Position numbers and translations under genes: made by a program | Notes under the pieces: generated by a model | What the model saw: the letters and a program-made list of their open reading frames with translations, nothing else | Told to the model about the DNA's origin: nothing | Databases searched by the model: none | NCBI RefSeq assembly: GCF_002934625.1 | Contig: NZ_PTJD01000013.1 | Location: 62,001 to 126,000, forward strand | DNA from: Kineococcus xinjiangensis | GTDB lineage: Bacteria > Actinomycetota > Actinomycetes > Actinomycetales > Kineococcaceae | Length of the DNA: 64,000 nucleotides | Direction: 5' to 3' | In this document: piece by piece, positions 1 through 64,000 of the stretch | Layout: the number at the start of each line of letters is the position of its first letter | Numbering within the stretch: the first letter of the stretch is position 1

Positions 1-1
1 C

Positions 2-439
2 GTCGCCCACCGCGACCTGCTCACCGTCGAGGTCACCGAGTCCGCCCTCGCCGACGACGACGCCCGCGACGCCCTGCAGGTCCTCGCCGCGGAGGGCGTC
101 TCCTGCGCCATCGACGACTTCGGCACGGGGTACGCGTCGCTGGCGCACCTGCGGCGGCTGCCCGTGGACCGGCTGAAGGTCGACAAGCTCTTCGTCGAGC
201 ACCTGGCCGAGGAGCGCAAGGACCGGGCCATCGTCCGCTCGGTCGTGGACCTCGCCCACGCCCTGGGCCTGGAGGTCACCGCCGAGGGCGTGGAGAGCGA
301 GGCCGTCGCGGCGGAGCTGCGCCTGCTGGGGGTCGGGGCCGCACAGGGGCACCTGTGGTCGCCCGCCGTGGAGGGGGAGGAGATCACCGGCGCGTGGGCC
401 GGTGGAACGGCCGCGCGGGGGCAACCGGGCCCCGGCTGA
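2..439 (+). CDS. EAL-domain protein, C-terminal part (c-di-GMP phosphodiesterase), partial
   Basis: This is the 3' end of a gene that begins before the window; the reading frame is open from base 2 to the TGA at 437-439. The visible 145 residues match the second half of an EAL phosphodiesterase domain. EVTES is near the start, the metal-binding loop DDFGTGYASL is around residues 40-49, the KVD lysine motif follows, and TAEGVES comes near the end. EAL domains hydrolyse c-di-GMP to pGpG in the cytoplasm. The motifs seen are intact, so this half looks functional. Whether a GGDEF or sensory domain precedes it cannot be seen. The last ~20 residues are a loose Gly/Ala-rich tail. Confidence 0.9.
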   Translation, partial: VAHRDLLTVEVTESALADDDARDALQVLAAEGVSCAIDDFGTGYASLAHLRRLPVDRLKVDKLFVEHLAEERKDRAIVRSVVDLAHALGLEVTAEGVESEAVAAELRLLGVGAAQGHLWSPAVEGEEITGAWAGGTAARGQPGPG

Positions 440-477
440 GGAGTTGCGCCCCGGCGGTGGCGTGCTGAGGTGGAGCG

Positions 478-1347
478 GTGGGCCAGGTGCGGATCGGGAT
501 CTCCGGGTGGAACTACGCCGGTTGGCGCGGTTCCTTCTACCCGAAGGGGCTTCCGCAGCGGCTGGAGCTGGAGCACGCCGCGAGCAGGATGTCCACCATC
601 GAGGTGAACGGCTCGTTCTACTCGCTCCAGCGCCCGGAGAGCTACCGGTCCTGGGCCGAGCGCACCCCACCGGGCTTCGTGTTCAGCGTCAAGGGCGGCC
701 GCTTCATCACCCACATGCGCAAGCTCGCCGGGGTGGAGACGGCCCTGGCGAACTTCTACGCCTCCGGGGTGCTCGCCCTCGGGAGCAAGCTCGGCCCGAC
801 GCTGTGGCAGTTGCCCCCGCAGCTCGGCTTCGACCCCGCTCGGCTGGCGCGGTTCTTCGACCTGCTGCCCCGCACCACCGCCGCCGCCGCGGAGCTGGCC
901 GCCCGGCACGACGAGAAGCTGGAGGGCCGGGCCTGGACCACCACCGACGCCGACCGTCCGGTGCGGCACGCGCTGGAGGTTCGCCACCCCAGCTACGAGT
1001 GCCGGGAGTTCGTGGACCTGCTGCGGGAGAACGACATCGCGCTGGTGACGGCCGACACGGCCGGCCGGTGGCCGCTGCTGGAGGACCAGACCGCGCAGTT
1101 CTCCTACGTCCGGCTGCACGGCGGGGAGGAACTCTACGTCAGCGGCTACGACGACGAGGCGCTGGATTCGTGGGCGGTGCGGGTGCGCGCCTGGGCGGCG
1201 GGGACGACGCCCCCGGGGGCCCGGCTGCTCGCGCCGCCTGACCCGCCCGCACCCTCCGGCGGCCGGGAGGTGTTCGTGTACTTCGACAACGACGTGAAGG
1301 CCCGCGCCCCCGTCGACGCGATCGCCCTCGCCGCGCGCCTGGCCTGA
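478..1347 (+). CDS. DUF72 domain-containing protein (YecE-like)
   Basis: The product is 289 residues, starting at a GTG 38 bases after the EAL gene. It begins with the IGISGWNYAGWRGSFYP pattern typical of DUF72/YecE proteins, followed by NGSFYSLQRPESYRSW and FVFSVKGGRFITHMRKL. The family folds as a TIM-like barrel of unknown reaction. Late in the protein, YVRLHGG and VFVYFDNDVKARAPVDA match the conserved C-terminal strands. Length is slightly above the usual 240-280 residues. It converges with the hydrolase gene to the right. The assignment is secure at family level; no function is claimed. Confidence 0.9.
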   Translation: MGQVRIGISGWNYAGWRGSFYPKGLPQRLELEHAASRMSTIEVNGSFYSLQRPESYRSWAERTPPGFVFSVKGGRFITHMRKLAGVETALANFYASGVLALGSKLGPTLWQLPPQLGFDPARLARFFDLLPRTTAAAAELAARHDEKLEGRAWTTTDADRPVRHALEVRHPSYECREFVDLLRENDIALVTADTAGRWPLLEDQTAQFSYVRLHGGEELYVSGYDDEALDSWAVRVRAWAAGTTPPGARLLAPPDPPAPSGGREVFVYFDNDVKARAPVDAIALAARLA

Positions 1348-1396
1348 CGCGCACCGCGCCTCTCCGCCCGGGACGGTGCGCCGTCACGACGACGGC

Positions 1397-2215
1397 CTAC
1401 GGCCGCGGCGCGCTCCGGCGTCGCGGCACGTCCGGGTCGAGCAGCTCCGCCGGCAGGGCCTCACCGCGCGCGTGGGCCCGCACCGTCCGCGCGAAGAGGT
1501 CCGGCACTTCCGCGCTCCAGCCGTGCCCGGCGCCCGGGACCAGTCGCGCGGTGCCGGCGGGGAACGCCCCGGCGAGCAGGGGCAGGGACTGCCGCACGAC
1601 GTTCTGCTCGCGCTCACCGGCGACCGCGAGGACCCGCGCCGCGGAGGTGGTGGCGCCGGCGGGGACGCGGTGGTCGAGCAGTTCGGCGGCGATGCGCTCG
1701 TAGGTGCCCGGTGCCGTGGCGCGGGCGGCCTCGGCGTACCCGGCGACGTCCTCCGCCGCGACGAGCGGGCCGCGCACGCCGGCGCGCGGCAGCGTGCCTG
1801 CCGCCAGCAGCGGGCCGGTGAGACGCCCGGCGGCCCGCATGCGGCGGGGGTCGGGGAAGGGCAGCACGCTGACGCCGCTCACCACCGCGGCCGGCACCAG
1901 GTCGGGCCGCAGCGCCGCCAGCTCCACGGCGACGCAGCCGCCCAGGGACGTCCCGACGAGGTGCGCCGTCCCGTCGGCGGCACGGGCGGACACCAGGTCC
2001 GCCACGGCGGAGGCGGTGTCCGCCAGCGACGCCCACGGCCGCCGCCTGCTCTCCCCGTGGCCGGGCAGGTCGACGAGGAGGAGGTGGAACTCCTCCTCGA
2101 GGAGGGGGACGGTCCGCTGCCACATCCACCCGCTCGCCATCACCCCGTGCAGCAGCACGACGGTGGGGGCGCCTGGCCGGCCGGCCTCCTGGGCGGCGAG
2201 CGGCGCGTCCGTCAT
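1397..2215 (-). CDS. alpha/beta hydrolase
   Basis: The product is 272 residues with the alpha/beta-hydrolase fold. The oxyanion-hole strand VVLLHGVMASGWMW is at residues 19-32, DLPGHGESRRRP follows, and the nucleophile elbow VGTSLGG places the catalytic Ser near residue 90. VPGAGHGW near the C terminus supplies the catalytic His. The frame stays open far upstream, but the ATG at 2215 gives the compact family start, so I chose it. There is no signal peptide, so it is probably cytoplasmic. Substrate cannot be told: esterase, lactonase and haloperoxidase-like members all look similar. Confidence 0.88.
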   Translation of the reverse strand: MTDAPLAAQEAGRPGAPTVVLLHGVMASGWMWQRTVPLLEEEFHLLLVDLPGHGESRRRPWASLADTASAVADLVSARAADGTAHLVGTSLGGCVAVELAALRPDLVPAAVVSGVSVLPFPDPRRMRAAGRLTGPLLAAGTLPRAGVRGPLVAAEDVAGYAEAARATAPGTYERIAAELLDHRVPAGATTSAARVLAVAGEREQNVVRQSLPLLAGAFPAGTARLVPGAGHGWSAEVPDLFARTVRAHARGEALPAELLDPDVPRRRSAPRP

Positions 2216-2338
2216 GGCGGGAGTCTGCCAGCGCCCCCACCGGCGGTCCGGCCCGGCGGTCCGGCCCGGTGGTTCCGCCCGGTCGCTCTGTCCGGGGCCC
2301 GTGCGAGGGTTCGCGGACGGACGGGCGGGGAGGTACCG

Positions 2339-3403
2339 GTGCGGGCACCGACGTGGGTGGAACTGCTGCTGCTGATGGTCCACGGGCCCGGCGACCCCGG
2401 GCGCCCCGGCCCGGGCGATCCGACGATGCGGGGCGTCCTCCGCAGCCACCGCAGCTCCGGGCTGCGCGGCAACGCCATGGGGTGGTTCCGGTTCGGGGGC
2501 GAGCCGGCCCCCGTCTTCACGGGGGCCGGGCACGACCACGGCGAGGAACCCGACGAGGGGCCCGGCGCCCTGCTGCGGGTGTGGCGCGACGGCGCTGCGC
2601 TGCGCGTGGAGGGCACCGACGGGCAGCCGCTCGTGATCGCCGACGCGGAGCACGTCTGGCACTTCGACCGCGCCGCCGCGGGGGAGGCGGTGCTGCCGTG
2701 GCTCTCCCCGCGCTCGGCGCTGGTCGTCGCGGGTTCCGGAACCCACCTGCTGCAGCGCCGTGACGGCAACGAGTTCGCGGGGGACGACTTCACCCGGCCG
2801 GCTTCGCCGGTGGGCGCGACGACGTTCCTGGGCCGTGCCGCCTGGACCGTCGAGCTGCTGCCGCCGCCAGGCTCACCGCACCCGATGCAGCTCGTCGTCG
2901 ACGCGGCGACCGGCCTCGTCCTGCAGCAGCGCGTCGACGGCCTCGGAGCTGTCGACGAGTGGGCGGAGCTGGTCCTCGGCGAGCGCCTCGAGCCGTCGCT
3001 GTTCCGCTGGGACGGGCCGCTGCGCACGGGGGACGCGACCGGGGACGCCGTGGCGCGCCACGAGGCCGAGCGCGAGGCCGAGCGCGCCCGGTGGTCGTCG
3101 TGGTTCGAGGGCGCGGTGGGCCCGGTGCGGCGGGAGGTGGCCGCCGAGGCTGCGCTCGACCTGACGGTGCGGTGGGTCCACGCCTTCGACGAGGACAGCG
3201 GCGCCTTCGAGGCCACCCTCGGGGAGGGGGTCCAGGCGTCCCTGGCGCGCCGCCCCCGCTCCGAGGAGCCGTGGGAGCTGCCCTGGCGGGGCCCGCACCA
3301 CCGCTGGTCGACCGCGCGCCACGACTGGGCCTTCCACTGCCACGACGTCCCGCTCACCGCGCGGGGCCTCGCCGCGGTCGAGCGCAGCTTCCCCGACCGG
3401 TGA
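2339..3403 (+). CDS. hypothetical protein with LolA-like region
   Basis: A 354-residue protein starting at GTG 2339, six bases after a good GGGGAGG ribosome site. The middle (about residues 125-220) alternates short strands: HLLQRRDGNEFAGDDFTRP, GRAAWTVELLP, MQLVVDAATGLVLQQR, then EPSLFRWDG. That pattern is typical of LolA/outer-membrane-lipoprotein-sorting-like domains in actinobacteria, which read like lipoprotein-carrier folds. No signal peptide or lipobox is visible, so it may act inside the cell. The C-terminal 100 residues (WVHAFDEDSGAFEATL, HHRWSTARHDWAFH) are unfamiliar. The name is a fold-level guess. Confidence 0.75.
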   Translation: MRAPTWVELLLLMVHGPGDPGRPGPGDPTMRGVLRSHRSSGLRGNAMGWFRFGGEPAPVFTGAGHDHGEEPDEGPGALLRVWRDGAALRVEGTDGQPLVIADAEHVWHFDRAAAGEAVLPWLSPRSALVVAGSGTHLLQRRDGNEFAGDDFTRPASPVGATTFLGRAAWTVELLPPPGSPHPMQLVVDAATGLVLQQRVDGLGAVDEWAELVLGERLEPSLFRWDGPLRTGDATGDAVARHEAEREAERARWSSWFEGAVGPVRREVAAEAALDLTVRWVHAFDEDSGAFEATLGEGVQASLARRPRSEEPWELPWRGPHHRWSTARHDWAFHCHDVPLTARGLAAVERSFPDR

Positions 3404-3405
3404 AC

Positions 3406-3432
3406 GCGGTGGCTGGACCCCGGTGGCTGGAC
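3406..3432 (+). repeat. short tandem direct repeat
   Basis: Two near-adjacent copies of CGGTGGCTGGACC sit just after the stop of the LolA-like gene, in the 48-base gap before the convergent GGDEF gene. It looks like a small local duplication. No clear terminator stem is formed. Confidence 0.5.
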
Positions 3433-3451
3433 CGCGGCCGCTGAGTCCGGG

Positions 3452-5041
3452 CTACGCGCCCGGCTCGGCGGTGAGGCGGCCCGGCGTCCCGCGCTCGCCG
3501 GCGCGCGCGGGACGTCCCCGCACCACCCGGTCGCGCCCGCGCGCCTTCGCCTCGTACAGGGCCTGGTCGGCCAGGCGCAGCGCCTCCTCGGCCGTCCCGC
3601 CGGGTGCGACCTCCGCGACCCCGGCGCTGAACCGCACCGCCAGCGGCCCCTCGGCCGTCTCCACCGGCCCGGCCGCGCAGGCTGCCCGCACCGCCTCCAG
3701 GCGTCGCGCCGCCGCCCGCCCGTCCAGACCGGGCAGGACGACGACGAACTCCTCGCCGCCGTAGCGGGTCACCACGTCCTCCGGGCGGACCGACTCCCGC
3801 AGCAGCCGCGCGACGTGCACGAGGACCTCGTCGCCCACGGCGTGGCCGAAGCGGTCGTTGACCTGCTTGAAGTGGTCGACGTCCAGCATCGCCACGCTGA
3901 GCGCCCCGCCGGTCCGGGCGGCGCCGGCCACCTCGCGCTCCAGTGCCTCGTCGAGGTACCTGCGGTTGTGCAGGCCCGTGAGGCCGTCGCGCTGCGCCTG
4001 CTCGGCCAGGCGGGTCCGCAGCCGCTCCAGCTCCGTGACGTCGCGGGCGATGACCACCCACCCGGCGTCGGTGCTGCCGTCGGGGTGGAGCTCCTGCACC
4101 CGCACGTCGAGGACGGCGCCGGTGCTCAACGGCACCACCACCGCCCGGGCTCCCGCGCGCAGGGCCGACGCCAGGGCGGGCTCCGCGCCCGCCGCCTCCT
4201 CCCACGCGCTCCCCACGAGGGGGCGGCCGCCCTCACCCGACAGGGCGGTCAGCAGCCGGGTGGCGGCGGGGTTGGCCTCCACGATCCGCCCGGAGGCACC
4301 GAGCACCACGACCGCGTCGCCGAGGGCGTCGAGGACCTGCCGGTGCGCCACCGGCACCAGGTGGGCGTCGGGGTCGTAGCGGTCCACCCACCACCACATC
4401 GCCGCCATGATGAGGAGCGACACCGTCGTCGGATCCACCCGCAGCGTCGTCCACACGGTCGTCGTGACCGCGATGACGTTGCCGACGGTGGGCACGCACA
4501 TCGCCGCGAGGGCGATCGCGTAGCGGCGGCGGTGGCCGGCGACGCTGCTCAGCATCGCCTGCAGCATCATCCAGACGCCCGCGGCCACCAGGACGTAGCT
4601 GTACGCGGTGTGGATCCAGAAGACGGGGCCCAGCGCGGCGGCCAGCTCACCGGTGGGCAGCTCGCGGGTCCGCTGCAGCTGGTGGTGCCAGGGGTTCGTG
4701 ACGGCGGCGAGCGTGAGCAGCACGGGCTCCACCGCCAGCAGGACCGCAGCGCGCCGCGAAAGGGACCGCCGCCGCCCGGAGAGCAGCAGGGCGTACCAGA
4801 ACCCGCCGGCGACGACCGCGCCCACGCCGGGGTAGACGCCGTAGAGGAGGGCCTCCTCCCAGGCCGGGTCGCCGGCCGCTCCCGACAGCGCCGCCGCGGC
4901 CGACCACTCCGCCACGCCGGCGAGGACGAGGACCAGCGGCTTGGCGAGGGGGCTGGAGTCGCGCCGGCGCCACACCGCACGTGCGGGGACGACGGCGATG
5001 AGCGCGGTGAGCGTGTAGATCACGACTGCCAGCTGCTCCAT
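3452..5041 (-). CDS. 7TM sensor - PAS - GGDEF diguanylate cyclase
   Basis: The product is 529 residues starting at ATG 5041 (MEQLAVVIYTLTALIAVV). The first ~210 residues hold about seven membrane segments resembling the histidine-kinase N-terminal 7TM sensor. A PAS-like region follows (LDALGDAVVVLGASGRIVEANPAA, residues ~225-340), then GGDEF (residues ~360-515). The active loop reads RYGGEEF, an active variant, and RPED sits five residues upstream as the RxxD inhibitory site. It should make c-di-GMP from two GTP at the membrane with product inhibition. An upstream in-frame extension of 30 residues is basic and unlike a membrane start, so I rejected it. Confidence 0.92.
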   Translation of the reverse strand: MEQLAVVIYTLTALIAVVPARAVWRRRDSSPLAKPLVLVLAGVAEWSAAAALSGAAGDPAWEEALLYGVYPGVGAVVAGGFWYALLLSGRRRSLSRRAAVLLAVEPVLLTLAAVTNPWHHQLQRTRELPTGELAAALGPVFWIHTAYSYVLVAAGVWMMLQAMLSSVAGHRRRYAIALAAMCVPTVGNVIAVTTTVWTTLRVDPTTVSLLIMAAMWWWVDRYDPDAHLVPVAHRQVLDALGDAVVVLGASGRIVEANPAATRLLTALSGEGGRPLVGSAWEEAAGAEPALASALRAGARAVVVPLSTGAVLDVRVQELHPDGSTDAGWVVIARDVTELERLRTRLAEQAQRDGLTGLHNRRYLDEALEREVAGAARTGGALSVAMLDVDHFKQVNDRFGHAVGDEVLVHVARLLRESVRPEDVVTRYGGEEFVVVLPGLDGRAAARRLEAVRAACAAGPVETAEGPLAVRFSAGVAEVAPGGTAEEALRLADQALYEAKARGRDRVVRGRPARAGERGTPGRLTAEPGA

Positions 5042-5210
5042 GCCACCCCCTGTCCGCGGTCTGGGACGGCTGCCCCTCCTGGAGCATCGACCACCTGGGC
5101 GACCCGGTTGACCGGTGCCCGCAGGAGCCACCCGGGAGGGTCAACCCGATCGGACGAATCCGACTCCGCCGCGTCGACCGCGCCCGGCCCGGGGGAGCGC
5201 AGGGCCCCGC

Positions 5211-5963
5211 CTACCGCCCGACCCTGGCCAGCAGCCGGTCCGCGGCCACGAACAGCAGACCGAGCAGCCAGAACGCCACCGTGCAGATCAGCGCCATGAC
5301 CAGGACGGCGGGGTACCCGAAGCGGTCGACGTCGACGAAGAAGTACGGGTACCGGTTCTCGCCCTCCACCAGCGGCCCGCGGACCAGCACGAACCCGAAG
5401 TAGGCCAGCGGGTACAGCAGCCACACGGCCGCGTGCCGCCACCGCAGCCGGCCGTGGCGGTCCCACAGCAGCACGTCGAGCACGGCCAGCAGGGGCACGA
5501 GCACGTGGAGGGTGTCGTTCTCCACCTCACCCTGCAGCAGCAGGACGGCGTCCTCCCCGCCACCGGGGTTGAGCACGGTGTTGTAGACGACGCCCGTGAT
5601 GGTGACGAACAGGGCCGCGCCGCCCTTCACCCACACCGGCGGGTGGCCGCGCCCTCGCAGCGTCGCGACGATCGACCAGGCCACCACCGCCGCCAGGATC
5701 GTGTTGCTCTGGATGGTGAAGTAGACGAACCGCGCGGCCCACTCCCCGGGCGTCGGGCTGCCGTCGCCGTGGAGGATGCCCACCACGACCAGCAGGACGA
5801 TGAGGATCCGGTGGGCGAGCACCACGGGGCGGCGCGCCCGCGACCGGTCGCCGTGGCCGTTCCCCCGTCCGTTCCCCCGGCCGGTCGCCGCGCCCTCCGC
5901 GCCGGAGCCGGCGCTCTGCCGGGGCGTTGCGGGCGGCGGCTGCTGCGTCGCGGGCTCGTCCAT
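5211..5963 (-). CDS. Pr6Pr family membrane protein
   Basis: A 250-residue integral membrane protein. After a ~45-residue Gly/Arg/Asn-rich cytoplasmic tail it has six hydrophobic segments. The signature YFTIQSNTILAAVVAW (helix 2) and YNTVLNP, HVLVPLLAVLDVLLWDR and PLAYFGFVLVRG match the Pr6Pr (FAR-17a/AIG1-like) family of actinobacteria, whose biochemical role is unknown. The start at ATG 5963 avoids a long low-complexity extension. It is divergent from the SRPBCC gene, with about 180 bases between them. Confidence 0.85.
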   Translation of the reverse strand: MDEPATQQPPPATPRQSAGSGAEGAATGRGNGRGNGHGDRSRARRPVVLAHRILIVLLVVVGILHGDGSPTPGEWAARFVYFTIQSNTILAAVVAWSIVATLRGRGHPPVWVKGGAALFVTITGVVYNTVLNPGGGEDAVLLLQGEVENDTLHVLVPLLAVLDVLLWDRHGRLRWRHAAVWLLYPLAYFGFVLVRGPLVEGENRYPYFFVDVDRFGYPAVLVMALICTVAFWLLGLLFVAADRLLARVGR

Positions 5964-6146
5964 CCCCCCATCCTCCCGGCTGCGCCCGCCCAGCGTCCCG
6001 GTGTGGCGGGCATCCGGGGGAGACCCACGCCACACCGCCGGTGCGCGGCGCCCTGCATGGCCCGCGGGGACCGGGGTAGGGCAGGAGGAGGGAGGGACCC
6101 GCCGGGCCCTCCGGAAAGCGGAAACCCCACCGAGAGGAGCCGGTCC

Positions 6147-6605
6147 GTGGCCAGCGTCATCGAGACCATCGACGTGGACGTCCCCGTCCGCACCGCCTAC
6201 AACCAGTGGACGCAGTTCGAGTCGTTCCCCAACTTCATGGGGGGCGTCGAGTCCGTCACGCAGGTCGGCGACACGCTCACCCACTGGGTGACCAAGATCA
6301 ACGGCAAGGAGGAGGAGTTCGACGCCGAGATCACCGAGCAGCACCCCGACGAGCGGGTCGCGTGGAAGAGCGTGGGCGGCAAGAACCACGCGGGCGTCGT
6401 GACCTTCCACCGCCTCGACGACGCCAAGACCAAGGTCACCGTCCAGCTCGACTGGGAGCCCGAGGGGCTCGTCGAGAAGGTCGGGCAGGCCATCGGCAGC
6501 GACGACCGGCAGGTGAAGGCCGACCTCAAGCGGTTCAAGACCTTCATCGAGCAGCGCGGCGTGGAGTCCGGGGCGTGGCGCGGGGACGTGCAGCCGCCGA
6601 AGTGA
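6147..6605 (+). CDS. SRPBCC family protein (polyketide cyclase/dehydrase-like)
   Basis: A 152-residue protein from GTG 6147, preceded by GAGAGGAG. The sequence ASVIETIDVDVPVRTAYNQWTQFESFPNFM is the classic opening of the START/SRPBCC helix-grip fold in the cyclase/dehydrase branch. VTKINGKEEEFDAEITEQHPDERVAWKS and VTFHRLDDAKTKVTVQLDWEP complete the curved sheet, and DLKRFKTFIEQRG forms the long C-terminal helix. Such proteins bind small hydrophobic ligands in a central cavity; many actinobacterial copies are stress-linked with no known substrate. It stands alone. Confidence 0.9.
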   Translation: MASVIETIDVDVPVRTAYNQWTQFESFPNFMGGVESVTQVGDTLTHWVTKINGKEEEFDAEITEQHPDERVAWKSVGGKNHAGVVTFHRLDDAKTKVTVQLDWEPEGLVEKVGQAIGSDDRQVKADLKRFKTFIEQRGVESGAWRGDVQPPK

Positions 6606-6633
6606 CCCGCACGCAGCAGCACGGGTGAACGCG

Positions 6634-6650
6634 GCCGCCGCACCGGCGGC
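6634..6650. terminator. possible weak bidirectional hairpin
   Basis: GCCGCC-GCACC-GGCGGC forms a six-base-pair stem in the 69-base gap between two convergent genes. It is short and has no T run, so it is only a candidate. Confidence 0.35.
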
Positions 6651-6674
6651 GCGGGAGCAGCGGGGGTGGTGCCG

Positions 6675-8963
6675 TCAGACGGTGCCGCCCCCGCCGTCCG
6701 CGTCCAGCACCCACGAGCCGCGGCGCGCGGACTTCGCCCGGTACATGGCCTGGTCCGCGTCGCGCAGGGCCTGCTCCGCCGTGGACCGGCCCCGGCGCCG
6801 CACGGCGATCCCGACGCTCGCGCTGACCGCGGCCGGCCGGCCGTCGAGGAGCACCGGCAGGGCGATGGCCCGCTGCATCCGCTCCACGATCGCCACCACC
6901 TCCTCCGCGGGGGCCGCCAGCAGCACCGCGAACTCGTCACCGCCGAAGCGGGCGGCGACGTCTCCCGGGCGCATCGCCCCCAGCAACCGCTCCGCGACCG
7001 CGACGAGCAGCCGGTCGCCGGCGTGGTGGCCGAGGGTGTCGTTGACCTGCTTGAACCCGTCGAGGTCGAGGAAGAGCACGGCGAACTCCCCGCCGGCGCC
7101 GTCCGACGTCCGATCGCCGGGGCCCTCGAGCGCGCGGGTCAGCAGCTCCAGGAACAGCGTCCGGTTCGGCAGCCCGGTGACGGCGTCGTGCAGGGCGCGG
7201 CGGCGCTGCTGCTCCTCGCTGGCGCGCAGCGCCACCAGGAGCTGCTCCTGCTCGAACGCGACGGCCAGCAGCGCCGCCCAGTGGTTGTACGTGGCGCGGG
7301 CGTCGAGGGTCTGCGCGTCGATCCGGCCCACCACCGCGAGCAGGCCCCAGTCGGAACCGCGCGCCCGCACGGGCAGGACGTAGGCCACCTCCTGCGCGGC
7401 CGGGTCGGCCCGCTCCAGCAGCGCCCGGGGCGGGAAGCTCCGGACGCCGAGGACCTCCCCGCCCAGCCTCGCGGCCAGGTCGCCGTGCCGGTCGTGCACG
7501 CCCGCCACGCGCAGCCGCTCGCCGTCCGGGCCGTCCTCCCACAGCGCGACGCAGCCGGCCCCGACGTGGGTGGAGGTCATCCAGTCCAGCGAGCGCGGGT
7601 CGCCACCGCCGCGGTGGAGCAGGCTCATGCTCACGGCGTACTGCTCCGCGATCGTGGCCTCCTGCCGCACCCACTGCTCCATCAACCGCGCGGTGGTGGA
7701 GCTCCAGAGGGCCGAGACGATGCGGCTGTGCAGGGCGATGAGCCGTTGCCGGTCCGGCTCCCGGCCGGGCGCGCCGGTGTCGGGGTGGGCGGCCACGACG
7801 CGCATGACGTGCTCCCCGACGACGGCGCTGACCACGCGCAGCGCCTCGGGGGTGGGGCGCAGCTCCTGCAGCAGGGCGGCGGCACGCGCCGGGGGCGCCT
7901 CCCCGGGGTCCTCCCCGCCCGCGGCCACGGCCTCCAGCGCCTGGGCCACCACGTCGACCGCGGCGGCCAGCGCGGCGCCGGCCGCGGGCTGGTGGGGATC
8001 GGGCTGCAGCGCCGCGTGCAGGGCCCGGTGCAGCTCCGGGAGCCCGGCGGGCTCCCGGGCCCCGTCCCCGCGGAGGGCTCCCGCGGGCACCTCGCCCGCG
8101 TGCATCCCCAGGGTGCCCGGGCACCCGCAGGAGGTGCGCAGCACCAGCTCGCCCGGGGAGGTGTGGCGGCCCGGGGCCACGGCGTCCCGGCGCAGCTCGG
8201 CCAGCAGCAGCCGCGCCCCCAGGGCGCCCACCCGGTCGAACTGCTGGTTCACGGTGGTCAGGCAGGGGGCGGTGCTGGTGTGGCCCTCGACATCGTCGAA
8301 GCCGGTCACCGCGACGTCGGCGGGCACGGACACCCCGGCCTCGCGCAGGCCCTCGACCACGCCGAGGGCGTTGCGGTCGGTGGCGACGACGACGGCCGTC
8401 ACGGGCAGGCCGTCGGCGACCAGGCGGGCGGCCACCGCGCGACCCCCGACGAGCGCGTTGTCCGGGGCGTGGAAGCAGGGCGCGGGTGCGAGGCCGTGCA
8501 GGCGCATGGCGTCCTCGTAGGCGGCGAAGCGCTCCTGCATGTCGCTCTGGGAGAGGTTGCCGATGAAGCCGATGCGGGTGTGCCCGTGCTCGCGGACGAG
8601 GTGGGCGACCGCGGCGTGCACACCGCCTGCGTTGTCCGGCATCGCGCTGCGCAGGCCGAGGCCGTCGGCGGTGTGGCCGACGAGCACCACGGGCCTGCCC
8701 TCCGCGCGCAGCTTGTCCAGGTGCAGCGGCCGGGTGGAGGCCGCCAGCGCCAGGAACCCGTCCGCGACGTCGCGCGCCGTGGGGTTGCCGAACTCGGGGG
8801 CCTCGAGCACGTCGTCACCGCTGAGGCCGGCGTCCAGGGTCTGCACCAGCAGCACCCGGCCGCCCGCGGCGGCGACCTCCCGGGTGATGCCGGTGAGGAG
8901 GCCGCCGTAGTAGAAGCCGCCCGTGATGGGCGCCAGGACGGCGACGGTGGGTCCGGTGACCAC
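6675..8963 (-). CDS. LacI-type ligand-binding domain fused to GGDEF (diguanylate cyclase)
   Basis: The product is 762 residues. Residues ~1-320 read like the effector-binding half of a LacI regulator: VAVLAPITGGFYYGGLLTGI, HGHTRIGFIGNLSQSDMQERFAAYEDAM, VVATDRNALGVVEGLREAG, VAVTGFDDVEGHT and LTTVNQQFDRVGALGA. There is no DNA-binding HTH and no export signal. A long helical/GAF-like middle part follows, then a GGDEF domain (last ~170 residues) with intact RFGGDEF and an RPGD inhibitory site. It probably tunes c-di-GMP synthesis to a cytoplasmic sugar-like ligand. I chose GTG 8963 because GGGAGGGG lies six bases before it; an upstream GTG at 9050 has no ribosome site. Confidence 0.88.
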   Translation of the reverse strand: MVTGPTVAVLAPITGGFYYGGLLTGITREVAAAGGRVLLVQTLDAGLSGDDVLEAPEFGNPTARDVADGFLALAASTRPLHLDKLRAEGRPVVLVGHTADGLGLRSAMPDNAGGVHAAVAHLVREHGHTRIGFIGNLSQSDMQERFAAYEDAMRLHGLAPAPCFHAPDNALVGGRAVAARLVADGLPVTAVVVATDRNALGVVEGLREAGVSVPADVAVTGFDDVEGHTSTAPCLTTVNQQFDRVGALGARLLLAELRRDAVAPGRHTSPGELVLRTSCGCPGTLGMHAGEVPAGALRGDGAREPAGLPELHRALHAALQPDPHQPAAGAALAAAVDVVAQALEAVAAGGEDPGEAPPARAAALLQELRPTPEALRVVSAVVGEHVMRVVAAHPDTGAPGREPDRQRLIALHSRIVSALWSSTTARLMEQWVRQEATIAEQYAVSMSLLHRGGGDPRSLDWMTSTHVGAGCVALWEDGPDGERLRVAGVHDRHGDLAARLGGEVLGVRSFPPRALLERADPAAQEVAYVLPVRARGSDWGLLAVVGRIDAQTLDARATYNHWAALLAVAFEQEQLLVALRASEEQQRRRALHDAVTGLPNRTLFLELLTRALEGPGDRTSDGAGGEFAVLFLDLDGFKQVNDTLGHHAGDRLLVAVAERLLGAMRPGDVAARFGGDEFAVLLAAPAEEVVAIVERMQRAIALPVLLDGRPAAVSASVGIAVRRRGRSTAEQALRDADQAMYRAKSARRGSWVLDADGGGGTV

Positions 8964-9120
8964 GCTGTCCCCTCCCGGCTGCGCGTCGATGGCGGCGGCC
9001 AGGTGCCGCCACCTCTCCTGATCGGCACCTCGGAGCCCGTACTTTCGCACCGCGCGCCCGGTCCTGTCGCACCGGGACGGCGAGACGCCGGGAGGGCGCG
9101 CCCCGGCCCGGCAGACGGCG

Positions 9121-9161
9121 GAGGGCCCGTCCCACCGCGGGCGGCGGTGGGACGGGCCCTC
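9121..9161 (-). terminator. rho-independent-type hairpin after the LVIVD gene
   Basis: A perfect 16-base-pair inverted repeat (GAGGGCCCGTCCCACC with its complement) around a 9-base loop lies 26 bases beyond the stop of the minus-strand gene ending at 9187. It lacks a strong T run, as is usual in high-GC actinobacteria. Confidence 0.85.
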
Positions 9162-9186
9162 TGGACCCCGTGCTGCCGGGGTGGGG

Positions 9187-10722
9187 TCAGCGCTTCCTGG
9201 CGACCGGCACCTGCGACTGCACGTTGAGCGTGCTGGGGCTGGGCCGCAGCTGCGCGGTGATCGACCGCTCGTCCAGCTTCAGCACGTCGAGGCCGAGCTG
9301 GATGTCGCTGGAGAAGATGTGGCCGTTGTACCAGTACGCCGACCACGTGCCGCCGATGGGCGCGCGCCCGCCGTCCGGCACGGGCAGCGGACCACGGTCG
9401 AACCAGGCCAGCTCGCGCGGGTTCTCCGGGTCGGTGAAGTCCATCACCGAGATGCCGCCCTGGTACCAGGACTGCACCATGACGTCACGCCCGGCGAGCG
9501 GGATGATCGAGCCGTTGTGGGCGACGCAGTTCTCCGTGTTGTGCTGGACGCGCGGGATCTTGTAGTAGGACGCGAACTCCAGCTTCGGCCCCGCCGGGGT
9601 CCTCACGACCCGGTAGATGCCGTTGGCGCCGCGCTTCGGGCCGATCGACGGGTTGCAGGTCGGGCCGCCCCCACCGCCGAGCTCGTCGGTGAACACGACC
9701 GTCTGCGCCTCGTCGTCGAACGTCGCCGAGTGCCAGAAGTGGAAGTTCGGGTCGGTCACCGAGTCGATCACCTTCGGCGCGACAGGGTCGCTGATGTCGA
9801 TCAGCACGCCCTGGCCCATGCAGGCGCCCGCCGCGATGCCCTTGGCGGGGTACGCGGTGATGTCGTGGCAGCCATCGGTGGCCCGCGACCCGGCGTCGAA
9901 GGGGATCGACGGGTTCGCCGGCACCAGCGTGGCGCCGCCGTCCGGGAAGAGGACCGGTTCGGCGACGACCCTGGCCGCCGCCGGGGAGGCGTCGGGGATC
10001 TCGACGATGGAGATCTTGTCGTGCGGCGGCTGGCAGCCGGGGAAGGTGGGGTTGGGGCCGTACGAGGAGACGTAGATCAGGGAGCGCTTGTTGGCGGGGT
10101 CCGGCACCAGCGTGTTGGTGTGCGAGCCGCAGTCGGTCTCCACCGTCGTCAGCAGCCTCGGCGCCCGGGGGTTGCTGATGTCGTACAGGCGCAGGCCCTC
10201 CCAGGAGGACTCCTTCTCGGCCGTCTGGAACGCGCTGGAGCAGCTGTCGTCGCTGCGCGAGGAGTCGATCGACAGCACGAGGGTGTTGCCGGCGATCGTG
10301 ACGTCGTTCTGGGCGCCGGGGCACTCGATGACCGAGACGACCTTCGGGTCGGTCGGCGTGCGGACGTCGTAGATCGTCACGCCGTTGTAGTTGCCCTGGT
10401 AGGCGTAGCCGTCCTTGAACGCCAGGTCGGTGCTGAACGAGTTCGAGGCCGAGAACTGCGCGACCTTGGGGACGTTCCTGACGAGCTTCAGGTTCTCCGA
10501 GGAGGCCGTCTCGCCGGTGCCGAGCTCGGCACCGGAGTCGTCCATCTCGTCGATCTGCTCGTGGGAGAAGCAGAAGTCCTCGTGCTCGTGCTCGTGGCTC
10601 GAGTGGTCGCCGGTGCAGGCGTCGGGGTGGGCCTGCGCGGGGACGCTGATGCCGACGAACGCGCCGGTGGCGAGGGCCGCGGCTGCGCTGAGCGCGAGCA
10701 GCCGCTTGGGGGATGCCGTCAT
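9187..10722 (-). CDS. secreted LVIVD-repeat protein
   Basis: The product is 511 residues with a Sec signal peptide (KRLLALSAAAALATGAFVGISVPAQA, cut near residue 30). Mature residues ~32-55 are rich in His/Asp/Cys (HSSHEHEHEDFCFSH), a plausible metal-binding patch. The rest repeats beta-propeller-like blades of the LVIVD type: GYAYQGNYNGVTIYDVRTPTDPKVV, EGLRLYDISNPRAPRLLTTV, GVLIDISDPVAPKVI and GGISVMDFTDPENPREL. It acts outside the cell; function is unknown. It follows the LacI gene by about 100 bases on the same strand and ends at a strong hairpin, so it may be co-transcribed with lacI. The ATG at 10722 has AGAAGGG in front. Confidence 0.88.
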   Translation of the reverse strand: MTASPKRLLALSAAAALATGAFVGISVPAQAHPDACTGDHSSHEHEHEDFCFSHEQIDEMDDSGAELGTGETASSENLKLVRNVPKVAQFSASNSFSTDLAFKDGYAYQGNYNGVTIYDVRTPTDPKVVSVIECPGAQNDVTIAGNTLVLSIDSSRSDDSCSSAFQTAEKESSWEGLRLYDISNPRAPRLLTTVETDCGSHTNTLVPDPANKRSLIYVSSYGPNPTFPGCQPPHDKISIVEIPDASPAAARVVAEPVLFPDGGATLVPANPSIPFDAGSRATDGCHDITAYPAKGIAAGACMGQGVLIDISDPVAPKVIDSVTDPNFHFWHSATFDDEAQTVVFTDELGGGGGPTCNPSIGPKRGANGIYRVVRTPAGPKLEFASYYKIPRVQHNTENCVAHNGSIIPLAGRDVMVQSWYQGGISVMDFTDPENPRELAWFDRGPLPVPDGGRAPIGGTWSAYWYNGHIFSSDIQLGLDVLKLDERSITAQLRPSPSTLNVQSQVPVARKR

Positions 10723-10825
10723 TCGGCTCTGCCCTTCTGGGGTGCTGACACCAGGGGGAACCTCATCGTTCCACCTGGTAGGGGTGGCAGGACGGTAGTC
10801 GTGCGGCTGCGCAGCGTCCAGCCCT

Positions 10826-11881
10826 TCAGCGGTTCCGGTGCGGCGGGGCGGTGCTCCCCCGCACGACGAGGCGGGTGGGGACCAGGGTGGTCCCGGGCTC
10901 GCCGGAGCCGGTGCGGATCTGCTGGAGGACCCCGTCCACGCAGCGACGGCCCACCTCGGCGAAGTCCTGGTGGACCGTGGTGAGCGGGGGGATGAAGGAG
11001 GCGCAGTCGGCGGTGTCGTCGAACCCCACCACGCTGATGTCCCGCGGGACGACCAGGCCGCGCTCGTGGAAGGCCCGCAGCAGGCCGAGGGCCATCTGGT
11101 CGTTCGCGGCGAACACCGCGGTGCACCCGGGCTCCTCGGCCAGGCGCAGCCCCGCCGCGTAGCCGGACTCCGCCGACCAGTCCCCGCGCAGCATGGGGGG
11201 CACCGGCCGCCCGGCCGCCCGCAGCGACTGCCGCCACGCTGCCGTCCGCCGCTCACCGGCGAACGAGCTCTCGGGACCGGCGACGTGCCAGACGGTGCGG
11301 TGGCCCAGTGCCAGGAGGTGCTCGACGACCTGCCGGGCGCCGTCGGCCTGGTCGGTGTCGACGACGGCGTAGCGGTCACCGGCGTCGGAGTCCACGACGA
11401 CGGTGTGCAGGCCCGGGGGCAGGGACACCACCGCGGAGTCCAGCAGGTGGACCTCCATGATGATGATGACCCCGTCGACGGCGAGCTCCTCGAGGCGGGA
11501 GAAGCCGCCGTGCACGCCCGCCTCGGTCGGCGCCGCGATCGGGATGACCGTGATCGCGTAGCCCTCGCGGGCCGCGGAGGTCGCGATGGCGTCCAGGGTC
11601 CGCATGTTGCCCGTCGTGGACAGCGTGAAGAGGAGGACGCCGATCGTGCGGAACTCCCCGTACTTCAGGGCGCGGGCGGCGCCGTTGGGGCGGTAGCCGA
11701 GCTCGCGCATCGCCCGCAGCACCAGCTCCCGCGTCTCCGGGACGACGCCCTCGTAGCCGTTGGAGACCCGGGAGACCGTCTGCGCGGACACGCCCGCGTG
11801 GCGGGCGACGTCGGCCATGGACACCCGGCGCTGCCGGGGCGGTTCCGTCGGTACCCGGCTCGCGGCCTCCGGTGTCGTCAC
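10826..11881 (-). CDS. LacI-family transcriptional regulator of the galactan locus
   Basis: The product is 351 residues. The N-terminal HTH plus hinge helix reads VSMADVARHAGVSAQTVSRVSNG (residues ~20-42). The effector-binding core follows, with IGVLLFTLSTTGNMRTLDAI, VDGVIIIMEVHLLDS, HRTVWHVAGPESSFAGERR, AVFAANDQMALGLLRAFHERG, ISVVGFDDTADCASFIPPLTTV. It should repress sugar genes until a sugar binds. Its neighbours and the LacI-type palindromes at 15346-15557 point to the ABC transporter and GH35/GH30 genes as targets. I chose GTG 11881, which follows GGGAGGTGG; an 18-residue longer start at 11935 is possible. Confidence 0.93.
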   Translation of the reverse strand: MTTPEAASRVPTEPPRQRRVSMADVARHAGVSAQTVSRVSNGYEGVVPETRELVLRAMRELGYRPNGAARALKYGEFRTIGVLLFTLSTTGNMRTLDAIATSAAREGYAITVIPIAAPTEAGVHGGFSRLEELAVDGVIIIMEVHLLDSAVVSLPPGLHTVVVDSDAGDRYAVVDTDQADGARQVVEHLLALGHRTVWHVAGPESSFAGERRTAAWRQSLRAAGRPVPPMLRGDWSAESGYAAGLRLAEEPGCTAVFAANDQMALGLLRAFHERGLVVPRDISVVGFDDTADCASFIPPLTTVHQDFAEVGRRCVDGVLQQIRTGSGEPGTTLVPTRLVVRGSTAPPHRNR

Positions 11882-11950
11882 CGCGGCCACCTCCCTCGCC
11901 GGCATCGTCCTCGGCGCACTGAGCGGGGATCTCACCCTCGCGACCTCCCT

Positions 11951-11962
11951 AGGTTACCCAAC
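11951..11962. promoter_or_regulatory. short inverted repeat upstream of lacI
   Basis: GGTTACCCAACC carries GGTT/AACC arms separated by four bases, 70 bases upstream of the chosen lacI start and before the SBP terminator. It does not match the 15.3-kb operator, so autoregulation is not supported; it is only a candidate site. Confidence 0.3.
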
Positions 11963-11989
11963 CGGTCATCCTCGCCGCGCGGCCCGGGA

Positions 11990-12033
11990 CCACGGCCGGT
12001 CGGAGTGACCCCCGTCACCCCGACCGGCCGTGG
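11990..12033 (-). terminator. hairpin after the solute-binding-protein gene
   Basis: A perfect 14-base-pair stem (CCACGGCCGGTCGG and its complement) with a 16-base loop lies just beyond the stop at 12040 of the binding-protein gene. It should end the transporter operon and separate it from lacI. Confidence 0.85.
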
Positions 12034-12039
12034 TAGGGG

Positions 12040-13371
12040 TCACTTGACCGTGAAGCCCTGGTCCTTGCCGTACGTCTCCGAGGCGGCGCCCCACTGCTGG
12101 AGCCCGTCCGCGAGGGTCGTCTCGCCCAGGTACGCCTTGCCGACGTGGTCGTTGTAGACGCTGTTGGCGTAGACCTGGAACGGCAGGTACGACCAGCCCG
12201 GGACGACGTTCGCCGCGGACTCCGCGAGGATCTTGTTCGCCTGCTGCCCGCCGAAGTACTCGAACGGGGCCTCGAGGAACTCCGGGTCGGACAGGTGCTC
12301 CGTCGTGGCCGGGAAGGCCCCGCCCTCGATGCGCGTGGCGACGCCGTCGCCCGCGGCGGCGTACTCGACGAACTGGTAGGCGAGTTCCTTGTTCTTCCCC
12401 GCCTCGAGCACCGCCAGGGAGCTGCCGCCGTTCTCTGCGCTGGCGGTGGCGCCGGCCTCCCACTGCGGCAGGGGGGCGACGGCCCACTTGCCCTTGCCGT
12501 CCGGAACGCCGGAGGCGAAGTTGCCCGGCATCCACGCCCCGGTGGGCAGCGTCGCGAGCGTCCCGTCCCCGAGCGCCTTGTACCACTCGTCGCTCCAGGG
12601 GCTGATGTCGGACAGCAGGTCCTCGTCGATGAGCTGCTGCCACGTCTCGGCGAACCGCTTGGAGCCCTCGTCCTGGAGGTCGATGGACACCGTCGTGCCG
12701 TCGACCTGGTAGGGCTGGCCGCCGGCCTGCCAGATCATGCTGGTGGTGAAACCGGCGTCACCGCTGTCGGCGGCGATGTACACGTTCGGGTCGGCCGCGT
12801 GGATCTTGCGGGCGGCCTCGACGTACTCGTCCCACGTCGTGGGGACGGGCACCTGGTGCTTGTCGAAGACCTCCTTGTTGTAGAAGAGCGCCATCGGCCC
12901 GGAGTCCAGCGGAAGCCCGTAGACCGCGTCCCCACCCATGCGCACCGAGTTCCACGGTCCGGGGGTGAAGGTTCCGTCGAGCTCGTCGGCCCCGAAGCCC
13001 GCCAGATCCGCGAGGGACTTGCCGAGCGCGAACTGCGGGATGGCGTAGTACTCGACCTGGGCGACGTCCGGCACGCCGGAGCCCGCGGAGATGGCGTTCT
13101 GCAGGGCCGTGTACTGGTCGTTGCCCGTGCCGGCGTTGACGACCTCGACGTCGACGCCGGGGTTCTCCTTCTCGAAGTTCGCGGCGACGTCCTCCACGGT
13201 CCCGTCCCAGGCCCAGACCGTCAGCTTGCCGCCGGCCTTCCCGCCCGCCGTCGCGTCACCGCCCTGCGCTGCCGTGTCGGCGCCGGAGTCACCGCACGCG
13301 GTGACGGAGAGGGAGAGCGCTCCGAGGAGAGCGACGCTGCGGAGGAGCGTGCGTCGGCCGAGCTCGTTCAT
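12040..13371 (-). CDS. sugar ABC transporter solute-binding lipoprotein
   Basis: The product is 443 residues with a lipoprotein signal: twin Arg and hydrophobic core (GRRTLLRSVALLGALSLSVTAC), then the lipobox Cys. The mature protein is of the extracellular sugar-binding (SBP type 1) class: LTVWAWDGTVEDVAANFEKENPGVDVEVV, SGVPDVAQVEYYAIPQF, VYGLPLDSGPMALFYNKEVFDKH, WDEYVEAARKI and GAWMPGNFA. It captures a sugar or oligosaccharide outside the membrane for the two permeases just upstream. Here the binding protein is third in the operon, where it is usually first. A hairpin at 11990-12033 closes the unit. Confidence 0.93.
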   Translation of the reverse strand: MNELGRRTLLRSVALLGALSLSVTACGDSGADTAAQGGDATAGGKAGGKLTVWAWDGTVEDVAANFEKENPGVDVEVVNAGTGNDQYTALQNAISAGSGVPDVAQVEYYAIPQFALGKSLADLAGFGADELDGTFTPGPWNSVRMGGDAVYGLPLDSGPMALFYNKEVFDKHQVPVPTTWDEYVEAARKIHAADPNVYIAADSGDAGFTTSMIWQAGGQPYQVDGTTVSIDLQDEGSKRFAETWQQLIDEDLLSDISPWSDEWYKALGDGTLATLPTGAWMPGNFASGVPDGKGKWAVAPLPQWEAGATASAENGGSSLAVLEAGKNKELAYQFVEYAAAGDGVATRIEGGAFPATTEHLSDPEFLEAPFEYFGGQQANKILAESAANVVPGWSYLPFQVYANSVYNDHVGKAYLGETTLADGLQQWGAASETYGKDQGFTVK

Positions 13372-13467
13372 GGTGGTTCCCTTCAGGACGTGGTGGTGCT
13401 GGGAGGGGTCGGAGGTGGTGGTGCGGGGCCGCGTGCCGTGTGGGGCGGCGGCCGGGGGCGGAGCGGT

Positions 13468-14397
13468 CTACTCCTTGACGCTGCCCGCGGCCAGGCCGGA
13501 CTGCCAGTACCGCTGGAGCAGGAGGAACGCCGCGACGAGCGGCAGGACGGTGAGCAGGGACGCCGTGATGACGAGGTTGAAGATGGCCTCCCCGCCCGCG
13601 GTGCCGGCCTGGGCGTTCCAGGCGTTGAGGCCGAGGGTCAGGGGGTACCAGTCGGGGTCCTTGAGCATGATCAGCGGCAGGAAGTAGTTGTTCCACGTCG
13701 CCACCGTGTTGAACAGCAGGACCGTGACGAGGCCGGGACCGAGCAGCGGGAGGCAGATCTGCGCGAACGTCCGCAGTTCGCTCGCCCCGTCGACGCGGGC
13801 CGCCTCCATGAGCTCGTCCGGGATCGCCTCCCGGCAGAACGTCCACATGAGGTACAGGCCGAAGGGCGAGATCAGCGAGGGGATGATGATCGCCCAGGGC
13901 GTGTTGGTCAGACCCATCCGGCTGAACATGAGGAACGTGGGGACGGCCAGGGCCGTGCCGGGGACGGCGACGGCGCCGATGACGACGGCGAAGACGGCCC
14001 GCTTGCCGGGGAAGTCGAACTTGGCGAGGGCGTAGCCGCCGAGGACCGCGAGGACGGTGGCGCCGCCAGCGCCGGCGACGACGTAGAGCAGCGTGTTGCC
14101 GAACCAGCGCACGAAGACGCCGTCGTCGTAGGTGAGGGTCTGCTGGATGTTCTCGAAGAGGGCGAAGTCCTCGTCGAACCAGAGCCCGAAGGAGCGGTAG
14201 AGGCCCGCCTGCGTCTTCGTGGCGTTGATGAACAGCCACAGCAGCGGTACGACGCTGTACAGCAGCGCCAGCCCGGTGACGAGGGTGAGGAGCGGGCTGC
14301 GCCGCGGCTTGTCGCGGGAGACGGCGCGGCGGGGCCGGGGCGCCGGGGTCCGCGGGCGGCTCAGGGGCGCGGGGGGACGATCGGTCGTGGCGGTCAT
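13468..14397 (-). CDS. carbohydrate ABC transporter permease (MalG type)
   Basis: The product is 309 residues with six membrane segments. A basic N-terminal tail precedes LLTLVTGLALLYSVVPLLWLFINATK. The coupling EAA loop reads ELMEAARVDGASELRTFAQICLPLLGPGL, which contacts the ATPase. NTPWAIIIPSLISPFGLYLMW and SLLTVLPLVAAFLLLQRYWQSGLAAGSVKE are typical of MalG. Its ATG shares one base with the stop of the preceding permease (TGATG), so the two are translationally coupled. Together they form the membrane channel of a sugar importer. No ATPase gene lies in the locus. Confidence 0.95.
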   Translation of the reverse strand: MTATTDRPPAPLSRPRTPAPRPRRAVSRDKPRRSPLLTLVTGLALLYSVVPLLWLFINATKTQAGLYRSFGLWFDEDFALFENIQQTLTYDDGVFVRWFGNTLLYVVAGAGGATVLAVLGGYALAKFDFPGKRAVFAVVIGAVAVPGTALAVPTFLMFSRMGLTNTPWAIIIPSLISPFGLYLMWTFCREAIPDELMEAARVDGASELRTFAQICLPLLGPGLVTVLLFNTVATWNNYFLPLIMLKDPDWYPLTLGLNAWNAQAGTAGGEAIFNLVITASLLTVLPLVAAFLLLQRYWQSGLAAGSVKE

Positions 14398-15317
14398 CAC
14401 TTCGCCCCTTCGCGCATGCCGCGCAGCTGGACGGCGTAGGCCACGGCCATGGTGAGGACTCCCATCACGATCGCGACCGTCGCCGAGTAGTTGTACTGCT
14501 GCCCGGCGAAGGAGAGCGAGTAGGCGTACATGTTGGGGGTGTAGGAGGTGGTGATCGAGTTCGGCGCGAGGCTCTGGAGGATCGCGGGCTCGTTGAACAG
14601 CTGGAAGCTGCCGATGATGGAGAAGATCGTGGCGATGACGAGCGCGCCGCGGATCGCGGGGAGCTTGATGGCCGTGATGATGCGCCACTGCCCTGCTCCG
14701 TCGATCTCGGCCGCCTCGTACAGCGAGGACGGGATCACCCGGAGCGCCGAGTAGAAGATGAGCATGTTGTAGCCCATGAACTCCCAGGTGACGATGTTGC
14801 CGATCGAGGCGAGCAGCAGGTCGGGGGCGAGCGGGTTGGGCAGGGAGAGCCCGAGGGCGTCGTTGAGCCCGCCGACGAGCCCGAAGCGGGTTCCGTACAT
14901 GAAGCCCCACATGAGGGCCGCCACCACGGCGGGCACCGCGTACGGGAGGAAGACCGTGATGCGGAAGACGTCACGTCCGTACAGGCGGCCGCTGTCGATG
15001 GCCAGGGCGACGAGGAGCGCGAGGGTCAGCATCACGGGGACCTGCACCGCGAGGAACAGGGCCACCCGTTGCGCTGCGCTCCAGAACTGCGGGTCCTGCA
15101 GCACCTTCGCGTAGTTGTCGAGGCCCACGTAAGCCCGCCCGCCCACCAGGCGCTCCTGGAAGAGGCTGAGGTGCAGGGAGTAGGCGATGGGCGCCAGGAA
15201 CACCAGGGCGAAGACGAGCATGAAGGGTGCGAGGAAGCCCCATCCGGTCCACCGGCGCCGCCGTTCCGCTCGCTGGGGCGCGGGGTGGCGGACCTGGGGG
15301 AGTGCAGCTGTCGTCAC
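14397..15317 (-). CDS. sugar ABC transporter permease (MalF type)
   Basis: The product is 306 residues, first gene of the minus-strand arm. Six membrane segments are visible, starting with WGFLAPFMLVFALVFLAPIAYSL. YVGLDNYAKVLQDPQFWSAAQRV is the family loop and SSLYEAAEIDGAGQWRIITAIKLPAIRG is the EAA coupling motif. I chose GTG 15317 because CGGAGG sits six bases before it. The longer frame would begin with TTG inside operator site 1, which is implausible. The promoter and two operators lie 30-75 bases upstream, so LacI control is likely. Confidence 0.94.
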   Translation of the reverse strand: MTTAALPQVRHPAPQRAERRRRWTGWGFLAPFMLVFALVFLAPIAYSLHLSLFQERLVGGRAYVGLDNYAKVLQDPQFWSAAQRVALFLAVQVPVMLTLALLVALAIDSGRLYGRDVFRITVFLPYAVPAVVAALMWGFMYGTRFGLVGGLNDALGLSLPNPLAPDLLLASIGNIVTWEFMGYNMLIFYSALRVIPSSLYEAAEIDGAGQWRIITAIKLPAIRGALVIATIFSIIGSFQLFNEPAILQSLAPNSITTSYTPNMYAYSLSFAGQQYNYSATVAIVMGVLTMAVAYAVQLRGMREGAK

Positions 15318-15345
15318 GGGCGGCCTCCGCACACGTCGTTGTGGT

Positions 15346-15359
15346 TGTTTGCGCAAACA
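15346..15359. promoter_or_regulatory. LacI operator site 1
   Basis: TGTTTGCGCAAACA is a perfect 14-base palindrome with the central CG typical of LacI-family operators. It lies 29 bases upstream of the MalF-type start, over the presumed transcription start region. Confidence 0.85.
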
Positions 15360-15388
15360 TACAAGTGCAGATGTTCATGTTTGCGCAA
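15359..15388 (-). promoter_or_regulatory. candidate promoter of the transporter operon
   Basis: On the minus strand TTGCGC (15388-15383, inside operator 2) and TTGTAT (15364-15359) are separated by 18 bases, a reasonable -35/-10 pair. Operators 1 and 2 overlap the start region and the -35, which suits repression. Confidence 0.5.
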
Positions 15389-15391
15389 ACA
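15378..15391. promoter_or_regulatory. LacI operator site 2
   Basis: A second perfect copy of TGTTTGCGCAAACA, 32 bases centre to centre from site 1 (about three helical turns), so two repressors could bind on one face. Confidence 0.85.
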
Positions 15392-15543
15392 CGAGGGATG
15401 GGGAGCATCGTGCACCCCGGAGGCCGCGGCGTCAATCGCCTGGCGCAAGTCCGTCGCAGCCGGCCTCCGCGCGCCGCCCCCGGTCCACTGCGAGCGGTCC
15501 GGAGGGCTTGACGGCGACCGGGGGCGGCAGCAGACTGCCACCG

Positions 15544-15557
15544 TGTTTGCGTAAACA
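15544..15557. promoter_or_regulatory. LacI operator site 3
   Basis: TGTTTGCGTAAACA matches sites 1 and 2 with one base changed. It lies about 230 bases before the GH35 start, so either the GH35 transcript has a long leader or this site helps a DNA loop with sites 1 and 2. Confidence 0.8.
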
Positions 15558-15786
15558 TCGGCTCGGCCGGTAGCCCTCCTCGGAGGCGCCACCCCGGCCG
15601 GCCCGGCCGGGACGGCTCGACGGCCCCCGGGACGCGCACGTCACGGACGGACCGGACCGCGCCCACCACCCGCGCAGCGCGGCGCCGCGGGCACCCCGGC
15701 CGGCCCCCACCCGCGATGCCGCGCACCAGCGCAGGGACGCGCCACCCCGGCCGCTCCCGCACCAGCTCCCAGGGAGGACCAGACCG

Positions 15787-17577
15787 GTGACCACCTTCGA
15801 GATCGGCGAGGAGGACTTCCTGCTCGACGGGGAGCCCCACCGGGTGCTGTCGGGTGCGCTGCACTACTTCCGCATCCACCCCGGCCAGTGGGCGGACCGC
15901 ATCCACAAGGCGAGGCTGATGGGGCTCAACACCATCGAGACCTACGTCGCCTGGAACGCGCACGCGCCCCGCCGCGGCGAGTTCGACCTCAGCGGGGGCC
16001 TCGACCTCGGCAGGTTCCTCGACCTCGTCGCCGCCGAGGGCATGCACGCCATCGTGCGCCCCGGCCCCTACATCTGCGCCGAGTGGCACAACGGCGGCCT
16101 GCCCGCGTGGCTGTTCGACGACGAGCACACCGGGGTGCGCCGCTCCGAGCCGCGCTTCCTCAGCGCCGTCGCCGACTACCTCGCCGCGCTGGCGCCCGTC
16201 CTCGTCCCCCGGCAGGTCGACCGCGGCGGGCCCGTCGTCCTCGTGCAGGTCGAGAACGAGTACGGCGCCTACGGCAGCGACGCCGGCTACCTGCGCACCC
16301 TCACCCGGATGACGCGCGACATCGGCATCACCGTGCCGCTCACCAGCGTCGACCAGCCGACCGACGAGATGCTGCGCAACGGCAGCGTGCCCGGCCTGCA
16401 CAAGACCGCCTCGTTCGGCTCCCGGTCCCTGGAGCGGCTGAAGACCCTGCGCGAGCACCAGCCCAGCGGCCCGCTGATGTGCTCGGAGTTCTGGGACGGG
16501 TGGTTCGACCACTGGGGCGAGCACCACCACACCACCTCCGCGGCGCAGGCGGCCGCGGACCTGGACGACCTGCTGTCCCTGGGCGCGTCCGTCAACGTGT
16601 ACATGGTCCACGGTGGCACCAACTTCGGCGCCACCAACGGCGCCAACCACAAGGGCACCTACCAGCCCATCGTCACCAGCTACGACTACGACGCCGCCCT
16701 CGACGAGGCGGGGCAGCCCACGCAGAAGTACTGGGCGTTCCGGGAGGTGCTGGCCCGCCACACCTCCGTGCCCGACTACGACGTCCCGCCGGCCGCCCCG
16801 GCGCCCGCCTTCAGCGTCCGCATCGAGTCGGCGCGGCCCCTGGCCGCCGTGCTCGAGCAGCTCGGGGAGGAGTCCGCGCACGCCGAGCTGCCCACCATGG
16901 ACGCCGTCGGCGAGGCGGCCGGCTACCCCGTGCTCGCGGTGTACCGCGCCGAGCTGCCCGGAGAGCCCCGGCCCGGGGTCCTGGAGTTCGGGGAGGTCCG
17001 CGACCGGGCGCAGGTGCGCGTCGACGGCCGGCCCGTCGGGGTCGTCTCCCGCGACGCGCACGAGCGCGCCCTGCCCCTGCCCGCCGGCCGGACCGTCGAG
17101 CTGCTCGTCGAGGACCTCGGGAGGGTCAACTACGGACCCCACATCGGCGAGGCGAAGGGGCTCGTCGGGCCCGTGCACTTCGCCGGCGACGAGGTCCGCG
17201 ACTGGAACGTGCGCCCCCTCGACCTCACCCGCGTGCCGCGCCTGTCCCGCGGCGCGGACGTGACCACCACCGACATCCCCGTCGTCGGGCCCGTCGTCCT
17301 GCACGCCTCCTTCGACCTGCCGCCAGGCGCGGTCCCGGGACGCTACGGCTGGACCGGTGACCTGTTCCTCAGCACCCGTGGCTGGGGCAAGGGCCTCGCC
17401 TGGGTCAACGGGTTCTGCCTCGGGCGGTACTGGTCCCGCGGGCCCCAGCGCACCCTCTACGTGCCCGCGCCCCTCCTGCGGGCGGAGGGCAACGAGCTGG
17501 TCCTGCTCGAACAGCACGTGGGCCGGGACACCGTCGAGTTCGTCCCCGGCCTCGACCTCGGCCACACCGAGGCCTAG
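15787..17577 (+). CDS. GH35 beta-galactosidase
   Basis: The product is 596 residues from GTG 15787. The catalytic barrel begins LSGALHYFRIHPGQWADRIHKARLMGLNTIETYVAWNAHAP. VRPGPYICAEWHNGGLPAWL follows, then QVENEYGAYG with the presumed acid/base Glu158 and CSEFWDGWFDHWG with the presumed nucleophile Glu234. C-terminal beta-sandwich domains end in LFLSTRGWGKGLAWVNGFCLGRYW. The enzyme removes terminal beta-galactose. No signal peptide is present, so it should act on imported oligosaccharides in the cytoplasm. It heads the plus-strand arm under the LacI operators and is followed by the GH30 gene after 113 bases. Confidence 0.95.
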   Translation: MTTFEIGEEDFLLDGEPHRVLSGALHYFRIHPGQWADRIHKARLMGLNTIETYVAWNAHAPRRGEFDLSGGLDLGRFLDLVAAEGMHAIVRPGPYICAEWHNGGLPAWLFDDEHTGVRRSEPRFLSAVADYLAALAPVLVPRQVDRGGPVVLVQVENEYGAYGSDAGYLRTLTRMTRDIGITVPLTSVDQPTDEMLRNGSVPGLHKTASFGSRSLERLKTLREHQPSGPLMCSEFWDGWFDHWGEHHHTTSAAQAAADLDDLLSLGASVNVYMVHGGTNFGATNGANHKGTYQPIVTSYDYDAALDEAGQPTQKYWAFREVLARHTSVPDYDVPPAAPAPAFSVRIESARPLAAVLEQLGEESAHAELPTMDAVGEAAGYPVLAVYRAELPGEPRPGVLEFGEVRDRAQVRVDGRPVGVVSRDAHERALPLPAGRTVELLVEDLGRVNYGPHIGEAKGLVGPVHFAGDEVRDWNVRPLDLTRVPRLSRGADVTTTDIPVVGPVVLHASFDLPPGAVPGRYGWTGDLFLSTRGWGKGLAWVNGFCLGRYWSRGPQRTLYVPAPLLRAEGNELVLLEQHVGRDTVEFVPGLDLGHTEA

Positions 17578-17690
17578 CAGCACCTCCTGGCGGCACTTCC
17601 TGGCAGCACCCACCCCGGGCTCGCGCGACGAGCCCGCAGCAGCGAGATCCCCACCTCCCGACCGCGACGAAGCGAAGAGAGAAGGCCCTC

Positions 17691-20600
17691 ATGAAGAGAC
17701 GCGGAGCAGCACGACGGCTCGTTCCCGCCTGCACGGCCATCGCGCTGCTGGCCACCGGCGCCCCGGCGGCGGCGGCCCCGACGGCAGCCCCGACGGAGCC
17801 CGCCACCGCCGGGGTGACGGTCCGGCTGGACCCCTCCTACCGCGGCGAGGAGTTCCAGGGCTGGGGAACCAGCCTCGTCTGGTTCGCCAACGCCACGGGC
17901 GACTACCCCGACGAGATCCGCAACCGCCTCGCCGACATGCTGTTCGGTTCCGAGGGCCTGAACCTCAACATCGCCCGCTACAACATCGGCGGCGGCAACG
18001 CCCCGGACGTGCCGGACTACCTGCGCCCCGGCGGCGCGGTCGAGGGCTGGTGGCGGGCCCCCGAGGGCACCACCCGCGAGGACGTCGACTGGTTCGACCC
18101 CGAGGACCCCGCCGACTGGAACCCCGACGCCGACCCCACGCAGCGCTGGTGGGTCGACCGCATCAAGGGCCGCGTGGACCGCTGGGAGGCGTTCAGCAAC
18201 TCCCCGCCGTGGTTCCACACGGTCAGCGGGTACGTCTCCGGCGGCTTCGACCCGAACGCCGACCAGCTCAAGCGGGAGAGCATCGACGACTTCAACGCCT
18301 ACCTCGTGGGGGCTGTCGAGCGCCTCGAGGACGCCCACGGCATCGAGGTCGACACCCTCGACCCCTTCAACGAGCCGGGCACGAACTACTGGGGCACCAG
18401 GCTCGGCGCGGACGGGCAGCCCGTCGGGGGCCGTCAGGAGGGCGCCCACATGGGCCCCGAGCTCCAGCAGGAGGTGCTCCGGTCCCTCGCGGAGGAGCTG
18501 CGCGACGCCGACACCGACGCCCGGATCTCCGCGATGGACGAGACGAACCCCGGCATCTTCGCCCGCAACTGGAACGCCTACCCCGAGGACGTCCGTGCCC
18601 TCGTGGACCAGCTCAACGTCCACACCTACGGCACGGGGCAGCGCACCACCGTCCGCGACATCGCCAAGGGCGAGGGCAGGACGCTGTGGATGAGCGAGGT
18701 CGAGGGCAACTGGGGCGACCGGCAGGACTTCGAGTCGATGGTCCCCGGACTCGGGATGGCGCAGCGCATCGCGGACGACCTGCGGGAGCTGGAACCCGCC
18801 GCATGGGTGTTCTGGCAGCCCGTCGAGGACTACGACAACATGAAGCCCGGCGGGGAGAGCGCGCTGGGCGGCAACTGGGGAAGCATCCAGATGCCCTTCG
18901 ACTGCGACGCCGACGACACGCTCGAGACCTGCCCCATCCGCACGAACACCAAGTTCCACACCTCGCGGAACTTCACCCACTTCATCCGTCCCGGCGACCA
19001 CCTCATCGGCGTCGACGACACCTCCAGCACCGCAGCCGTCACCGATCGCGGCGCCACGGTCGTGCACGTCAACGACACCGCCGCCGCGCGGGCCGTGACG
19101 CTCGACCTCACCGGCTTCGGCACCGTCACCGGCGGCGCGAGGGTCACCCCGGTCGTCACCAGCGCCGCCGGCGCACTGGTGCGGGGGGAGGCCGTGCGCG
19201 TCCGCGACGGCCGCGCGACCGTCCGGGTCCCCGCCGAGTCCGTGACCACGTTCCTCGTCGAGGGCGTCAAGGGCGTCGCGGAGGACGCCGCGCTCCTGCA
19301 GGACGGCGGCGTGTACCGCCTGCGCGGCGCCCAGAGCGGGAAGTCCGTGACCCCCGCGGGCAGCGGTGCCGTGATCCGCACCGACGACGCCGCGAGCACG
19401 GCGCAGTTCTGGCGCGCGGGCCTCGTCAGCGGTGGCGGCACCAACCGGGCGCGATGGACCCTCACCAGCGTGAGCGACGGCACGCGCCTCGCCCTCGACG
19501 CGGACGGCGCGGTCGTCCTCGCCCCGGCCGGCACCACCGGCCCGCAGACGGAGTGGATCCCCTCGACGACCGGCGACGGCACCTGGACGCTCGTCAACGC
19601 CGGCACCAAGCGGCTCCTGGAGGTGGGGGGGCAGGCCACCACCGACGGCGCGGCCGTCACGAGCTGGATCGCCAACTCCGGCTCCAACCAGCGCTGGGCC
19701 CTCGTCGACGAGACCGTCCGCGGCACGGCTCCGGCCGAGGCCTTCACCGTCCCCGGGGTCGTTCCGGTGCTGCCGGAGACCGTGGCGGGCGAGTACCGCG
19801 ACGGGACGCGCGGCAGCCTGCCGGTGCGCTGGGACCTCCCCGGGGAGAACGCCTGGCGCAAGGCCGGCACGGTGCGGGTGCGGGGCCAGGCGACGGACCT
19901 GCTCGGCAGGCGGCACGACGCCACCGCCACCGTCGTCGTCGACACCCTCACCGCGACCCTCCCGGCGCGGGCGAAGACCGCCGTCGGCGGCACCCCCGAA
20001 CTGCCCCCGACCGTCGCGGCCGTCGGGGCGCTCGGCCACCCGGTCGAGGTCCCCGTCGCCTGGGACGCCGCTCCCGACGGGGCCTTCGCCCGGACCGGTG
20101 TCGTCGCGCTGACCGGCACGGCCCAGGCCGGTGACGGGCGGACGCTGCCCGCCACGGTGCGCGTGCAGGTGACCGAGGGCGGCGAGGCGCTCGTCCCGTC
20201 CGGGGAGCTGAGGGCGTCGGCCACGTTCACCGAGCCCGGCTACGGCGTCGACGGCGTGCTCAACGGCGACCTGGGGGACAAGGCCTGGTCGAACTGGAAG
20301 CCGTCGGACCGCAACCCCTCCGACACCCTCACGGTGACCGCCGCGCAGCCGCGGAGCATCAAGCGCGTCGTGACGCACTTCTACCGCGACGGGGAGGGCA
20401 GCTGGCCCACGAAGCTGCAGGTGGAGGTCCGCGACGCCTCCGGTGCCTGGGTGAAGGCCGGCGAGCCCGTGTCCCTGCCCGACGGCAGCGCCGCCGGGCC
20501 GGTCGCCGACGTCCGGTTCGCCCCGGTGCTGACCGACGCGGTGCGGGTCGTGATGACGGCGCGCGACAGCGGCTACATGACGGTCAGCGAGATCCAGCTC

Positions 20601-20864
20601 TACGAGGGCGGGGCGAGCACGTCCTCCGACGCCGCGGCGGCCTCCATCTCCGCCGACGGCAAGCCGCTGGCCGGGTTCTCCGCCGACCGGTCCACGTACG
20701 AGGCGCCGCGCGGGACCCGGCAGGTCACGGCCGTGGCCGCCGACCCCTACGCCACGGTCGACGTGCAGCAGGCGGCGCGCCCGGGCGGCACGGCCGTGGT
20801 CACCGTCACCAGCGAGGACGGGACCGCGACGCGCAGGTACGAGGTGCGCCTGACGCAGCGCTGA
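17691..20864 (+). CDS. secreted multidomain GH30 glycanase (endo-beta-1,6-galactanase-like)
   Basis: The product is 1057 residues with a signal peptide ending near APAAAA (residue ~28). The GH30 domain (residues ~40-520) opens VRLDPSYRGEEFQGWGTSLVWFANA and includes NLNIARYNIGGGNAPDV. PFNEPGTNYW holds the acid/base Glu228 and WMSEVEGNWG the nucleophile Glu336. This style matches GH30 subfamily 5 endo-beta-1,6-galactanases. A ricin-like lectin domain follows (~530-680, ending NSGSNQRWAL), then two bacterial Ig-like modules (~685-840), a discoidin-type module (~850-980) and a C-terminal sandwich. It should cut galactan outside and hand products to the transporter and GH35 enzyme. Subfamily is judged by eye. 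Confidence 0.9.
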   Translation: MKRRGAARRLVPACTAIALLATGAPAAAAPTAAPTEPATAGVTVRLDPSYRGEEFQGWGTSLVWFANATGDYPDEIRNRLADMLFGSEGLNLNIARYNIGGGNAPDVPDYLRPGGAVEGWWRAPEGTTREDVDWFDPEDPADWNPDADPTQRWWVDRIKGRVDRWEAFSNSPPWFHTVSGYVSGGFDPNADQLKRESIDDFNAYLVGAVERLEDAHGIEVDTLDPFNEPGTNYWGTRLGADGQPVGGRQEGAHMGPELQQEVLRSLAEELRDADTDARISAMDETNPGIFARNWNAYPEDVRALVDQLNVHTYGTGQRTTVRDIAKGEGRTLWMSEVEGNWGDRQDFESMVPGLGMAQRIADDLRELEPAAWVFWQPVEDYDNMKPGGESALGGNWGSIQMPFDCDADDTLETCPIRTNTKFHTSRNFTHFIRPGDHLIGVDDTSSTAAVTDRGATVVHVNDTAAARAVTLDLTGFGTVTGGARVTPVVTSAAGALVRGEAVRVRDGRATVRVPAESVTTFLVEGVKGVAEDAALLQDGGVYRLRGAQSGKSVTPAGSGAVIRTDDAASTAQFWRAGLVSGGGTNRARWTLTSVSDGTRLALDADGAVVLAPAGTTGPQTEWIPSTTGDGTWTLVNAGTKRLLEVGGQATTDGAAVTSWIANSGSNQRWALVDETVRGTAPAEAFTVPGVVPVLPETVAGEYRDGTRGSLPVRWDLPGENAWRKAGTVRVRGQATDLLGRRHDATATVVVDTLTATLPARAKTAVGGTPELPPTVAAVGALGHPVEVPVAWDAAPDGAFARTGVVALTGTAQAGDGRTLPATVRVQVTEGGEALVPSGELRASATFTEPGYGVDGVLNGDLGDKAWSNWKPSDRNPSDTLTVTAAQPRSIKRVVTHFYRDGEGSWPTKLQVEVRDASGAWVKAGEPVSLPDGSAAGPVADVRFAPVLTDAVRVVMTARDSGYMTVSEIQLYEGGASTSSDAAAASISADGKPLAGFSADRSTYEAPRGTRQVTAVAADPYATVDVQQAARPGGTAVVTVTSEDGTATRRYEVRLTQR

Positions 20865-20878
20865 CCTGCGCCACCGCA

Positions 20879-20918
20879 CGACCGGCCCGCCACGGGAACT
20901 CCCGCGGCGGGCCGGTCG
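20879..20918 (+). terminator. hairpin after the GH30 gene
   Basis: A perfect 13-base-pair stem (CGACCGGCCCGCC and complement) with a 14-base loop starts 15 bases after the GH30 stop and ends the glycosidase operon. Confidence 0.85.
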
Positions 20919-20995
20919 CGTTCCGGCGCCCCGCCCCGGAACGGCGAGGGCCGGGGGTCCGAGCGTGGGCGTAGGGTCGGTCCGGAGGAGGTCCC

Positions 20996-21496
20996 GTGGG
21001 AACTGATCTGGTGGCGGCCGCCCGGGAACTGGCGGCCTCGGCGCACGCAGGGCAGGTGGACAAGGCCGGCGCGCCCTACCTGTCCCACCCCGAGCGGGTG
21101 GCCGCCCGCGTGGCCGCTCAGGTACCGTCCGGGCCCGCCGAGGCGGTGGCGGTGGCCTGGCTGCACGACGTCGTCGAGGACACCTCCGTCACCGCGGAGG
21201 AGCTGCGGGCGGCCGGCTTCCCCGAGCGGGTGGTGGCGGCGGTGCTCGCGCTGACCCGGGTGCCGGGGGAGGAACCGGACACCTATTACGCCCGGGTCGC
21301 CGCGGACCCCCTCGCGCTGCGGGTCAAGCGCGCCGACATCGCCGACAACACCGACCCCGCGCGCGTCGCGGCCCTCGACGGGGCCACGCGGGAGCGGCTG
21401 GCGGCGAAGTACGCCCACGCCCTGGCCGTCCTCGACGAGCTGTCCGCGCGGCGAGGGCCCGGCGACTCCCCGACACCGTCCGCAGCGCGCGACTAG
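20996..21496 (+). CDS. HD-domain protein, small alarmone-hydrolase type
   Basis: The product is 166 residues from GTG 20996, after GGAGGAG. It is a stand-alone HD domain of the SpoT/MESH1 type: HAGQVDKAGAPYLSHPERVA, AVAWLHDVVEDTSVTAEELRAAGFP, and VKRADIADNTD near residue 105. The HD pair (HDVVEDT) and the later Asp (ADIADN) are the metal ligands of (p)ppGpp 3'-pyrophosphohydrolases, which remove the 3' pyrophosphate. It lies just upstream of a RelA/SpoT-type synthetase gene on the same strand. The activity is inferred from family motifs only. Confidence 0.88.
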   Translation: MGTDLVAAARELAASAHAGQVDKAGAPYLSHPERVAARVAAQVPSGPAEAVAVAWLHDVVEDTSVTAEELRAAGFPERVVAAVLALTRVPGEEPDTYYARVAADPLALRVKRADIADNTDPARVAALDGATRERLAAKYAHALAVLDELSARRGPGDSPTPSAARD

Positions 21497-21659
21497 GGCG
21501 ATCGACGACGATGCCCGCTCCGCGCGACGGCGACCTCGCCGACCTGCGCCCACCGCAAGCCCCCGACCGGGACGACGTGCTCTGGCCGCAGGACACGCCG
21601 CCGCGCTCGTCGAACGCCACCGCTCCGCCGGCGAGCAGGCCCTGGCGGTCCTCGCGCGG

Positions 21660-22388
21660 GTGCGAGAGGTGGAACCGGGCATGACGAGCGACTTCCTGGC
21701 TGCACTGCCGGCCGGTGCGCGCGCGGACGGGCTGGCGTTCCGGGTCAAGTCCCCCACCTCGCTCGCCTGCAAGATCGACGACCGGGTGCGCAGCCGGTTG
21801 CTGCCCGCGGCGGTGGCCGCCGAGCAACTGCAGGACGTCGTGCGCTGCACCGCCGTGGCCGCCTCCCCGGCAGAGCTCGTCGGCACCGCGCGGGCACTGG
21901 TCAACGGTCTCGCCGCCCGCGGCTGGTCGGTCCGCGGAGCCGAGCAGTCCTACCTCGACGAGCACGGCCAGCCGGCGCAGCACGCTTGCAAGGGGCTGCA
22001 CCTCGTCGTGGCCGCAGAGCGGGCGGGCGTGGCCTGCGAGGTCCAGGTGCACTCCGAGGAGTCCATCGCCGCCAAGCACGACACCCACCGGGAGTGCGAG
22101 ATCGAGCGCGACGACACCGTGGCCAGGCCGGAGCGGGCGCGCGCACACGCCGTCATGGTGGAGCGCTGGGCGAGGGTGCAGACCCCGCCGGGCCTGGCGG
22201 AGCTGCGGGAGCTGGGCGGGGTGGCGCTGGTCGCGAAGGCCTACCCCGATCGCTACGCGGTCGGGGCGGCTGCACCGGCCGGTGCGGCTCGGGCAGCGGA
22301 GCGGGCCGGCGCGCGCGACTACCAGGAGCGGCTCAGAGCCGCCCGGACGACGAGCCGAGGGACGACCAGGGGAAGGGACGGGCGATGA
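21660..22388 (+). CDS. RelA/SpoT-type nucleotidyltransferase-like protein, possible frameshift at 5' end
   Basis: The product is 242 residues from GTG 21660 (or ATG 21681, which has a better ribosome site). LAFRVKSPTSLACKIDDRVRS, LQDVVRCTAVAAS, KGLHLVVAAERAGVACEVQVHS follow the order of the RelA/SpoT synthetase fold: substrate lysine/arginine patch, D-x-x-R, and the E-x-Q catalytic motif. AKHDTHRECEIERDD follows. The C-terminal ~40 residues are Ala/Arg-rich. Coding-like sequence continues upstream in the same frame (AALVERHRSAGEQ) but then switches frame toward ATG 21511, so the true N terminus may be interrupted. The TGA overlaps the next ATG (ATGA). Activity is unproven. Confidence 0.75.
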   Translation: MREVEPGMTSDFLAALPAGARADGLAFRVKSPTSLACKIDDRVRSRLLPAAVAAEQLQDVVRCTAVAASPAELVGTARALVNGLAARGWSVRGAEQSYLDEHGQPAQHACKGLHLVVAAERAGVACEVQVHSEESIAAKHDTHRECEIERDDTVARPERARAHAVMVERWARVQTPPGLAELRELGGVALVAKAYPDRYAVGAAAPAGAARAAERAGARDYQERLRAARTTSRGTTRGRDGR

Positions 22389-22732
22389 ACCTCTACCTCG
22401 TGCTGGACGGGGAGCGGGAGGTGGTGGTGGCCGCCGAGCGCGAGGACCGCTTCTACGCCTACGACCCCCACACCGGCCGCTTCCACCTCAACCGGGCGTT
22501 GTGGCGGGACTTCTACGGCGACGCGGAACTCGAGTTCCGCCCCGTCGACGCGGCGACCGGCCGCGAGCGCATCGCCGCCGGCGTCGGCGGCTACGACGCA
22601 CGGGAACTCGCCGACCTGCTCGCCGAGCACGAGGCCGACCCTGCTCCGCTGCTGCCGGCCGACCTCCTGGGGGAGGAGCCCTCCACGGCCGCCTCCGCTC
22701 CGCCACCGGGCAGACCGCCGGGCGTGTCCTAG
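22385..22732 (+). CDS. small hypothetical protein coupled to the RelA-like gene
   Basis: The product is 115 residues starting at ATG 22385, overlapping the RelA-like stop by four bases, so the two are almost certainly co-translated. The first ~80 residues form a compact acidic module (VLDGEREVVVAAEREDRFYAYDPHTGRFHLNRALWRDFYGDAELEFRPVD); a Pro/Ala-rich tail ends the protein. It has no signal, membrane segment or motif I recognise. Its position suggests a partner or modulator of the synthetase-like protein, but nothing in the sequence proves this. Confidence 0.75.
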   Translation: MNLYLVLDGEREVVVAAEREDRFYAYDPHTGRFHLNRALWRDFYGDAELEFRPVDAATGRERIAAGVGGYDARELADLLAEHEADPAPLLPADLLGEEPSTAASAPPPGRPPGVS

Positions 22733-22741
22733 GCTCCTGCG

Positions 22742-23122
22742 ATGGCCTGCCGCATCAGTGAACTCGTGCTGGACTGCCGCGATCCCGAGGAGCTGGCGCG
22801 CTTCTGGTGCGCCGTGCTGGGTTTCGTCCGCCTGGAGGACGACGAGGACGGCTCGATCGAGATCGGCCCGGAGAGCGGGTTCGGCGGGCCCGTGTCGACC
22901 ATCGTCCTCGTCCCCTCCGCCGAACCGCGGCGCGGCAAGCTCCCCCTGCACTTCGACGTCAGCCCCACCGACCGGGACCAGGACGCGGAACTGGAGCGGC
23001 TGCTGGCGGTGGGGGCCCGGCCGGTCGACGTCGGGCAGTCGGCCGAGGCGTCCTGGCACGTCCTGGCCGACCCGGAGGGCAACGAGTTCTGCCTGCTCCG
23101 CCGCCGCCTCGACCCGGCCTGA
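22742..23122 (+). CDS. VOC family (glyoxalase-like) protein
   Basis: The product is 126 residues with the paired beta-alpha-beta-beta-beta modules of the vicinal-oxygen-chelate fold. RISELVLDCRDPEELARFWCAVLGFVRLEDD forms module one, KLPLHFDVSPTDRDQDAELERLLAVGARPVD module two, and SWHVLADPEGNEFCLLR is the closing strand. Actinobacterial proteins of this exact style are usually annotated glyoxalase-like with no known substrate. The ATG lies nine bases after the previous stop, so it probably belongs to the same transcript as the upstream genes. Confidence 0.88.
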   Translation: MACRISELVLDCRDPEELARFWCAVLGFVRLEDDEDGSIEIGPESGFGGPVSTIVLVPSAEPRRGKLPLHFDVSPTDRDQDAELERLLAVGARPVDVGQSAEASWHVLADPEGNEFCLLRRRLDPA

Positions 23123-23132
23123 GGAAGCGACC

Positions 23133-24089
23133 GTGACCATCACCCGCGCCGACGTCGAGGCCGCCGCGGCCCGCACCGCCGGCTGGGTGCGCTCGACCCC
23201 CGTGCTCCGCGCCGAGGACCTGCCCCGTCCGGCCTGGCTGAAGCTGGAGTTCCTCCAGCACACCGGCACGTTCAAGGCGCGCGGGGCGTTCAACCGCATC
23301 CTCGCCGCCCGGGAGCAGGGTGACCTGGACGCGCGCGTCGGGATCGTCGTGGCCTCCGGCGGCAACGCCGGTCTCGCCAACGCCCACGCCGCCGCCCGTC
23401 TCGGGGTTCCGGCCACGGTGTTCGTGCCCACCACCGCGCCGCAGGTGAAGGTCGACGGGCTGCGCCGCCTCGGGGCGGAGGTGGTGCAGCTCGGGGCCGA
23501 GTACGCCGTCGCCTACGCGGGGGCCGTCGAGCACGCCGCCGCGACGGGGGCCGTGTACTGCCACGCCTACGACCAGCCGGAGATCGCCGCCGGCGCGGGC
23601 GTCGTGGGGGCGGAGCTGCTCGACCAGCTCGCCGGTGAGGTCGACACCGTGGTGGTGGCCGTGGGCGGTGGCGGGCTGATGGCGGGGATCGCCGCGGCCG
23701 TGGAGGGGGCGGCGCAGGTGGTGGCCGTCGAGCCCGCCACGATCCCCACCCTGCACGCCGCGCTGGCCGCGGGGGAGCCGGTCGACGTGGGCGTCTCCGG
23801 GGTGGCGGCCGACTCCCTGGGGGCGCGGCGCATCGGGGACATCGCCTTCGACGTCGCCGTCCGGGCCCGGGTGCGCTCGGTGCTGGTCGCGGACGACGGC
23901 ATCGTCGCCGCCCGGCGCCGGCTCTGGGAGCAGCACCGGATCGTCGTGGAGCACGGTGCCGCGGCGGCGCTGGCCGCGCTCCTCGACGGCGCCCACGTCC
24001 CCGCGCCCGGCGAGCGGGTCGCGGTGGTCCTGTGCGGGGCGAACACCGATCCCGCCGACCTGTCCGCGCGGAAGCCCCCGCCCGGCTGA
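23133..24089 (+). CDS. PLP-dependent serine/threonine dehydratase
   Basis: The product is 318 residues from GTG 23133, 10 bases after the VOC gene, with GAGGAAG in front. PLP fold-type II features are clear: HTGTFKARGAFN carries the Schiff-base lysine (Lys48), VASGGNAGLANAHAAARLG matches the substrate loop, and VVVAVGGGGLMAGI is the glycine-rich phosphate-binding loop. VVVEHGAAAALAALL and AVVLCGANTDP close the domain. It should deaminate threonine or serine to the 2-oxo acid and ammonia. It lacks the ACT regulatory domain of biosynthetic IlvA, so a catabolic role is more likely. Confidence 0.9.
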   Translation: MTITRADVEAAAARTAGWVRSTPVLRAEDLPRPAWLKLEFLQHTGTFKARGAFNRILAAREQGDLDARVGIVVASGGNAGLANAHAAARLGVPATVFVPTTAPQVKVDGLRRLGAEVVQLGAEYAVAYAGAVEHAAATGAVYCHAYDQPEIAAGAGVVGAELLDQLAGEVDTVVVAVGGGGLMAGIAAAVEGAAQVVAVEPATIPTLHAALAAGEPVDVGVSGVAADSLGARRIGDIAFDVAVRARVRSVLVADDGIVAARRRLWEQHRIVVEHGAAAALAALLDGAHVPAPGERVAVVLCGANTDPADLSARKPPPG

Positions 24090-24096
24090 GGGCGGG
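24077..24096 (+). terminator. hairpin spanning the dehydratase stop
   Basis: CCCGCCC and GGGCGGG pair around GGCTGA, which includes the TGA stop. It is compact and could terminate the plus-strand unit before the convergent idi gene. Confidence 0.5.
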
Positions 24097-24124
24097 AGCC
24101 GCTGCGGGACCCGGCGGGGAACCC

Positions 24125-24664
24125 TCAGAGGGGCAGCTGCGCCAGCTGGTCCAGCATCCACGGGCTGAACGGGCGCGGGTCCCGGTGCACCTCCGCGCGC
24201 AGCTCGGCCAGGTCCACCCAGCGCCAGTCGCCCACCTCGTCCGGGTCGGGGATGGGTGCGCCGAGGGCGCGGGCGGCGTAGACGGGGCAGATCTCGTTCT
24301 CCACGATGCCGTCGGCCATCACCGCGCGGTAGCGGAAGTCCGGCAGCAGCGGGCGCACGTCCGCCACCCGCACGCCGAGCTCGTCGGCGGCGCGGCGGTG
24401 CACGGCGTCGACGGGGTCCTCCCCGGGAGCGGGGTGCCCGCAGACGCTGTTGGTCCACACCAGCGGCCACGTGCGCTTCGCGGCGGCGCGCTGGGTGAGC
24501 AGCGTCCGGCCGTGCTCGTCGAGGAACCAGCACGAGAAGGCCAGGTGCAGCGGGGTGCTGGTGTGGTGCACCTCCGACTTCAGCGCCGTGCCGCAGGGCC
24601 GGCCGTCCTCGTCGAGGAGGACCACGAGCTCGGGGGTGTCCTCGGTGGTGGTCGTGCTGCTCAT
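24125..24664 (-). CDS. idi: isopentenyl-diphosphate delta-isomerase, type 1
   Basis: The product is 179 residues, a Nudix-fold enzyme that interconverts IPP and DMAPP for terpenoid synthesis in the cytoplasm. The active-site Cys is in TNSVCGHP (Cys75) and the catalytic Glu is in VENEICPVY (about residue 122-124). HTSTPLHLAFSCWFLDEHGRTLLTQRAAAKRTWPLVW is the N-terminal substrate and metal site. GEDPVDAVHRRAADELGV is the Nudix-like helix. Length fits the family. The MMPL transporter gene lies 30 bases downstream of its start on the same strand. Confidence 0.96.
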   Translation of the reverse strand: MSSTTTTEDTPELVVLLDEDGRPCGTALKSEVHHTSTPLHLAFSCWFLDEHGRTLLTQRAAAKRTWPLVWTNSVCGHPAPGEDPVDAVHRRAADELGVRVADVRPLLPDFRYRAVMADGIVENEICPVYAARALGAPIPDPDEVGDWRWVDLAELRAEVHRDPRPFSPWMLDQLAQLPL

Positions 24665-24694
24665 GCCGTCGTGCCGTTCATCGCGTCATGCCGT

Positions 24695-26866
24695 TCATGA
24701 GGAGGGATCCTCTCCGGTGCGGGGAGCCCGGAGGGCTGCCGGGGCGGGCTCCTGCGGTCGGTGCCGCTCGTCCCGGTCCTGCTGGTCCTGGTGCTGCTCG
24801 ACCCGATGGTGCAGGGCCGGGGCCCGCCTGGCGAGCCGGGACGGCCACCAGGTCCACCGCCCCAGCAGCGTGACGATCGCCGGGACCAGGACGCTGCGCA
24901 CCAGCAGGGTGTCCAGCAGCACGCCGACGCCCACGACCACCCCCGTCTGGGTCAGGGCGATCAGCGGCAGCACCCCCAGGACGGCGAACACGGCGGCGAG
25001 CAGGACGCCGGCGCTGGTGATGACGCCGCCGGTCACGGCCAGCGCGGTGGCCATGCCCTCCCGGGTGCCGGAGGCGAGGGCCTCCTCCCGGGCGCGGGTG
25101 GTGAGGAAGATGTTGTAGTCCACGCCGAGGGCCACCAGGAACAGGAACGCGATGAGCGGCACCGAGGCGTCGAGGGCGGGGAAGCCGAAGAGGGCGTCGA
25201 AGATCCACCGGCTGGCGCCCAGGGCGGCGGCGAAGGAGACGACGACCGTGGCGACGAGCGCGAGCGCCGCGACGACGGAGCGCAGCAGCAGCAGCAGGAC
25301 GACGGTGACGACGCCCAGCACGAGCGGTGCGACGACCCGCTGGTCGCGGGCGGCGACCTGCTCGGTGTCGTAGGTGGTGGCCGTCGCCCCGCCGACGAGG
25401 GCACCCGGGTCGGCCTCGTCGAGGGCGGCGCGCAGCCGGGCGATGGTGCGGTCGGACTCCTCCGTGCCGGCGGCGGCCTCGGGGACGGCGTCGACCTGGA
25501 CGACGTCGCCGGGTGCCTCCCCGGCGCGCGGGCCGGTGCGGGCGGCGGCGATGCCCGCGGTGGCCCCGGCGGTGCGGGCGACCGCGTCGGCGGCGGCGTT
25601 CGTGGTGAGGACCGCCAGCGGCTCGGCCGTGCCGGCGGGGAACGCCCGGGCCAGCACCTCCTGGCCCCGCAGGGACTCCGGCCGCTCCCGGAACTGCTCC
25701 GTCTGCGCCAGGCCCACGGACAGGCCGGCGGTGCCGGTGGCGAGCACCGCGAGGAGGGCGAGGCTGCCGGCCGCGACGACCGCGGGGCGCCGGCGCACGA
25801 GTGCCGCGACCTTCGACCAGCCGCCGGTGCGGGTGGGGTCGGGGGAGCCGACGCGGGGCACGAACGGCCAGAACAGCCACCGGTCGAACAGCACGAGCGC
25901 GGCGGGCAGGACGAGGAGGCCGTAGGCGAGGGCGGTGGCGACGCCGATCGCGCCGGCGATGCCGAGGTCGCGGTTGCTGCCGAGGTCCGCGGCCAGCAGC
26001 GTGAGGAGGCTGAGGATCACGGTGGAGGCGCTGGCGAGGATCGCCGGGCCCGCCGAGCGCAGCGCCCGGCGCATGGCCAGGTGGCGGTCCGGTTCGCGCC
26101 GCAGCTCCTCCCGGTACCGCGCGATGAGCAGCAGCGCGTAGTTCGTGCCGGCGCCGAAGACGAGGACGCTGGTGATGCCGGTGGTGGAGGGGTCGAAGCT
26201 GAGACCGGTCGAGCGGTCGACGATCACGAGGAGGCCGGCGGCGACGCGGTCGCCCGTGCCCACGACGGCGAGCGGCACCAGCCACAGCAGCGGCGAGCGG
26301 TAGGTCACCAGCAGCAGCACGGCGACGACGGCGGCGGTGGCGGCGAGGAGGGTGACGTCGGCGCCGTCGAAGACGCGGCCGATGTCGGTGGTGAAGCCGG
26401 CGGGGCCGGTGACGTGGGCGTCGAGGTCCCCGGGCAGCGTGCGCAGGCGCTCGCGGAGCTCGTCGACGGTCGCGGCGACCTCCGCGTCGGCCGTGTCGGC
26501 GGTGAGGGGCACGACGGCGAGGGCGGCGGTGCGGTCGGGGGAGAGGGCGGGCGGGACGACCGGCCCGGCGGTGGCGAGGTCGGTGAGGCCCTCGACGGCC
26601 CGGGCGACGGCTGCCTCGTCCTCGGCGCTCAGCGGTTGCCCGCCGCGGCTGACCACGACGACCGCGGGCTCGGTGCGCGCCCCGGGGAGCTGCTGCTGGA
26701 GGGCGGCTGCCCGGGCGGACTCGGCGGAGGCGGGCAGTCCGCCGACGACGCGGGCCTCGGGGGCGCTGCCCTGCAGCCCGAGGACGGCGCCGCTGAAGAG
26801 GACGGCGAGCAGGACGGCGAACCGGGCGGTGCGGCGGCCGGCGAGCCGGGCGAGGACGGCGGTCAC
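24695..26866 (-). CDS. MMPL/RND-superfamily exporter
   Basis: The product is 723 residues from GTG 26866, after AAGGGG. It shows the MMPL plan: one N-terminal helix, an extracellular domain (GARTEPAVVVVSRGGQPL), five helices with GAGTNYALLLIARYREEL, a second extracellular domain, and a repeat of five helices with FLFLVALGVDYNIFLTTRAREE. These are the conserved proton-relay segments. It likely exports a lipid, drug or siderophore-like compound using the proton gradient. The gene is divergent from a MarR regulator with a palindrome between them, suggesting local control. Confidence 0.92.
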   Translation of the reverse strand: MTAVLARLAGRRTARFAVLLAVLFSGAVLGLQGSAPEARVVGGLPASAESARAAALQQQLPGARTEPAVVVVSRGGQPLSAEDEAAVARAVEGLTDLATAGPVVPPALSPDRTAALAVVPLTADTADAEVAATVDELRERLRTLPGDLDAHVTGPAGFTTDIGRVFDGADVTLLAATAAVVAVLLLVTYRSPLLWLVPLAVVGTGDRVAAGLLVIVDRSTGLSFDPSTTGITSVLVFGAGTNYALLLIARYREELRREPDRHLAMRRALRSAGPAILASASTVILSLLTLLAADLGSNRDLGIAGAIGVATALAYGLLVLPAALVLFDRWLFWPFVPRVGSPDPTRTGGWSKVAALVRRRPAVVAAGSLALLAVLATGTAGLSVGLAQTEQFRERPESLRGQEVLARAFPAGTAEPLAVLTTNAAADAVARTAGATAGIAAARTGPRAGEAPGDVVQVDAVPEAAAGTEESDRTIARLRAALDEADPGALVGGATATTYDTEQVAARDQRVVAPLVLGVVTVVLLLLLRSVVAALALVATVVVSFAAALGASRWIFDALFGFPALDASVPLIAFLFLVALGVDYNIFLTTRAREEALASGTREGMATALAVTGGVITSAGVLLAAVFAVLGVLPLIALTQTGVVVGVGVLLDTLLVRSVLVPAIVTLLGRWTWWPSRLARRAPALHHRVEQHQDQQDRDERHRPQEPAPAALRAPRTGEDPSS

Positions 26867-26899
26867 GACGACCCCTTGTTTCGATGATGGGAATGTCCG

Positions 26900-26910
26900 A
26901 CCTTGAAGGT
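26900..26910. promoter_or_regulatory. candidate MarR operator
   Basis: ACCTT-G-AAGGT is an inverted repeat in the short space between the divergent MMPL and MarR genes. Its place overlaps both likely promoter regions. This is a plausible but weak site. Confidence 0.5.
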
Positions 26911-26960
26911 AGATGGGCGGTGCGGCCGTGGCAAGCGGATCCGTGCGCCACAGTGGGGCC

Positions 26961-27446
26961 GTGACGTCCCCCGCCGAGTCGAGCGGCGCCCTGGTCGAGC
27001 AGCTGCAGGCCTTCACCCTCGAGGTGAACCGCTTCGTGCAGGTGTTCGCCGGTGCGCACTCCCTGCACACCACCGACCTCAACGCCCTGGCGCACGTCTC
27101 CCGCGCCACCGTGGCGGGCAGGCCCATCACGGCCGGTGAGCTCTCCCGCGTGCTCTCCCTCAGCACCTCCGCCACGACCGCCGTCGTGGACCGGCTCCAG
27201 CGCGCCGGGCACGTCGAGCGGGTGCACGACGAGGCGGACCGCCGCCGGGTGCGCGTGCGGATGACACCGTCCGCCCAGGAGCTCGCGAGGGCGTTCTTCA
27301 CCCCGCTGGGCGAGCGCATGCGCCACGTGTTCGCCGAGTGCGACGACGAGGACCTGCGCCGCTTCGGGGAGATCCTCGCCCGTCTGCTGGAGGCGGCCCG
27401 CGCTGCGGCGGACGAGGCGCACCGCGGCGGCGCGACCGCGGGCTGA
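26961..27446 (+). CDS. MarR-family transcriptional regulator
   Basis: The product is 161 residues. LVEQLQAFTLEVNRFVQVFAGAHSLHTTDLNALAHV is the dimer/ligand helix region. The winged helix follows, with ITAGELSRVLSLSTSATTAVVDRLQRAGHVERVHDEADRRRVRVRMT, including the wing DRRRVRV. MarR proteins usually repress a neighbouring transporter and release DNA on binding a small phenolic or drug-like molecule. The divergent MMPL exporter is the likely target. I chose GTG 26961; an ATG at 26913 would add 16 residues with little similarity to the family and a poor ribosome site. Confidence 0.88.
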   Translation: MTSPAESSGALVEQLQAFTLEVNRFVQVFAGAHSLHTTDLNALAHVSRATVAGRPITAGELSRVLSLSTSATTAVVDRLQRAGHVERVHDEADRRRVRVRMTPSAQELARAFFTPLGERMRHVFAECDDEDLRRFGEILARLLEAARAAADEAHRGGATAG

Positions 27447-27481
27447 CCGCCGCGCCGGGCCGTGCTGCGGACGGGCGGTGA

Positions 27482-27859
27482 TCAGTCGGCGCGCAGCTCG
27501 AACCAGACGCTCTTGCCGTGGTCGGGGGGCGGGGTGGGGGTGTGGCCCCAGGTGTGGGCCAGGGCCTGGAGGAGGGCCAGCCCGCGTCCGCTGGTGGCGT
27601 CGTAGTCGACGTGGCGCGGCAGGGGGGCGTCGGATCCGGCGTCGGTGACGCTGATGCGCACGGTCCCACTCCGGCACTCCACGTCGAGCCGGACGGGGCC
27701 CTGGCCGTGGCGGACGGCGTTGCCCACCACCTCGCTGGTCAGCAGCTCGGCCAGGTCGGTGTCGACCTCACAGGTTCCGCACTGCCGGCAGGTGCGCACC
27801 ACCCAGCGCCTCGCCCGGGGGACGTCTGAGGGCTTCCCGTCGATCGTCAGCCGCGTCAT
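27482..27859 (-). CDS. HATPase-type anti-sigma-factor-like protein
   Basis: The product is 125 residues starting at ATG 27859, after GGGGAAG. It is a single HATPase_c_2 domain of the RsbW/SpoIIAB type: LAELLTSEVVGNAVRHGQGPV is the N-box, VTDAGSDAPLPRH the G1-like box, and TSGRGLALLQALAHTWGH the G2 box, ending SVWFELRAD. Such actinobacterial proteins bind ATP and sequester sigma or anti-sigma partners. A CRQCGTCEVD stretch holds three Cys (residues ~27-32), possibly redox-sensitive. There is no sigma factor or antagonist next door. Confidence 0.85.
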   Translation of the reverse strand: MTRLTIDGKPSDVPRARRWVVRTCRQCGTCEVDTDLAELLTSEVVGNAVRHGQGPVRLDVECRSGTVRISVTDAGSDAPLPRHVDYDATSGRGLALLQALAHTWGHTPTPPPDHGKSVWFELRAD

Positions 27860-27974
27860 GGCGCTTCCCCTGCCCGATCGGGCGCCCATGATGCATCGGG
27901 CCCCGCGATCCGCCCACCACCTTCACAAGGACGCCGCCCTCTCCGAGGGGGCGCCACCCTGCCCGAGCGGTGCC

Positions 27975-28008
27975 GTCATGGCTGCCGGGTCTCGCCGGCA
28001 GCCATGAC
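27975..28008 (-). terminator. strong hairpin after the chemoreceptor gene
   Basis: A perfect 14-base-pair stem (GTCATGGCTGCCGG and complement) with a six-base loop begins 15 bases beyond the chemoreceptor stop at 28023. It is the best terminator-like structure in this part of the window. Confidence 0.88.
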
Positions 28009-28022
28009 GGGTGTTCCTGGGG

Positions 28023-29702
28023 TCAGCGGTGGTGTTCGAGGGTGAACTTGGCGGCGATCTGCTCGACGGTGACGGCGAGGGTGGAGAGGTCGTCGGCGGC
28101 GGAGGTGATGTGGCCGACGCCGGTGTTGGTCTCCTGTGCGGCCATCGCGACGGCGGCGACGTCGGCGGCGATGCCGGAGGAGCCGCCGGCGGCCTCGCTG
28201 ACCGAGCCGACCATGCCGGCGGTGGTGGCGGTCTGCTCCTCCACGGCCGCGGCGATGGTGGACTGGTACTGGTTGATGGTGTCGATGACCTCGGCGATCT
28301 GCCCGATCGCGGTGGCGGCGTTGCCGGCTTCGTGCTGGATGGCGCCGATGCGGGTGGTGATGTCGCTGGTGGCCCGGGCGGTCTGCTGGGCCAGTTCCTT
28401 CACCTCACCGGCCACGACGGCGAAGCCCTTGCCCATCTCCCCGGCGCGGGCGGCTTCGATGGTGGCGTTGAGCGCGAGGAGGTTGGTCTGCTCGGCGATG
28501 GCCTCGATGAGCTTGACGACGGTGCCGATCTCGGTGGAGGAGGCGGCCAGCTGCTGCACGGTCTGGGTGGCCGAGCGCGCCAGGTCGGCGGCGTCTCCTG
28601 CGACGCGGGAGGCCTCGGTGGCGTTGACGGTGATCTCGCGGATGGAGGCGCCCATCTCCTCAGCGCCGGCGGCCAGGCCCTGGACGTTGCCGGAGACCTG
28701 CTCGGCGGCGGCGGAGATGGTCTGGGCCTGGGCGCTGGTGGTCTCGGCGGTGGAGGCGATCTGGCGGCTGGTGGCGGAGAGCTCGGTGGAGGCCGCCGAG
28801 AGCGTCTGGGAGGACTGGGTCAGGGCCGAGACGGTCTCGTGCATGCCGTCCAGGGCGGCGGACAGCCCGCGCGACATCTGCCCGATCTCATCGGCGCGGC
28901 GCAGCCGGATGCGCTTGGTCAGGTCACCGGCGCCCATGGCCTGCATCGCGGCGGAGACCGCCACCAGCGGACCGGTGATCATCCTCGTGACCAGGATCGC
29001 CAGGCCCAGGGAGGCGATCAGCCCGAGCACCATCACGATCACCACGGTGCGGATGGCAGCCGCGGAGGTGTCGCGGGCCTCGGCCAGGATCCGCTTGGCG
29101 CCGCCGTCCTCGGCGATCACCAGCGCGTCCAGGGACTCCTTGGCCTTCGTCGACAGCGGCAGGGCCTCGGCCTCGAAGGCGGCCTGGAACCCGGCGCGGT
29201 CATCGGCCTTGCTCAGCGGCAGCAGCTTCTCCTCGCGCAACTGGCGCCAGGCGCCCCAGGTGGTGGCGAACTCCTCCACCAGCTTCGGGTCGGCGGCCTG
29301 CTGCCGGTAGGCGGTGGTGATCTCGTCGATCTGGGCGTCGCCGTCGACGATGGCCTGCTCCATCGTCGCCATCAGCGCCTCGTCGGTGGTGGAGACGTGC
29401 TGGAGCAGGTTGCGCTCGGCGCGGATCTTCGCGGCCTGCAGCTCCCCGAGCTGCTGCAGCGGCACCACGTTGGTCCGGTACATCTGCTCCGTCTTGGCCT
29501 CCACCGCCCTCAGTTCGAGGATGCCGACCGCGCCGATGCCCATGGCGGTGAGCAGCGCGACCAGCGCCACCAGCATGATCTTCTGCGCGATGGGTCGGTC
29601 TGCCAACTGCTGCAACGGCGCACGCCGGGCACCCGGCGAGGTGAACGGCCGGGACGACGACGGGGAGGACGGCTGGGAGGGGGCGGGGCGGGACGAGGAC
29701 AC
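28023..29702 (-). CDS. methyl-accepting chemotaxis protein (4HB type)
   Basis: The product is 559 residues. After a ~40-residue Ser/Pro-rich tail, [22 protein letters not shown] is the first membrane helix. A four-helix-bundle sensor (~residues 62-200) has [39 protein letters not shown] is the second helix, followed by HAMP ([22 protein letters not shown]). The signalling tip is [39 protein letters not shown]. It should sense a periplasmic-side signal and control CheA. I chose GTG 29702, which follows CTGGAG; the longer frame needs a TTG start. No che genes are nearby. Confidence 0.92.
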
Positions 29703-29816
29703 GGAGAGCTCCAGACGGGGACGGTCGGCAGTGTGCAACCGAGAGCTCAGATCCGAACTCGCGGAGAGGACGAGGGCTGCCGCAGCGGCGTGGTGCCGGG
29801 CGGCGGGGCTGCTGGG

Positions 29817-29835
29817 GCGCCGCCTCAGGCGGCGC
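29817..29835 (-). terminator. hairpin at the MarR stop codon
   Basis: GCGCCGCC and GGCGGCGC pair around TCA, the complement of the stop at 29825-29827. The eight-base-pair GC stem could end the MarR transcript before the chemoreceptor gene. Confidence 0.45.
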
Positions 29836-30310
29836 GGGCGATCCGTTGACTGAGCTGGTTCAGAGCCCGCACCAGCCCGGCGCGCTCGTCGCTGCTCATG
29901 GAGGTGTAGGCGGGGGTGAACTCGGCCGCCAGCTCGGCGGTGACCGCCGCCACCCGCTCGTGGCCCTGCGCGCTCAGGCGCAGCTGCACCACGCGCCGGT
30001 TGCCCGCCGGGTGCACGCGCTCGATCAGGCCGGCGCGGACCAGGTCCTCACTCACGGCGCTGACCCGCGGGCGCGACACCTTCAGGGCCGTGGCCAGCTC
30101 CGAGCACGTCGCGACCTCGACCAGGCTCAGCTGGCGCAGCATGCCGAACGTGCTGGGCGTCAGCGACCACGACGCCAGGGCCGCCTCCAGCCACGCGGTG
30201 GTGGCCTTGCCGACCTCGATCAGAGCCCGCCCGAACGACGCCATCGCCTCGACGTCGGACGCGGTGGCGCGCTCCAGCACGGCTCCGCGGAGGTCGCCCG
30301 AGTGGTTCAT
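29825..30310 (-). CDS. MarR-family transcriptional regulator
   Basis: The product is 161 residues from ATG 30310, which follows GGAGTGAGC directly. Residues ~55-125 hold the winged helix: [51 protein letters not shown]. Flanking helices [33 protein letters not shown] and [23 protein letters not shown] would form the dimer. The target is unknown: the neighbours are a chemoreceptor gene downstream and the divergent MprF gene. The wing retains the DNA-contacting Arg of GNRR. Confidence 0.87.
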
Positions 30311-30566
30311 GCTCACTCCTTCGGCTGCAGGCGACACCACCTGAACCCTGAAGGGCGTGAATGCTCACCGCTGACCGGGTGCTGGCCCGGTGCTGGCCGG
30401 ATGCCGGTCGGGCTCCGACCGAACCCCGACCGGATGCTGACCGGATGCTGGCCGGGCAGTCCGGGCCGGCCAGCATCCGGTGGGGCCGCCGCAGTCAGCG
30501 CCCCGGATCCACACCGCCCGCCTGCGCCGCTTCAAGGACGAGCGCCGGACTGCCGACTGCTGATCG
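30311..30566. repeat. repeat-rich spacer upstream of mprF
   Basis: This gap between divergent genes is made largely of variants of CCGGATGCTGGCC / CCCGGTGCTGGCC between 30375 and 30481. The last copy (ACCGGATGCTGGCC, 30440-30453) pairs perfectly over 14 bases with GGCCAGCATCCGGT (30468-30481), with a 14-base loop. No gene is visible. Confidence 0.7.
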
Positions 30567-33152
30567 GTGAGCTCTTCGTCCAGGCGGTCGGTCGGTCCGG
30601 CACGTCACCTGCTCGCCCCCCTCGTCATGCTGGGGCTGCTGGCCGCAGCCGCGACCCTGCTGCACCGGACCTTCCGCCACTACTCCTGGGCGGAACTGGG
30701 CAGCGACCTGCTGGCGCTCGGGCCGGGTGTCGCCCTCGCCGCCCTCGTCGCGACCGCGATCTCGTACCTGACGATGACCGGCTACGACGCGCTGGCGCTG
30801 CGCTACGTCGAGCACCCCCTGCCCTACCGCCGCTACGGCCTCGCGTCGTTCATCGCGACCGCCTTCGGCAACAACCTGGGCGCCTCCGCCGTGGTGGGGG
30901 CGGCGCTGCGGGCCCGCGTCTACTCCAGCTGGCAGGTCCCGGGCTTCGCCATCACCCGGATCATCGGCTTCAACGTCGTCACCCTGGCACTCGGGGCCGC
31001 GGTCCTGGTCGGGAGCGGCATGCTGTACGACCCCGCCCGGGCGGGTGAGGCGCTGCACCTGCCCGGCGCAGCGGTCCTGGTCGTCGGGTCGCTGCTGCTG
31101 GCGTCGGTGGTGGGCTACCTCGTCTGGGCGGCCACCGGGCGCGCGATCGGCTGGCGCGACTGGCGCATCGACCGGCCGTCTCCCCGCCTGGCGGTGGCCC
31201 AGGTCGTGCTGTCGACGTTCGAGTGGCTGACCATGGCCGCAGCCCTCTACGTGTTGCTCCCCGCCGAGGGCAGGCTCCCGTTCCTCCCGTTCGCCGTCGC
31301 CTTCTCGATCGCGACCGTCGCCGGCCTGGTGACCAATGTGCCCGGTGGGCTGGGCGTCTTCGAGGCGACGCTGGTGGTGATGATCGGGACGACGACGTCG
31401 CCCGCGGGGCTCGCGGTGGCGCTGGTGGCCTACCGGCTCTGCTACTTCGTGCTTCCGCTGCTCCTGGCGGCGGTGCTCCTCGTGGTGCACGAGGCCCGCC
31501 AGGGCGTGACGGCGCTCGGCTCGGCCCGCACCGCTGCGGCAGCGGCCCCGACGCCCGCCGCGGCAGCGGCCCCGATGCCCGGTGCGCCGAGGCCTTCGGT
31601 GCTCACCCCTTCGGTGCTCACCCCCTCGGTGCTCGCGCTGGGCGTCGCCGGCGCCGGCGTGTCCATGCTGGTGGTGGGGGACCTGCCGGGCTCCCGGGCG
31701 CTGGACGTGTCGGCAGTCACCATCAGCCTCGCCGGGTTGTCCGCCCTGCTGATGGCCCGGGGCCTGCACCGGCGGCTGAAGCGCGCCTGGGCGGCCACCC
31801 TCGCGCTCCTGACCGTCGTCACGGTGATCGCCGCCGCTCACGGTGACCTGGTGCTGTCCGCCGTGACCGCCGTGCTCGCCCTGCTCCTGGTGCCGGCGCG
31901 CTCGGCGTTCCACCGCGGTGCCCTCTTCGCCCGGCCGCAGAACCCCGTCTGGCCCGTCACCGCGGCGGTGCTGGTCGGGGCGGCCGTCTGGTGGCAGGAG
32001 TTCAGCGGCCTCGGCGGCGCGGTCGACGCGCCCCTGCTGGCGGCGTCGATCTCCGGCGACACGTCGGGGACGGACCGGCTGGCGATGGCCGCGGGTGCGG
32101 TCGGGGTCCTCATCGGCGGACGCCGGATCTTCAAGGCGGCGACCCCCGGCCCGCAGACCGCGGACGACGACGAGATGGCCCGGGTGGCGGACATCGTCGC
32201 CCGGTCGGGGCGCTGCATCTCGCAGCTCGCCTTCACCGGCGACAAGCGTTTCCACTTCAGTCCGGGCGGCACGGCCTTCCTCATGTACCAGGTGGAGGGG
32301 CGCAGCTGGGTGGTGATGGGAGACCCGGTCGGGGATCCGGCCGACTTCCGGGAGCTCGTCTGGAGCTTCATCGAGGAGATCGACCGGCACGGTGGCCGAC
32401 CGGTCTTCTACAACGTGCTCGCCGACCACGCCGACCTGTACCGCGAATGCGGACTGAGCCTGGCCAAGCTCGGAGAGGAGGCCGTCGTCCCGCTCGAGGA
32501 GTTCACCCTCTCCGGCAAGGCCCGGCTGAACCTGCGCACCTGCCGCAACAAGTCCCAGCGACTGGGGCTGGCGGTGGAGTTCGTCGCACCCGAGGACGTC
32601 GCACCGCTGCTGCCCGCCCTGCGCGAGGTGTCCGAGGCCTGGCTCGCGGACCGCAACGGCAAGGAGAAGCGGTTCTCCCTGGGCGCATTCGACGAGGAGT
32701 ACGTCTCCCGCTTCCCCCTGGTCGTGGTGCGCCAGGAGGAGAAGATCATCGCCTTCGCGACCCTGTGGACCGGCGCGGACGGCCAGCAGGTGCAGGTCGA
32801 CCTGATGCGCCGCCTGCCCGACGGGCCCAGCACCGTCATGACCTTCCTGTTCGTCGAGTGCATCCTGTGGGCGAAGGAGAACGGCTTCGCGTCCTTCAGC
32901 CTGGGGATGGCGCCCCTGTCGGGGCTGCGGACCGACGCCACCCCCTCGTTCTGGGACCGGGTCGGCCACCTGCTGTGGACCCACGGCGAGCAGTTCTACA
33001 ACTTCAAGGGCCTGCGGAAGTTCAAGCAGGGTTTCAACCCCCAGTGGCAGACCTGCTACGTGGCCGCCCCCGGCGGGCTGGCCCTGCCGAACGTCATGAT
33101 GAACGTGGCGACGCTGGTCGGTGGCGGGGTGCGCGGGGTCATCCGGGGCTGA
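30567..33152 (+). CDS. mprF: lysylphosphatidylglycerol synthetase/flippase (MprF-like)
   Basis: The product is 861 residues. The N-terminal half is a multi-helix flippase region (LLAPLVMLGLLAAAATLL, YLTMTGYDALALRYVEHPLPYRRYG, ASFIATAFGNNLGASAVVGAALRARVYSSW). A Pro/Ala insert with three 15-base repeats follows (residues ~310-360), then more helices. The last ~300 residues form the GNAT-like DUF2156 transferase (RCISQLAFTGDKRFHFSPGGTAFLMYQVEGRSWVVMGDPVGDP and LNLRTCRNKSQRLGL). MprF adds lysine (or alanine) to phosphatidylglycerol and flips it, lowering net membrane charge. The amino-acid donor cannot be told from sequence. The ribosome site before GTG 30567 is weak. Confidence 0.9.
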   Translation: MSSSSRRSVGPARHLLAPLVMLGLLAAAATLLHRTFRHYSWAELGSDLLALGPGVALAALVATAISYLTMTGYDALALRYVEHPLPYRRYGLASFIATAFGNNLGASAVVGAALRARVYSSWQVPGFAITRIIGFNVVTLALGAAVLVGSGMLYDPARAGEALHLPGAAVLVVGSLLLASVVGYLVWAATGRAIGWRDWRIDRPSPRLAVAQVVLSTFEWLTMAAALYVLLPAEGRLPFLPFAVAFSIATVAGLVTNVPGGLGVFEATLVVMIGTTTSPAGLAVALVAYRLCYFVLPLLLAAVLLVVHEARQGVTALGSARTAAAAAPTPAAAAAPMPGAPRPSVLTPSVLTPSVLALGVAGAGVSMLVVGDLPGSRALDVSAVTISLAGLSALLMARGLHRRLKRAWAATLALLTVVTVIAAAHGDLVLSAVTAVLALLLVPARSAFHRGALFARPQNPVWPVTAAVLVGAAVWWQEFSGLGGAVDAPLLAASISGDTSGTDRLAMAAGAVGVLIGGRRIFKAATPGPQTADDDEMARVADIVARSGRCISQLAFTGDKRFHFSPGGTAFLMYQVEGRSWVVMGDPVGDPADFRELVWSFIEEIDRHGGRPVFYNVLADHADLYRECGLSLAKLGEEAVVPLEEFTLSGKARLNLRTCRNKSQRLGLAVEFVAPEDVAPLLPALREVSEAWLADRNGKEKRFSLGAFDEEYVSRFPLVVVRQEEKIIAFATLWTGADGQQVQVDLMRRLPDGPSTVMTFLFVECILWAKENGFASFSLGMAPLSGLRTDATPSFWDRVGHLLWTHGEQFYNFKGLRKFKQGFNPQWQTCYVAAPGGLALPNVMMNVATLVGGGVRGVIRG
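31593..31637 (+). repeat. 15-base tandem repeat within mprF
   Basis: Two exact copies of CCTTCGGTGCTCACC (31593-31607, 31608-31622) and one variant (31623-31637) encode PSVLT-PSVLT-PSVLA in the flexible insert. It keeps frame, consistent with slippage in a linker. Confidence 0.8.
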
Positions 33153-33203
33153 CCCGGCGCGTCACGCGGACCCGCACCGCGGGCCCGGTGCCAGGATCGG
33201 CCC

Positions 33204-33833
33204 GTGGACGTCTTCGAAGAGATCGCAGAGGAGCGGCGGGCTCTGGCCGATCAGCTCGCGGCCCTGACCCCTGAGCAGCAGGCGAGCAGGAGCCTGTGCG
33301 CGGCGTGGAGCGTCCACGACGTCCTCGCGCACCTGGTCATGCCGCTGGAGGTGAGCACCCCGAAGGTCGCGCTGGCCGTGCTCCTGGCGGGCGGGAACTT
33401 CGACCGGGCGAACCAGCGGGTGACCCGCCGGCTGGCGCAGCGCCCCTTCGCCGAGATCCTGGAGGTCCTGCGCCGCAAGGCGGACACCCGGTTCACCCCG
33501 CCGGGATCGGGGCCGGAGGTTCCCCTGGTCGACGTGCTGGTGCACGGCCTGGACATCCGGTGGCCGCTGCACCTGCCCCGCGACGTCCCCGAGGCCCGGC
33601 TGCGGAAGGCGCTGACGTTCCTCATGACGGCCCCCTCGGGCCTGGTGCGCAAGGGGGCGCTGACCGGTCTGCGGTTCGAGGCGAAGGACATCGACTGGTC
33701 GCACGGCGCCGGACCGGTGGTGAGCGGCACGGCCGAAGGGCTGCTGCTGGCCTGCACCGGTCGAGCCGCGGGTCTCGACACCCTCGTCGGCGAGGGCGCA
33801 CCCACCCTGCGCGACCGGCTCGCGCCGGGCTGA
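33204..33833 (+). CDS. maleylpyruvate isomerase family mycothiol-dependent-type enzyme
   Basis: The product is 209 residues from GTG 33204. VFEEIAEERRALADQLAALTPEQQASRSLCAAWSVHDVLAHLVMPLE is the family opening: a four-helix DinB-like bundle with the W-x-V-x-D-V-x-A-H-L metal-site motif. LVDVLVHGLDIRWPLHLPRDVP supplies a second His. WSHGAGPVVSGTAEGLLLACTGRAAGLDTLVGEGAPTLRDRL matches the C-terminal region of these proteins. The family includes mycothiol-dependent isomerases, but substrates are mostly unknown. The downstream 33834-34018 gap shows no supported gene. Confidence 0.88.
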   Translation: MDVFEEIAEERRALADQLAALTPEQQASRSLCAAWSVHDVLAHLVMPLEVSTPKVALAVLLAGGNFDRANQRVTRRLAQRPFAEILEVLRRKADTRFTPPGSGPEVPLVDVLVHGLDIRWPLHLPRDVPEARLRKALTFLMTAPSGLVRKGALTGLRFEAKDIDWSHGAGPVVSGTAEGLLLACTGRAAGLDTLVGEGAPTLRDRLAPG

Positions 33834-34018
33834 ATTCGCCCCGACGTCCCGCACCGTCGGGTGGCCCGGCCGGCCGCCTGCCGGGGCGGGCACGCCCGGC
33901 ACGTGGACGGGCCTACCTCGACCTGGTCCTCGACCTCGGCTTCCCGCCCGAGCCGTCCGCGTGGAACGACAGGGCTGCCGCCATCCAGCACCCGAGGTCC
34001 TCCTCCGTGGCGCGAACC

Positions 34019-34675
34019 TCACCGCTCGCCGCGCGCGAGGCGCCGCTGCCCCTCGTTGGCGTCCAGGGCGGCCACGACGGCCGCGTCCTCGTCCGCGCCG
34101 AGCAGGGCCACCACGTCGTCGGGCAGGTGGTCCTCACCGGCCAGGTACCAGCGGGTGATCGGCGAGCCCTCCCGGGCCAGGCTGCGGGCCCGCTGCGGAT
34201 CCGGGGTGAGCCCTTCCGATGGGGTGTCGGCCCGCTCGATGGCCAGCTGCAGCAACGCAGGCAGTCGGTGCTTGCCCAACTGCCGCTGTGGCGTCACGTT
34301 CAGCGAGAGGACCACGTCCCCGCCGGACCAGGTGCTCCAGTCCGGATCCGGAGCGCCAGGCTGCACCGCTCCCGCCTGCCCGGAGTCGATCACGGCGTGC
34401 AGTGCGTCGGCGAGGTGGAGCAGCTGCTCGTACTCCTGCTCGTCGTCGCCGTGCGTGAAGATCGACAGGTTCGGGGCGTGGTCGGCGGACTCCACCGTCC
34501 AGGAGGCGTCCGCGTTGTAGGACCACGAGCCGCTGGTCGCGCCGCGCACCCATCCCGCCTCGGTCAGGGCGGCGGCCATCGCCTCGGCACTGCTGAGCAG
34601 GCCGGCGCCGGTGGCGCGCTGCAGCAGCAGCAGGACACCGTGGGGAACCTCGTGGGACTGGGCGGCAGTGGTCAC
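34019..34675 (-). CDS. hypothetical protein
   Basis: The product is 218 residues from GTG 34675, preceded by CGGAGGA at the right distance. The longer frame adds 64 Arg/Ser-rich residues that look non-coding, so I excluded them. The protein contains LLLLQRATGAGLLSSAEAMAAALTEAGWVRG, SWSYNADASWTVESADHAPNLSIFTHGDDEQEYEQLLHLADALHAVI and WSGGDVVLSLNVTP. There is no signal or membrane segment, and I recognise no family. It looks like a soluble alpha/beta protein. It is divergent from the HAD hydrolase gene 127 bases away. Confidence 0.65.
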   Translation of the reverse strand: MTTAAQSHEVPHGVLLLLQRATGAGLLSSAEAMAAALTEAGWVRGATSGSWSYNADASWTVESADHAPNLSIFTHGDDEQEYEQLLHLADALHAVIDSGQAGAVQPGAPDPDWSTWSGGDVVLSLNVTPQRQLGKHRLPALLQLAIERADTPSEGLTPDPQRARSLAREGSPITRWYLAGEDHLPDDVVALLGADEDAAVVAALDANEGQRRLARGER

Positions 34676-34802
34676 GACGGTCCTCCGAGAGCGGCGGTGT
34701 GCGGACGGACTGATCGTCGCGAGCTGCCGCGCCGCTGTCGAGACGCGGCCGCACTCCGGCGGTCGAGGGGCCTGGGACCATGGCCGGGTGCTGACCCGGG
34801 CC

Positions 34803-35402
34803 ATGAGCAGTGCAGACCTCCAGCCGGCGCCCCACCACGAGGCGCTGCTGTTCGACTGGGACGGCACCGTGGCCGACAGTCAGCAGGTCAACTTCGAGGT
34901 CCTGCGCGAGGCCCTCGTGCCGGTCGGCGTGGTGCTGGAGCAGTCATGGTTCGACGCGCGCACGGGGGTGTCGAGCCGGGAGATGATCGCCATGCTCGCC
35001 GCCGCCCAAGGGGTGGACGTGGACCCCGCAGCGGTCGCCGCGCGACGTGACGAGGCCTACCTGCGGCGCGCCCACCAGATCGGCGAGGTCCGCGCGGTGA
35101 CCGATGTGCTGCGCCGGCACCACGGTCAGCGCAGGACCGCCCTGGCCACCGGCGGTGCCCGGCGGACGGTGACCTCGACCGCCACGGCCCTGGGACTGCT
35201 GGAGCTCTTCGACGTCGTGCTCACGCGTGAGGACGTGCAGCGGGGCAAGCCCGCCCCCGACCTGTTCCTGCTGGCCGCTGAGCGGCTGGGTGTCGAGGCG
35301 CGCGGCTGCCTCGTCTTCGAGGACAGCGACGAAGGACTGGCCGCGGCGGAGGCCGCCGGCATGGACGCCGTCGACGTCCGCCCCCTGCGCCGAGTCGCCT
35401 GA
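34803..35402 (+). CDS. HAD-superfamily phosphatase (beta-phosphoglucomutase-like)
   Basis: The product is 199 residues. The HAD motif I is LLFDWDGTVADS (nucleophile Asp in DWDGT), motif II is LATGGARRTVTSTATALG, the lysine is in RGKPAPDLFLLAAERLG (motif III), and the acidic pair is VFEDSDEGLAAAEAAGM (motif IV). A helical cap (residues ~25-90) makes it subfamily IA, close to sugar-phosphate phosphatases or beta-phosphoglucomutases. It removes phosphate from, or moves phosphate on, a small sugar phosphate. I chose ATG 34803; a GTG at 34788 is in frame and equally lacks a good ribosome site. Confidence 0.88.
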   Translation: MSSADLQPAPHHEALLFDWDGTVADSQQVNFEVLREALVPVGVVLEQSWFDARTGVSSREMIAMLAAAQGVDVDPAAVAARRDEAYLRRAHQIGEVRAVTDVLRRHHGQRRTALATGGARRTVTSTATALGLLELFDVVLTREDVQRGKPAPDLFLLAAERLGVEARGCLVFEDSDEGLAAAEAAGMDAVDVRPLRRVA

Positions 35403-35709
35403 CCCTCACCTGGGTCCAGCGCCGACGACCGGCGGCGACGGCGGACGCTGGACAGCGGCTGTGCAGCGTTCGAGCGAGCCGTCGCGGCGCGTTCGAACGC
35501 GGCTCTTCGGCAGTGCTGACGCTCGGTCGGCGAAGGGTCTACCGGAACCGGTGAGGGCGGGCTACGGTCGTCTGCATGATGACCGGATCGGCCAACGGCC
35601 ACGCACAGATCGGTGATCCGGCGCTGCTCTGAACGGCAGCCGGGCTCGTGCCCCTCCTCTCCTCCCGCTCGTGAGGCCAACCACCACGATCGCGAAGGAG
35701 AGGACCACC
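35403..35709. other. spacer with a 14-base palindrome
   Basis: Between the HAD and VOC genes I see no convincing gene. CGCGTTCGAACGCG at 35488-35501 is a perfect palindrome, with a partial copy at 35467. A tiny ATG frame at 35577 encodes only 18 residues. AAGGAGAGG at the right end is the VOC ribosome site. The palindrome is a candidate regulator site. Confidence 0.5.
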
Positions 35710-36084
35710 ATGCCAGCCACGTTCAACCACACCATCATCGCCTCGCTCGACGGGCCGGTGTCAGCGCAGTTCTACACCGAACTCCTCGAAGCCGAGCCCG
35801 CCCCCAGTTGGGGGCCGTTCACGAACATCAGTCTCACGGACGGCGTCATGCTGCAGTTCGCAGCACCGCCCTTCGAGATCCAGATGCAGCACTACGCCTT
35901 CCTCGTCGGCGACGCCCACTTCGAGCGCGCCTACGCCTGGCTCGTCGATCACGACATCGAGCACTGGGCCGACCCGCACATGACGCGACCCGAGGAGACG
36001 AACTCCGAGCACGGCGGGCGCGGGGTGTACTTCAAGGACCCGGCGGGGCACCTGCTGGAACTCATCACCCGCCCGTACCTCTGA
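35710..36084 (+). CDS. VOC family protein
   Basis: The product is 124 residues from ATG 35710, with AAGGAGAGG eight bases before it. FNHTIIASLDGPVSAQFYTELLEAEPAPSWGPFTNISL opens the first VOC module with a metal His. MQHYAFLVGDAHFERAYAWLVDHDIEHWADPH is the second, and RGVYFKDPAGHLLELITRPYL ends with the metal Glu. Members include glyoxalases, dioxygenases and resistance proteins; the substrate here is not evident. The next genes downstream are broken and on the other strand, so it is transcribed alone. Confidence 0.9.
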   Translation: MPATFNHTIIASLDGPVSAQFYTELLEAEPAPSWGPFTNISLTDGVMLQFAAPPFEIQMQHYAFLVGDAHFERAYAWLVDHDIEHWADPHMTRPEETNSEHGGRGVYFKDPAGHLLELITRPYL

Positions 36085-36139
36085 ACCGGCACCGCACGGG
36101 TCGGAAACGGCTGGCGTCGGTTCGGGCGAGGCGAGCCGT

Positions 36140-36744
36140 TCACGAGGTGGTGACGTCGTCTTCGTCGATCCACTCGATGTCGACGACCACGTCGGCCGGT
36201 TCGCCGAAGACGGACGCTTCGACGAGGGCGGCTTCGCGCGCTTCGCTGCTGCGACGCGTGAAGGACCGCAGCGGCTCCGGTGAGCACGATCGTGGCGGCG
36301 GCGAGGGCGGTCGCCCGCCACCAGCCGCGGCTGCGGGTGCCCCCGACGAGGAACGGTCGGGGGTCGGCGTGGAACGCGGCGGACAGAAGGATGTACAGGG
36401 TGACGGGTGCCGCGGCGAGGGTGAGGAGCGCCACGAGAACCATCCACGGCGGGGTGAGGCGACGGCGCGGGCCCATGCGCGGGCTGCTCCACCGCAGCGG
36501 CGGTCAGCAGGGCTGACACGGCGCCGCGCAGGGCGGGGCCGTCGGGAGCCTCGGTTCCCGGCATCGGGGCGCTCGAGGGCGGCGCCTTGCCGGCGGGCGC
36601 GCTCGCGGAAGGCCCCGCCGCGCCGGGCGTCGTCCGTGCAGCGGTGCCGCGGTCGGGGGCCGCGCTTCCCGAGGCGCATGCGGTGGTTGCTGCGGTGCAG
36701 ATCGCGGCGACCGCGATGAGGATCATCCGGCGGGGGCGCACCAT
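36140..36744 (-). pseudogene. frameshifted lipoprotein/membrane protein locus
   Basis: Coding-like sequence jumps between three minus-strand frames. From ATG 36744 a lipoprotein start reads RRMILIAVAAICTAATTAC, then a Pro/Ala/Ser linker to about 36480, with no stop in its frame. From ATG 36476 (GTGGAGC before it) a two-helix membrane protein begins (PPWMVLVALLTLAAAPVTLYIL, WWRATALAAATIVLTGAAAVLHA). Near 36245 the G/C third-position signal moves again, to a frame ending EASVFGEPADVVVDIEWIDEDDVTTS at 36140. It is either one or two genes broken by frameshifts, or sequence errors. No family is recognised. Confidence 0.6.
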
Positions 36745-37075
36745 GAACTCCTCACGCTCGGTGCTGGTGCATCAGTGCTGTGCAGGCAGATCTTGAGCGG
36801 GTGGCCTGCACGAGCTGGCCGAGGCCCCAGGGGCCCGGCTGTGGCTGGTCGAGGGGGTGGGCGGGCGGCCCCTGGACGCCGCCGCCATGGACGTGCACAT
36901 CCGCTTCCTCACCCGCGCGTCAACGACGTGAACCAGCGACCAGCGCACCCCCTTCGAGGCCTCGCAACGACCGCGCGGTCATCGACGGACGAGGGCGTTC
37001 GCCGTGTCTTGTGGTGGCCCTATGGACCATCAAGATCACGGCAGGGTCGGCGGTGCGGGTCGGCCGTCAGCCGGG
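36745..37075 (+). other. spacer with a possible gene remnant
   Basis: No complete gene is visible. A coding-like stretch at about 36796-36921 reads LHELAEAPGARLWLVEGVGG and then PLDAAAMDVHIRFLTRAS before a stop. It follows an in-frame TGA, so it looks like a tail fragment of a lost gene rather than a gene. Its family is not recognised. Confidence 0.4.
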
Positions 37076-37588
37076 TCAGGTGGTGTTGAGGTCGTCGGCG
37101 AAGGCGGCGTGCAGGGCGGTTTCGTCGTGGTCGCCCTGGTCGCCGTGGTTGTGGTCGCTGCTGAGTTCGAACCAAAGGGTCTTGCCGGTCTCGGCTGGGG
37201 CGGGCCCGTCATGGACTTCGTAGCCCCACTGGCGTGCGAGGCGCTGCAGGAGCAGGAGGCCGCGGCCGTGTTCGGAGCGGTGGGTGGGGCGTCGTTCGTG
37301 GGGCGGCTCGGGTGAGGAGTCGTCGACCTCCACGCGCAGGCCGGCGGGGCCGGCGTAGAGGTGGACGGTCATGTCGGTGTGGGCGTGGACGACGACGTTG
37401 GTGACGACTTCGGTGAGCAGCAGCTCAGCCGGTTCGGGCACAGGGACGTCCCAGGCTGCGGCGACCAGGTCGAGCAGGCGCCGGGCGGTGCGGGGACTGG
37501 TGGGGCTGGGTGGGAGGGTGACGCAGGCCGTCCAGGGGTAGTCCAGCTCGTCGGGACTGGTCGGGGCAGTGTCGATGGTCGTCGTCAT
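37076..37588 (-). CDS. HATPase-type regulatory protein
   Basis: The product is 170 residues and shows an HATPase_c_2 domain. TARRLLDLVAAAWDVPVPEPAELLLTEVVTNVVVHAHTDMTV holds the N-box, LRVEVDDSSPEPP the G1-like region, and HGRGLLLLQRLARQWGYEVHDGPAPAETGKTLWFELS the G2 box and last strand. These RsbW-like proteins bind ATP and partner proteins in anti-sigma switching. It is the last gene of a three-gene minus-strand unit: Phd-like, PP2C phosphatase, then this, nine bases after the phosphatase. The pairing with a PP2C phosphatase supports a partner-switching role. Confidence 0.86.
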   Translation of the reverse strand: MTTTIDTAPTSPDELDYPWTACVTLPPSPTSPRTARRLLDLVAAAWDVPVPEPAELLLTEVVTNVVVHAHTDMTVHLYAGPAGLRVEVDDSSPEPPHERRPTHRSEHGRGLLLLQRLARQWGYEVHDGPAPAETGKTLWFELSSDHNHGDQGDHDETALHAAFADDLNTT

Positions 37589-37597
37589 GGCTCCACT

Positions 37598-38932
37598 TCA
37601 CTGCTCAGGTGCTTGACCGGCGGGGGGGCGCTGCCCGGGCAAGCCGAGGTAGTCCAGGACCAGCAAGGAGGCGTCGTCGTGCAGCTGGCCGTGCTGGTAG
37701 TCGAAGACGCCGCGGGCGATGGACCGCACCAGTTCCACTAGGGGCGACTCATTCAGGACGGCGCGTTCGATGAGGCCGGCGAGCATCTCCTCTCCGAAGG
37801 GCACCCCGTCGGCATTGGTGGCGTCGAGGATGCCGTCGGTGAGCAGGAAGAGCCGGTCCCCGGGCTGCAGGCGGGCCTCGGTGACCAGCGGCGGGGGCCG
37901 CTCGGGCAGTCCCATTCCCAAGGGAAGGGTCGGTTCGACGTGGGGCAGGGGGTGGACGTGGCGTCCGCGCAGCAGCATCGGCTGCAGGTGCCCGGCGTTG
38001 ACCAGCAGGAGCCGCCCGGTGGCCTGGTCCACCTCGCCCAGCATCGCGGTGACGTAGCGGTCGTCGGGGAACTCGGTGGCCAGTTCGGTGTCGATGCGCT
38101 CCAGGGTCTCGGCGAGTTCGTGGCCGTGGCGGCGGCTGTTGCGGTAGGCGCCGATGGCCAGGGCGGTGGTGACGCTGGCGGAGACGCCGTGGCCCATGGC
38201 GTCGAAGATGGCGAAGTGGGTGCGGTCGCGGTTGAGGGCGTAGTCGAAGGCGTCGCCGCCGACTTCGTAGGCCGGCTCCACTTGCCCGGCGATGGTGAGA
38301 CTGGAGACGTGGGCGGTCATCGGAGGTAGGACCTGCCACTGGATCTGCGCGGCCAGGGTCATCGGCCGGCTCTGGCGCACCCGGTGGTACTCATCGGTGA
38401 CGCGGCCTTTGGTGGCGACGAACTGGGTCACCAGGTCGGCGAAGCGACGGCAGTGCGCCTGCACCGCCTCGCCGGCCTGCTCCACGGACAGGGGCAGGCG
38501 CAGCCGCAGCACCCCCAGACGCTCGATGCCGTCCAGCGAGGGCGTCTCGACCAGCGCGCCACCACCAGCGGCGGCGGAGACGGGAGTGACCACGGACGTG
38601 CCAGCGGTGAAGGCGCGACCGGCGGTGGTGCCCTCGATGGCCACCGCACCGGCAGCCCCGTTCGGGTCAGCGGCGCCGCTGGGTGGCTGGTCGGGCTCGT
38701 CCAGGTCCAGGGGCATCAGTTGCTCCTGCTGCCAGTCGACGAGGAGGACCTGCACGTCGGTGGCGCCCATCCGTTGCGCGGCGTCGTGGATGGCGATCGG
38801 GAGCTCGACGGGGGCGGCGGAGTGGGCGAACTCCAGCAGGTGCGCCAGCGTCACGAGTGGGTCACCAGGGATATCGCAGGATGCTCCGCCGGTGAGTGCA
38901 GGCAGCCCGAAGGCGCCAGGGGTGGCGGTCAC
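37598..38932 (-). CDS. PP2C/SpoIIE-family protein phosphatase
   Basis: The product is 444 residues from GTG 38932. The N-terminal half (~1-200) is an uncharacterised, weakly GAF-like sensor region. The phosphatase half opens AAQIQWQVLPPMTAHVSSLTIAGQVEPAYEVGGDAFDYAL, carrying the metal Asp of GGDAFD. FAIFDAMGHGVSAS holds the second (DAMGHG) and GDRLFLLTDGILDATNADG the third; DDASLLVLDYLG ends the domain. SpoIIE-like phosphatases remove phosphate from anti-sigma antagonists. It is followed by an HATPase gene nine bases away and preceded by the Phd-like gene by three bases, so they form one operon. Confidence 0.92.
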   Translation of the reverse strand: MTATPGAFGLPALTGGASCDIPGDPLVTLAHLLEFAHSAAPVELPIAIHDAAQRMGATDVQVLLVDWQQEQLMPLDLDEPDQPPSGAADPNGAAGAVAIEGTTAGRAFTAGTSVVTPVSAAAGGGALVETPSLDGIERLGVLRLRLPLSVEQAGEAVQAHCRRFADLVTQFVATKGRVTDEYHRVRQSRPMTLAAQIQWQVLPPMTAHVSSLTIAGQVEPAYEVGGDAFDYALNRDRTHFAIFDAMGHGVSASVTTALAIGAYRNSRRHGHELAETLERIDTELATEFPDDRYVTAMLGEVDQATGRLLLVNAGHLQPMLLRGRHVHPLPHVEPTLPLGMGLPERPPPLVTEARLQPGDRLFLLTDGILDATNADGVPFGEEMLAGLIERAVLNESPLVELVRSIARGVFDYQHGQLHDDASLLVLDYLGLPGQRPPAGQAPEQ

Positions 38933-38935
38933 GGC

Positions 38936-39277
38936 TCAGTCCCGCTCACTCGCGGTGGCGCCTGCCGGGGGCGCCTCTGCCACTGCGATCGTCTCGGACA
39001 CAGCAACCTGCGCGCCGTCCAGAGCCGCGCCGTCTGGAGTCGTAGCGTCGGCGCTGGTGGAGGCGGTGGGCTGGGGAAGCATCGAGGGCACCGGCACGAG
39101 AGCGGCCATCCGCCGCCCGCGCCGGGTGAGGTAGATCGTCTCCCCGGCGTAGGCGACTCGGTTGATCAGGTCGGCCAGCTGTTCCCGAGCCAGGGAGACC
39201 TGCAGCTCGGCGATGCGCGCGGGCACCGGTGTGCCCGGCTCCTCAGTGGCCTCGCTCGGTGGCTGCACACCCACCAC
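38936..39277 (-). CDS. Phd/YefM-like antitoxin-family protein
   Basis: The product is about 113 residues. IAELQVSLAREQLADLINRVAYAGETIYLTRRGRRMAALVPV is the Phd/YefM DNA-binding fold (residues ~22-62), with the usual LAREQLADLINRV and YLTRRGRRMAALV strands. A ~45-residue Pro/Ala/Thr tail follows, where toxin binding would normally lie. No Doc- or YoeB-like toxin gene is next to it. Three bases separate its stop from the PP2C phosphatase start, so it heads that operon and may act as its regulator. The start is uncertain: TTG and several GTG codons lie between 39301 and 39268. Confidence 0.75.
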   Translation of the reverse strand: MVGVQPPSEATEEPGTPVPARIAELQVSLAREQLADLINRVAYAGETIYLTRRGRRMAALVPVPSMLPQPTASTSADATTPDGAALDGAQVAVSETIAVAEAPPAGATASERD

Positions 39278-39493
39278 ATACCCCGACCGCCATGCGACCA
39301 AACGGACGAGTTGTACAAGGCGGACACGGCCTCACCGGGCGCGTGCATCCCTCAGCTGCCTGCACCCGTCGCTGTCGTGTCAGCGCGACAGGCACCCCTT
39401 CGGTGTGCTCTGGTGTCTGGAGAGTTTCCGTCATGGTCGGTGGATACCGCCTCAGTGCAGTTCCGGCGCCATACCTTCCGGGTGGCTCATGCG

Positions 39494-41902
39494 ATGAGGA
39501 GACAGGTGGAGGACCTGGTGGCAGGTGCCGGCGACGTCGACTTCGCCGCTGCCTTCGAGGCCACCCCCACGCCCTCCCTGATCCTGGACCGCGACGCCGT
39601 GATCGTGGCCGTCAACAGCGCCGCCCTGCGTGCTGTGGCCCGCACCCGCTCCGACCTGATCGGGCGGTCCATCTTCGACACCTTCCCCGACAATCCCGAG
39701 GACCCCGACGCGTTGGGGTCGACCAACTTCAAAGCCTCGCTGGACCGGGTGCTGCAGACCGCCCGCCCGGACACGATGGCGCTGCAGAAGTACGACGTTC
39801 CCGCCCCCGGTGGAGGGTTCCTGCGCCGCTGGTGGTCTCCGGTCAACATCCCCCTGCTCGATGAGTCCGGACAGGTCCGGTGGATGCTGCACCGCTCCGA
39901 AGAGGTCACCAGCTACGTCGACGAGCGACTCCAGGCCACCACCGCTGTCGAGGCCGACATCGAGGCCGACGCCGACGATGACGCGGTGGCCGGGAGGGCT
40001 GCTGAGCCGGTGGCCGGGTCGGCGCTGCGTACTGCCCGCGCCGACCTGCAGCGTGCCGAGAGCGATCTCTACTTGCGTGGGCAGGAGCTGGGGGCGGCGT
40101 TGAGGACCGCCCGCCGGTGGGCCGAGCAGCAGGCCGGGCTGGTCGACATCGCCCACTCACTCGGCGAAGCCCAGGACGAGGACGCCGTTCTGAAAGTCAT
40201 CGCCAGGCACAGCACCAGCCTGCTGGGCGCTTCCGGATCAGGACTGTGCCTGCGTGAGCCCGACGACGCCCACGTCCGCTTCCTGATCACCGACACCATC
40301 GCCGCCGACGTGCGCGCCGCCGTGCAGCTGCTGCCGAGGGACCACCCACTGCCCATCGTGCACACCGCAGCGACCGGCGAGGCGCACTTCCACGAGGACC
40401 TGGCCGCCACCGTCGCCCGCTTCCCCGAAGCGGAGGAGCTCTACACCGCAGCTGACACCCAAGCCTCGGCCAGCGCCCCGCTGCGCGGGCACGGTCGGTT
40501 GCTGGGCTCGCTGGCGATGGCCTTCAGCCAGCCACGCACCTGGACCCAGCAGGACCGTGACCTGGTGAATGCCTTCGCGGCGTTGATCACCCAGGCGTTG
40601 GAGCGGCTGGCCGCTCGCGACGGGGAACGCGCCGCCAGCGCCACTGCGGCACGCTTCTCCGAGACCTTGCAGCGTTCCATGCTCACCGCACCTCCACAGG
40701 CGGACTACCTGCAGGTGGTGGTCCGTTACGCCCCGGCCGCGGCGGAGTCCCAGGTCGGCGGGGACTGGTACGACGCCTACCGCACCCCCGGCGGCTCCAC
40801 CAGCCTGGTCATCGGCGACGTCGCCGGTCACGACCAGAACGCCGCGGCGACCATGGGCCAGCTGCGCAACCTGCTACGCGGCATCGACCACGCCACCGGT
40901 GAGCCACCGGCGGGCGTGCTCAGCGCCCTGGACCGCGCCGCCCACGACCTCGGAGTCAACGCCCTGGCCACGGTGATCCTGGCCCGGGTGGAACAGCCGG
41001 CGCAGCACCTGGCGGCCGGCACCCGAGTGCTGCGCTGGTCCAACGCCGGTCACCCCCCGCCGCTGCTGCTGCAGCCGGGGGCGGCGCCGCGCTTCCTCGA
41101 CGCCAAGATCGACCTCATGGTCGGCATCGACCCGCACACCGCCCGCACCGACCACGAGGTCGTCCTGGTCCCGGGCGCCACGGTGCTCTTCTACACCGAC
41201 GGGCTCATCGAACGCCGCGACGCGTCGCTGGACGAGGGCCTGCAGTGGCTCGCCGGAGCGGCCCGTGAGCTGAACCACGGAACGCCGGAGGAGCTGGTCG
41301 ACGGGCTGCTGGAGCTGGTGGGTCTTCAGGTCGAGGACGACGTCGCGCTGCTCGCGTTGTACGCCCACCCCGAAGACGCCCTCCGACCGGCCGAGGCCGG
41401 AGCGAACCTCGACCCACGGCACGAACCCACCCTGAGCAGCGCCGGACCAGCTGACGATGCCGGCCCGCAGACGGCCACCGTCGTCGACGTCCGCGACGTC
41501 GACGACCACTGCGAGCGCGAGCAGGACGATCTCAGCGACACCGTCCTCCTCCTGGATCCTGATCCGGCCGCGGTCCGGCAGGCCCGCACCTTCGTGCACG
41601 ACTACTGCTGCCACCTGCAGACGAGCGAGGACATCTGCGACACCCTCACCCTGCTGGTCAGCGAGGTCGTCACCAACGCCATCTCCCACGGGCGCAGCCA
41701 AGCCCGGCTGCAGGTGAGCTCCACGCCCAGCACGATGCGGGTCGAGGTCAGCGACGACGACTCCCGCCTGCCTGTCCTGGCTCCCGCCGACCCCGATGCA
41801 CTCGGCGGACGCGGCCTGGCCATGGTCGACCTGCTCGCCAGCGCATGGGGAGTTCGCGAGGAAGCCATAGGCAAGACCGTCTGGGTCGAGCTGCACGCTT
41901 GA
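39494..41902 (+). CDS. PAS-GAF-PP2C-HATPase signalling protein
   Basis: The product is 802 residues starting at ATG 39494. A PAS-like domain (~15-140) opens FAAAFEATPTPSLILDRDAVIVAVNSAAL. A coiled region (~165-215) and a GAF domain (~220-385, DIAHSLGEAQDEDAVLKVIARHSTSLLGASGSG) follow. The PP2C domain (~400-625) contains ESQVGGDWYDAY, GDVAGHDQNAAATMGQLRNLL and TVLFYTDGLIERRD. A final HATPase domain (~670-800) has LTLLVSEVVTNAISHGRSQ and GGRGLAMVDLLASAWGV. It joins a sensor, an antagonist phosphatase and an anti-sigma kinase-like domain in one soluble protein. The other PP2C operon is divergent from it, 217 bases away. Confidence 0.93.
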   Translation: MRRQVEDLVAGAGDVDFAAAFEATPTPSLILDRDAVIVAVNSAALRAVARTRSDLIGRSIFDTFPDNPEDPDALGSTNFKASLDRVLQTARPDTMALQKYDVPAPGGGFLRRWWSPVNIPLLDESGQVRWMLHRSEEVTSYVDERLQATTAVEADIEADADDDAVAGRAAEPVAGSALRTARADLQRAESDLYLRGQELGAALRTARRWAEQQAGLVDIAHSLGEAQDEDAVLKVIARHSTSLLGASGSGLCLREPDDAHVRFLITDTIAADVRAAVQLLPRDHPLPIVHTAATGEAHFHEDLAATVARFPEAEELYTAADTQASASAPLRGHGRLLGSLAMAFSQPRTWTQQDRDLVNAFAALITQALERLAARDGERAASATAARFSETLQRSMLTAPPQADYLQVVVRYAPAAAESQVGGDWYDAYRTPGGSTSLVIGDVAGHDQNAAATMGQLRNLLRGIDHATGEPPAGVLSALDRAAHDLGVNALATVILARVEQPAQHLAAGTRVLRWSNAGHPPPLLLQPGAAPRFLDAKIDLMVGIDPHTARTDHEVVLVPGATVLFYTDGLIERRDASLDEGLQWLAGAARELNHGTPEELVDGLLELVGLQVEDDVALLALYAHPEDALRPAEAGANLDPRHEPTLSSAGPADDAGPQTATVVDVRDVDDHCEREQDDLSDTVLLLDPDPAAVRQARTFVHDYCCHLQTSEDICDTLTLLVSEVVTNAISHGRSQARLQVSSTPSTMRVEVSDDDSRLPVLAPADPDALGGRGLAMVDLLASAWGVREEAIGKTVWVELHA

Positions 41903-41939
41903 GACCAGTGCGTTGACCCACCAGCCCCGACTTCTCAGC

Positions 41940-42600
41940 CCTCACGCGGCTCACGACGTCGCGGTGCTCGTCCCGCAGATGCAAGCCGCGTCCGCGGAGC
42001 CGGATGTTGGTGTGGATCTCGATGCACCCGCGTCAAGGGCCCGGCATGTCGCGGTAAGGCGTCGCGGTGGGGCGGACGTGACGCGATGGTCGGTCGGACC
42101 GGCGAAGAGGGTGGCGCAGCAGCGATGGCGGCGTGGGCACGAGCCACCGCATCGCCGCCGCAACGTGTCGTTGTCACGGTGACAGCGAGGCAGAACTTCG
42201 TGGCGTAGTCCACCACCGCGCAGAGCCGCCAGATCCCGCCTGCGGGATGCGGACCTGGATGACCGCCTCGGCCGGGGCGAGCTTCAACTGCTCGTTCTCC
42301 GCCCGCCGCCGCTCGGTGGTGGGGCCCGCGCCAGGGATGCCCGGTGGCTCGGGAGCCGGCCCTCCCCGCCGGCGGCGACGAACCGGTCACACCAGGTGCC
42401 GACGGTGGCGGCGACGACGCCGTGGCGGGCAGCTTTGGACATGACGACCTCCCCGGCGAGCACGGCGAGCACCACAGAGAGGTGGACGTCGGGGCTGACG
42501 GGACGTGGATGCGAGCGACTCGTGCGATCCGCCCCTCACCGATCTTGGCTCGTAGGTGTGCCAGAGAGTCTGGCTCACCACAACCGGCGGGCATGTTCGC
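41940..42600 (-). mobile_element. decayed transposase (IS3/IS481-type DDE)
   Basis: Between the PAS-PP2C gene and the lipoprotein the minus strand holds pieces of a transposase in different frames. An HTH piece reads MSKAARHGVVAATVGTWCDRFV (~42300-42475), a linker piece reads ERRRAENEQLKLAPAEAV (~42270-42320), and the start of an integrase core reads WRLCAVVDYATKFCLAVTVT (~42180-42240). Later core sequence is unrecognisable. Frameshifts are frequent and no terminal inverted repeats or target duplication are clear. It is a fossil, not an active element. Confidence 0.65.
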
Positions 42601-42636
42601 GCCCGATCGCCGGTAGTGGCGTGCCGTCGTCGTGGA

Positions 42637-43248
42637 CTACGGCTGCAGCACCGCGGTCACGGTGACCTCGCCGTACCGTTGTGGTGCCACGGGTTGTGAG
42701 GTCGAGGTGCTCGGAGCCGGCTCGCTCCAGGCGAGGGTGCGAGTCCAGGTGTAGGTGCCTGGTTCCGCCTCCGTGACGTCGATCCGCCACCCTGTGAAGT
42801 TGAATGCTCCTCCGGCCTCTCGCGTCTGGAAGCAGCTGGGATCTGCGCTGGCCAGGACCAGGACGCCGGAGCTGCCCTGTGCGCTGATCGTCTCCGGAGA
42901 GCACTCCGCGGGAGTGAGGAAGGCGTCCGTGATGGGAAGCCGACCTGTGGGGACTTCCGACCACAGGTCCAGGCGCAGCTCGTGGGGGCCTCCGCAGTGC
43001 AGCTCGAGGGGGTGGCTCGGGTCTGCGCCGGTGCGGCCGGGGACGCGGATCGAAGCATCGAGGGTCACAGGGGTCGGGGCGTCACCCGTCACGGCAGCAG
43101 GAGCCGGCTCCACGGGCGCGAACTCGGCGCTGGTCGTCCAATGGACCGGGTCTGCGGAGCCTGGGCAGCTGGAGGTCGAACCCGTCGGCTCCCCGCATCC
43201 TGACGCGCACAGCAGAGCCACCACCATGACCACCCGACCTGCCTGCAC
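42637..43248 (-). CDS. hypothetical lipoprotein
   Basis: The product is 203 residues. GRVVMVVALLCASGCG gives a signal with lipobox, so it should be anchored on the outer face of the membrane. The mature part contains ELHCGGPHELRLDLWSEVPTG, VLVLASADPSCFQTREAGGAFNFTGWRIDV and GTYTWTRTLAWSEPAPS, with Cys at two sites that could form a disulphide. It ends in GEVTVTAVLQP. I recognise no family. I chose GTG 43248, which follows GGCAGGG; a GTG at 43254 and an upstream ATG at 43311 are alternatives. No operon partner is evident. Confidence 0.7.
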   Translation of the reverse strand: MQAGRVVMVVALLCASGCGEPTGSTSSCPGSADPVHWTTSAEFAPVEPAPAAVTGDAPTPVTLDASIRVPGRTGADPSHPLELHCGGPHELRLDLWSEVPTGRLPITDAFLTPAECSPETISAQGSSGVLVLASADPSCFQTREAGGAFNFTGWRIDVTEAEPGTYTWTRTLAWSEPAPSTSTSQPVAPQRYGEVTVTAVLQP

Positions 43249-43444
43249 ATCCACCCTGCCCACTGTGTCTGCCCGTGCGGTCCACGAGTGCTCAGGCGGC
43301 ACCGGATTCACCCGTCCAACGCGCTCTCATCGACGATCGCGGATGAGCGCCGACCGTCGTGGGCGCGTGCCACTCGCGGCGTCGGCGATCGTGGAGCGAC
43401 GCGATCGCGCCCCTGCTGGGACCGGAACGGCACCGAAACTGGCG

Positions 43445-43615
43445 TCAGCGCTGGTCCCAACGGCTGATGTCGGCGCCGTCGACCTCCACGATGCGGCCGT
43501 TCTTGGCACGGTGGTCGTCGTGGACATCGAGGTCGCCGACGCGGGCGACGACGGCTGCGGCCGGGCGGTTGCCCTCGTCGACGGCAGCCTCCGGGCCCGT
43601 GCGATGGGCACTCAT
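43445..43615 (-). CDS. small hypothetical protein (56 residues)
   Basis: A short minus-strand frame runs from ATG 43615 to TGA 43445. It reads SAHRTGPEAAVDEGNRPAAA, VVARVGDLDVHDDHRAKNG and RIVEVDGADISRWDQR. G/C at third positions is high along its length and it avoids the neighbours, which supports coding. The ribosome site is weak. It is acidic, soluble and unlike any family I know. It is convergent with the lipoprotein gene's upstream region, with the DUF2510-like gene starting 24 bases beyond its start on the other strand. Confidence 0.45.
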   Translation of the reverse strand: MSAHRTGPEAAVDEGNRPAAAVVARVGDLDVHDDHRAKNGRIVEVDGADISRWDQR

Positions 43616-43638
43616 CCGCGCACCGGGCGAGGCTGACG

Positions 43639-44217
43639 GTGTCTACGCGGAACTCTCGGAGGCTGCGCCACGTCAGGCCCCGGGAAGTCCCCGGCTACGC
43701 CGAGGCACTGGTCCACGGGCGGACACCGCAGGTGCCGGCCAGACCGCCGGCCCTGCTGTCCGGACCGACAGCGCACCAGCTGGGGGTGCGCCTGCTCATC
43801 CACGGTGCCCTGGCGTTCGCGGTGAGCCTGACGATCATCTTCCTGATCCCCGAGGCGCAGCGCCACGAGACACTCGGCTTCATCCCGGTCATGGCGCTCG
43901 GGTTCGTGCCCTTCATCCTGACCGGGCGCTGGTGGAAGGCCGTGGGCAGGCGCAAGATCGAGGAACTCCAGCACGGCTACACCACCCTGACGATCACCTT
44001 CGGGCAGTTCCACAACGGCGGCGGCAGCCACGTGCGCGACACCGACGCCGGCCCGCCCTGGGACTACAGCGGCACCTGGGTCCTGCACCGGGACGGGCGC
44101 GTGAAGTCCGCCCCGCAGCCCGGCTACGACCCTCCCGGCCTCTACCCGTCACCCGTGCGGCGAGGCGCGTACGAGCTGTGGACGGGCGCCTCCTGGACGG
44201 GCCACTACACCGCCTGA
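43639..44217 (+). CDS. membrane protein with DUF2510-like C terminus
   Basis: The product is 192 residues from GTG 43639. The two hydrophobic segments GVRLLIHGALAFAVSLTIIFLI and TLGFIPVMALGFVPFILTG (~residues 49-95) form a helical hairpin. The soluble C-terminal half ends PPGLYPSPVRRGAYELWTGASWTGHY, a DUF2510-type motif (P-G-x-Y-x-x-P ... W-x-G-x-x-W-T) common at the ends of actinobacterial membrane proteins. The role of DUF2510 is unknown; it is thought to help partner contacts. It is convergent with the HIT gene after 17 bases. Confidence 0.8.
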   Translation: MSTRNSRRLRHVRPREVPGYAEALVHGRTPQVPARPPALLSGPTAHQLGVRLLIHGALAFAVSLTIIFLIPEAQRHETLGFIPVMALGFVPFILTGRWWKAVGRRKIEELQHGYTTLTITFGQFHNGGGSHVRDTDAGPPWDYSGTWVLHRDGRVKSAPQPGYDPPGLYPSPVRRGAYELWTGASWTGHYTA

Positions 44218-44234
44218 GTGCGTCGCAACCTCGG

Positions 44235-44732
44235 TCACGGACGGCGCCCACCGCCCGGGTCCCGTCGCTCCAGGCGCAGTTGCGCCGCCCACGTCGAGGC
44301 CAGTTCGTCGACGAGGAGGTCGAGCTCGTCGGCGGTGACGGTCACTGCGCCCGGCCACGTCCCGGACTCGGGCCAGGGGACAGATCCAGGGGTCGACGCA
44401 GGGCGGAGGAAGACGTGCTGGTGGAAGTGGGCGACGCCCATGCCCACGATCGCGCTGAACACGTGCGGGGTGGCGAAGTGCCCGGCCAGGACGCGGGAGG
44501 CGATCCACCCCGCTTCGGCGACGGCCATCGCCTCCTCGCGGGTCAGGTGCTGCCAGCGCTCGACGTGCCGCCGGCTCTCGACGAACAGGTACCCCGGCGC
44601 CACTCCGGTTCCAGGGCTGCTGACGGGCCTGTGGGACACCACCACGAGGTCGTCGGACCAGACGAGGGGACCGACCAGTGGCCCCTCCCCGCGGTGCTTG
44701 GCGCAGATCGCGCATCCGGTCCCCACGTCCAT
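44235..44732 (-). CDS. HIT-family nucleotide hydrolase/transferase-like protein
   Basis: The product is 165 residues from ATG 44732. The histidine-triad motif is in VAHFHQHVFLR, with His-x-His-x-His spacing intact; the middle His is the nucleophile in the family. CAICAKH near the N terminus suggests a zinc site. YLFVESRRHVERWQHLTREEAMAVAEAGWIASRV matches the first strand and helix. HIT enzymes hydrolyse or transfer nucleoside phosphoramidates and dinucleotides. The substrate is not evident. It is divergent from the RibD-like gene. Confidence 0.9.
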   Translation of the reverse strand: MDVGTGCAICAKHRGEGPLVGPLVWSDDLVVVSHRPVSSPGTGVAPGYLFVESRRHVERWQHLTREEAMAVAEAGWIASRVLAGHFATPHVFSAIVGMGVAHFHQHVFLRPASTPGSVPWPESGTWPGAVTVTADELDLLVDELASTWAAQLRLERRDPGGGRRP

Positions 44733-44890
44733 GGCAGGACGGTAGAGGCGCCGTGCGCTGCTCGGCAGCAGCCCTGACGACCATGCGCCCGGCGGCAGAC
44801 GCGGACGCGGTCGGCGCGCACCGATGACTACGGTCCGTCCCGGGAGTCGATCCTGACGAGGACCCCGACGAACACCACGGAGGAACGAGC

Positions 44891-45454
44891 ATGCGCACCC
44901 TCATCGTCACCGCCTTCATGTCCCTCGACGGCGTCATGGAGGCCCCCGGCGGCGAGCCCGGCTACCGCAACAGCGGCTGGACCTTCAAGGACATCGAGTT
45001 CGACCCCGCGGTCTACGAGATCAAGGGGCGCGAGCAGGAGGAGACGAGCGCCCTGCTGCTCGGGCGCGTCAGCTACGAGGCCTTCGCGCCGATCTGGCCG
45101 ACCATGGACGAGTTCGCCGGCTACAACGCCATGCCCCGCTACGTGGTCTCCACCACCCTCGAACAGGGCGACGAGCGCTGGCCGGCCACCGTCCTGCGCT
45201 CCCTCGAGGACGTCGCCGCGCTCAAGCAGACCGAGGGCGGCCCCATCGCCGTGCACGGCAGCGCCACCCTGGGGCGCGCGCTGGCAGATGCGGGGCTGGT
45301 CGACCGCTACCACCTGCTCGTGTTCCCGGTCCTGCTCGGCGCCGGGAAGCGCCTGTTCAGCGACGCCGACAAGGACAAGCAGTTCCTCACGGTCCGCGAG
45401 TCCGAGACCTACGGCAACGGCATCACCAAGCTCGTCTACGACGTCAACCGCTGA
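44891..45454 (+). CDS. dihydrofolate reductase family protein (RibD C-terminal type)
   Basis: The product is 187 residues from ATG 44891, after GAGGAACGAGC. LIVTAFMSLDGVMEAPGGEPGYRNSGWTFK opens the fold. LLLGRVSYEAFAPIWPTMDEFAGYNAMPRYVVSTTL matches the NADPH-binding strand and loop, and IAVHGSATLGRALADAGLVDRYHLLVFPVLLGAGKRLF is the characteristic G-S-x-x-L ... P-V-x-L-G-x-G-x-x-L-F signature. These stand-alone enzymes resemble the riboflavin pathway reductase but usually reduce unknown substrates. It is transcribed alone; the following 134 bases hold no supported gene. Confidence 0.92.
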   Translation: MRTLIVTAFMSLDGVMEAPGGEPGYRNSGWTFKDIEFDPAVYEIKGREQEETSALLLGRVSYEAFAPIWPTMDEFAGYNAMPRYVVSTTLEQGDERWPATVLRSLEDVAALKQTEGGPIAVHGSATLGRALADAGLVDRYHLLVFPVLLGAGKRLFSDADKDKQFLTVRESETYGNGITKLVYDVNR

Positions 45455-45588
45455 CCCTCCCTCAGGGCTCCGGTGACGACGCTGCGCTGCGACGCGGGGC
45501 GGCAGCACCCCGACGCCACGACCGCGCCGGCGACGCCGGCAACCACCCCGCCCGACCCGGCGCACGTCCCCTCAGGGCCCACACCCGA

Positions 45589-46338
45589 TCATGGCGAGCC
45601 GGTGGCCTCCTGCGCGGGCTCCGGCGTGGGCTCCGGCGCGGGCTTCTCGCGCTGCTCGAGGAAGTAGGCGCCCAGGGCGCCGGCGAGCGTGGCGAAGATG
45701 GCCACCGAGTACACCGCCAGCGCCACCTCCAGCACCCGCGCGAACGTCCCGGGAGCCGACAGGGTGTTGCCGGCGATCGTGGCGAGCGCCGCGGCGTGCA
45801 GGGCCGCGGCGTAGTCGTCGTAGGAGCCCAGCAGGTACAGCGCCTGGCTGGAGCCGAGGATCACCACCGCCGTCAGCACGCCCAGCCAGGAGACCCGGCT
45901 GGACAGCAGCCGCCCCGCCGAGCGCGATCCGCGGATGCTGGCGGAGAGCACCCCGCCCACGCGCAGCACCCGGCCCGCGCGGATGAAGCGCAGCAGGCTG
46001 AGCGCCCGCACGAACCGCAGGAACGGCAGCAGGAGGAAGACGAGCTGCCACCAGTTGCGGCGCCAGAAGCGGCCCCGGTCGGGGGCGACGTAGGCGCGCA
46101 GGGCGAACTCCAGCGCGAAGACCAGCCAGAGCACCCAGCCCGCCACCGTCAGCGCGGTCGCTAGGCGGGGGTCCTGCGCGAGCGACTGCCCGAGCACGAC
46201 GAGCAGGAAGACCACGCCGAGAACGCTCATCGGCGTGTCCAGCCGACGCGCCAGCAGCTCGGCGCCGTGGAGGTCCCGCTCCTCCTCGGCCCGCTCCTGC
46301 TCGGCCCGTTCCCGCTCAGCCCGCTCCGCACCACCCAT
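45589..46338 (-). CDS. ion-channel-like membrane protein without a K+ filter
   Basis: The product is 249 residues from ATG 46338. After a highly charged Arg/Glu coil (~residues 1-30), four hydrophobic segments form a voltage-sensor-like domain. Segment 4 reads FLRFVRALSLLRFIRAGRVLRVGG, with regularly spaced Arg. A pore-like pair follows (LGVLTAVVILGSSQALYLLG and LEVALAVYSVAIFATLAGALGAYFLEQ). Between them, where K+ channels carry T-V-G-Y-G, the sequence is AATIAGNTLSA-like (ATIAGNTLSAP). It is therefore either a non-selective or non-conducting relative. The C-terminal tail is Pro/Glu-rich. Confidence 0.8.
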   Translation of the reverse strand: MGGAERAERERAEQERAEEERDLHGAELLARRLDTPMSVLGVVFLLVVLGQSLAQDPRLATALTVAGWVLWLVFALEFALRAYVAPDRGRFWRRNWWQLVFLLLPFLRFVRALSLLRFIRAGRVLRVGGVLSASIRGSRSAGRLLSSRVSWLGVLTAVVILGSSQALYLLGSYDDYAAALHAAALATIAGNTLSAPGTFARVLEVALAVYSVAIFATLAGALGAYFLEQREKPAPEPTPEPAQEATGSP

Positions 46339-46559
46339 GCTCGGGACCCTCCCACGGCGGCTGCCCGTGCTCGACCCGCGCCCCGTCCTCTCTCGGCCCT
46401 GCTTCGACTCGCGCCGACCGGGTTGCGGGAGCACGCTTCACCCGTTAGGCCGCAGCGCTGGTGCTGCTGAGGTCACCCACTGTGACGCTCCGTGCCTACC
46501 ATCGAGGAAGAAGGCCTCGCTCAACTCACAGCGTCGTGATCGTCGAGGTAGGTGATCGC

Positions 46560-47624
46560 ATGCTCGGACCAGCCCCCACGGGCGCGCCGGGACCCGTCCT
46601 GTCGCGGGAGGGCGGGGTGCGGGTCGTGCACGGGCCCGCGCCCGGCCTGTCCCGGGCCGTGGCGGCCGACCTGGCCGAGGTGCCCTGGTCCGGCTTCACC
46701 GAGGCCGCCGACGCCGTCCTCGCCCACCTCCAGGAGCGGTTCGGGATGGACCTCTGGGTGGTCACGCGCGTCCGCGAAGGCTCCCAGGAGGTCCACGTCG
46801 CCCGGTCGGGGGCCTTCCGCATCCCCCAGGGCACGCCCCTGCCGTGGCTGGACTCCCTCAGCCGGCAGATCCACGCGGGCTCCGCCCCCCGCGTCGCCAC
46901 CGACGCGCGCATCGAGATGGCCTTCGGTGCGCCGGGAGTGGACCGCCGCTTCCGCGTCGGCGCCTACCTCGGGGTGCCGCTGCTCACCGAGGAGGGCCAC
47001 CTGCGGGGGACCCTCTGCGCGTTCTCCGGCAACCGACAACCCGACGAGCTCGCCCTGGAGCTGCCGGTCGTCGAGCTGTTCGCCCGCCTCCTCAGCACCC
47101 TCCTGGCGAAGGAGGAGTTCGCCCACGAGCGCTCCGAGGTGGCGGCGGCCGCCTATGCGATGGCCAACCGCGACCCCCTCACCGGCGTGCTCAACCGGCG
47201 CGGCTGGGAGCGCGCGCTGGACGCCGAGGAGCAGCGCTGCCTGCGCGGCGGGCGGTGCAGCGCGGTGGCCGTCGTCGACCTCGACGGCCTCTCGCAGATC
47301 AACGACTCCCTCGGTCACGAGGCCGGCGACGAGCTGCTCGTGCGGGCGGCCCGGGCGCTGGAGTCGGCGGTGCGGCCCTGCGACCAGGTGGCGCGGGTGG
47401 AGGGCGACGTCTTCGGGCTCATCGCTGCCGACGCGGGCGGTGAGGGGGTGCGCGCGTGGGCGGCGCGGCTGGGCTGCGCGCTGCGCGCGGCGGGCGTGCA
47501 GGCGTCGATCGGTGCCGCGGCCAGCAGTCCGGACCGGCCCCTCAGTGACGCCTGGCACGCCGCGGACGCGGCGATGCGCGCCGACAAGCAGTCCCGGCGG
47601 GGACCCCGGCGCCGCGCGGGCTGA
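46560..47624 (+). CDS. GAF - degenerate GGDEF protein
   Basis: The product is 354 residues from ATG 46560, with AGGTAGG before it. A GAF-like domain (~30-185) contains SGFTEAADAVLAHLQERFGMDLWVV and RRFRVGAYLGVPLLTEEGHLRGTLCAFSG. The cyclase domain follows (~195-350) with NRDPLTGVLNRRGWERAL and VAVVDLDGLSQINDSLGHEAGDELL. The active loop reads VEGDVF where GGDEF is expected, so catalysis should be lost. RPCD five residues upstream keeps the RxxD inhibitory site. It may bind c-di-GMP as a sensor. Strand order and the MLxxD-type metal Asp are otherwise normal. Confidence 0.88.
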   Translation: MLGPAPTGAPGPVLSREGGVRVVHGPAPGLSRAVAADLAEVPWSGFTEAADAVLAHLQERFGMDLWVVTRVREGSQEVHVARSGAFRIPQGTPLPWLDSLSRQIHAGSAPRVATDARIEMAFGAPGVDRRFRVGAYLGVPLLTEEGHLRGTLCAFSGNRQPDELALELPVVELFARLLSTLLAKEEFAHERSEVAAAAYAMANRDPLTGVLNRRGWERALDAEEQRCLRGGRCSAVAVVDLDGLSQINDSLGHEAGDELLVRAARALESAVRPCDQVARVEGDVFGLIAADAGGEGVRAWAARLGCALRAAGVQASIGAAASSPDRPLSDAWHAADAAMRADKQSRRGPRRRAG

Positions 47625-47633
47625 CCCGGCGGT

Positions 47634-48056
47634 TCAGTCCTGAGCGTCGTCCGGGTCGCCCGCCAGGGCGCGGGCCAGGGCCTGCCCGGCGGCGTCGAGG
47701 TCCGCGTAGTCGTGCTGGGCGTCCTGGTGGACCTGCTGGTCGATCCAGCGCATGTGCAGCTCCCACGCCGACTGCCTGCTGATGCCGAGCGCCTGGCCGA
47801 TCTGTGCCCACGTGGCACCCGTGGTGCGGGCGGTGCGGACGGCGAGCTGGCGCCCGCAGCCGGCCTTGCGGGCGATGACCTCGCCGAGGGCCAGCAGTTC
47901 CAGCGCCTCCTCGCGGTCCAGGGGCTCGGGTGTGCCGTCGCGCTCCCCGAGCGGATCGGCGCCCTCCACGAGGGAGTCCCGGGCCCGCAGCACCTCGTAG
48001 CGGGCGACGGCGGCCGGCAGGGTGATCGTGCTCTCCAGCTCCTCCACGGTGACCAC
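47634..48056 (-). CDS. small HTH protein, possibly leaderless
   Basis: The product is 140 residues from GTG 48056. The HTH is TGATWAQIGQALGISRQSAWELHMRWI (~residues 78-105), a form common in actinobacterial hypothetical regulators. Residues 1-75 are mainly helical and acidic (LVEGADPLGERDGTPEPLDREEALELLALGEVIARKAGCGRQLAVRTAR). There is no ribosome site; a -35-like TTGACG and 17-base spacer end six bases before the GTG, so translation may be leaderless. Paired TGACGTCA palindromes overlap this promoter, suggesting it represses itself or is repressed by another factor. Confidence 0.8.
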   Translation of the reverse strand: MVTVEELESTITLPAAVARYEVLRARDSLVEGADPLGERDGTPEPLDREEALELLALGEVIARKAGCGRQLAVRTARTTGATWAQIGQALGISRQSAWELHMRWIDQQVHQDAQHDYADLDAAGQALARALAGDPDDAQD

Positions 48057-48062
48057 ATGCTC

Positions 48063-48091
48063 AGCCTGACGTCAGGCTCTCCTGACGTCAA
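48063..48091 (-). promoter_or_regulatory. paired TGACGTCA operators over a candidate leaderless promoter
   Basis: GCCTGACGTCAGGC (48064-48077) is a perfect 14-base palindrome; a second TGACGTCA lies at 48083-48090. On the minus strand TTGACG (48091-48086) and CAGGCT (48068-48063) are 17 bases apart, and the GTG start is seven bases beyond. One palindrome covers each promoter element. The -10 is a poor match to consensus. Confidence 0.55.
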
Positions 48092-48103
48092 GGGTCGCGG
48101 GGG

Positions 48104-48205
48104 TCACCCGGCGGTGCTGATGACCACGCGGCGGTTGAGCTGGCGGCCCGCATCGCCGTCGTTCGGCGCGGTGGGGGCGCTCTCGCCCAGTCCCGACACC
48201 TGCAA
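48104..48205 (-). pseudogene. OmpA C-terminal-domain fragment
   Basis: A minus-strand frame ends RLQVSGLGESAPTAPNDGDA, then GRQLNRRVVISTAG and a stop at 48104. This is the last ~33 residues of an OmpA-like peptidoglycan-binding domain (the G-x-G-E-x-x-P ... G-R-x-x-N-R-R-V signature). Upstream in the frame the sequence turns Arg/Pro/Ser-rich and unrelated, so the rest of the domain and its membrane or signal part are lost. It lies between two intact genes, on the same strand as the HTH gene downstream. It appears to be a remnant of a deleted gene. Confidence 0.7.
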
Positions 48206-48353
48206 CCGGGAGCGGTGTGGGCCCCGTGTCCTCGCGCCGGAGACAGAGGGGCTCTTACCCTGGCCCTCCAGAACGCGGTGCCCGTCGCCGATGCTCGTCG
48301 AGTCCCCGTGCGATTCGGTGGACGGGCGCGGGCGGGGACCAGTCGGAGGAACG

Positions 48354-49436
48354 ATGCGGGCAGACGGGACCGGAAGCGGGCGGGATCGCCCGGCCGTGCC
48401 GGGCCAGGTCGACCTCGTGCGCTGCCACCAGCGCGAGATCGTGCGCTCGGCGCGCGTCCTCTGCATCGGCCTCACCGCGCTCTACCTCTTCTACCTGGGG
48501 GGCGGCGTCGTCGGTGCCTGGCGCACCGGGGCCCCGCTGCTGACGGTCGTGAACTGCTGGCTGGCGGGCACCGCCGCGGTCATGGCCGCGAGCGGCTGGA
48601 TCGTCACCCGGTTCGGCGCCCGGATGGGCCGGTGGGTGCATGCCGCCACCACTGCCGTCGGACTCGTTCCCATCTACAACAGCGCGGCCCTGCTGGAGAT
48701 GACGCAGGACCCCGTGCAGTCGGTGAACCTGCTCCTCTGCATCACCGCGATGGGGCTGTTCGTGCTCAGCGTGCCCTGGTACGCCGCCCTCGTGGCCGCG
48801 GCGTGGGCGGGCTGGCTGCGGGTCGCCCTGTTCGCGCCGGCTGACGCCGCATGGGAGGTGTTCGCCTACGCGATGGTGGCTGCCACCGTCCTCTCGGCGG
48901 TGTCGCTGGCCGTTCGACGCCGCATGATCCGCGGCATGGAGGAGATGCGCGCCCAGCACGAGGGCGCCGCGCTGGTCGACGCCCTGACCGGGGTGTGCAA
49001 CCGGCGGGGCCTCGTGGCGCTGCTGCCGCGATTCCTGCGGCGGGTCGGCGTCGGCACGGTCACCGTGGTGGCGGTGGACATCGACGACATGAAGGGCGTC
49101 AACGACACCCACGGGCACGCCGCCGGGGACGCGGCGGTCGTCGGGGCGGCGGACGTGCTGCGCCGCAGCCTGCGCCCCACCGACCTCATCGCCCGCACGG
49201 GTGGCGACGAGTTCGTGGCCCTGGTGGAGGCCCCCGACGGCGGGCCGGTGGCCGAGCGGATCCGCGCCGAGCTGGCGGCACACGCCGACACCGCATCCCA
49301 CCCCTTCCGGCTGCGGATGTCCGTGGGGATCGCCACGCTGCCCGCCACGGCGGGCCTGGAGGAGATGCTCGCCGCGGCCGACGCCGCCCTGTACGAGGTG
49401 AAGGCGACGCGTCGCGGCGTGCCGGGAGCCGCCTAG
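48354..49436 (+). CDS. membrane-bound GGDEF diguanylate cyclase
   Basis: The product is 360 residues from ATG 48354, after CGGAGGA. Six hydrophobic segments occupy ~residues 35-190, starting [22 protein letters not shown] short helix ([20 protein letters not shown]) leads to the GGDEF domain, with [40 protein letters not shown] and [16 protein letters not shown] five residues upstream is the RxxD inhibitory site. Both metal Asp and the GGDEF loop are intact, so it should synthesise c-di-GMP. The membrane part resembles no named sensor domain. It stands alone between an OmpA remnant and a chemoreceptor. Confidence 0.93.
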
Positions 49437-49548
49437 CGCCGCGCGGTCCGGCCTGGCGCGGAACCCGTGCCGCCGACCGCGTCAAGGTGCGCCGCCCGGC
49501 CGCCGATGTTCCAGGGGATCCACCCATCGATCCCGCCAGGAGCCCGCC

Positions 49549-51510
49549 GTGCGCAGCATCCGGACCCGATTGGTCGCGAGCGTGCTCTGCGTCACCGTGA
49601 TCGTCCTCGCCGCCCTCACCGCCGCCATCGCCGTGCGCGCCGAGAGGATGGCCGAGGGCCAGACACGGCAGTACACGGAGGCGATCGCCGCGCAGCACGC
49701 CGAGGTGACCGGGGAGCGGCTGCGCGCCGCCCTGGCCGTCACCGCCGAGGTGGCCTCGGCCCTGCAGGCGCTGCAGCGCACCGGGGGCGTGCCCCGCGAA
49801 CAGGTGGACGCGATCCTCGAGGACTCCCTGCGCCAGCACCCCGGGTTCGTCGGCATGGGCACCATCTGGGAGCCCGACGCCTTCGACGGCCGCGACGCCG
49901 AGTACGCCGGGCACCCCTCCTCCGACGCCACCGGCCGGCTCATCCCGTACTGGTACTACGACGGCGGCGACCTCGCCGTCACCCCGCTGGTGGACTACGA
50001 GACCCCCGGCGCCGGTGACTGGTACCTCGTGCCGCGCGAGACCCTGCGCCAGACCGTCACCGAGCCCTACCACTACGAGGTGGCCGGCCAGGACGTCCTC
50101 ATGACCACCGCCGTGACGCCCATCGTCGCCGACGGGAGGTTCCTCGGTGCCGTGACGGTCGACATCGGCCTGGCAGCCCTCACCGAGGAGATCGGCGAGC
50201 TCACCCCGTACGGCACCGGCTACGCCGCGCTGATCAGCGACGCCGGGGCCGTCGTCGCCCACCCGGACCCCGAGCGCCTCGACGAGAAGCTGGCGGGCCC
50301 CTTCGGCGAACTCGCCACCGGGGTCGCCGCCGCCGGGAAGGTGGCCACCGTCCAGGGCCACGACGACCACCTCGACGGCGACGCCATCACCGCTGCCGCC
50401 CCCGTGCCGCTGACCGAGGGCGAGACGTGGAGCCTGGTGGTGAGCGCCCCGACCGAGCGCGCCCTGGCCGCCGCCGCCGACCTGCGCACCTCCACCGTGC
50501 TGCTCGGGCTCGTGGCGCTGCTGGTGATGGGCGTCGGCACCTGGGTCCTCGGCTCGCGGATCAGCCGTCCCGTCGTCGAGCTGCGCGACCGCCTCGTGGC
50601 GATCGCCGACGGCGACGGGGACCTGACCCAGCGCGTCGACGAGAGCCGTCGCGACGAGCTCGGTGCTCTCGGCGCCGCCTTCAACCGGTTCGTGTCGAAG
50701 ATCGCCTCGACCGTGGGGGCGATCGGTGCGCAGGCCGACCTGCTCGCCAGCACCTCCAGCGACCTCACCGGCATCGGCCAGCGCATGTCCACCGCCGCAC
50801 GGCAGGCCAGCGACCACGCCGACGGGCTGTCCGCCACGGCCGGCACCGTCAGCGACCACGTCGCGGGAGTCGCCGCCGGCACGGAGGAGATGGGCCTGAG
50901 CATCGGGGAGATCGCCCGCAGCACGTCGGAGGCGGCGCAGGTCGCGGCCACCGCCGTGGAGGCCTCGCAGGCCACCACGTCCGTCATGGCGGCGCTCGCC
51001 GACACCTCCGCCGAGATCAGCGGGGTGGTGCGGACCATCTCGGCCATCGCCGGGCAGACGAACCTGCTGGCCCTCAACGCGACCATCGAGGCGGCTCGCG
51101 CCGGCGACGCCGGTCGCGGCTTCGCGGTCGTCGCGAGCGAGGTCCGGGAGCTGGCGACCCAGACCGCGTCCGCCACGGAGGAGATCGAGGGTCGCATCAC
51201 CCGCCTGCAGACCGACGTCGACGGGGCCGTCACGGCCATCGCCCAGATCCGCGACGTCATCGAGCAGATCGACCAGATCCAGGGCGTCATCGCCGCCGCG
51301 GTGGAGGAGCAGGACGCCACCACCCGGGAGATGGCGCGCGGGGTGACCGAGGCCGCCAGCGGCACCAGCGAGATCGCGGGCAGCTTCGCCTCGATGGCCC
51401 ACGCCGCCACCGCCACCCGCGCGGGGGTCGAGGAGACCCTCGCGAGCGGCGAGCGCCTCGCCCGGGCCGCCGACGCGCTGCGCGGGCTGGTGGGCGGCTT
51501 CAAGGTCTGA
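49549..51510 (+). CDS. Cache-domain methyl-accepting chemotaxis protein
   Basis: The product is 653 residues from GTG 49549. [24 protein letters not shown] is the first membrane helix. A large extracellular dCache domain (~40-300) carries [69 protein letters not shown] and [37 protein letters not shown] is the second helix. HAMP and the signalling coiled coil follow, with tip [40 protein letters not shown]. Such Cache domains often bind amino acids, organic acids or amines. It lies 112 bases after the GGDEF gene, with no che genes nearby. Confidence 0.94.
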
Positions 51511-51547
51511 CCCTCGCGGGCCGGGTTCCGCGGGCCGGTTCCGCGGA

Positions 51548-52132
51548 TCAGGCCTCGGGGGGCAGGTCGAGGGAGCGCTTGTAGTAGCCCCAGGGGAACG
51601 TCATCGTCTTCACGAGCGTCCAGCCCTCGGCCTCCATGCGGCGCCGGGCGCCGGGGCTCCACGGGTGGCGGTAGTGCTCCCACTGGACGTCGGATTCCTC
51701 CACCACGTGGAAGAGGGTTCCGTAGTCCACGAGTTCCCAGCCCTTGCGGCCGTGCTCGGTGAGGACGGCCATCTCGTCCAGGGAGGTGAGGGGGGAGAGG
51801 ACCTTGCGTTCGCGCGGGCCGGTCGTCTCCCCCGGGTCCGGGCGGCTGGGGGTGCCGAACCGCTGCTGGGCGGCCTGCTTGCTGACCCCGAGGAGCTTGC
51901 CGAGGGTGTCCCAGCTGTGGCCGGCGGCCCGGGCTCCGGCGGCCGCCTCGCGCAGCAGGCGACTGGTCTCCTCCGCCGCGACGCGGGTCGCGGCGACGAG
52001 CCGCAGGGCGGCCTCGGGATCGTCGGCGAGGGACTCGCGCATCCCTGCGGGCGTCGCGAGCACGGCCTCGGTGACGGCGTCGCGCAGGGCCTGGACCTCG
52101 GCGTCGGTGAGCAGCCCGGTCGTGGGGCTCAC
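51548..52132 (-). CDS. HTH protein with DUF4177-like C terminus
   Basis: The product is 194 residues from GTG 52132, overlapping the previous stop by four bases (GTGA). The HTH is GHSWDTLGKLLGVSKQAAQQRFG (~residues 69-92). The C-terminal ~90 residues contain LTSLDEMAVLTEHGRKGWELVDYGTLFHVVEESDVQWEHYRH, recalling DUF4177, a small beta-rich domain that measures variable text as W-E-x-V ... G-W-E-L. It is the third gene of an operon with two small membrane proteins and a promoter with twin palindromes at 52679-52723. It is the best candidate for the factor binding them. Confidence 0.82.
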   Translation of the reverse strand: MSPTTGLLTDAEVQALRDAVTEAVLATPAGMRESLADDPEAALRLVAATRVAAEETSRLLREAAAGARAAGHSWDTLGKLLGVSKQAAQQRFGTPSRPDPGETTGPRERKVLSPLTSLDEMAVLTEHGRKGWELVDYGTLFHVVEESDVQWEHYRHPWSPGARRRMEAEGWTLVKTMTFPWGYYKRSLDLPPEA

Positions 52133-52449
52133 GAAGGCTCCTCGCGGGGGCCGGTGGCGTCGCGCAGGGGCTCCAGGGCGTCGAGCGCAGCCCGGTCGCG
52201 GCGCTGCTGCTCGGCGTCGATCCGGCGGCGGCGGTGCCGGGCCGTCGCCAGGCGCAGGAGCACCAGTGCGACCAGCACGGCGACGGCGCCGCCGGTGACG
52301 AACCCCAGGGCGGTGCTGGCGACGTTGCCCCACGACCACCCCCCGCGCAGGGAGGAGACGAGGATCGCTCCGGCGAGGGCCACCGCCACGAGGACGGCCG
52401 GGGCGAGGAGACGGGTCCAGCGGGGACGGCGCGCGGTGGTCGTGCTCAT
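52129..52449 (-). CDS. small membrane protein
   Basis: The product is 106 residues from ATG 52449, overlapping the upstream stop by four bases. LLAPAVLVAVALAGAILVSSL and VASTALGFVTGGAVAVLVALVLLRL form two membrane helices (residues ~14-65). The C-terminal half is a charged, helical tail (RRRRIDAEQQRRDRAALDALEPLRDATGPREEPS). It resembles no family I know. It is the middle gene of a three-gene operon with tight overlaps at both ends, so it is probably made in step with the other two. Confidence 0.75.
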   Translation of the reverse strand: MSTTTARRPRWTRLLAPAVLVAVALAGAILVSSLRGGWSWGNVASTALGFVTGGAVAVLVALVLLRLATARHRRRRIDAEQQRRDRAALDALEPLRDATGPREEPS

Positions 52450-52676
52450 GCGCCGGTCCCGGGGGCTGACGCGGCGGCGGCGGCGCGGGCGTGGCGGCGC
52501 TGCACGCCGACGGACCAGCCGGCTGCGACACCGGCGCCGGCGAGTGCGACCAGGACGAGGACGGAGCCCAGGGTGCTCTCGGGGCGCAGCAGCAGCACGA
52601 GCGAGGCGACGGCGAGGGGCAGGAAGGCGAGGGGGCTCACGCGGGAGGGAGTGGACGGCTTCGTCGAGGAGGGCAT
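52446..52676 (-). CDS. small membrane protein, first gene of an HTH operon
   Basis: The product is 76 residues from ATG 52676. It has two hydrophobic stretches (LAFLPLAVASLVLLLR and LGSVLVLVALAGAGVAAGWSVG) and a short Arg/Ala tail. No family is recognised. The start codon is seven bases after a TCTACT box with TTGACG 17 bases further upstream, and there is no ribosome site, so it is probably leaderless. It overlaps the next gene by four bases. With the middle gene it could form a small membrane complex, sensed by or controlling the HTH protein. Confidence 0.72.
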   Translation of the reverse strand: MPSSTKPSTPSRVSPLAFLPLAVASLVLLLRPESTLGSVLVLVALAGAGVAAGWSVGVQRRHARAAAAASAPGTGA

Positions 52677-52678
52677 GC

Positions 52679-52723
52679 GTCAAGTAGAACTTGACACCAC
52701 CCGGTCGTCAAGCACTTCTTGAC
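52679..52723 (-). promoter_or_regulatory. twin GTCAAG-N5-CTTGAC operators over a leaderless promoter
   Basis: Two 17-base inverted repeats lie at 52679-52695 and 52707-52723, 28 bases centre to centre. On the minus strand TTGACG (52711-52706) and TCTACT (52688-52683) form a -35/-10 pair with a 17-base spacer. ATG 52676 lies where transcription should begin. One palindrome covers the -10, the other the -35. Confidence 0.75.
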
Positions 52724-52772
52724 GATTCCCGCCGTCGGGGTGACACCCCTCCACGGCCCGGCCCGGAGCGCC

Positions 52773-54716
52773 CTACGGCCCCGCGGGAACCCGCCGCGCC
52801 GCGTCCCGCGGCTCCAGCTGCTGGCGCAGCAGCCACGGCTGCACGTCCTCCGCGGGCATCGGCCGGGACAGCAGGTACCCCTGCATCTCGTCGCAGCCCA
52901 TCTCCGTCAGGCGCTGGCGCACGTCGCTGGACTCCACGCCCTCGGCGACGACGGTCAGGCCCAGGTCGTGGCCCAGCCCCACCACGGAGCGCGCCACCGC
53001 CTCGTCCTTCTCGCAGGTCATGAGGTGCGTGACGAAGCCCCGGTCGATCTTGAGGCTGCGCACGGGCAGCGTCTTCAGGTAGGACAGCGACGTGTAGCCG
53101 GCGCCGAAGTCGTCGATCGACACGGAGATCCCCATGGTCTGCAGGCGGCGCAGCGTCTCCGCGGCGCGCACGGGGTCCACCATGACGGCCGTCTCCGTGA
53201 TCTCCAGCTCGAGGGCCGTGCCCGGCAGCTCCGCCTCGGCGAGCAGGTCCACGACCTGCTCGGGGAAGCCCGGCTCCAGCAGGGTCGGCGGGGCGATGTT
53301 GACGGCGACGTCGACGTCCCAGCCCAGTGCCCGCCACGCCGCGCACTGGTGCACCGCCTGGCGCAGCACCCACGTGGTGAGGGGGCGCAGCAGCGCGGTG
53401 CGCTCGGCCATCGGCACGAACGCGCCCGGAGGCAGGAGCCCCCGCTCGGGGTGCTCCCAGCGGACCAGGGCCTCGAAGCCCACCGTGCGTCCCTCCCGCA
53501 GCGACGCCTTCGGCTGGTAGTGCAGCCGCAACTGCCCCACGTCGATGGCGTGGCGCAGCTCCGACAGCAGCCCGAGCATCTGCGCGTCGTGGGGGTCGTC
53601 GGCGAAGTCGTAGCGGCGGGCACCGCCACCGGAGCGCTTCGCCTGGTACATGGCGACGTCCGCCTGCCGCAGCAGCACGTCGAAGTCGCCGCCGACGCCC
53701 GCCACGGCGACCCCGATGCTGACGCCCACCTCGAGGGTGACGCGCTCCACCGTGAAGGGACGGCTCAGCGCCGCCACGATCGCCTCGGCCCGCCGCAGCT
53801 CCAGCCCGGCGGGGGCGGGATCCGTCACCAGGACCGCGAACTCGTCCCCGCCGAGGCGGACCACGACGTCGTCGGGACGCACCGCCGACCGCAGCGCCGC
53901 GGCCACCTGCACGAGGAGCTCGTCGCCGACGGCGTGGCCGAGCGTGTCGTTGACCGTCTTGAAGCCGTCGAGGTCCAGCAGCAGCAGTGCCACGTCGCGC
54001 GGCCCGCCGCGACGGCGCGCGCCGGACAGCGCCGCCGTGCCGGCGCGCGTCAGCATCGCCCGGTTCCCCAGTCCCGTCAGCGCGTCGTGCAGGGCCTCCT
54101 GCTCGCGCCGCAGCACCCTGCGGCGCGCCCCGATGCCGGCGGCCGCGAGGACGAGCGCGAGGAAGGCGGCGCCGCCGTAGAGGTTGTGTGCCGTGGTGGT
54201 CAGCGACGTGGCCAGGGCGTCCTCGGGGAGCAGGACCTCCGCGACGAGCCCGCTGGGACCGCCGGCGGCCTGCGGCGCCACGAGCACCGTGGCGGTCGCC
54301 TCGTCGCGGCCCTCCTCGCGCTCGAACTCCACGACGGGCTGCCCGTGCAGCACCTCGACCAGGCCGGTGCGCTCGGCCGCGCTCAGCGGCCCGACGTTGC
54401 GCTGGTCGCTGTAGACCAGGTGACCGTCGGGGTGCCAGACCTGCAGGCCGATGAGCCGGCCCTCCGAGCGCAGCCGCTCGACACCGGCGTCGAGGGCGCG
54501 CCGCGCCTCGGGCGCGAGGTCCACGCCCGCGGAACCGGGCGCGGGCAGGACGGGCTCCAGGAGGAGCTCGCTGATGAGCTCTGCGTCCGCCACGACCTGC
54601 TCGAGGGCCGCGTCGTGCGTCTTCCGCTCCAGGCTGACCGCCAGGGCCGCGACGGCGAGGACCGACAGGACCAGTGCGACACCGAAGATCCGCCAGGACG
54701 TGAGGGCGCGGAGCAC
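52773..54716 (-). CDS. GGDEF-EAL bifunctional c-di-GMP enzyme
   Basis: The product is 647 residues from GTG 54716, with GGAGG upstream. One membrane helix (WRIFGVALVLSVLAVAALAVSL), a periplasmic-side sensor (~30-165) and a second helix (YGGAAFLALVLAAAGIG) precede GGDEF (~205-370) with RLGGDEF and an RPDD inhibitory site. EAL (~385-640) has VGFEALVRW, ELEITETAVM, DDFGAGYTSL, KIDRGFV and VAEGVES. Both domains keep their motifs, so it could make and break c-di-GMP; direction would depend on the sensor. A 29-residue longer frame lacks a ribosome site. Confidence 0.94.
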   Translation of the reverse strand: MLRALTSWRIFGVALVLSVLAVAALAVSLERKTHDAALEQVVADAELISELLLEPVLPAPGSAGVDLAPEARRALDAGVERLRSEGRLIGLQVWHPDGHLVYSDQRNVGPLSAAERTGLVEVLHGQPVVEFEREEGRDEATATVLVAPQAAGGPSGLVAEVLLPEDALATSLTTTAHNLYGGAAFLALVLAAAGIGARRRVLRREQEALHDALTGLGNRAMLTRAGTAALSGARRRGGPRDVALLLLDLDGFKTVNDTLGHAVGDELLVQVAAALRSAVRPDDVVVRLGGDEFAVLVTDPAPAGLELRRAEAIVAALSRPFTVERVTLEVGVSIGVAVAGVGGDFDVLLRQADVAMYQAKRSGGGARRYDFADDPHDAQMLGLLSELRHAIDVGQLRLHYQPKASLREGRTVGFEALVRWEHPERGLLPPGAFVPMAERTALLRPLTTWVLRQAVHQCAAWRALGWDVDVAVNIAPPTLLEPGFPEQVVDLLAEAELPGTALELEITETAVMVDPVRAAETLRRLQTMGISVSIDDFGAGYTSLSYLKTLPVRSLKIDRGFVTHLMTCEKDEAVARSVVGLGHDLGLTVVAEGVESSDVRQRLTEMGCDEMQGYLLSRPMPAEDVQPWLLRQQLEPRDAARRVPAGP

Positions 54717-54852
54717 CTCGCCACCTCCGCATCCCGGTCCGCCGATGGACGGGCGCCTCCCGTCCACCAGGAGATTCGGCAACCGCCGGCCCCGGCTGGA
54801 CACGGGCTCCCGGGCCTCACCCGGTCGGAGCAGCGCCGCACCCGCGCCACGC

Positions 54853-55890
54853 TCAGGACTGCGCGGGTTCCTCCCCGGTGCGCCGCAGCCGGTCGAGGTC
54901 CGCGGTCAGCAGCCCGAGGAGCACCAGGTCCACGAGCAGGCCGGCGGTCGCCGTGAACTGCGAGGCCGCGAAGAGGAACACCTGGGTCAGGAGCAGCGAC
55001 ACCAGCACCGCCCGCTGGAAGGACTCCACGGCCGCCCGGCGCCCCTCGTCCCGCCAGCGGCGCAGCCCCGCGAGCGCGAGGAAGAACGACGCCGTCGCCC
55101 CCAGCAGGACCCCGCTGAACGAGACGCCGTCACCCTCGCCGGCCCGCCACAGGCCCACGGCGATGAGCGTCGCCCCCAGCGCCTGCGCCAGCAGCAGCGC
55201 GCCCATCAGCGGCACCGCCCAGCGCGTGCCGGCCAGCCGGTCGAACAGGCTCCGGACCGCCACCCACAGGTCCTCCAGGTGGTGGGAGGGGGAGACGGGA
55301 GCGGGGCGCACCTGCCGCAGCAACCGCCCGATCTCCGCGGCGCCGGGGGAGTCGCCCGCCTTCTCCAGCAACCGCAGCGCGTCGTCCCTGCGGCGTTCCG
55401 ACAGCCGCCCGGCGAGACCGTCGACGAGCGCGAAGGCGGCGCCCGCCACCCGCTCGTCGGGGTCGAGGGGCCGGCTCCTGCGCCAGCGCGTCGCCCACGT
55501 CACCAGTAGCGCGAAGACCACGTACATGATCGCCGCGGCCGGCTCGTAGAAGTAGTCGTTGTCGGTGGTGACGAACTTGCCGACCTCGTCGATGAACAGC
55601 CCGAACCCCACACCGCCCAGCACGGCGGCCGGCGGGCGCGGGCCGGCGCCGATGTGGGCGAGCAGGAGGACCAGCGCGGCGAGCATGAGGAGGCCGCCGG
55701 GCAGGACGTGGGCGATGTGCAGGCTGGAGCCGCCGATCTGCGGGTAGCCGGTCAGCTCCAGGAACAGCCGCGTCAGCAGGATGGTCGAGACGGCCGTCAC
55801 CACCAGCGTCGTCAGGTGCTGCACCCCCTTGGGGCTGCGGACCAGGTCGACGTGCAGTCGGTGGCTCAGGCGGCGGATCACTCCTGCCAC
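54853..55890 (-). CDS. multi-pass membrane protein of unknown function
   Basis: The product is 345 residues. It has about seven to eight hydrophobic segments in two groups: ~25-120 (LTTLVVTAVSTILLTRLFLEL, AHVLPGGLLMLAALVLLLAHIG, IMYVVFALLVTWATRW) and ~230-330 (PLMGALLLAQALGATLIAVGLW, LLVDLVLLGLLTA). LGGVGFGLFIDEVGKFVTTDNDYFYEPAAAIMY is a conserved-looking loop between them, with a cluster of Asp/Glu. A cytoplasmic charged helix (~150-200) links the halves. I recognise no named family. The start is GTG 55890 or GTG 55881. It is transcribed alone. Confidence 0.78.
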   Translation of the reverse strand: MAGVIRRLSHRLHVDLVRSPKGVQHLTTLVVTAVSTILLTRLFLELTGYPQIGGSSLHIAHVLPGGLLMLAALVLLLAHIGAGPRPPAAVLGGVGFGLFIDEVGKFVTTDNDYFYEPAAAIMYVVFALLVTWATRWRRSRPLDPDERVAGAAFALVDGLAGRLSERRRDDALRLLEKAGDSPGAAEIGRLLRQVRPAPVSPSHHLEDLWVAVRSLFDRLAGTRWAVPLMGALLLAQALGATLIAVGLWRAGEGDGVSFSGVLLGATASFFLALAGLRRWRDEGRRAAVESFQRAVLVSLLLTQVFLFAASQFTATAGLLVDLVLLGLLTADLDRLRRTGEEPAQS

Positions 55891-56029
55891 GGCGCGCGGG
55901 GGTCGGTCGGGTCGGTCGGCATCCGGCCACGGTAACCACGGCCGCGCCAGACGCCAGCGGAGCGCGCGCAGCGGGGTGGTGGGACCGGGACTGCCGGCCC
56001 ACCACCCCGCCCGCGTCGGATCGCCTGCC

Positions 56030-58804
56030 TCAGCTCACGCGGCCCGTGGCCCGGGAGAACGTGAGGGAACCGCGCTCGAAGTCCTGCCGCACCCCGTCGG
56101 GGACGGCGTACTCACCGCTGCGGGGGTGGCCCAGGCGGCCGCCCTCCCAGCCCTGCCGTGCCCACGCCTCCCGGATCGCGCCGGTGACGATGTGCGCGCC
56201 GGTGGCGGGGGACCAGTAGATCGCGCCGCCCTGGAAGGCGGTGAAGGCCCCGCCCCGCACGGCGATCTCCCCGGTCACGGGGTAGCCGAGCAGGGAGTTC
56301 TCCCACTCGACGGCGGCGTAGCGGTCGAGGATCGCACCGCGCACCTCGTGGGCGCCGGTCGCCGGGCTCCAGTAGACGAGCCCACCGGAGAACCGCTGCA
56401 CCACACCGCCGCGGATGCGGACCTCCTCGCCGCGGGGGAAGCCCAGGGCGGAGTTCTCACCGCCCTGGCGGATCCACGTCTCCCGGATCGCGCCGGTGAC
56501 GATGTGCGCGCCCGTGGCGGGGCTCCAGTACACCGCCCCGCGCTCGAACGTGGTGACCGCACCACCGCGCACGGCGGTCTCGCTGCTGGTCGGCCAGCCC
56601 AGCGGCCCGTCCGGCCCGTTCACCGCGCGGTAGCGGTCGAGGATCGCGCCGCGGACGTTGTGCGTGCGGCCTGCGCGGGTGAAGTCCACCGAGCCGTCCG
56701 GGCGCTGCGCGACCGGTGCCGGGGCCGGGGCGGGTGCGGGTGCCGGAGCGGGGGCGGGTGCGGGTGCCGGCTTCAGGGTGGGGGTGGCCGTGGGCGTCGC
56801 GGTGGGCGTGGTCGTCGGGGTGGCCGGTGCCGGTGCGGGTGCCGGTGCCGGCTTCAGGGTGGGGGTGGCCGTGGGCGTCGCGGTGGGCGTCGCGGTGGGT
56901 GTGGCCGTGGGAGTCGGCGTGGGGACGGTCGCCTTCGCGAGCACCGTCGCGAGGTCGAAGCTGGGGTGGGGCGGCTGGTTGTAGCCGGAGTTCTGCCACG
57001 CCACGCCGGTGCGGTACTGCGTGTCGTGCATCAGCGTGATCAGGCGCAGGTCGGTGAAGTAGGGCGTGGAGTAGATCCGCAGGGCCGTGTTGTCCCAGGT
57101 GCGCCAGACGACCTCCTCGCGCCAGTCCCCGAGGATGTCGCCGGAGAGCGCCGCGTTGGACTTGGAGGTGTTGTTCGAGTTCACGCCGGAGCCCGTCAGG
57201 AGGCGGGCGTCGCCGGTGGGGCTGTACTTCGAGATCTTGATGTGGTCGAGGAGCTCGCGCACCGGGTCGGCGTCCCACCAGACGAGACCGTTGATCGAGG
57301 AGGGCTTGGCGATGCCGAGGTCGGTGCCCCCGGGGCCGCGCACCGCGCCGTCGCTGGAGGACCAGGACTCCGCGCCGGGGCTGCCGGCCCAGATGTCGGC
57401 GGAGACGCCGCGGCCGTTGTCGTAGCCGGCCGGGGTCGTCCACAGCACCTCACCGGTGCGGGCGTCGGCGAAGTAGGAGGTGGGCTTGTTCGTGTGCTCG
57501 TTGACCTTGAAGACCTCCAGGCCGGGGCGCGAGGGGTCGAGGTCGCCGACGTGCTGGGCGTCGCCGTGCTCCATGTGGGTGTTCCACAGGCCCTTGCCGG
57601 TGTCGTCGAGGGCCATGCCGCCGTAGACGATCTCGTCCTTGCCGTCGGCGTCCACGTCGGCGACGGAGAGGCTGTGGCTGCCCTGGCCGGCGTAGGTCTC
57701 GTTGCCCGGGGTCGACGTGTCGAACGTCCAGCGCGGGGTGAGCTTGCCGCCGCGGAAGTCCCAGGTCGAGACGACGGTGCGGGCGTAGTAACCGCGGGCC
57801 ATGACGATGCTGGGGCGCGAGCCGTCGAGGTAGGCGGTCCCGGCGAGGAAGCGGTCGACGCGGTTGCCGTAGTTGTCGCCCCACGAGGAGACGGTGCCGC
57901 GCGGAGGGGCGTAGGGGGCCGACGCGAGCGCCTTGCCGGTGAGGCCGCTGAACACGGTGAGGAACTCGGGCCCGGTGAGCACGTAGCCGCCGGAGTTGCG
58001 GTGGTCGGCGCTCGCGTTCCCGATGACGACGCCGGTGCCGTCGACGGTGCCGTCCGCGGTCTTCACGGCGACCTCGGCGCGGCCGTCGCCGTCGTAGTCG
58101 TAGACCTGGAACTGGGTGTAGTGCGCACCGGCGCGGATGTTGCGGCCCAGGTCGATGCGCCACAGCCGGGTGCCGTCGAGGCGGTAGGCGTCGAGGAGGA
58201 CGTTGCCGGTGTAGCCCTTCTGGGAGTTGTCCTTGGCGTTGCTCGGGTCCCACTTGACGACGAACTCGTAGTCGCCGTCGCCGTCCAGGTCCCCGACGCT
58301 GGTGTCGTTCGCGGAGTAGGTGTAGGCCTCCCCGGCCGGGGTGGTACCCCCGGCGGGGATCTGCAGCGGCACGTCGAAGTACCCCGCGTCGAGGGTCAGG
58401 GACGGTCCCGATGCCGCCTGCTCCACGCCACCGACCACGGGGCGCACGGTGTAGACCGCGGTGGCGGGCGCGCCGCCGTCCCAGTGGTTGGTGCCGGCGG
58501 TCAGCGGGGCCGCGTTCACGCGGGTGGTTCCGCGGTAGACGTTGAAGGCCACGGCGGCCGGGTCGGTGGACAGCAGTCGCCAGGTCACCAGGTTGCCCTG
58601 GCCGGAGCGGACGCTGACGACGCCGCGGTCCAGCGCCTCCACCTGCCGGGTCGCGGGCGCAGCCTCGGCCGGGGGCGCCACCAGGGTGGGGCCGCTGAGG
58701 ACGGCGCCGGCGGCGAGCGTGGCCAGCAGCGAGCGCCGCATGCGCGGCGACCGGCGGGGAGGGCGTGCGGGGGACGAGGGGGCGTCCGGGCTGTAAGCGG
58801 TCAC
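56030..58804 (-). CDS. secreted rhamnogalacturonan lyase (PL11) with LGFP repeats
   Basis: The product is about 924 residues. A basic tail and signal (MRRSLLATLAAGAVLSGPTLVAPPAEAA) lead to a PL11 eight-bladed propeller (~50-590): EALDRGVVSVRSGQGNLVTWRLLSTDP, then Ca-binding loops DLDGDGDYEF, DYDGDGRAEV and DVDADGKDEI, and SKSNAALSGDILGDWREEVVWR. A Thr/Pro/Ala linker (~600-680) precedes four LGFP-type repeats (GPLGWPTSSE, SALGFPRGEE, SLLGYPVTGE, GRLGHPRSGE) which usually attach proteins to the cell wall. It should split the rhamnogalacturonan-I backbone of pectin by beta-elimination. The start is uncertain: GTG 58834 or ATG 58741. Confidence 0.92.
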   Translation of the reverse strand: MTAYSPDAPSSPARPPRRSPRMRRSLLATLAAGAVLSGPTLVAPPAEAAPATRQVEALDRGVVSVRSGQGNLVTWRLLSTDPAAVAFNVYRGTTRVNAAPLTAGTNHWDGGAPATAVYTVRPVVGGVEQAASGPSLTLDAGYFDVPLQIPAGGTTPAGEAYTYSANDTSVGDLDGDGDYEFVVKWDPSNAKDNSQKGYTGNVLLDAYRLDGTRLWRIDLGRNIRAGAHYTQFQVYDYDGDGRAEVAVKTADGTVDGTGVVIGNASADHRNSGGYVLTGPEFLTVFSGLTGKALASAPYAPPRGTVSSWGDNYGNRVDRFLAGTAYLDGSRPSIVMARGYYARTVVSTWDFRGGKLTPRWTFDTSTPGNETYAGQGSHSLSVADVDADGKDEIVYGGMALDDTGKGLWNTHMEHGDAQHVGDLDPSRPGLEVFKVNEHTNKPTSYFADARTGEVLWTTPAGYDNGRGVSADIWAGSPGAESWSSSDGAVRGPGGTDLGIAKPSSINGLVWWDADPVRELLDHIKISKYSPTGDARLLTGSGVNSNNTSKSNAALSGDILGDWREEVVWRTWDNTALRIYSTPYFTDLRLITLMHDTQYRTGVAWQNSGYNQPPHPSFDLATVLAKATVPTPTPTATPTATPTATPTATPTLKPAPAPAPAPATPTTTPTATPTATPTLKPAPAPAPAPAPAPAPAPAPVAQRPDGSVDFTRAGRTHNVRGAILDRYRAVNGPDGPLGWPTSSETAVRGGAVTTFERGAVYWSPATGAHIVTGAIRETWIRQGGENSALGFPRGEEVRIRGGVVQRFSGGLVYWSPATGAHEVRGAILDRYAAVEWENSLLGYPVTGEIAVRGGAFTAFQGGAIYWSPATGAHIVTGAIREAWARQGWEGGRLGHPRSGEYAVPDGVRQDFERGSLTFSRATGRVS
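56763..56890 (-). repeat. duplicated 47-base linker repeat in the PL11 gene
   Basis: An exact 47-base segment at 56763-56809 recurs at 56844-56890. It encodes the TPTATPTATPTLKPAPAPA linker twice. The copies are 81 bases apart and in frame, as expected of a linker grown by duplication. Confidence 0.85.
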
Positions 58805-58922
58805 AGGAGGGAGGGCATCACCGAGAGCCACCACAAGCCAGCGTGCAGCGAGCCCGTACCTCCAGGGGGGTGAACGTCGTCACCCGCCGTGCCCAGTGGT
58901 GCGCGTCGGGTGCCCGTCGGGC

Positions 58923-58960
58923 GGGTCGAACCCGGGTGTCGAACCCGGGTGTCGAACTCG
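58923..58960 (+). repeat. 13-base direct repeats upstream of the cell-wall-binding gene
   Basis: GTCGAACCCGGGT occurs twice, with a third degenerate copy (GTCGAACTCGGAC). It lies between the PL11 start and the next gene's start and is not part of a tRNA. Function is unknown. Confidence 0.55.
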
Positions 58961-59089
58961 GACGGAAGGCGTCCATCACGTGCCGAGGCGCGGCTGCTCC
59001 GTCGGGGTGTCGTTCTCCCGGTCTATCCGTGGGCGGTGGCGGGATGCCGATGAGCGGGGGAGGAAGCCCGTCCTCTGCAGGGAGAAGCC

Positions 59090-60511
59090 GTGAAGAAGAT
59101 CGACAGCCGCACCGGACTGATCACCAGCGCCGCGATGGTGCTGGCGCTGTCGCTGGCGGCCGTGAGCAGCCCCGCCCACGCCGATGACGAGCCCAGCACC
59201 GGCGCCAGCGGTGTCCTGGAGGTGGAGATCCGCCCGGCGATCGCCACCCCCAGCGGGGTCGTCACCGTGGCCGCGGAGTACGAGCTCGAGGACGGCGAGG
59301 AGGAAGAGGACGACGACGAGCCCGACGCGGGCACCGGTGCGCCCGTGGAGCCGCTCGCCGCTGAGCTTCCGGGTGCCGGTCCGGGAGCGGCTGCGGTGGA
59401 GATGGTGGTGGACTTCGGCGACGGATCGACGCCGCAGTCCATGCGCGTGGTCGGTTCCTCCGAGGAGGTGAAGGGCTTCGGCAAGCACGCCTACGCGGAG
59501 GCCGGCACCTACACGGTCACGGTGACCGCCACCGCGACCGGTGGCGAGCCGGTCAGCGTCCCGGTGGAGGTGCAGGTCGGCGGCGGCACCGCTCGCATGG
59601 GCGGCAAGGACCGCTTCGAGACGGCCAACCGCCTGGCGCGGGAGGACTTCCCCACCGACGGGGAGGCCGGGGCCGTTCTGCTGGCCCGCTCCGACGCCTT
59701 CGCCGATGCGCTGGCCGCCGCCCCGGTCGCCCTGCTGGAGGAGGCGCCCGTCCTGCTGACCGCCACCGCCGATCTTCCCGTGGCCGTGCAGGAGGAGATC
59801 GTGCGTGCCCTCGGTGAGACGGGCACCGTGTACGTCCTGGGCGGCGACGGGGCCATCTCCCCGGCCGTCGTCGACCAGTTGACCGCTGCCGGCTACGAGG
59901 TCGTCCGCATCGCGGGGGCGGACCGCATCGAGACCTCGCTGAAGCTCGCGCAGTTCCTCATCGACGCAGGGGTCGACATCGACGAGGTCGTCCTGACCTC
60001 CAGCAGCAACTTCCCCGACGCCCTGGCGGGTGCCGCCTTCGCCGCCAGCGTCGACGCGCCGGTGCTGCTGACCGCGCCCGGAGCCCTGGACCCGCGGGTC
60101 CTGGCGCTGCTGGAGCGGCTGGGGGACGACGTCACCGTCCACGTGGCCGGTGGTGCCGGTGCGGTGAGCGACACCATCGTGGAGGAGCTGCGGGCCGCCG
60201 GTCTGGAGGTCGAGCGCCTCGCCGGCAGTGACCGCTACGAAACCTCCGCCGAGATCGCGAGCATCCTCTTCCCGGCCGCGACGACCGTGGTCCTGGCCAC
60301 CGGGTCCAACTTCCCCGACGCCCTGGCCGGTGCCGCCGCTGCCGGTCGCCGCGACGCGCCGGTCCTGCTGGTGGGAACCACGCTGCCGGAGTCGGTGCGC
60401 GACTACCTGCAGGCCGGCAAGGGCCGCATCCAGGCGGTCTACGTCCTGGGCGGCGACGCGGCGGTGCCCGCGTCCGTGCGCGCCGAGGTCGAGGCGATCC
60501 TCGGCCTGTGA
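59090..60511 (+). CDS. secreted cell-wall-binding-repeat protein
   Basis: The product is 473 residues from GTG 59090, after CAGGGAGAAG. The signal peptide ends at SSPAHA (residue ~31). An acidic stretch (ELEDGEEEEDDDEPDAG, ~65-80) and a PKD-like module (MVVDFGDGSTPQSM ... KHAYAEAGTYTVTVTATATGG, ~105-160) follow. The last ~300 residues are three CW_binding_2 repeats, each with R-x-G-x-x-R-x-E-T-x-x-x-A and SNFPDALAGAA and VYVLGGDGAIS motifs. These repeats hold proteins on the cell wall of Gram-positive bacteria. Function is unknown; it may be a surface adhesin. A strong hairpin follows. Confidence 0.92.
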   Translation: MKKIDSRTGLITSAAMVLALSLAAVSSPAHADDEPSTGASGVLEVEIRPAIATPSGVVTVAAEYELEDGEEEEDDDEPDAGTGAPVEPLAAELPGAGPGAAAVEMVVDFGDGSTPQSMRVVGSSEEVKGFGKHAYAEAGTYTVTVTATATGGEPVSVPVEVQVGGGTARMGGKDRFETANRLAREDFPTDGEAGAVLLARSDAFADALAAAPVALLEEAPVLLTATADLPVAVQEEIVRALGETGTVYVLGGDGAISPAVVDQLTAAGYEVVRIAGADRIETSLKLAQFLIDAGVDIDEVVLTSSSNFPDALAGAAFAASVDAPVLLTAPGALDPRVLALLERLGDDVTVHVAGGAGAVSDTIVEELRAAGLEVERLAGSDRYETSAEIASILFPAATTVVLATGSNFPDALAGAAAAGRRDAPVLLVGTTLPESVRDYLQAGKGRIQAVYVLGGDAAVPASVRAEVEAILGL

Positions 60512-60525
60512 CACCCGGCCCACCT

Positions 60526-60569
60526 CGACGCCGTCCCCCTCCTGGCACGCCGGGAGGGGGACGGCGTCG
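60526..60569 (+). terminator. strong hairpin after the cell-wall-binding gene
   Basis: A perfect 17-base-pair stem (CGACGCCGTCCCCCTCC and complement) with a 10-base loop starts 15 bases after the stop, followed by CGTTCGGG. This is one of the strongest terminators in the window. Confidence 0.9.
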
Positions 60570-60686
60570 TTCGGGCCGGACCCGCCGGGCCCCGGCGGGG
60601 AGGCGGAGCGGTCCCGGCGGGCAGGACGGGCCTCGCGGGGGCGGTGGCGGGACGGGGCGGTTCGCGGCGCCTGGAAGCATGTCCGC

Positions 60687-61427
60687 GTGATCCCCCCCGA
60701 CGGGTCCTGGCTGCCCGCCGTCGTGGTGCTGGCGGTGACGGTGGCCGCCGCGGCGCAGGTGCTCAGCGGCATGGGGTTCGCCCTGGTGGCCGGTCCGCTG
60801 CTGGTCCTCGCCCTCGGCACCTCCGACGGGGTGCGGCTGAGCGTGGCCATGTCGATGGTGCTCAACGTGGTGCTGCTGGCCGGGTCCCACCGGCTGGTCC
60901 GCTGGGGCGACGCCGCCCGCCTCTTCGTGCCCGCCGCGCTGCTGGTGACCCCGACGTTCCTGCTGACGGCGCACCTGGCCGGGGCGTGGATCTCCGCCGC
61001 CGCCGGTGCCGCGGTCCTCGTAGGGGTGGGCCTCATCGCCTCCGGGCGGCGGGCGCGCTGGGTCGACGGCCCCGCCGGGCCGGTCGCCGCCGGCGCGGGC
61101 AGCGGTGTGCTGAACGTGCTGGCCGGGGTGAGCGGCCCGCCGGTGGCGCTGTTCGTGGCCCACCGCGGCTGGGCCCCGCGCGTCGGCACCGCCACGCTGC
61201 AGGCCTACGCCCTGCCGCTGAACGCCGTGACCCTCGCGGTGCTCGGGCTTCCCGCGGCGCAGCCCGGGCAACTGCTCGGGGCTGCCGTCGGCCTGCTCCT
61301 CGGAACCGGGGCCGCCTGGCCCCTCCGCCGCCGGATCAGCGCCGCCGGTGTCCGCGTCCTGGTCCTCGCCCTGGCCACCGCCGGAGCGCTGCTCCTCCTC
61401 GCCCGGGCGGCCGGGGAACTCCTGTAG
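60687..61427 (+). CDS. TauE/SafE-family sulfite exporter-like permease
   Basis: The product is 246 residues from GTG 60687, after GGAAG. Seven to eight membrane segments are present: LPAVVVLAVTVAAAAQVLSGMGFALVAGPLLVLAL with the family G-x-G-F-x-L-V-x-x-P motif, then AVLVGVGLIASG, and a second copy of the motif in GAGSGVLNVLAGVSGPPVALFVAHRGW. LRRRISAAGVRVLVLALATAGALLLLARA ends the protein. TauE/SafE proteins export sulfite, sulfonates or related anions; the substrate cannot be told here. The gap of 212 bases to the EamA gene holds no supported gene. Confidence 0.9.
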   Translation: MIPPDGSWLPAVVVLAVTVAAAAQVLSGMGFALVAGPLLVLALGTSDGVRLSVAMSMVLNVVLLAGSHRLVRWGDAARLFVPAALLVTPTFLLTAHLAGAWISAAAGAAVLVGVGLIASGRRARWVDGPAGPVAAGAGSGVLNVLAGVSGPPVALFVAHRGWAPRVGTATLQAYALPLNAVTLAVLGLPAAQPGQLLGAAVGLLLGTGAAWPLRRRISAAGVRVLVLALATAGALLLLARAAGELL

Positions 61428-61639
61428 GGGACGTCCCGGCGCGTGGGCCGCCCGCGCTCCCTCGCGGTTCCGCGGCGGGTTCCGGTGCAGGTCTGGTTCG
61501 CGGTGGACTGCGTCCAGGTGCAGCCGGTGACCCGAAGCCTGGCCTTCCCCGCAGTCCCGCGGGGGCGCTCGGGGAACTGCTCGCCGGGCCCGCGACCGTC
61601 GACGACGCCGTCTGCGCGATCGAGCGCAGCCGCGGCTGC

Positions 61640-62650
61640 TCAGGCGGTCTCGCGCGCGGCCGGCAGAGGCAGGTCCGGTGCCGCTGCCGGTGCGGCGGTC
61701 GGGACGGCGACCGGCGCGCGCAGTTCGTCGATCCGCACCAGGGCGACGCCCGCCACGATGAGGGCACCGCCGGCGAACTGCACCGCCGCGGGTGCCTGCC
61801 CGAGCAGCACCCAGGCGAAGAGGACCGCGAACAGCACCTCCGTCAGTCCCACGAACGAGGCGACCTTCGCGCCGAGGCGACGGGCGGCGCCGATCCCGGC
61901 GGCGTAGGCGATCACCGCGGCGACCAGCGACAGGCACAGCACCGGCACCAGCCAGCTCACCTGCGCGCCGAACAGGACGACGTCCACCAGGGGCGCGCGC
62001 ACGGGGAGGAGCCCGCCGACGGCGAGGAGGACGAGCGCGAGCGCGCCGACGCACATCCCGCCCCAGGCGAGCACCAGCGGCGGCAGCGGGGCCTCGTCGC
62101 GGGAGGACAGCAGGAAGTACATGGCCAGGCCGACCGCGGCGCCGAGCCCCCACAGCAGGCCGGGCAGCGTGACGCGCTGGGCGCCGGTCAGGTCGAGGAC
62201 GAGCACCAGCCCGGCGACCGCCGCCGCCGCGCCCGCGACGGTGAGCCGCCGCGGGCGCTGCCCGTGCCGCAGCCACAGCCACCCGACGACGAGGATGCTG
62301 CCGAGGTACTCCAGCAGCAGCGCGACGCCCACGGAGACGTGCTCCAGGGCGCTGAAGTACGCGAGCTGGCAGCCGGCGATGGCGACGAGCCCGTAGGCGA
62401 TCACCATGCCGCGGGCGCGGGCGAGCAGGCCCCAGCGCCCGCGCAGCTGCACGAGCGCGACGGGGGTGAGGACGAGGGCGGCGAGGGTGATGCGGGCGGT
62501 GACGGCCGCCCCGGGCGTCCAGCCCGCCTCGATGAGGGCGGAGCCGAAGGCGCCGGACGTGCCGAACGTCGCCGCCGAGACCAGCGCGAGGGCGAGGCCG
62601 GTGCCGCGGCCGCTCGTGCGGGGGGCCGGGCGTGGCGTGGAGGCGGGCAC
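61640..62650 (-). CDS. EamA (DMT) family transporter
   Basis: The product is 336 residues from GTG 62650, after GGAGTG. Ten membrane segments in two EamA repeats are visible: LALALVSAATFGTSGAFGSALIEAGWTPGAAVTAR and QLAYFSALEHVSVGVALLLEYLGSILVVGWLWLRHGQRP, then AQVSWLVPVLCLSLVAAVIAYAAGIGAARRLGAKVASFVGLTEVLFAVLFAWVLLGQAPAAVQFAGGALIVAG. The family exports amino acids, purines or other small metabolites. It is divergent from a CGNR regulator, with a palindrome between them, suggesting the regulator controls it. The longer frame upstream lies over the regulator promoter. Confidence 0.93.
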   Translation of the reverse strand: MPASTPRPAPRTSGRGTGLALALVSAATFGTSGAFGSALIEAGWTPGAAVTARITLAALVLTPVALVQLRGRWGLLARARGMVIAYGLVAIAGCQLAYFSALEHVSVGVALLLEYLGSILVVGWLWLRHGQRPRRLTVAGAAAAVAGLVLVLDLTGAQRVTLPGLLWGLGAAVGLAMYFLLSSRDEAPLPPLVLAWGGMCVGALALVLLAVGGLLPVRAPLVDVVLFGAQVSWLVPVLCLSLVAAVIAYAAGIGAARRLGAKVASFVGLTEVLFAVLFAWVLLGQAPAAVQFAGGALIVAGVALVRIDELRAPVAVPTAAPAAAPDLPLPAARETA

Positions 62651-62682
62651 GGGGTCACACTCCGGGGTGCGGGAGGTCGCCC

Positions 62683-62702
62683 ATCGGTAAGGGCCTACCG
62701 AT
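62683..62702. promoter_or_regulatory. palindrome between EamA and CGNR genes
   Basis: ATCGGTA-AGGGCC-TACCGAT is a seven-base-arm inverted repeat midway between the divergent EamA and CGNR genes. A further CTTACGG half-site lies at 62712-62718. It is a good candidate operator for the CGNR protein. Confidence 0.65.
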
Positions 62703-62753
62703 AGAACGATGCTTACGGACTCGACGGTAGGACCTGTCGTGAAAGGGGTCAAG

Positions 62754-63302
62754 GTGCTTTTCGCTCATGACACCGAGGTGGCCCTCGCCGCCGCTGCGGC
62801 CCTCGTCAACACCGACTCCACCGACGGGGAGCTGCTGCCCGACGCCGCCGCTCTCGACCGCTTCCTCCACGAGTGGCGCTGGACCGGCACGGTGCGCCGG
62901 GACGACGCCGAGCTCGCCGCCGTCCACGCCCTGCGGCCGCGCCTGCGCGCGGTGTGGGCCGCCGCCGCCGAGGAGTCCGAGGAGCCCGCCGTGGAGGTCG
63001 TCAACGCCCTCCTGCGCGAGGGCGGCGCCCTGCCCCAGCTCGTCCGGCACGACGGCTGGGGCTACCACGTCCACGCCACCGGCCCCGACTCCCCGCTGGC
63101 CGCCCGGATGGCCGTCGAGGCCGCCATGGCCCTCGTCGACGTCATCCGCACCCAGGAGCTCGGGCGGCTGCGGACCTGCGCCGCCGCGCACTGCGACGAC
63201 GTCCTCGTCGACCTCTCGAAGAACCGCTCCCGCCGCTTCTGCAACACCACCTGCTCCAACCGGACGAACGTCGCCGCCTTCCGGGCGCGCCGCCGCGGCT
63301 GA
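62754..63302 (+). CDS. CGNR zinc-finger (ABATE) transcriptional regulator
   Basis: The product is 182 residues. An ABATE domain ([20 protein letters not shown] ... [30 protein letters not shown]) opens it. The C-terminal zinc finger is [40 protein letters not shown], with Cys pairs and CSNR in place of the family CGNR motif. The family often regulates a divergent transporter in response to a ligand. I chose GTG 62754, which lies five bases after AAAGGGG; an ATG at 62709 would overlap the likely promoter. Its target is probably the EamA exporter gene. Confidence 0.9.
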
Positions 63303-63333
63303 GCAGCCCGCCCGGGCGCTTAGGCTCCTCGCC

Positions 63334-64000
63334 GTGGCAGTGGACACCCAGCACGCGGACCCCCGGCAGCACGTCGACACCCAGTACGAGGACCTCCTCC
63401 GGCACGTCCTCGAGCACGGCACCCCCAAGTCCGACCGCACCGGCACCGGGACGCGCAGCGTCTTCGGCCACCAGATGCGCTTCGACCTCGCCGGGTCCTT
63501 CCCCTTGGTCACCACCAAGCGCGTCCACTTCCGCTCCCTCGCCCTGGAGCTGCTGTGGTTCCTGCGCGGGGACTCCAACGTCGCCTGGCTGCAGGAGCGC
63601 GGCGTCACCATCTGGGACGAGTGGGCGGACGCCGACGGCGACCTCGGCCCCGTCTACGGGGTGCAGTGGCGCTCCTGGCCCACCCCCGGCGGCGGCACCG
63701 TCGACCAGCTCTCCCAGGTCCTCGACATCCTCCGCCGCGACCCGGACTCCCGCCGCATGGTGGTCTCCGCGTGGAACGTCGCCGACCTCGACCGGATGGC
63801 GCTGGCGCCCTGCCACGCCCTCTTCCAGTTCCACGTCGCCGGGGGGCGGCTGTCCTGCCAGCTCTACCAGCGCTCCGCCGACCTCTTCCTCGGCGTCCCG
63901 TTCAACATCGCCTCCTACGCGCTGCTGACCCGGATGGTCGCCCAGCAGGTCGGGCTGGAGCCGGGGGAGTTCGTCTGGACCGGTGGCGACTGCCACATCT
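63334..64000 (+). CDS. thyA: thymidylate synthase, N-terminal part, partial
   Basis: The gene starts at GTG 63334 (or 63340) and runs off the window. The visible 222 residues match Thy[36 protein letters not shown] with the phosphate-binding Arg, [50 protein letters not shown], and the catalytic Cys160 in [33 protein letters not shown] is the dUMP site. The enzyme makes dTMP from dUMP with methylene-tetrahydrofolate in the cytoplasm. The folate gene often next to it, folA, would lie beyond the window edge. Confidence 0.97.

Follow-up and report, generated by a model that had tools for sequence, protein, structure and literature searches.

A probable self-repressing, leaderless operon under twin palindromic operators in Kineococcus xinjiangensis, and its relation to the ClpC2 and RelI HTH family

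Introduction

In mycobacteria, ClpC2 gives protection from cyclomarin A. In Mycobacterium tuberculosis, the ribosome-cutting toxin RelS is neutralised by RelI. Pull-down, reporter and gel shift experiments showed that mycobacterial ClpC2 (Rv2667) binds CGTCAAC-n5-GTTGACG, and ClpC2 represses its own gene until cyclomarin A is bound to it (Taylor et al. 2023, PMC10030653). The authors noted that the site is repeated, that it overlaps the -35 and -10 elements and that the transcript is likely leaderless. DNA binding was assigned to the C-terminal Clp-repeat domain (R185/R189) and dimerisation to the N-terminal domain, and the crystal fragments are composed of residues 4-72 and 94-252. The R57A mutation abolished dimerisation and weakened DNA binding; its derepression was 4.6-fold, higher than the 2.0-fold of R188A/R192A (PMC10030653). 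RelI was reported to be homologous to the HTH of ClpC2 (Han et al. 2026, PMC13284704). In the same report, HTH-DUF2812 fusions appear among the RelI homologues, typically as stand-alone genes and with no function given, and neither inverted repeats nor DNA-binding evidence was found for M. tuberculosis RelI (PMC13284704). The comparison presented here points to one shared HTH as the part that reads DNA and yields a testable sequence rule.

Results

The window is the whole stretch of DNA analysed, 64,000 nt of Kineococcus xinjiangensis (GCF_002934625.1, NZ_PTJD01000013.1, positions 62,001 to 126,000, forward strand). The two copies of GTCAAG-N5-CTTGAC described in the first-pass annotation are exact, at 52679-52695 and 52707-52723. 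The features of the locus are as follows.

52707 to 52723, minus strand: operator 1, GTCAAGAAGTGCTTGAC; its right half provides the -35 TTGACG (52711-52706), found at the same position in relatives
52679 to 52695, minus strand: operator 2, GTCAAGTTCTACTTGAC, holding the predicted -10 TCTACT (52688-52683), 17 bp from the -35
52676, minus strand: predicted +1, the A of the gene A ATG (leaderless start), from the operator-ATG distance in relatives and the upstream in-frame stop
52446 to 52676, minus strand: gene A, 76 aa, two predicted TM segments, without tail motif
52129 to 52449, minus strand: gene B, 106 aa, two predicted TM segments, conserved tail LDALEPL
51548 to 52132, minus strand: gene C, 194-aa regulator with N-terminal HTH and C-terminal DUF2812/DUF4177-like domain
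51854 to 51976, minus strand: predicted HTH of C, about residues 53-93, from a profile match and the structure model
51551 to 51820, minus strand: C-terminal domain of C, residues 105-194, with the pattern GW...WEH...GW...FPW.Y.KR

The minus strand reads GTCAAGAAGTGCTTGAC-GACCGGGTGGT-GTCAAGTTCTACTTGAC-gc-ATG, followed by the three genes. The palindrome centres are 28 bp apart, and the downstream palindrome stops 2 nt short of the gene A ATG. Gene A and the operators make up the span 52446-52723; the operon itself runs on to 51548. The A/B and B/C overlaps are 4 bp each (ATGA and GTGA), and the earlier description of an operon that ends in an HTH protein with four-base overlaps throughout was correct. 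In searches of Pfam and NCBIfam, none of the three proteins reached the cut-off of any family. Beyond C lies a convergent chemoreceptor-like gene (49549-51510, plus strand). On the other side, a GGDEF-EAL gene (52773-54803, minus strand) on the same strand as the operon ends 50 bp upstream of operator 1, and no terminator was detected between the two. This upstream neighbour is not kept in relatives of the operon.

A genome scan for more copies, proposed along with the first description, returned no further site. The exact GTCAAG-N5-CTTGAC occurs in the whole 4.6 Mb genome only at these two sites, and the pattern read backwards, used as a control, does not occur. The looser GTCAA-N7-TTGAC found the same two sites only, with two occurrences of its control pattern. 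A scan allowing two mismatches was rejected as background only (150 sites against 169 for the control).

The distance from the last -10 base to the A of the ATG (52676) is 7 nt, as a leaderless start predicts. An in-frame TGA stands immediately 5' of this ATG, and no Shine-Dalgarno sequence was found ahead of it. The strict promoter scan gave no entry at the operon, and TCTACT is a poor match to TAnnnT. The -10 was accepted despite its weakness because relatives keep this register, many of them with a good TAnnGT. Leaderless transcription, in which the gene A mRNA is predicted to begin at its own ATG, is the simplest reading because of this -10/ATG register and the operator-ATG gap of 2-3 nt in all twin C-family and ClpC2-type loci counted. 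The first-pass placement of the palindromes over the -35 and -10, with a predicted start at the ATG of the 76-residue membrane protein, thus agrees with both the register and the relatives, although the -10 is weak. A role of the palindromes as RNA hairpins was set aside since both lie upstream of the predicted +1.

The profile of C relatives matches RelI (PDB 9SDC) with an E value of 1.4e-15 and the ClpC2 Rv2667 fragment (8ADA) with an E value of 0.009. The predicted recognition helix of C, at about residues 85-92 by sequence and model, lies inside SKQAAQQRF. R68 of C is invariant in C relatives and aligns with R57 of ClpC2. In fold searches, the N-terminal part of the C model draws mostly HTH proteins (Fis, DeoR, Hin, sigma region 4). 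Neither C (P0003) nor 13 aligned members matched Clp_N, for which a ClpC2 orthologue scores 72 bits as comparison. The PadR regulators found beside DUF2812 proteins were considered as a family for C, but no PadR winged-helix match was obtained for C (Pfam and NCBIfam) or for its relatives (Pfam).

The C-terminal domain of C was modelled with an AlphaFold pLDDT of 94.5, and its sequence points weakly to DUF2812. The PF11193 match of C has an E value of 0.1, below the Pfam cut-off. The domain resembles one DUF2812 two-TM protein in BLAST (E 6e-5), and hhalign against DUF2812 gave a probability of 59 and an E value of 9e-5. The DUF2812 reference consisted of three actinobacterial PF11193 matches, as PF11193 matched in none of the control genomes. 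Foldseek and VIA-align, run with the whole C model or with the C-terminal domain alone, gave no convincing fold; the best Z was about 5, in the common range of the tool.

Relatives of C were collected from 395 sampled genomes of the class, the window's own genome included, and full-length relatives were present in 15. All 15 loci carry TCAA-N7-TTGA directly before the start codon of the first gene, 13 as twin sites and two as single palindromes. Single palindromes are seen in L008 and L178. The C-family loci (53,211 bases) contain 28 copies of the motif, every one at the operator, where shuffles expect 0.035 in all. The gap inside each palindrome is constant, and the distance between the palindromes varies from 27 to 30 centre to centre. 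The operator-ATG gap is 2-3 nt in 22/22 twin C-family loci and in 58/58 ClpC2-type loci; two extra rows of this table are reverse-strand readings outside these counts. The genes upstream of the operator vary among relatives, and the operator, the ATG and the operon are constant.

The opposite direction, from operator to protein, was taken with an unbiased scan in which GTDB contigs were searched for pairs of GTCAA-N7-TTGAC separated by a spacer of any length from 6 to 22. The scan gave at least 118 stretches, and 80 loci were read. Among these 80 loci of the matches listed, the spacer is 11 or 12 in 73, and a gene for the same HTH (profile E <1e-5), mostly ClpC2, lies directly downstream in 68. 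Of the remaining 12, three reach the end of the stretch (L054, L076, L113), L052 and L064 carry a variant HTH in the second gene, L080 is alike in the first gene, and six are unexplained. The consensus of the ClpC2 class is GTCAACnnnnnGTTGAC-N11/12-GTCAACCTAnnGTTGAC-gcATG, where GTCAACCTAnnGTTGAC stands in the register of operator 2. The first-palindrome TTGAC is followed after 17-18 bp by TAnnGT, whose last base precedes the A of the start codon by 7 nt.

The innermost (sixth) base of the operator half-site is G at the C operon, unlike the C at ClpC2, and it follows the recognition helix. With the helix V..QAAQK, the sixth base is C in 198/200 half-sites. With V..QAAQQ, found in C relatives, it is G in 29/32, and QAV always goes with C. 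Helix residue and sixth base agree in this way in 79/81 loci. The trait was defined post hoc, and its two supported independent changes on the tree are too few for significance. Two genomes (G004, G432) possess both a C operon with a GTCAAG pair and clpC2 with a GTCAAC pair, and one C-operon half-site of G432 has T. In three others (G002, G005, G142), the C-operon pair is the only such pair of sites. We infer that the sixth base, G or C, keeps the switch of C apart from ClpC2 where both occur.

A small TM protein is encoded first in the C relatives whose first gene was read, except for L057 and L175, in which the HTH gene itself is first. The switch can thus do without the membrane partner. 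In nearly all relatives with the TM gene first, C overlaps it by about 4 bp. The TM part diverges fast, while the tail is conserved: one group carries LDxLEPL, another WLPSRDG. When B was compared with its equivalent in the closest relative, BLAST picked up similarity in the tail only. The window operon, with its two TM genes A and B, is unusual, since most relatives have one. Gene A has no detectable relative and no tail motif. No similarity to known toxins was found for A, B or their relatives. The conserved tail suggests that a membrane partner carrying it probably controls C.

RelI-like loci gave a mixed result. L014 and L016 (reverse complement, about 1132-1181) were observed to carry twin GTCAA-N7-TTGAC operators immediately ahead of genes for a BrnT/RelS-like toxin and a RelI-like HTH protein; the operator is followed within a few nt by GTG starts. 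The L014 toxin matches PF04365 with an E value of 3e-7, below the Pfam cut-off. At class level, one palindrome was present in 3/18 RelI-like loci and an exact twin in 0/18; L183, L186 and L187 each combine a clear palindrome with a degenerate one. Most RelI-like loci are without such sites, in agreement with the statement on M. tuberculosis (PMC13284704). Therefore, the claim of RelI-type autoregulation is limited to L014 and L016.

Discussion

The analysis indicates, with a probability of roughly 0.75, that C represses its own leaderless operon as a dimer, belongs to the ClpC2/RelI-type HTH family and has a membrane partner as probable controller. According to the proposed mechanism, C would dimerise and bind each palindrome through its N-terminal HTH. 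Two dimers on the -35 and the -10 would exclude RNA polymerase, so that the operon would repress itself, as suggested by ClpC2 and by the conservation of the operators. The mRNA would begin at the gene A ATG, and the operator would fill all the space up to the start codon, leaving no leader. Its own operon appears to be the only target of C because the genome holds no other site, and the output would be the small membrane proteins and C itself. The innermost operator base would insulate the switch from ClpC2. The tail of the membrane partner may dock on the C-terminal, DUF2812-like domain of C and thereby couple repression to the membrane, so that C would be held or released upon an envelope signal. 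This docking is the least secure step. The first-pass annotation had proposed a self-repressing, membrane-sensing circuit. Its self-repressing part, at a leaderless promoter, is well supported, since the operator travels with the HTH family across Actinomycetes and ClpC2 is a precedent; the membrane-sensing part goes no further than a reasonable reading of the two-TM partner and its conserved tail.

ClpC2 and C share the type of HTH and twin palindromes with 6-bp arms and a 5-bp gap over the -35 and -10. In both cases, the ATG follows 2-3 nt past the operator and the transcript is presumed to be leaderless; self-repression is published for ClpC2 and deduced for C. The two proteins differ at the C-terminal end, where ClpC2 has Clp_N repeats that bind cyclomarin A and C has the DUF2812-like domain. 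Besides, clpC2 is the first gene after its operator, whereas C lies downstream of membrane protein genes. Since C has the helix and the operator without Clp repeats, the N-terminal HTH is likely the part that reads DNA, rather than the Clp domain proposed for ClpC2. By alignment to an orthologue (L053), the corresponding helix of ClpC2, TKQAAQKRF, falls at about residues 73-81 and is in neither crystal fragment. The greater derepression in R57A than in R188A/R192A, together with the invariant aligned arginine in C relatives, is consistent with the HTH as reader.

C is like RelI in its homologous HTH, and 9SDC is the nearest solved relative of that HTH. Unlike the short RelI antitoxins, C has 194 aa, and its neighbours are TM proteins with no match to a RelS/BrnT-like toxin. 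C probably belongs among the HTH-DUF2812 fusions of the RelI homologues, as judged by its profile match to RelI; its operon differs from the published fusions by the coupled TM gene and the conserved operators. Two-TM DUF2812 proteins (for example L199) have a similar soluble domain joined to a two-TM part in one chain, whereas the window operon encodes the TM part separately and links the soluble domain to the HTH. The similarity is weak.

Other explanations of the palindromes were weighed against self-repression by C. Another, global regulator such as a ClpC2 paralogue might bind them with C not being the reader, as ClpC2 reads a nearly identical sequence (PMC10030653). This is unlikely, because the only two sites of the genome stand on the operon of C itself and the GTCAAG/CTTGAC flavour tracks the recognition helix of C, just as the other flavour tracks that of ClpC2. 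In the both-gene genomes checked, each gene has its own flavour, and in G002, G005 and G142 the C-operon pair stands alone. C might be an activator and not a repressor. Activation in the manner of MerR, with CTTGAC-N11-GTCAAG as a dyad across the spacer, could be read from the inner half-sites, which likewise make up an inverted repeat that flanks the -35/-10 spacer. Against this very unlikely arrangement are the constant gap within the palindromes at a variable distance between them, the existence of single palindromes, the normal spacer of 17 bp and the fact that ClpC2 is a repressor.

A toxin-antitoxin-like pair, in which the small TM protein would be the toxin and C its partner, is suggested by RelI as the nearest solved relative, by the twin operator before the BrnT/RelS-like toxin gene in L014 and L016 and by small TM proteins being sometimes toxic upon overproduction. 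However, A, B and their relatives are unlike known toxins, the conserved part is the tail and not the membrane part, and some C relatives lack a TM gene before C, which makes such a pair improbable. The operon could also be expressed mainly by read-through from the GGDEF-EAL gene, which shares the strand of the operon and stops at 52773, with no terminator found between the two; the palindromes would then be incidental. This is highly improbable because the upstream genes differ among relatives while the operator, the ATG and the operon are fixed.

Judged from sequence, the window operon is a member of a widespread actinobacterial switch, one form of which, ClpC2, is already known. New here are the variant of an HTH-DUF2812-like protein with a membrane protein, the argument for the HTH as reader and the hypothesis on operator specificity. 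More broadly, and somewhat more probably than otherwise, the HTH, the twin operator and the leaderless start may form a portable autorepression cassette of Actinomycetes. Its partners would number at least four: the Clp repeats of ClpC2, the DUF2812-like domain plus membrane protein of the window, toxins of the RelS type, and a large unclassified protein that precedes a variant small HTH protein (L052, L064). In such a cassette, the ClpC2 helix at about 73-81 would read the DNA, and the innermost base would be set by one or two residues of the helix, K/Q in QAAQ[KQ]R and A/V in QA[AV], so that paralogous switches stay separate. For HTH-DUF2812-like regulators with a membrane partner, the study puts forward a first hypothesis of function. 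The comparison also suggests autoregulation for some RelS-RelI-like operons and provides a natural set of compact, predicted leaderless promoters with distinct operator flavours.

Several further loci were observed. L052, L064 and L080 have twin operators, an ATG 2-3 nt on and a protein of >420 aa; in L080, the N-terminal part of this protein gave no clear Pfam family. The large protein of L052 and L064 is followed by a small variant HTH protein with SW..VA..AGT[ST][RK]QAAWSRW. This type may be a further partner of the same switch. In L109 and L121 (Nocardia), a methyltransferase-like gene begins about 30 nt past the twin sites and no HTH gene is close by; they perhaps represent a regulon target outside the autoregulated operon. 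In the alphaproteobacterium Erythrobacter (L061:6006-6070), an HTH-DUF2812-like gene is accompanied by three GTCAA-N7-TTGAC sites, 25 and 22 bp apart; therefore, the family and the operator extend past Actinomycetes. L067, L116 and L120 encode short HTH proteins with the helix GLTKQGAQQRF and carry twin or triple sites with a tighter spacing of 23-25 bp.
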